This document shows, piece by piece, positions 1 to 11,947 of a stretch of 11,947 nt of DNA. Source of the stretch: Ferroglobus sp. (GTDB lineage: Archaea > Halobacteriota > Archaeoglobi > Archaeoglobales > Archaeoglobaceae); the NCBI GenBank assembly GCA_015520115.1, contig WAQS01000246.1, positions 1 through 11,947 on the forward strand, written 5' to 3'. Made by a program: the position numbers and the translations under genes. Positions within the stretch are counted from its first letter, which is position 1; each line of letters opens with the position of its first letter. The notes beneath the pieces are model-generated. The model was not told where the DNA came from, did not search any database, and saw only the letters and a list, made by a program, of their open reading frames with translations.

Positions 1-530
1 GTGGATACATAAAAAAGGTTAACATCGCCGAGTTTGAAAACGCGAAGAGATCCGGAATATTAGCTTCTCCAGAAAGCGTTGCCTTTGTTAAAAAGCTTGA
101 TGGAAATGAGATCGTAATCGCCACTGAAAACGGAAGGCTCGTGAGGTTTAAAGCCGAAGAAGTTCCAGAGTACAAGAGAAACGCGAGAGGCGTGAAGGCT
201 GTAAGCCTTGAAGGAGACAAAATTGCCTGGATGGATGTTGGAAGCGAAGACTTGATTCTAACGCTGACCGAAAACGGTTACGGAAAGAGAACGAAGACGG
301 AAGAGTTCAGGCTAACCGGGAGAGGTGCGAAGGGAGTTATAGCCCACAAGGTAAACGAAAAAACTGGTAGGCTCGTTTTTGCAGAGTTCGTAAAGAGCGA
401 CAAGCTCATGGTCGTTAGCAAAGACGGAAACGTGGTGGTCGTCGAAGTCAAGCAGATTCCGGTAATGGGAAGAAACGCTATCGGCGTTACCGTTAGCAAA
501 AAAGGAATTATATCCGCGAGCTTCATTTAA
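1..530 (+). CDS. gyrA: DNA gyrase subunit A, C-terminal part (5' end outside window)
   Basis: This is the last 175 codons of GyrA; the reading frame is open from base 3 and ends with TAA at 528-530. GyrA is the breakage-reunion subunit of the A2B2 gyrase, and its C-terminal beta-pinwheel wraps DNA so that the enzyme can add negative supercoils. What is visible is pinwheel only. Repeating blades carry the motifs ENGYGKRT, GRGAKGV and GRNAIGV, and the arrangement matches the last blades of E. coli GyrA as I recall them. The catalytic tyrosine region lies upstream of the window. The protein stops directly after the last blade and lacks the acidic tail of some bacterial GyrAs. Archaeal gyrases of this type are thought to be old acquisitions from bacteria. 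ParC is the alternative, but regular GyrA-type blades running to the C-terminus favour GyrA. The cupin gene starts 4 nt downstream. Confidence 0.9.
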   Translation, partial: GYIKKVNIAEFENAKRSGILASPESVAFVKKLDGNEIVIATENGRLVRFKAEEVPEYKRNARGVKAVSLEGDKIAWMDVGSEDLILTLTENGYGKRTKTEEFRLTGRGAKGVIAHKVNEKTGRLVFAEFVKSDKLMVVSKDGNVVVVEVKQIPVMGRNAIGVTVSKKGIISASFI

Positions 531-534
531 CTTC

Positions 535-855
535 ATGAGACTTGAAGCAAAAGAGTGGGTAGAGCGGGGGAACTACAGAGTGTCTAAGCTTTACGAGTTC
601 AGCGAAGACTGCTTTATCCAGCTGGTGGAAATTAAAGGAAAGGTCGGCGATCACTACCACAAAGTTCAGACGGAAGTTTTCGTCATAGTCGAAGGAGAGG
701 GAGTAATGAAGATCGATGGAAACGATTACGAAGTTTCGTGCGGAAGCGTTCTACTCTGCAAGCCTGGAGCTATTCATTCAGCCGAAGGGAACATGAAGGT
801 CTTAGTTTTCAAATACAATTACAAAGAGGACGACACCTTCTGGCTGGAAAAATAA
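535..855 (+). CDS. small single-domain cupin protein, function unknown
   Basis: This 106-residue protein is a single cupin beta-barrel. Cupin motif 1 is seen as GDHYH at residues 38-42, followed by E47 and G54/G56. Motif 2 is G70...P77-G78...H81. The four usual metal ligands are therefore all present: H40, H42, E47 and H81. A divalent metal (Fe, Mn, Ni or Zn) in the barrel is likely, but the substrate cannot be read from the sequence. Stand-alone cupins of this size include isomerases, dioxygenases and simple ligand-binding proteins. There is no signal peptide, so it should be cytoplasmic. The ATG lies 4 nt after the gyrA stop with no clear Shine-Dalgarno sequence, so translation may be coupled to gyrA. 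rfcL follows after 28 nt. Nothing in it links it chemically to DNA replication, and its position may be incidental. Confidence 0.85.
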   Translation: MRLEAKEWVERGNYRVSKLYEFSEDCFIQLVEIKGKVGDHYHKVQTEVFVIVEGEGVMKIDGNDYEVSCGSVLLCKPGAIHSAEGNMKVLVFKYNYKEDDTFWLEK

Positions 856-865
856 TATATTGTCT

Positions 866-872
866 GGAGGAG
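866..872 (+). promoter_or_regulatory. Shine-Dalgarno site that sets the rfcL start
   Basis: GGAGGAG lies 11 nt before the ATG at 884. It lies inside the longer open frame that begins with TTG at 860, which argues for the ATG as the true start. The ATG-initiated protein begins MLWVEKYRPKT, the usual beginning of archaeal RfcL. Confidence 0.7.
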
Positions 873-883
873 AAAGTAGAGCG

Positions 884-2386
884 ATGCTGTGGGTTGAAAA
901 GTACCGTCCGAAAACGATCAAAGATGTTGTTGCTCCGTCAAGTATAATCAAAACTGTCGTAACTTGGGCTGAAAACTGGAAGAGAGGTGTTAAGCAGAAA
1001 CCCCTTCTTTTTGCCGGTCCTCCGGGGGTTGGAAAAACCTCCCTCGCTTTAGCGTTAGCCAATACCTACGGCTGGGAAGTTGTGGAGTTAAATGCTTCCG
1101 ATCAGAGAAACTGGAGCGTTATTTACAGAATTGTTGGAGAGGGAGCCTTTAACGAAACTTTGAGCGATGAAGGGGATTTTTTATCCACGAAGGAAGGAAA
1201 GCTGAAGCTCATAATTCTCGACGAGGTTGACAATATAAGCAAAAAAGAGGATTTCGGTGGAGAAAGCGCCCTGATAAAAGTTCTGAGAAGAAATCCACCT
1301 CAGCCGATGATACTGATAGCAAACGAACCCTACAACCTCTCGCCGGAGTTGAGAAACCTTGTGACGATGGTAAACTTCAAAAGACTAACAAGAGATCAGG
1401 TCGTGAAGGTTTTGGAGAGAATAGCGAAGCTTGAAGGAATTGAGATCGACAAGAAAGCCCTTTACGCAATAGCAGACAACGCCGGAGGAGACTTGAGGGC
1501 AGCGATAAACGATCTACAGGCAGTAGCTGAAGGGAGGAAAGTTGTAAAAGCCGAAGATGTAGTGGTGGCTAAGAGAACTCAAGAGACTGATGTCTTTAAG
1601 GTTATGCAGAAGATCTTCAAAACGTACTACTCGACTGTTTATTCTGAAACGATGCTTCTTGACGAATCCCCCGAAGACTTAATTTACTGGATCGACGCTA
1701 ATGTGCCGCTCGAATACGAAGGAGAAGATCTATACAAAGCTCAGCTCGTTCTTTCAAGGGCAGACATGTTCCTTGGAAGGGTGAAGAGGAGGCAGTTCTA
1801 CAGACTGTGGAAATACGCCAGTTACTTAATGACTGTGGGAGTTCAGCAGTCGAAGAGCAAGGTGAAAAAAGGTTTCACAAGATACACTCGCCCGACGTTC
1901 TGGCAGAAGCTCGTGACTTTCCAAAAGAAGAGAGAATTACGGAGAAACATTCTGAAAAAACTCGCTAAGTATTCCCACATGTCGAGGAAAAAAGCGAATA
2001 CTGAACTTTACGATTACGTAAGATTTCTCCTCTCCACGTTGGACACCGACACAGCGGCAAAAATTGCTGCTTTTTACGACCTAAACGAGGAGGAACTTAA
2101 GTTTTTAGTCGGTGACGAGCGAGGAGAGGAAATCTACAGGTACATGAAGGAGCACAACTACCACAGAATTGAAGACGAGACTTTTCTTGAGGGATTCGCT
2201 GCAAAAGTTGAGGAGGTGGAACTGAAAGAAGCGGAAGTTGAAGAATTCGAAGAGAAGGAAGAAGAAGTTGAGATAGCCGGGGTTAAAGAGGAGAAGAAGG
2301 AGGAAGAGAAAAAGGAGACCAAGAGAAAGAGAAGGAAAAAGGAAAAGAAGGGCAAGGACATGTCCTTAGAGGAATTCTTCTCATGA
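884..2386 (+). CDS. rfcL: replication factor C large subunit (clamp loader)
   Basis: This is the large subunit of the archaeal clamp loader, which uses ATP with RfcS to open PCNA and place it on primed DNA. The 500-residue protein has a typical AAA+ core: Walker A GPPGVGKT at 45-52, Walker B LDEVDN around D113/E114/D116, sensor 1 N147, and sensor 2 GGDLR with R205. The collar-type helical domain follows. Residues 440-490 are a charged Glu/Lys tail ending in a basic KRKRRKKEKK stretch. The last eight residues, MSLEEFFS, form a PIP-box-like PCNA-binding end. The sequence closely resembles A. fulgidus RfcL as remembered, with a somewhat longer charged tail. I chose ATG 884 over the upstream TTG 860 because of the GGAGGAG site and the conserved N-terminus. 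The stop codon overlaps the truD start (ATGA, 4 nt), so the two are probably cotranscribed. Confidence 0.96.
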   Translation: MLWVEKYRPKTIKDVVAPSSIIKTVVTWAENWKRGVKQKPLLFAGPPGVGKTSLALALANTYGWEVVELNASDQRNWSVIYRIVGEGAFNETLSDEGDFLSTKEGKLKLIILDEVDNISKKEDFGGESALIKVLRRNPPQPMILIANEPYNLSPELRNLVTMVNFKRLTRDQVVKVLERIAKLEGIEIDKKALYAIADNAGGDLRAAINDLQAVAEGRKVVKAEDVVVAKRTQETDVFKVMQKIFKTYYSTVYSETMLLDESPEDLIYWIDANVPLEYEGEDLYKAQLVLSRADMFLGRVKRRQFYRLWKYASYLMTVGVQQSKSKVKKGFTRYTRPTFWQKLVTFQKKRELRRNILKKLAKYSHMSRKKANTELYDYVRFLLSTLDTDTAAKIAAFYDLNEEELKFLVGDERGEEIYRYMKEHNYHRIEDETFLEGFAAKVEEVELKEAEVEEFEEKEEEVEIAGVKEEKKEEEKKETKRKRRKKEKKGKDMSLEEFFS

Positions 2387-3657
2387 TAGAAGAAAGAGTA
2401 GGAATAGAGGGATATATTTCAAAAACTCCCGGAATCGGGGGGAGGATAAAAGAATCCGCTGAAGATTTTTACGTCGAGGAGATCATAGACTTGGAAAAAT
2501 TCAAAGAGAAAGAGGGAAGAAATCTCCTTATAAAGGTTAAGAAAAAGAATTGGGAAACCCTGAATTTTGCGAGAGTCCTTTCGAATGTTCTCGGAATTAG
2601 TCAGAAAAGAGTCGGATACTCGGGGACGAAGGATAAGAATGCCGTGAGCGTTCAGTATTTTATTATATACAACGCGGATGAAAAAATCGCTGAAAAACTC
2701 AGGGAAGTAAGGCTAAAAGACGCTGAAATTGAAGTTGTTTGCTTCACAAGTAAAAATTTGGAACTTGGAGATTTAGTGGGGAACTTTTTCAGAGTGAAAG
2801 TGAGCGATGCTGAAAACGGAGAGAGAGTTGAGAAGATAACCGAAGAGCTTAAGGAAAAGGGAATTCCGAACTTTTTCGGTATCCAGAGGTTCGGTTCCCT
2901 CAGGTTGATAACTCACGAGGTTGGCAAGCTGATTATTCAAAGAAAATACGAAGAAGCTTTCTGGGTGTACGTGGCGAAACCCTTTGAGGGCGAGAGAGAA
3001 GACGTTAGAAAGATAAGAGAAATTCTGTGGAAGGAAAGAGATGCAAAATTTGGATTGAGGGAACTGCCCAAATACCTGAGATACGAGAGATTGCTTTTAC
3101 AAAAGCTGAGAGAGGGCAAAAACGAGCTTGAAGCTCTCCTTAGCTTGCCTAAAAACCTCAAGCTCATGTTCATCCACGCCTACCAGTCTTACCTCTTCAA
3201 CAGGCTTCTATCGGAAAGAATAAGAGAGTTCGGAAATCTCAAAGAAATTGAAAGAGACGACTTCGTCGACTTCGTGAATTTTAGAAAGGGATACAAAGTT
3301 TACTCCGAAGACTTTTCCATTCTTACAGACTTCAACTCTCCGAGGATTTCGTTTCTGAAAGAAAAAGGTTACGCCATTCTCGCCTTACCCCTCCCGGGAT
3401 ACGAGACGAAGCTTGTTGGCTGGAGTGGGGAAAAATTGAAGGAAATTCTCGAAGAGGAAGGAATCGATCTTGAGAGCTTCAAATCCCCATACCCTGAGTT
3501 TTCCTCAAAAGGCAGTTTGAGGGTTGCAGAGATACCTTTCGATTTTGAAAGGTTTTCCTATTCCGAAGGTGTTTTCGAGTTCTTTTTGCCAAAGGGTTGT
3601 TACGCAACTGTGTTTTTGAGGGAGTACATGAAATCAGAGCAAATCGGCTTTTCTTAA
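2383..3657 (+). CDS. truD: tRNA pseudouridine synthase D (TruD family)
   Basis: TruD isomerises uridine to pseudouridine in RNA; the bacterial enzyme acts on tRNA-Glu U13 and archaeal/eukaryotic relatives (Pus7 type) also modify U13 or U35. The 424-residue protein has the hallmark catalytic segment GYSGTKDKNAVS at residues 78-89, with D84 as the predicted catalytic aspartate. It also has the TruD motif NFFGIQRFG at 163-171 and a YQSYLFNRLL motif farther on in the inserted TRUD domain. Length fits archaeal TruD. A Shine-Dalgarno-like GAGGA at 2369-2373, inside the end of rfcL, precedes the ATG, which overlaps the rfcL stop by 4 nt. The last 24 nt overlap the end of the convergent cbiO gene. 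The exact target uridine cannot be told from the sequence. Confidence 0.95.
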   Translation: MIEERVGIEGYISKTPGIGGRIKESAEDFYVEEIIDLEKFKEKEGRNLLIKVKKKNWETLNFARVLSNVLGISQKRVGYSGTKDKNAVSVQYFIIYNADEKIAEKLREVRLKDAEIEVVCFTSKNLELGDLVGNFFRVKVSDAENGERVEKITEELKEKGIPNFFGIQRFGSLRLITHEVGKLIIQRKYEEAFWVYVAKPFEGEREDVRKIREILWKERDAKFGLRELPKYLRYERLLLQKLREGKNELEALLSLPKNLKLMFIHAYQSYLFNRLLSERIREFGNLKEIERDDFVDFVNFRKGYKVYSEDFSILTDFNSPRISFLKEKGYAILALPLPGYETKLVGWSGEKLKEILEEEGIDLESFKSPYPEFSSKGSLRVAEIPFDFERFSYSEGVFEFFLPKGCYATVFLREYMKSEQIGFS

Positions 3658-4335
3658 AATCTCTTCGTTTAACTTATCGGTTTCAGCTATTACTCTCTTT
3701 TCCAAGCTCATTACGATAATTCGATCAGCCAAGCTTTCAACCAGCTCAAGCTCGTGGCTCGTAAAAACCACCGTGCCATCGTAAGTTTCCAGAATTTCGA
3801 AAATCTTCCTCTTCGTCTTTGCATCAACGTTGGCAAAAGGCTCGTCAAGAAACAGAATTTTTGGGGAGTAGATGAGGATGCTCGCCAGAGCGACTCTCTT
3901 CTTTTCTCCACCGCTCAGTCTGAAAGGGGGTTTTTTGAGAATTCCCGAAATCTTAAACTCTTCCGCTATTTTGCTGACCTCTTCCCTAATTTTTTCCTCA
4001 CTCCAACCAAGCTGAGAGGGCACATACCTAAGCTCATCGAACACCGTGGAGTTGAAGAGGAATATGTCGGGATCTTGAAAAAGAAAACCAACATTTTTTC
4101 TCACTTCTTCGATATTTTCCTCCGGGTTAACCCCAAGAATTCTAACTTTTCCAGTCGTTGGTTTTAAAAGCCCGGAAAGAACAAGAAGAAGAGTGCTTTT
4201 CCCGCTTCCGTTTGCTCCTATTATCGCAATTCTCTCGCCCTCTCTTATTTTCACACTCAACTCGTCGAAGCCGAGTGTTCCATCTGGATACGTGTAGCTT
4301 ATGTTCTCAGCCTCGATCACAGTATCGTCCACCAT
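3634..4335 (-). CDS. cbiO: energy-coupling factor ATPase, cobalt/nickel importer (CbiO)
   Basis: This is the ATP-hydrolysing subunit of the CbiMQO ECF importer and sits on the cytoplasmic face against CbiQ. The 233 residues hold a full ABC set: Walker A GANGSGKST at 40-48, Q-loop Q87, signature LSGGEKKR from 140, Walker B LFLDEP at 161-166 with catalytic E165, and switch H194. After Q87 comes DPDIFLFNSTVFDE, a segment typical of CbiO/EcfA rather than other ABC ATPases. Only one ATPase gene is present, so a homodimer is expected. The frame overlaps the end of cbiQ by 19 nt, implying translational coupling. The ATG at 4335 has no strong Shine-Dalgarno sequence. A GTG five codons downstream, preceded by GGTGG, is a possible alternative start. 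Its 3' end overlaps truD on the other strand. Confidence 0.93.
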   Translation of the reverse strand: MVDDTVIEAENISYTYPDGTLGFDELSVKIREGERIAIIGANGSGKSTLLLVLSGLLKPTTGKVRILGVNPEENIEEVRKNVGFLFQDPDIFLFNSTVFDELRYVPSQLGWSEEKIREEVSKIAEEFKISGILKKPPFRLSGGEKKRVALASILIYSPKILFLDEPFANVDAKTKRKIFEILETYDGTVVFTSHELELVESLADRIIVMSLEKRVIAETDKLNEEILRKADLL

Positions 4336-5039
4336 ACCACAACGAGTAAAAAGTAGGGGATTAATAGCTTACTCCCCTTAACTTTTCCAATTGGCTCACC
4401 TCTGAGCTTCATAGCCAGCGCAACTTTTTCCCCTTTTTCCATACTTCTCAGCATGAACAAACCGAGAGCCTCTCCCCCCCTCTTCATCGTCTCTATGTGT
4501 CCGCTCCTTTTAACTCTCCTACTTTCCCTCGCTATGAGAATGGCAAGTAGATCTCTCACGAGAATGTAGGAGTAAATGTATGTGACCCAAAGGGAGTTGA
4601 GAAGCTTCTCCGGAACTTTCAAAGCTCTTAAAGCTGAGATAACATCGTTGAAGGGGGTGGAAATTATGAGAAGCTGCAAAGAAGATATGGCGGCAAAAAT
4701 TCTCAGAGAAAAAATTAAGACGTAAGAGAACGGTTCGCCAAAAAACATAGTTGGTAAAACTATGAAAAAAGAGAATAGCGGGAAAAGATAAGAGCGTTTC
4801 ATGAGCTTAACTATGCTAATACCGCTCAGAAAAGCGAGAAGGTAGATCGAAATTATGATAAAGAGGATTTTTTCGATTTCGAAAGTTGAAACGGAGAGAA
4901 TAGCCAAAATTGTAAAGCCCACAACCTTTACTCGTGGATCAATTTTTGACAGCAAATTTTCTTCGTAAACGAAAAAATTTTGGAAGTATTCTGAGAAAGC
5001 TCTAATGCTTCTCTCTATTAGCTCGTGCAAGGGCAACAC
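4317..5039 (-). CDS. cbiQ: energy-coupling factor transmembrane protein (CbiQ)
   Basis: CbiQ is the membrane T-component that passes ATP-driven movement from CbiO to the metal-binding CbiM. The 240-residue product has an N-terminal LLSKIDPRVK segment (29-38) typical of the family. Several hydrophobic spans follow (about 40-75, 83-100, 105-126 and 150-170). Next comes the cytoplasmic coupling region with the two Ala-Arg type helices, here ARES at 170-173 and AMKLRG at 209-214, and a final membrane span. The Gly of the first Ala-Arg-Gly motif is replaced by Glu. The start is uncertain. GTG 5039 gives the full frame, whereas TTG 5030 has an AGGTG Shine-Dalgarno match 6 nt upstream. Either way the gene begins inside the end of cbiM (38-nt overlap from the GTG). 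Confidence 0.92.
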   Translation of the reverse strand: MLPLHELIERSIRAFSEYFQNFFVYEENLLSKIDPRVKVVGFTILAILSVSTFEIEKILFIIISIYLLAFLSGISIVKLMKRSYLFPLFSFFIVLPTMFFGEPFSYVLIFSLRIFAAISSLQLLIISTPFNDVISALRALKVPEKLLNSLWVTYIYSYILVRDLLAILIARESRRVKRSGHIETMKRGGEALGLFMLRSMEKGEKVALAMKLRGEPIGKVKGSKLLIPYFLLVVVWWTIL

Positions 5040-5877
5040 CTATCGCAAGAATTAAAGCGACGCCGATCGCTCCGGTGATAAGCGCTCCGAAGTAGTCGTT
5101 AATTCCAGGAACTGTGTAGTCAGGAAATATCCCGCTCCACAGGCTATTCTCGTTCAATCCGAGCTTTTCTGCCGCAACCTCCAACGGCTCTGTATAATTG
5201 ACCAATTCAGCCAGATATGCGAAGAGAGGCGCTAAAACTATCATCACGGCTATTAGCGCCAGAGCAGCCTTGCTTGGAGCTTGAGCCTTGACTTCAGCTC
5301 TCGTCGATATGTAGCTTATCACAGCAGCGGTGATGATTCCCTCTATTATCCCAAGAACTCCGTGCCAGATGAACATTACCGAGGCTGCCTCGATGACTCC
5401 GTACTTGAAAGCCGAAGACAAGCCTATTTCGACTCCAGCCATGGTGGCGGCTAAAGTTATCCCGAACCACCCGGCTAAGAAGCTTGCAAGTTGTTCGCTG
5501 TACTTTCTAAAGATCGAGTAAACGTAGTATCCGACGAAAACGTTCACGATTGCCATGTTCCACAGATTCGCTCCCAAAGCTGTAATTCCTCCATCTCCGA
5601 AAACGAGCGTCTGTATTATCAAGACCAAGCTCATCGCTATGCTGCCAGCGTAGGGTCCGAGTAAAATTCCGGCTAAACCTCCGCCGACAAAGTGAGCTGA
5701 AGTACCTCCGGGTATTGGCCAATTGAGCATCTGAGCAGCGAAAATCGCTGCTGCAACAACTCCGAGCGTAGCTGGATTTATCTCTGCTTTTCTGAAAGCG
5801 TATATCAACACTGCAAAGCTGAGTAAGTAGAATAAGGCTGCAAGATTCAAGTCGAGGAAACCGTCGGGGATGTGCAT
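5002..5877 (-). CDS. cbiM: cobalt/nickel transport protein CbiM with fused PDGLE (CbiN/NikN-like) tail
   Basis: CbiM is the substrate-specific membrane component that captures Co2+ or Ni2+. The protein begins MHIPDGFLD. In the family the N-terminal Met amine and His2 bind the metal, so the exact start matters, and it is intact here. Another conserved histidine lies in GGTSAHFVGGG (H62), and FGDGGITALGANLWNM follows at 93-108. The CbiM core ends near residue 195. Residues 205-291 add two more membrane spans flanking a soluble stretch (YTEPLEVAAEKLGL...PDYTVPG). This is recognisable as a degenerate PDGLE domain, the part often encoded separately as CbiN/NikN. Total length is 291, against roughly 220 for CbiM alone. 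Cobalt versus nickel cannot be decided from sequence; the B12 genes next door favour cobalt. An AGGT at 5883-5886 serves as Shine-Dalgarno sequence for ATG 5877. Confidence 0.93.
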   Translation of the reverse strand: MHIPDGFLDLNLAALFYLLSFAVLIYAFRKAEINPATLGVVAAAIFAAQMLNWPIPGGTSAHFVGGGLAGILLGPYAGSIAMSLVLIIQTLVFGDGGITALGANLWNMAIVNVFVGYYVYSIFRKYSEQLASFLAGWFGITLAATMAGVEIGLSSAFKYGVIEAASVMFIWHGVLGIIEGIITAAVISYISTRAEVKAQAPSKAALALIAVMIVLAPLFAYLAELVNYTEPLEVAAEKLGLNENSLWSGIFPDYTVPGINDYFGALITGAIGVALILAIGVALARANREKH

Positions 5878-5897
5878 AGATTACCTTCTCTCCCTTG

Positions 5898-5912
5898 TAT
5901 TAAAAATTTTCC
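5898..5912 (-). promoter_or_regulatory. possible TATA/BRE element for cbiMQO
   Basis: On the minus strand this reads GGAAAA followed by TTTTTAATA, a passable BRE plus TATA box. It would place transcription start around 5876-5878, at or next to the cbiM ATG. That conflicts with the Shine-Dalgarno-like AGGT at 5883-5886, which would need a start farther upstream, for example from the weaker TTTAACTT at 5939-5946. The actual start is therefore unresolved. Confidence 0.35.
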
Positions 5913-5963
5913 TGTTTGGTATCACTACATCTGAAGTAAAGTTAAATCGATAACAAATGAGAA

Positions 5964-5980
5964 TATGGTAAGTTATGGTA
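5964..5980 (+). repeat. tandem TATGGTA repeats, 10-nt period, possible operator
   Basis: TATGGTA occurs at 5964-5970 and again at 5974-5980, exactly one helical turn apart and so on the same DNA face. A related TTTGGTA lies at 5915-5921 on the cbiM side. The placement between two divergent promoters, next to a gene for a DNA-binding regulator, is what an autoregulatory operator would look like. Seven bases are short, however, and chance is not excluded. Confidence 0.3.
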
Positions 5981-5990
5981 TGCACAGCCG

Positions 5991-6007
5991 CATAAAAAAT
6001 AAAAATC
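5991..6007 (+). promoter_or_regulatory. candidate TATA box for the PAS regulator gene
   Basis: The A/T run CATAAAAAATAAAAATC lies 24-40 nt before the ATG at 6031. An archaeal TATA box here would start transcription at or just before the start codon. No Shine-Dalgarno sequence is seen immediately upstream of 6031, which fits a leaderless transcript. Confidence 0.4.
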
Positions 6008-6030
6008 TTTCCGGATGAACTTAGTCTAAC

Positions 6031-6693
6031 ATGCTTTCGGAACTTGAGAGGAAGATCATAGATACGCTGAGCAGGATAGGAGAAGCTGACGTAAAAAAAG
6101 TGAAAGAAGTTCTATCAAAGGACAACGGTAAGATTCCGTACACAACAATAGCTTCAACGCTCGAAAGACTCTACAGGAAAGGATTTGTTAAAAGAAAGGA
6201 GGTCAAATCCAGGGGCAGACTTGGAAAGAAATACGTCTACTACATCGAAAAAAGCTTGGAAGACTTATTCGCTGAAAAAATTCTTGAAAACTTCATAAAA
6301 ATCTTCGGAGAGTACGAAATTCATCACATCGAAGATAAGATAGACAGATCGTACGTTTACGGAGTTCAGGAAAGCTTGATTTTCGTAGATAGAAACGATA
6401 GAGTCGTTTTCTTTTTCACAGCCACAGGGAAAAAAATAGAGGGGATAGTTGGAAAAAGCGTTTACGAATTTCATCCCGAGGAGGTAAAAGGCTTCGTCCG
6501 GCAAATACTCGAAGATTTCAAATCGGGAAAAAGAAACAAGTTTGAGAGGGAGGTAATAAAGGGAGAATACGTTTTCAAAAAGCACTACTTCCCGATAAGG
6601 GACAGTAACGGAGAGTACTTAGGGACTCTAATAATCACGAGACTGCTTGAAGAAAAGAAGGTGCCGAGTCTGCCAATTGAAGACCTCGTTTAG
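6031..6693 (+). CDS. transcriptional regulator: BlaI/MecI-type winged helix plus PAS domain
   Basis: This 220-residue protein has two recognisable parts. Residues 1-75 form a winged helix of the BlaI/MecI/CopY kind (LSELERKIIDTL at 2-13, then YTTIASTLERLYRKGFVKR at 37-55, and a wing RGRLGKKYVYY at 61-71). A helix at about 74-93 resembles the dimerisation helix of that family. Residues 108-205 form a PAS domain resembling the one found in DUF438 proteins. It has VGKSVYEFHPEEV at 140-152 (His148 in place of a CHP motif), a QILEDFKSGKR helix, and a closing RDSNGEYLGTLIITR. Proteins of this build are cytoplasmic dimers that change DNA binding when the PAS domain meets a ligand, haem or redox signal. 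The gene is divergent from cbiMQO and 41 nt upstream of btuC, so it is a good candidate regulator of both. The ligand is unknown, and BlaI-type proteolytic signalling is not implied. Confidence 0.8.
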   Translation: MLSELERKIIDTLSRIGEADVKKVKEVLSKDNGKIPYTTIASTLERLYRKGFVKRKEVKSRGRLGKKYVYYIEKSLEDLFAEKILENFIKIFGEYEIHHIEDKIDRSYVYGVQESLIFVDRNDRVVFFFTATGKKIEGIVGKSVYEFHPEEVKGFVRQILEDFKSGKRNKFEREVIKGEYVFKKHYFPIRDSNGEYLGTLIITRLLEEKKVPSLPIEDLV

Positions 6694-6695
6694 TT

Positions 6696-6730
6696 TCAAG
6701 AAAGCTTTAATAAACTTTAACATTTCTTGA
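6696..6730 (+). promoter_or_regulatory. btuCD-cbiZ promoter bracketed by a perfect inverted repeat
   Basis: TCAAGAAA (6696-6703) and TTTCTTGA (6723-6730) are perfect 8-bp inverted repeats separated by 19 nt. Between them lies TTTAATAA (6706-6713), a good archaeal TATA box. About 26 nt downstream of that box is the btuC start codon at 6735, so a leaderless mRNA is expected. No Shine-Dalgarno sequence is present. A dimer bound to the two arms would cover the TATA box, the arrangement expected for repression. Confidence 0.5.
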
Positions 6731-6734
6731 CATT

Positions 6735-7700
6735 GTGAAAAAGCTTATAGCTTCGCTAACAGCTCTAAACATTCTTGTGGCATTACTATGTCTTATTGTC
6801 GGTAGTTCCGGAGTTTTCGGCGTTGATGTTTTCCTCAGAGTTGTTTCCGGAGTTGCTAAGGAAAGTGATATCAGCATTTTCTTCGGTGTAAGGCTTCCGA
6901 GGCTTATACTCGCGATGATCGTTGGTGCGTCTCTTTCGGCATCTGGCTGTGCGATGCAAGCTTTATTCAGAAATCCGCTCGCTGAGCCGTACGTTCTTGG
7001 AGTTGCGAGTGGTGCAAGTGTTGGTGCTGCGATAGTTTACGTCTTGGGAATAGCAACTATGAGCAACATTCTAATCTCAGCCTTCGTTTTCGCTCTTTTA
7101 ACATCCTTCACAGTATACAAACTCGGAAGCTTGGCGAGATTTAGAGATCAGAACTATGCGATTTTGCTCGCGGGAATAGCCATAGCAACTACCCTTTCAG
7201 GTTTAACTTCGCTACTCATCTACTTCTCAGCTCAAAGTATGCACAAAGTGGTTTTCTGGATTATGGGCAGTCTTTCAAATCCAAGGTGGGAGGAGGTGTA
7301 CTTCTCCTTACCAATAGCCTTTTTTGGAATTCTCTTCCTCCTACTCAACAGCTGGAACTTTAACGCTCTTTTACTCGGAGAGGAGCATGCGATGGCTGTC
7401 GGATTGAACGTTGAGAACTTCAGAAGATATTTGATAGGAACAGTCTCTCTCTTAACCGCTTCGGCAGTTGCAGTGAGCGGAGTTATCGGGTTCGTGGGGA
7501 TAATAGTACCCCACACAATGAGGTTGATGGTTGGAGAGGACTACAGAAAGCTTCTTCCAGCAACAATACTCTTCTCAACGATTTTCATGCCGTTAGTTGA
7601 TCTCGCCTCAAGAATATCGACAGCTGGCGAGATTCCAGTCGGAGCGTTAACGGCACTTCTTGGAGGACCTTTCTTCTTGTATCTCCTCTGGAGGAGATAG
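6735..7700 (+). CDS. btuC: corrinoid (vitamin B12) ABC transporter permease
   Basis: This is the membrane channel subunit of a FecCD/BtuC-type importer. It has 321 residues, the normal family length, with about ten hydrophobic spans. Family signatures seen are RLPR at 53-56, QALFRNPLAEP at 75-85 with VLGVASGAS after it, GFVGIIVPH at 252-260, and GEIPVGALTALLGGPFF at 298-314. Siderophore and haem permeases share all of these. The corrinoid assignment therefore rests on the downstream CbiZ gene and the extended BtuD, not on the permease itself. The start is GTG 6735; no other good start is nearby and the N-terminus begins directly with a membrane span. The stop is 1 nt before the btuD ATG. No gene for the extracellular binding protein BtuF accompanies it in this window. 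Confidence 0.88.
   Translation: MKKLIASLTALNILVALLCLIVGSSGVFGVDVFLRVVSGVAKESDISIFFGVRLPRLILAMIVGASLSASGCAMQALFRNPLAEPYVLGVASGASVGAAIVYVLGIATMSNILISAFVFALLTSFTVYKLGSLARFRDQNYAILLAGIAIATTLSGLTSLLIYFSAQSMHKVVFWIMGSLSNPRWEEVYFSLPIAFFGILFLLLNSWNFNALLLGEEHAMAVGLNVENFRRYLIGTVSLLTASAVAVSGVIGFVGIIVPHTMRLMVGEDYRKLLPATILFSTIFMPLVDLASRISTAGEIPVGALTALLGGPFFLYLLWRR
7690..7697 (+). promoter_or_regulatory. Shine-Dalgarno site that sets the btuD start
   Basis: GGAGGAGA lies at the end of btuC, with GGAGG ending 7 nt before ATG 7702. The same open frame extends back to a TTG at 7660 inside btuC. The strong site, and the N-terminus MKLKVENVTV typical of an ABC ATPase, favour 7702. Confidence 0.7.
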
Positions 7701-7701
7701 G

Positions 7702-8922
7702 ATGAAGCTGAAAGTTGAGAATGTAACTGTGAAAATCGAAAGCAAGGAAATCCTGAAGGACGTAACCTTGGAGGTAGAGAGTGGAGAAATAGTGGCTTTG
7801 CTCGGTCCAAACGGTAGTGGAAAAAGCACTTTGCTTAGGACGATCTTCGGAATACTCAAGCCCGTGAAAGGAGTAGTTTTCTTCGACGGAAAGAGAATCG
7901 AGAAAATCGAAGAGATTTCCAAGAACGTAGCTTATCTCCCGCAGGAGTCCTCCGATACGAATCTTACGGTTCTTGATGTCGTTCTTCTTGGAAGGACTCC
8001 CCATTTATCTGGATTTAAGCTCCCAAAAAGCTACGATTTGGAGATTTCGAAAAAAGCTCTTGAGGAAGTTGGAATGATTGAATTCGCCGGAAGAAAATTT
8101 TCAGAACTGAGCGGGGGTGAAAAGCAGAAGGTTTTGCTTGCGAGAGTTTTTGCTCAGCAACCAAAACTCATGTTGTTAGATGAACCGACTGCCCATCTCG
8201 ACATATCGGCTCAGATAGAGATCATGGAAATCGTGAGAAGGAAAGTCAACTCGGGCTGTTCGGCTTTGGTGGCTATGCATGATATAAACCTTGCTTCAAT
8301 GTTCTCCGACAAGATTATCATGGTGAAGAATGGAAAAGTCGTTTACGTTGGGGAAGCTGGGGAAGTTTTAACTGAAGAGTCGATAAGGGAAGTTTACGGA
8401 GCCGATGTAAGAATAAAAAAAGTCGGTAGATCCGTTTACGTGATTCCGAAGACGAGAGTAAAGAGGAACGGTAAAATCGTTCACGTCATTTGTGGAGGGG
8501 GAAGCGGGAGAGATTTGATATATTTGCTTTCGGAGGAAGGCTACAGCATTTCTGCCGGAGTTCTCAACGTTCTTGACTCGGATTGGGAAGCGATAATTGA
8601 CGTTGGTGGAGAATTCGTAGAAGAAGCTCCTTTCTCACCGATAAGCGAGGAAGCTCATGAAAAGAATCTGGAGCTCATCGAAAAAGCCGATGTTGTGGTT
8701 CTTTCAAATTTGGTCGTCGGTAAAGGAAACATCAGGAATTTGATAGCTGCAAAAATAGCTGCCGAGCTTGGAAAGCTGATTGTAGTTGAAAAAACTCGAT
8801 TTGAGTTGAGAAACTTTTTTGGAAAGCAAGCTGAGAAAATTTACGAGGAAATAGTAAAAAGAGCCAGAGTGGTCGGATCCGAAAGGGAGGCGCTCTATGA
8901 AATACGTAAGGTACTGGGTTGA
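7702..8922 (+). CDS. btuD: corrinoid ABC transporter ATPase with extra C-terminal domain
   Basis: Residues 1-250 are a complete BtuD/FepC-type ATPase that powers BtuC. They include Walker A GPNGSGKST at 35-43, Q81, signature LSGGEKQK at 136-143, Walker B LMLLDEP at 156-162 with E161, and switch H193. At 406 residues it is about 150 longer than a bare BtuD. The addition (about 257-406) looks like a Rossmann-type alpha/beta domain. It begins with a strand and a glycine loop, IVHVICGGGSG at 259-269, then GVLNVLDSDW at 286-295 and PFSPIS at 310-315. KADVVVLSNL, GKGNIRNL and ELRNFFGKQAEKIYEE follow. I recall similar tails on other archaeal BtuD proteins, but know no proven function. The gene begins 1 nt after btuC and overlaps cbiZ by 26 nt, so the three form one operon. 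Confidence 0.9.
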   Translation: MKLKVENVTVKIESKEILKDVTLEVESGEIVALLGPNGSGKSTLLRTIFGILKPVKGVVFFDGKRIEKIEEISKNVAYLPQESSDTNLTVLDVVLLGRTPHLSGFKLPKSYDLEISKKALEEVGMIEFAGRKFSELSGGEKQKVLLARVFAQQPKLMLLDEPTAHLDISAQIEIMEIVRRKVNSGCSALVAMHDINLASMFSDKIIMVKNGKVVYVGEAGEVLTEESIREVYGADVRIKKVGRSVYVIPKTRVKRNGKIVHVICGGGSGRDLIYLLSEEGYSISAGVLNVLDSDWEAIIDVGGEFVEEAPFSPISEEAHEKNLELIEKADVVVLSNLVVGKGNIRNLIAAKIAAELGKLIVVEKTRFELRNFFGKQAEKIYEEIVKRARVVGSEREALYEIRKVLG

Positions 8923-9475
8923 GGAGGATACGCTAATAGTCGAGGGCAAATTTTTTGGAGTCAGCACCGGGCTTTTAGGCGGATGGAAAAAGGTCAGATA
9001 CGCTTTTAACCACAAGGTGGGAGAAGAATTCTATTCCTCGGATCCGGCAGATTACCTGAGGAATGTTGCAAAAAAACTTGGATTGAAATCGTACTTCGGA
9101 TTGCTGACAGCGGTTCCCATGGAGAACTTGAGCGTTGAAAGAAAAGATGAAGTGACGGTTTTTATAACAGCTGGTGTGAACAATCCGAACGAAAAAATAG
9201 GGACGATTAACGTTATAGCAGCAATAGATGCGAGAATGAGCAGATCCGCCTTGCTCAACTCGATAATAACGATCACCGAGGCTAAGAGTAGGGCACTACT
9301 TGAGAGCGGATACCGCTTTACCGGAACGAACACGGATGCGGTGATAGTGTTATCGACCCAAAGAGGAAAGTACTACCGATTTTCGGGACCAGCAAGCGAT
9401 CTCGGAAACAAAATTTGGAATTGCGTATGCGAAGGAGTTAAAAAGAGCTTAAAAAAGTGGGACGACTTTGAGTGA
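8897..9475 (+). CDS. cbiZ: adenosylcobinamide amidohydrolase
   Basis: CbiZ removes the aminopropanol side chain of adenosylcobinamide to give adenosylcobyric acid. This is the archaeal route by which salvaged corrinoids re-enter coenzyme B12 synthesis. The 192-residue protein carries the family's core motifs in order: TAGVNNP at 91-97, GTINVI at 102-107, EAKSRAL at 128-134, GTNTDAV at 143-149, and PASDLG at 165-170. There is no signal peptide, so it acts in the cytoplasm on what BtuCD delivers. ATG 8897 is preceded by GGGAGG at 8885-8890 with 6-nt spacing and lies inside the end of btuD. Its presence is the strongest evidence that the upstream importer handles corrinoids rather than iron siderophores. 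Confidence 0.92.
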   Translation: MKYVRYWVEEDTLIVEGKFFGVSTGLLGGWKKVRYAFNHKVGEEFYSSDPADYLRNVAKKLGLKSYFGLLTAVPMENLSVERKDEVTVFITAGVNNPNEKIGTINVIAAIDARMSRSALLNSIITITEAKSRALLESGYRFTGTNTDAVIVLSTQRGKYYRFSGPASDLGNKIWNCVCEGVKKSLKKWDDFE

Positions 9476-9485
9476 GAAACTCGTA

Positions 9486-9498
9486 GTGTTTAAAACAC
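9486..9498. repeat. short palindrome after cbiZ
   Basis: GTGTTTAAAACAC is a palindrome with six-base arms about a central A, lying 11 nt after the cbiZ stop. The single-base centre makes an RNA hairpin of full length unlikely, so a protein-binding site is more plausible than a terminator. Its role is unknown. Confidence 0.3.
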
Positions 9499-9552
9499 CC
9501 TAACGTGCTAACTTAAAATTTCTTGTTAACTAATCAAACAAAATGGATAACA

Positions 9553-9560
9553 TTTAAATA
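9553..9560 (+). promoter_or_regulatory. TATA box for the exported-protein operon
   Basis: TTTAAATA is close to the archaeal TATA consensus and lies about 26 nt before the predicted transcription start near 9582. The following genes therefore form a unit separate from btuCD-cbiZ. The resulting leader of roughly 20 nt would contain the AGGTG ribosome site. Confidence 0.5.
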
Positions 9561-9574
9561 GCCGCGAGCCTATT

Positions 9575-9594
9575 TACTCAAAAAAATTTGAGTA
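9575..9594. promoter_or_regulatory. perfect 8-bp dyad at the predicted transcription start
   Basis: TACTCAAA (9575-9582) and TTTGAGTA (9587-9594) are perfect inverted repeats around AAAA. The TATA box puts transcription start at about the end of the left arm, so the dyad is more likely a DNA operator than an RNA hairpin. If transcription starts farther upstream, the hairpin would abut the AGGTG ribosome site and could affect translation instead. Confidence 0.45.
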
Positions 9595-9598
9595 GGTG
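9594..9598 (+). promoter_or_regulatory. Shine-Dalgarno site that sets the propeller-protein start
   Basis: AGGTG ends 6 nt before ATG 9605. The open frame also contains GTG at 9596, but that codon overlaps this site, so ATG 9605 is preferred. It gives a normal signal peptide. Confidence 0.6.
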
Positions 9599-9604
9599 TC
9601 AAAA

Positions 9605-11470
9605 ATGTCGAAGTTGAGGGTGTGTGTTATCGCTGCTTTAATGTTATTGGTGATTGCATCCACCGCCTCTGCAACAACGTTTCATGGAGATGCAGCGAGG
9701 ACCGGTAACTTTACTACAAATGACAAAATTTTACCAATTGTTGCGTGGAAACAGAAATTAAGCGGGCTTATAGGCGCCACTCCAATTTACAGTAACGGAC
9801 ATATTTATGTTACCAACTGGTATGGATGGAACAATTGGAATCCAGGATTATATTCACTTAACGCAGATACCGGTGCCATAGAATGGAGAAATGAAAATAT
9901 CACAGGAGCTTCAAGTGTTGCGGTATATGGAAATTTGATTATCGTTGGAAACCTTTCCGGCCACCTCTACTATGTTAACGTAACTACTGGAGCTATAGAA
10001 AAATCACTGCTCCTTGAGACTTCCCCTTCATATTGGGGTATAGCATCTTCTCCACTAATTTACAACAACTCAGTATACGTTACGACTTTTTCGAATGGCA
10101 CCTTGTGGAGACTTGACCTTGAAGGGAACATTTTGTGGGAATACACAACCGGAGGAGAGATAGCGCACTATACATCTCCAGCTGCTTATAACGGACTGAT
10201 ATTCTTTGCTGGCAATGAAAGCGGAATTCATAAATTAATTGCGATTTATGAAAATAGAACACTCGCTTGGAAGTTTCCGGTTGAAGGAAAAATAACAAAT
10301 TCTCCATCCATAGGAGATAATAAGGTCTTTATTGCAACGGACAAAAGACTTTATGCTATTAGTCTAAATGGAAATGAAGTTTGGAACGTAAGCTTTAAGG
10401 GATCTATGTCCACTGCAGCAATCGCCTACGGGAGAGTATATATTGGCTCTTCAGATGGCAAGCTTTACTGTTTTAATGCCACTACTGGGGATGAACTTTG
10501 GAATTTTACTGCAAACGGAAAGATAGACTCTTCTCCGGCGATAGCTAATGGCGTAGTTTATTTCGCTACGAATACACCAGAAGGAACAATTTACGCAGTA
10601 GATGCTTTTACAGGAAAAGTTCTATGGTATTACAGACTAAAACCTCCAGAGGGTAGCTACTTTAATATTATGTCATCGCCGTTTATTGTCAACGGTAGAC
10701 TGTACATCGGTGCTGACAGCGGGTACATCTATTGTTTCGACAGTAAAGGGCGAATTACTGTCAACGTGACTCTTGCACCAATAAATATGACTATAACTGT
10801 AAGCGACAAGGAATATGAAATTCGGGAAAATACAGCACTTGGAGCTTTAATAAAAGCATCAAAACATGTTTCCAATGATAATAGCGCTGAAGTCTGGTTT
10901 GAGGTAACTTTGGATGATAGCTGGTATGAAAGTTATGGCTCGTTTTTTGTAAACTCAATAATGGGATTAACAACAAAAAAAGTAGACAACAATTGGATTT
11001 ACTGGTCGATTTGGAATGAAACCGCACCATTGGCTGTTGGAGCGAATTTGTACTATGTCAAAGACGGTGAAAAAATATACTACGGATACGGGGATGGTAG
11101 CAATTTGGAAAACTGTTCGGTCATTTTAGAAATCAATGTAAGTGTAACTCCAGTAAAGATAAGAGATGTGACCGTAAATCCAGCAAAATTAGGCGGTAAT
11201 GTAACTGCTTGGGTAAGTATCGGAGCAAGCGAAGATGACTGGTATGTGTTGGTGGTAAGTGGCTTAAATGAGAACGGAGACTACATTGCTGGAGTTTCTA
11301 CATTCCATCCTAATGGGGAAAAAAGCTTGAGAGTTCCAGTTTTGCTTCATATTCATCAGAGAAACAGTGTAGGCGACTACAAGCTGTATGCTGGAGTTTA
11401 CAAGCTCAGTAAGTATCCTGAAGATGTATTGGATGTGTTTGGTCCTGTAACTTGCGAGGTGTCGCAATGA
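9605..11470 (+). CDS. exported PQQ-type beta-propeller protein with DUF4430 (transcobalamin-C-like) domain
   Basis: This is a 621-residue secreted or surface protein. Residues 1-23 are a signal peptide ending ASA. Residues 25-382 form a beta-propeller of seven or eight PQQ/WD-like blades, each closing with a TG..xW type motif (LNADTGAIEW 86-95, LNGNEVW 254-260, NATTGDELW 291-299, DAFTGKVLW 333-341). Residues about 383-510 resemble DUF4430, the transcobalamin-like C-terminal domain. Key parts are TALGALIKAS at 410-419, SWYESYGSFFVNSI at 439-452, NNWIYWSIWNETAPL at 462-476, and the VGANLYYVKDGEKIYYGYG end. A further beta-sandwich-like stretch (510-621) follows. There are about 17 N-X-S/T sequons, suggesting glycosylation on the outside. 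No catalytic residues of quinoprotein dehydrogenases are evident, so a binding or scaffold role is more likely than enzyme activity. Function is not known. Confidence 0.8.
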   Translation: MSKLRVCVIAALMLLVIASTASATTFHGDAARTGNFTTNDKILPIVAWKQKLSGLIGATPIYSNGHIYVTNWYGWNNWNPGLYSLNADTGAIEWRNENITGASSVAVYGNLIIVGNLSGHLYYVNVTTGAIEKSLLLETSPSYWGIASSPLIYNNSVYVTTFSNGTLWRLDLEGNILWEYTTGGEIAHYTSPAAYNGLIFFAGNESGIHKLIAIYENRTLAWKFPVEGKITNSPSIGDNKVFIATDKRLYAISLNGNEVWNVSFKGSMSTAAIAYGRVYIGSSDGKLYCFNATTGDELWNFTANGKIDSSPAIANGVVYFATNTPEGTIYAVDAFTGKVLWYYRLKPPEGSYFNIMSSPFIVNGRLYIGADSGYIYCFDSKGRITVNVTLAPINMTITVSDKEYEIRENTALGALIKASKHVSNDNSAEVWFEVTLDDSWYESYGSFFVNSIMGLTTKKVDNNWIYWSIWNETAPLAVGANLYYVKDGEKIYYGYGDGSNLENCSVILEINVSVTPVKIRDVTVNPAKLGGNVTAWVSIGASEDDWYVLVVSGLNENGDYIAGVSTFHPNGEKSLRVPVLLHIHQRNSVGDYKLYAGVYKLSKYPEDVLDVFGPVTCEVSQ

Positions 11471-11947
11471 GAAAAATACATATAGTGATGTTTATAATAC
11501 TATTTTTATTATTAATTGCACAAGCTGTTGAAGCTTTAAAGATTAACGTTAACGGAAATTGCGTTAATGAAAAGTTAGAGATATCTGTTGACAGAGACTC
11601 ATTCATAATTATCCAGATAAATAATGGAACTCCAATATATGCTAATGGAACAACTATTTACTTTAAACCTTATATTGCAGGCAAAATCTACATAGAAGCG
11701 ATTAGTGGAAATGAAAGAGCTTCAAAAACAATTAATGTAGTGACGTGTTCAGCTCCAAGTAGTAGCAGCAAAATTGCATCAGGGAGACATTACCTCCCCT
11801 CAGGAAAAGTAAGCGTAACGCTTGAAGACGGAAGCGTGGAGGAAATCGACTACAGAACTGCATTGGGAGCACTTATAAGAGCCTCTGAAGTTAAAGGCTT
11901 CAGCGTAAAGGTGAAGAAGTGGAGCTACGGTTTATTTGTGGATTGTA
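11467..11947 (+). CDS. exported protein with the start of a DUF4430-like domain (3' end outside window)
   Basis: The first 160 codons are visible. Residues 1-23 are a signal peptide with a strongly hydrophobic core (VMFIILFLLLIAQA) and a likely cleavage after VEA. Residues 24-95 are a small beta-rich region with two cysteines (C32, C94) and two sequons (N53, N60), possibly an Ig-like fold. A Ser-rich linker (APSSSS) at 96-101 follows. From about 113 the sequence matches the upstream protein's DUF4430-like domain: TALGALIRAS at 131-140 against TALGALIKAS, then WSYGLFVDC against SYGSFFVNS. The start codon overlaps the upstream stop (ATGA, 4 nt) and has GAGGTG at 11456-11461 five nt before it, so the two are cotranslated. 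Base composition changes sharply within the gene near 11760. Neither function nor full architecture can be told from this fragment. Confidence 0.75.
   Translation, partial: MRKIHIVMFIILFLLLIAQAVEALKINVNGNCVNEKLEISVDRDSFIIIQINNGTPIYANGTTIYFKPYIAGKIYIEAISGNERASKTINVVTCSAPSSSSKIASGRHYLPSGKVSVTLEDGSVEEIDYRTALGALIRASEVKGFSVKVKKWSYGLFVDC

Follow-up and report, generated by a model that had tools for sequence, protein, structure and literature searches.

The last two genes of the window, the whole stretch of 11,947 nucleotides of Ferroglobus DNA analyzed here, are likely to encode the surface half of a corrinoid salvage operon with the order btuC-btuD-cbiZ-propeller/DUF4430-transcobalamin-like-btuF, acting by the mechanism set out below. 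We lean slightly towards a narrower reading, in which an envelope-anchored transcobalamin would serve as a two-domain corrinoid clamp that, together with a propeller co-receptor, loads an ordinary BtuF, coupled to the remodelling of foreign or incomplete corrinoids by CbiZ. This reading covers the Archaeoglobi together with some archaea classified under Methanosarcinales and Methanophagales. What was computed is the order of the genes and how it recurs, the domains and export signals of the proteins, the match to transcobalamin, and the B12 riboswitches of bacterial homologues; the steps of the mechanism are what we infer.

The window is the whole of contig C246, and the contig end falls inside protein 2 (Table 1). 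The first-pass annotation had described two exported proteins joined by an ATGA overlap and sharing a TALGALI[KR]AS...SYG.FV signature, with btuC, btuD, and cbiZ directly upstream. All of this is present: the stop of protein 1 and the start of protein 2 overlap in the ATGA at 11467-11470, the signature reads TALGALIKAS...ESYGSFFV in protein 1 and TALGALIRAS...WSYGLFVDC in protein 2, and the three upstream genes match their Pfam families. The top NCBIfam models were BtuC (NF007081, 269.5 bits, under its cut-off of 461) for the permease and the corrinoid ABC transporter ATPase (NF007082, 279 bits, under its cut-off of 537) for BtuD. BtuD carries a C-terminal extension of ~160 residues (about residues 240-406), partly covered by NF007082, which is kept in several relatives (405-415 aa) and absent from L040 (271 aa) and L044 (254 aa). 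The winged-helix/PAS protein is a possible regulator of the btuC operon, and a TATA-like TTTAAATA, found by eye ~45 bases 5' of the protein 1 ATG, is a candidate promoter. The divergent cbiM, cbiQ, and cbiO genes probably belong to the same theme. Since they adjoin the corrinoid operon, the cobalt and corrinoid uptake genes make up one island; the same adjacency was seen at locus L034 of G001, a genome of the same genus in one contig of 2,196,266 bases.

Table 1. Features of the window around the putative corrinoid salvage operon
Feature	Positions	Strand	Remarks
cbiM, cbiQ, cbiO, cobalt ECF importer (divergent neighbour)	3634..5877	-	
Winged-helix + PAS regulator	6031..6693	+	Adjoins btuC; 92% identical neighbour in G001
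btuC, FecCD-type permease	6735..7700	+	PF01032, E 6.8e-86
btuD, ABC ATPase with C-terminal extension	7702..8922	+	ABC_tran, E 9e-35
cbiZ, adenosylcobinamide amidohydrolase	8897..9475	+	Pfam CbiZ, E 1.2e-43
Intergenic gap, 5' of protein 1	9476..9604	+	
Protein 1	9605..11470	+	GTG alternative start at 9596
Protein 2, cut at contig end	11467..11947	+	

The pair had been proposed to replace or assist a BtuF-type binding protein, no gene for which had been seen in the window. The search of the window's own genome with Peripla_BP_2 indeed gave no match in the window, but a BtuF-type gene follows the protein 2 gene (hereafter the toroid gene) in 28 of the 31 archaeal loci that a search with protein 2 returned, the exceptions being L051, L065, and L084. 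Thirty of these loci were scored by script, and L084 (Methanosaeta) was read by hand. The absence is therefore best read as an artefact of the contig end, and replacement of BtuF by the surface pair was rejected, whereas an assisting role fits. Judging by the relatives' gene order, the missing btuF most likely sits just past the end of the contig. The gap between the toroid gene and the BtuF-type gene is -34 to +7 bases in 27 loci and 1033 bases in one. The BTUF profile was built from the relatives' genes and is uncalibrated against other binding proteins; with Pfam, seven of the following genes (L034, L039, L040, L041, L043, L044, and L045) all matched Peripla_BP_2 at E 7.7e-33 or better. A lipobox pattern was present in 19 of the 28 BtuF-type proteins. 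In G001, the 756-aa protein 2 is followed by a 317-aa Peripla_BP_2 protein (E 4.2e-43), the sole match to this family found in that genome.

The window's fragment of protein 2 shares 62% identity with its G001 counterpart across residues 8-155 of the latter, where the match stops at the contig end; neither the remainder of protein 2 nor the btuF that would accompany it was found in the window's own genome. A wider protein 2 profile added only tail-like matches, on contigs C188 and C220, to this genome. As to a btuF elsewhere in it, two Peripla_BP_2 genes were found, on contigs C181 and C183, and each adjoins permease genes of its own as judged by eye. The gene on C181 (L003) is flanked by an FmdE-like gene and a FecCD-like permease, both identified by eye, and this system probably imports a different substrate, a metal or a cofactor.

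The protein 2 fragment comprises a signal peptide, an Ig-like part, and the start of a DUF4430 domain, which is cut by the contig end and gave no Pfam match in the window. The relatives' proteins continue with DUF4430, then an alpha/alpha toroid, and then a PGF-type tail. The assignment of the shared signature to DUF4430 held in the relatives' full-length protein 2, where the domain exceeds the Pfam cut-off, the mark of the transcobalamin-like clade of the SLBB superfamily; in G001, DUF4430 was matched at E 1.5e-13 and the toroid by SQHop_cyclase_C at 5.1e-18. The suspected kinship with transcobalamin was likewise recovered. Transcobalamin-1 was the top of 10 solved matches to the DUF4430 profile A5 (E 1.1e-5), followed by a chance-looking collagen IV (0.0056) and then transcobalamin-2 (0.043); transcobalamin or intrinsic factor accounted for 7 of the 10 matches, five of them at E 0.57-1.1 and not significant alone. 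The L054 protein also has a stretch, SWGP-F/Y-V/I-x-C-I-x-G-x-C, in common with transcobalamin-1. A regular expression for one DUF4430 stretch, which hit 15 of 31 archaeal non-propeller sequences and 1 of 26 others, was too narrow and was dropped as evidence.

The toroid consists of 12 helices in the predicted structure of the L049 protein. Foldseek matched the toroid of protein 2 to intrinsic factor (3kq4) at E 3.5e-5, with cyclases and prenyltransferases, which have the toroid fold too, ranking above it. Against solved structures, intrinsic factor was the top match of the short toroid piece A7 (E 0.2, not significant) and came after cyclases and prenyltransferases for the short piece A6 (E 0.088). 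The eukaryotic model Cobalamin_bind (PF01122) was weak in G001 (E 0.0013, 18.2 bits, cut-off 25), and a match to it was listed for one of six full-length proteins and for none of the other five. The G001 toroid was also matched by NF053823 (E 1e-39, 136.6 bits, under its cut-off of 300), the model of the SCO2321 family, whose description says no more than membrane protein. In 10 of 10 rows of alignment A1, DUF4430 comes before the toroid; toroid-first proteins occur in the bacterial loci L106, L107, L109, and L120. As judged from its sequence, protein 2 of the relatives unites the two domains found in transcobalamin and intrinsic factor, arranged the other way round, and it presumably binds corrinoids. 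In L084, a 2157-aa protein with toroid matches along its entire length adjoins large propeller/DUF4430 proteins.

Among solved structures, squalene-hopene cyclases and drimenyl diphosphate synthase are closest to the toroid, both by sequence and by fold, so it could instead belong to an exported class II terpene cyclase-type enzyme that uses DXDD acid catalysis, with DUF4430 as a mere binding or spacing domain. We regard this as very improbable. The motif S-D-[FY]-D-D-T-A does stand at the place of the cyclase DXDD in 30 of 30 archaeal toroids scored, but this conservation is partly due to selection, since one of the two patterns used to fetch loci demands the motif, and DXDD is kept in just 11 of the 50 other loci (L084 counted among them). 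The NCBIfam cyclase models remained under their cut-offs on the G001 protein (TIGR01507, 47 bits against 431; TIGR01787, 55 against 323), and the neighbours, counting labelled genes only, are btuF, btuCD, and cbiZ. Furthermore, transcobalamin and intrinsic factor are themselves toroids of cyclase-like fold, which bind and do not catalyze.

Protein 1 consists of a signal peptide, a PQQ/BamB-like beta-propeller (about residues 40-385), a divergent DUF4430 domain (about 391-505), and a C-terminal beta-sandwich (about 509-623). The DUF4430 match is weak in the window (17.5 and 21.5 bits in two Pfam runs, cut-off 23.8), and the same place is above the cut-off in several relatives, for example, with 26.8 bits in G001 and 35.2 bits in G013. 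The propeller gene lies 5' of the toroid gene in 29 of the 30 scored archaeal loci, directly before it in 26 (gap of -36 to 290 bases) and with a DUF4430 gene between them in three. This placement argues against the view that protein 1 is a BamB-like propeller with a role in structure or assembly, or a PQQ-type enzyme, which is merely co-transcribed and leaves corrinoid uptake to protein 2 alone. That view draws on the fold matches of the propeller to BamB, YxaL, and tetrathionate hydrolase, on the divergence of the window's DUF4430, and on the propeller proteins of L045 and L072, in which the domain was not matched. It is nevertheless unlikely, as protein 1 mostly has a DUF4430 of its own, in more than one copy in some relatives, and models of PQQ-dependent dehydrogenases scored far under their cut-offs (TIGR03075, 53.5 bits of 480). 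A propeller resembling protein 1 in fold was solved together with FecB (matches 7 and 9 listed), which has the fold of BtuF and likewise serves as a binding protein; neither transcobalamin nor BtuG was among the 50 matches listed of the VIA lists.

G001 has the same gene order as the window, with 74-95% identity from the regulator through protein 1. The recurrence of DUF4430 genes next to btuCD and cbiZ was confirmed in the relatives: btuC, btuD, cbiZ, protein 1, protein 2, and a third gene stand in a row in 6 of 14 relative loci (L034, L036, L037, L039, L040, and L044, with btuC of L037 cut by a contig end), and cbiZ adjoins protein 1 in 6 of the 14. One operon holds the FecCD permease, the ATPase, and Peripla_BP_2 in L034, L039, L040, and L044; the window has the permease and ATPase before its contig ends. 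The genes btuC, btuD, and cbiZ are also present in 9 of the 30 scored archaeal loci, and elsewhere btuC comes after btuF. Because the 30 loci partly repeat the genomes of the 14 (e.g., L049 = G009, L062 = G016, and L063 = G004), the counts on the two sets are not independent.

For the recurrence test, 50 relatives were searched by Pfam alone, and protein 2 was not used. DUF4430 was matched in 22 of the 50 genomes, giving 24 loci that are not independent since the genomes are related, and in 17 of these a Peripla_BP_2 match begins no more than 4 kb away. By chance, 24 loci should have well under one such neighbour between them, as estimated from 122 matches in 50 genomes of ~1.9 Mb each, and the pairing thus recurs beyond chance. 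The other seven loci comprise three cut by a contig end (G000, G018, and G021) and four with no Peripla_BP_2 match on the contig, namely G020 and three short open frames of 172-215 residues. These short frames (G008:C5:20363-20575, G025:C37:12459-12644, and G046:C74:6279-6464) are perhaps stand-alone corrinoid-binding domains.

The toroid and BtuF are fused in one 681-aa protein in G024, which suggests that they act on the same ligand, and DUF4430, toroid, BtuF, and BtuC are encoded by four consecutive genes in G025. The region of the G024 fusion (L047:7510-14629) also encodes another BtuF as a protein of its own and a propeller protein of 1258 aa in which DUF4430 occurs in four stretches. A fragmented copy of a split cluster of the Methanophagales-like type lies on a contig filed under a Nitrosotalea MAG (L078), probably through a binning error.

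Besides L084, the protein 2 search gave 49 bacterial loci with toroid genes, 24 of which, chosen among those labelled DUF4430 or ATPase, were scanned with Rfam. A B12 riboswitch above the gathering score was found in 17 of the 24 (5/8, 4/8, and 8/8), and in none of the seven stretches made up of the window and the six archaeal loci scanned. The first labelled gene after the riboswitch, meaning the first matched by any of the eight profiles used, was a toroid gene in eight loci, DUF4430 in three, cbiZ in one, and a presumed ECF ATPase in five; the long bacterial proteins (about 530-930 aa) labelled BTUD are presumed to be ECF double ATPases. In seven of the eight toroid-first loci, the riboswitch lies 94-312 bases from the toroid gene. 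In L097 and L128, the riboswitch and the called open frame overlap. The L128 riboswitch is barely above the gathering score (35.5 bits against 31.5), and that of L093 is of the AdoCbl-II kind. In Desulfotruncus arcticus (L109:1034-5238), a cobalamin riboswitch is followed by cbiZ, a toroid/DUF4430/S-layer-homology (SLH) protein, and then presumed ECF genes, a cluster that forms a bacterial parallel to the archaeal operon.

These riboswitches bear on the ligand. The FecCD and Peripla_BP_2 families also transport heme and siderophores, and the surface pair might accordingly capture another tetrapyrrole or metal ligand for import by the operon, such as heme, an F430-like compound, a siderophore, or a cobalt chelate. 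This is improbable given the B12 riboswitches that precede the bacterial homologues and the position of cbiZ, which lies within the operon in the six relative loci and after a B12 riboswitch in D. arcticus. It would suit a genome that probably makes cobamide itself, as the presence of CbiC indicates for the window's genome, and a distinct metabolite for B12-making archaea was suggested in 2007 in the part of PMC1796856 available to us. The link to corrinoid uptake, initially offered as only suggestive, is now strongly supported by the recurring btuCD/cbiZ/btuF operon, the transcobalamin match, and the bacterial B12 riboswitches.

In the proposed mechanism, the PGF-type tail would hold protein 2 at the cell envelope, where its DUF4430 domain and toroid cavity would close round a corrinoid as in transcobalamin. 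Protein 1, a secreted protein with no visible anchor, would dock to protein 2, to BtuF, or to both. The corrinoid would be handed to the lipoprotein-like BtuF, presumably the product of the next gene past the contig end in the window's genome, and would then pass through BtuCD. Inside the cell, CbiZ would cut adenosylcobinamide-type corrinoids, which could be rebuilt into the needed cobamide. The corrinoid specificity of BtuFCD is predicted, with the linkage to cbiZ as its one support, and the positions of cbiZ and btuF suggest the salvage of foreign or incomplete corrinoids. A search of 30 relatives matched CbiC in 22, and the window's genome is one of these; G008, G020, G021, and G025, which have protein 2 and no CbiC match (genomes 94-100% complete; one enzyme is a thin proxy), may therefore depend on uptake.

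Burroughs et al. (2007; PMC1796856), in the portion of the text available, defined the SLBB superfamily with a prokaryotic transcobalamin-like clade and described fusions with toroid, Ig-like, and propeller domains, surface proteins, and paired paralogues in operons. They proposed that the bacterial proteins scavenge B12 and that the archaeal ones perhaps deal with a distinct metabolite, and an Archaeoglobus protein was listed. The window's pair shares the domain, the fusions, the surface location, and the paired operon paralogues with this clade. The clade was tied to CbiO- and CbiQ-like genes, unlike the BtuFCD-CbiZ setting here, and the terms 'btu', 'cbiz', and 'riboswitch' had 0 occurrences in the part of PMC1796856 examined. 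The first-pass annotation's view that such a role is undescribed in archaea thus stands in part: the general idea of B12 scavenging by prokaryotic transcobalamin-like proteins, an Archaeoglobus member included, dates from 2007 according to that part of the paper, whereas the BtuFCD-CbiZ operon, the fusion of toroid and BtuF, and the link to riboswitches were not found in the literature searched and are new as far as our searches show. No description of the archaeal operon was found in that literature, whose coverage leaves out most subscription journals, or in the available parts of PMC4350170 and PMC2667541. The operon offers a testable answer to the question left open in 2007, namely the role of transcobalamin-like proteins in B12-making archaea. 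Both halves of the animal B12 carriers are now seen beside an ABC importer, a bacterial B12 riboswitch regulon is linked to related proteins, and the proteins, probably heat-stable, would lend themselves to structural study of the corrinoid hand-over from clamp to BtuF.

The archaeal operon has the FecCD permease, the ATPase, and the Peripla_BP_2 binding protein in common with the BtuFCD cobalamin importer, to which it adds cbiZ, the two-protein surface module, and, in many members, a C-terminally extended ATPase. In Bacteroides, BtuG and BtuH are reportedly surface B12-binding lipoproteins that capture corrinoids ahead of the transporter, BtuG being a propeller. Set side by side by description, they and the archaeal pair are alike in corrinoid capture at the surface and in the propeller; to our knowledge, BtuG and BtuH have neither DUF4430 nor a toroid, and we know of no TonB-type outer membrane transporter in Archaeoglobi. 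Animal transcobalamin, haptocorrin, and intrinsic factor combine a DUF4430-type domain with an alpha/alpha toroid, as protein 2 does. Compared with these carriers, protein 2 has the reverse domain order, additional Ig-like and PGF-type parts, a probable anchor in the envelope, a place within a BtuFCD operon, and a toroid closer in sequence to cyclases. If the envelope-anchored transcobalamin reading is true, the design of the animal B12 carriers and the bacterial BtuF route would be arranged in series within one operon, sometimes as a single toroid-BtuF fusion protein.
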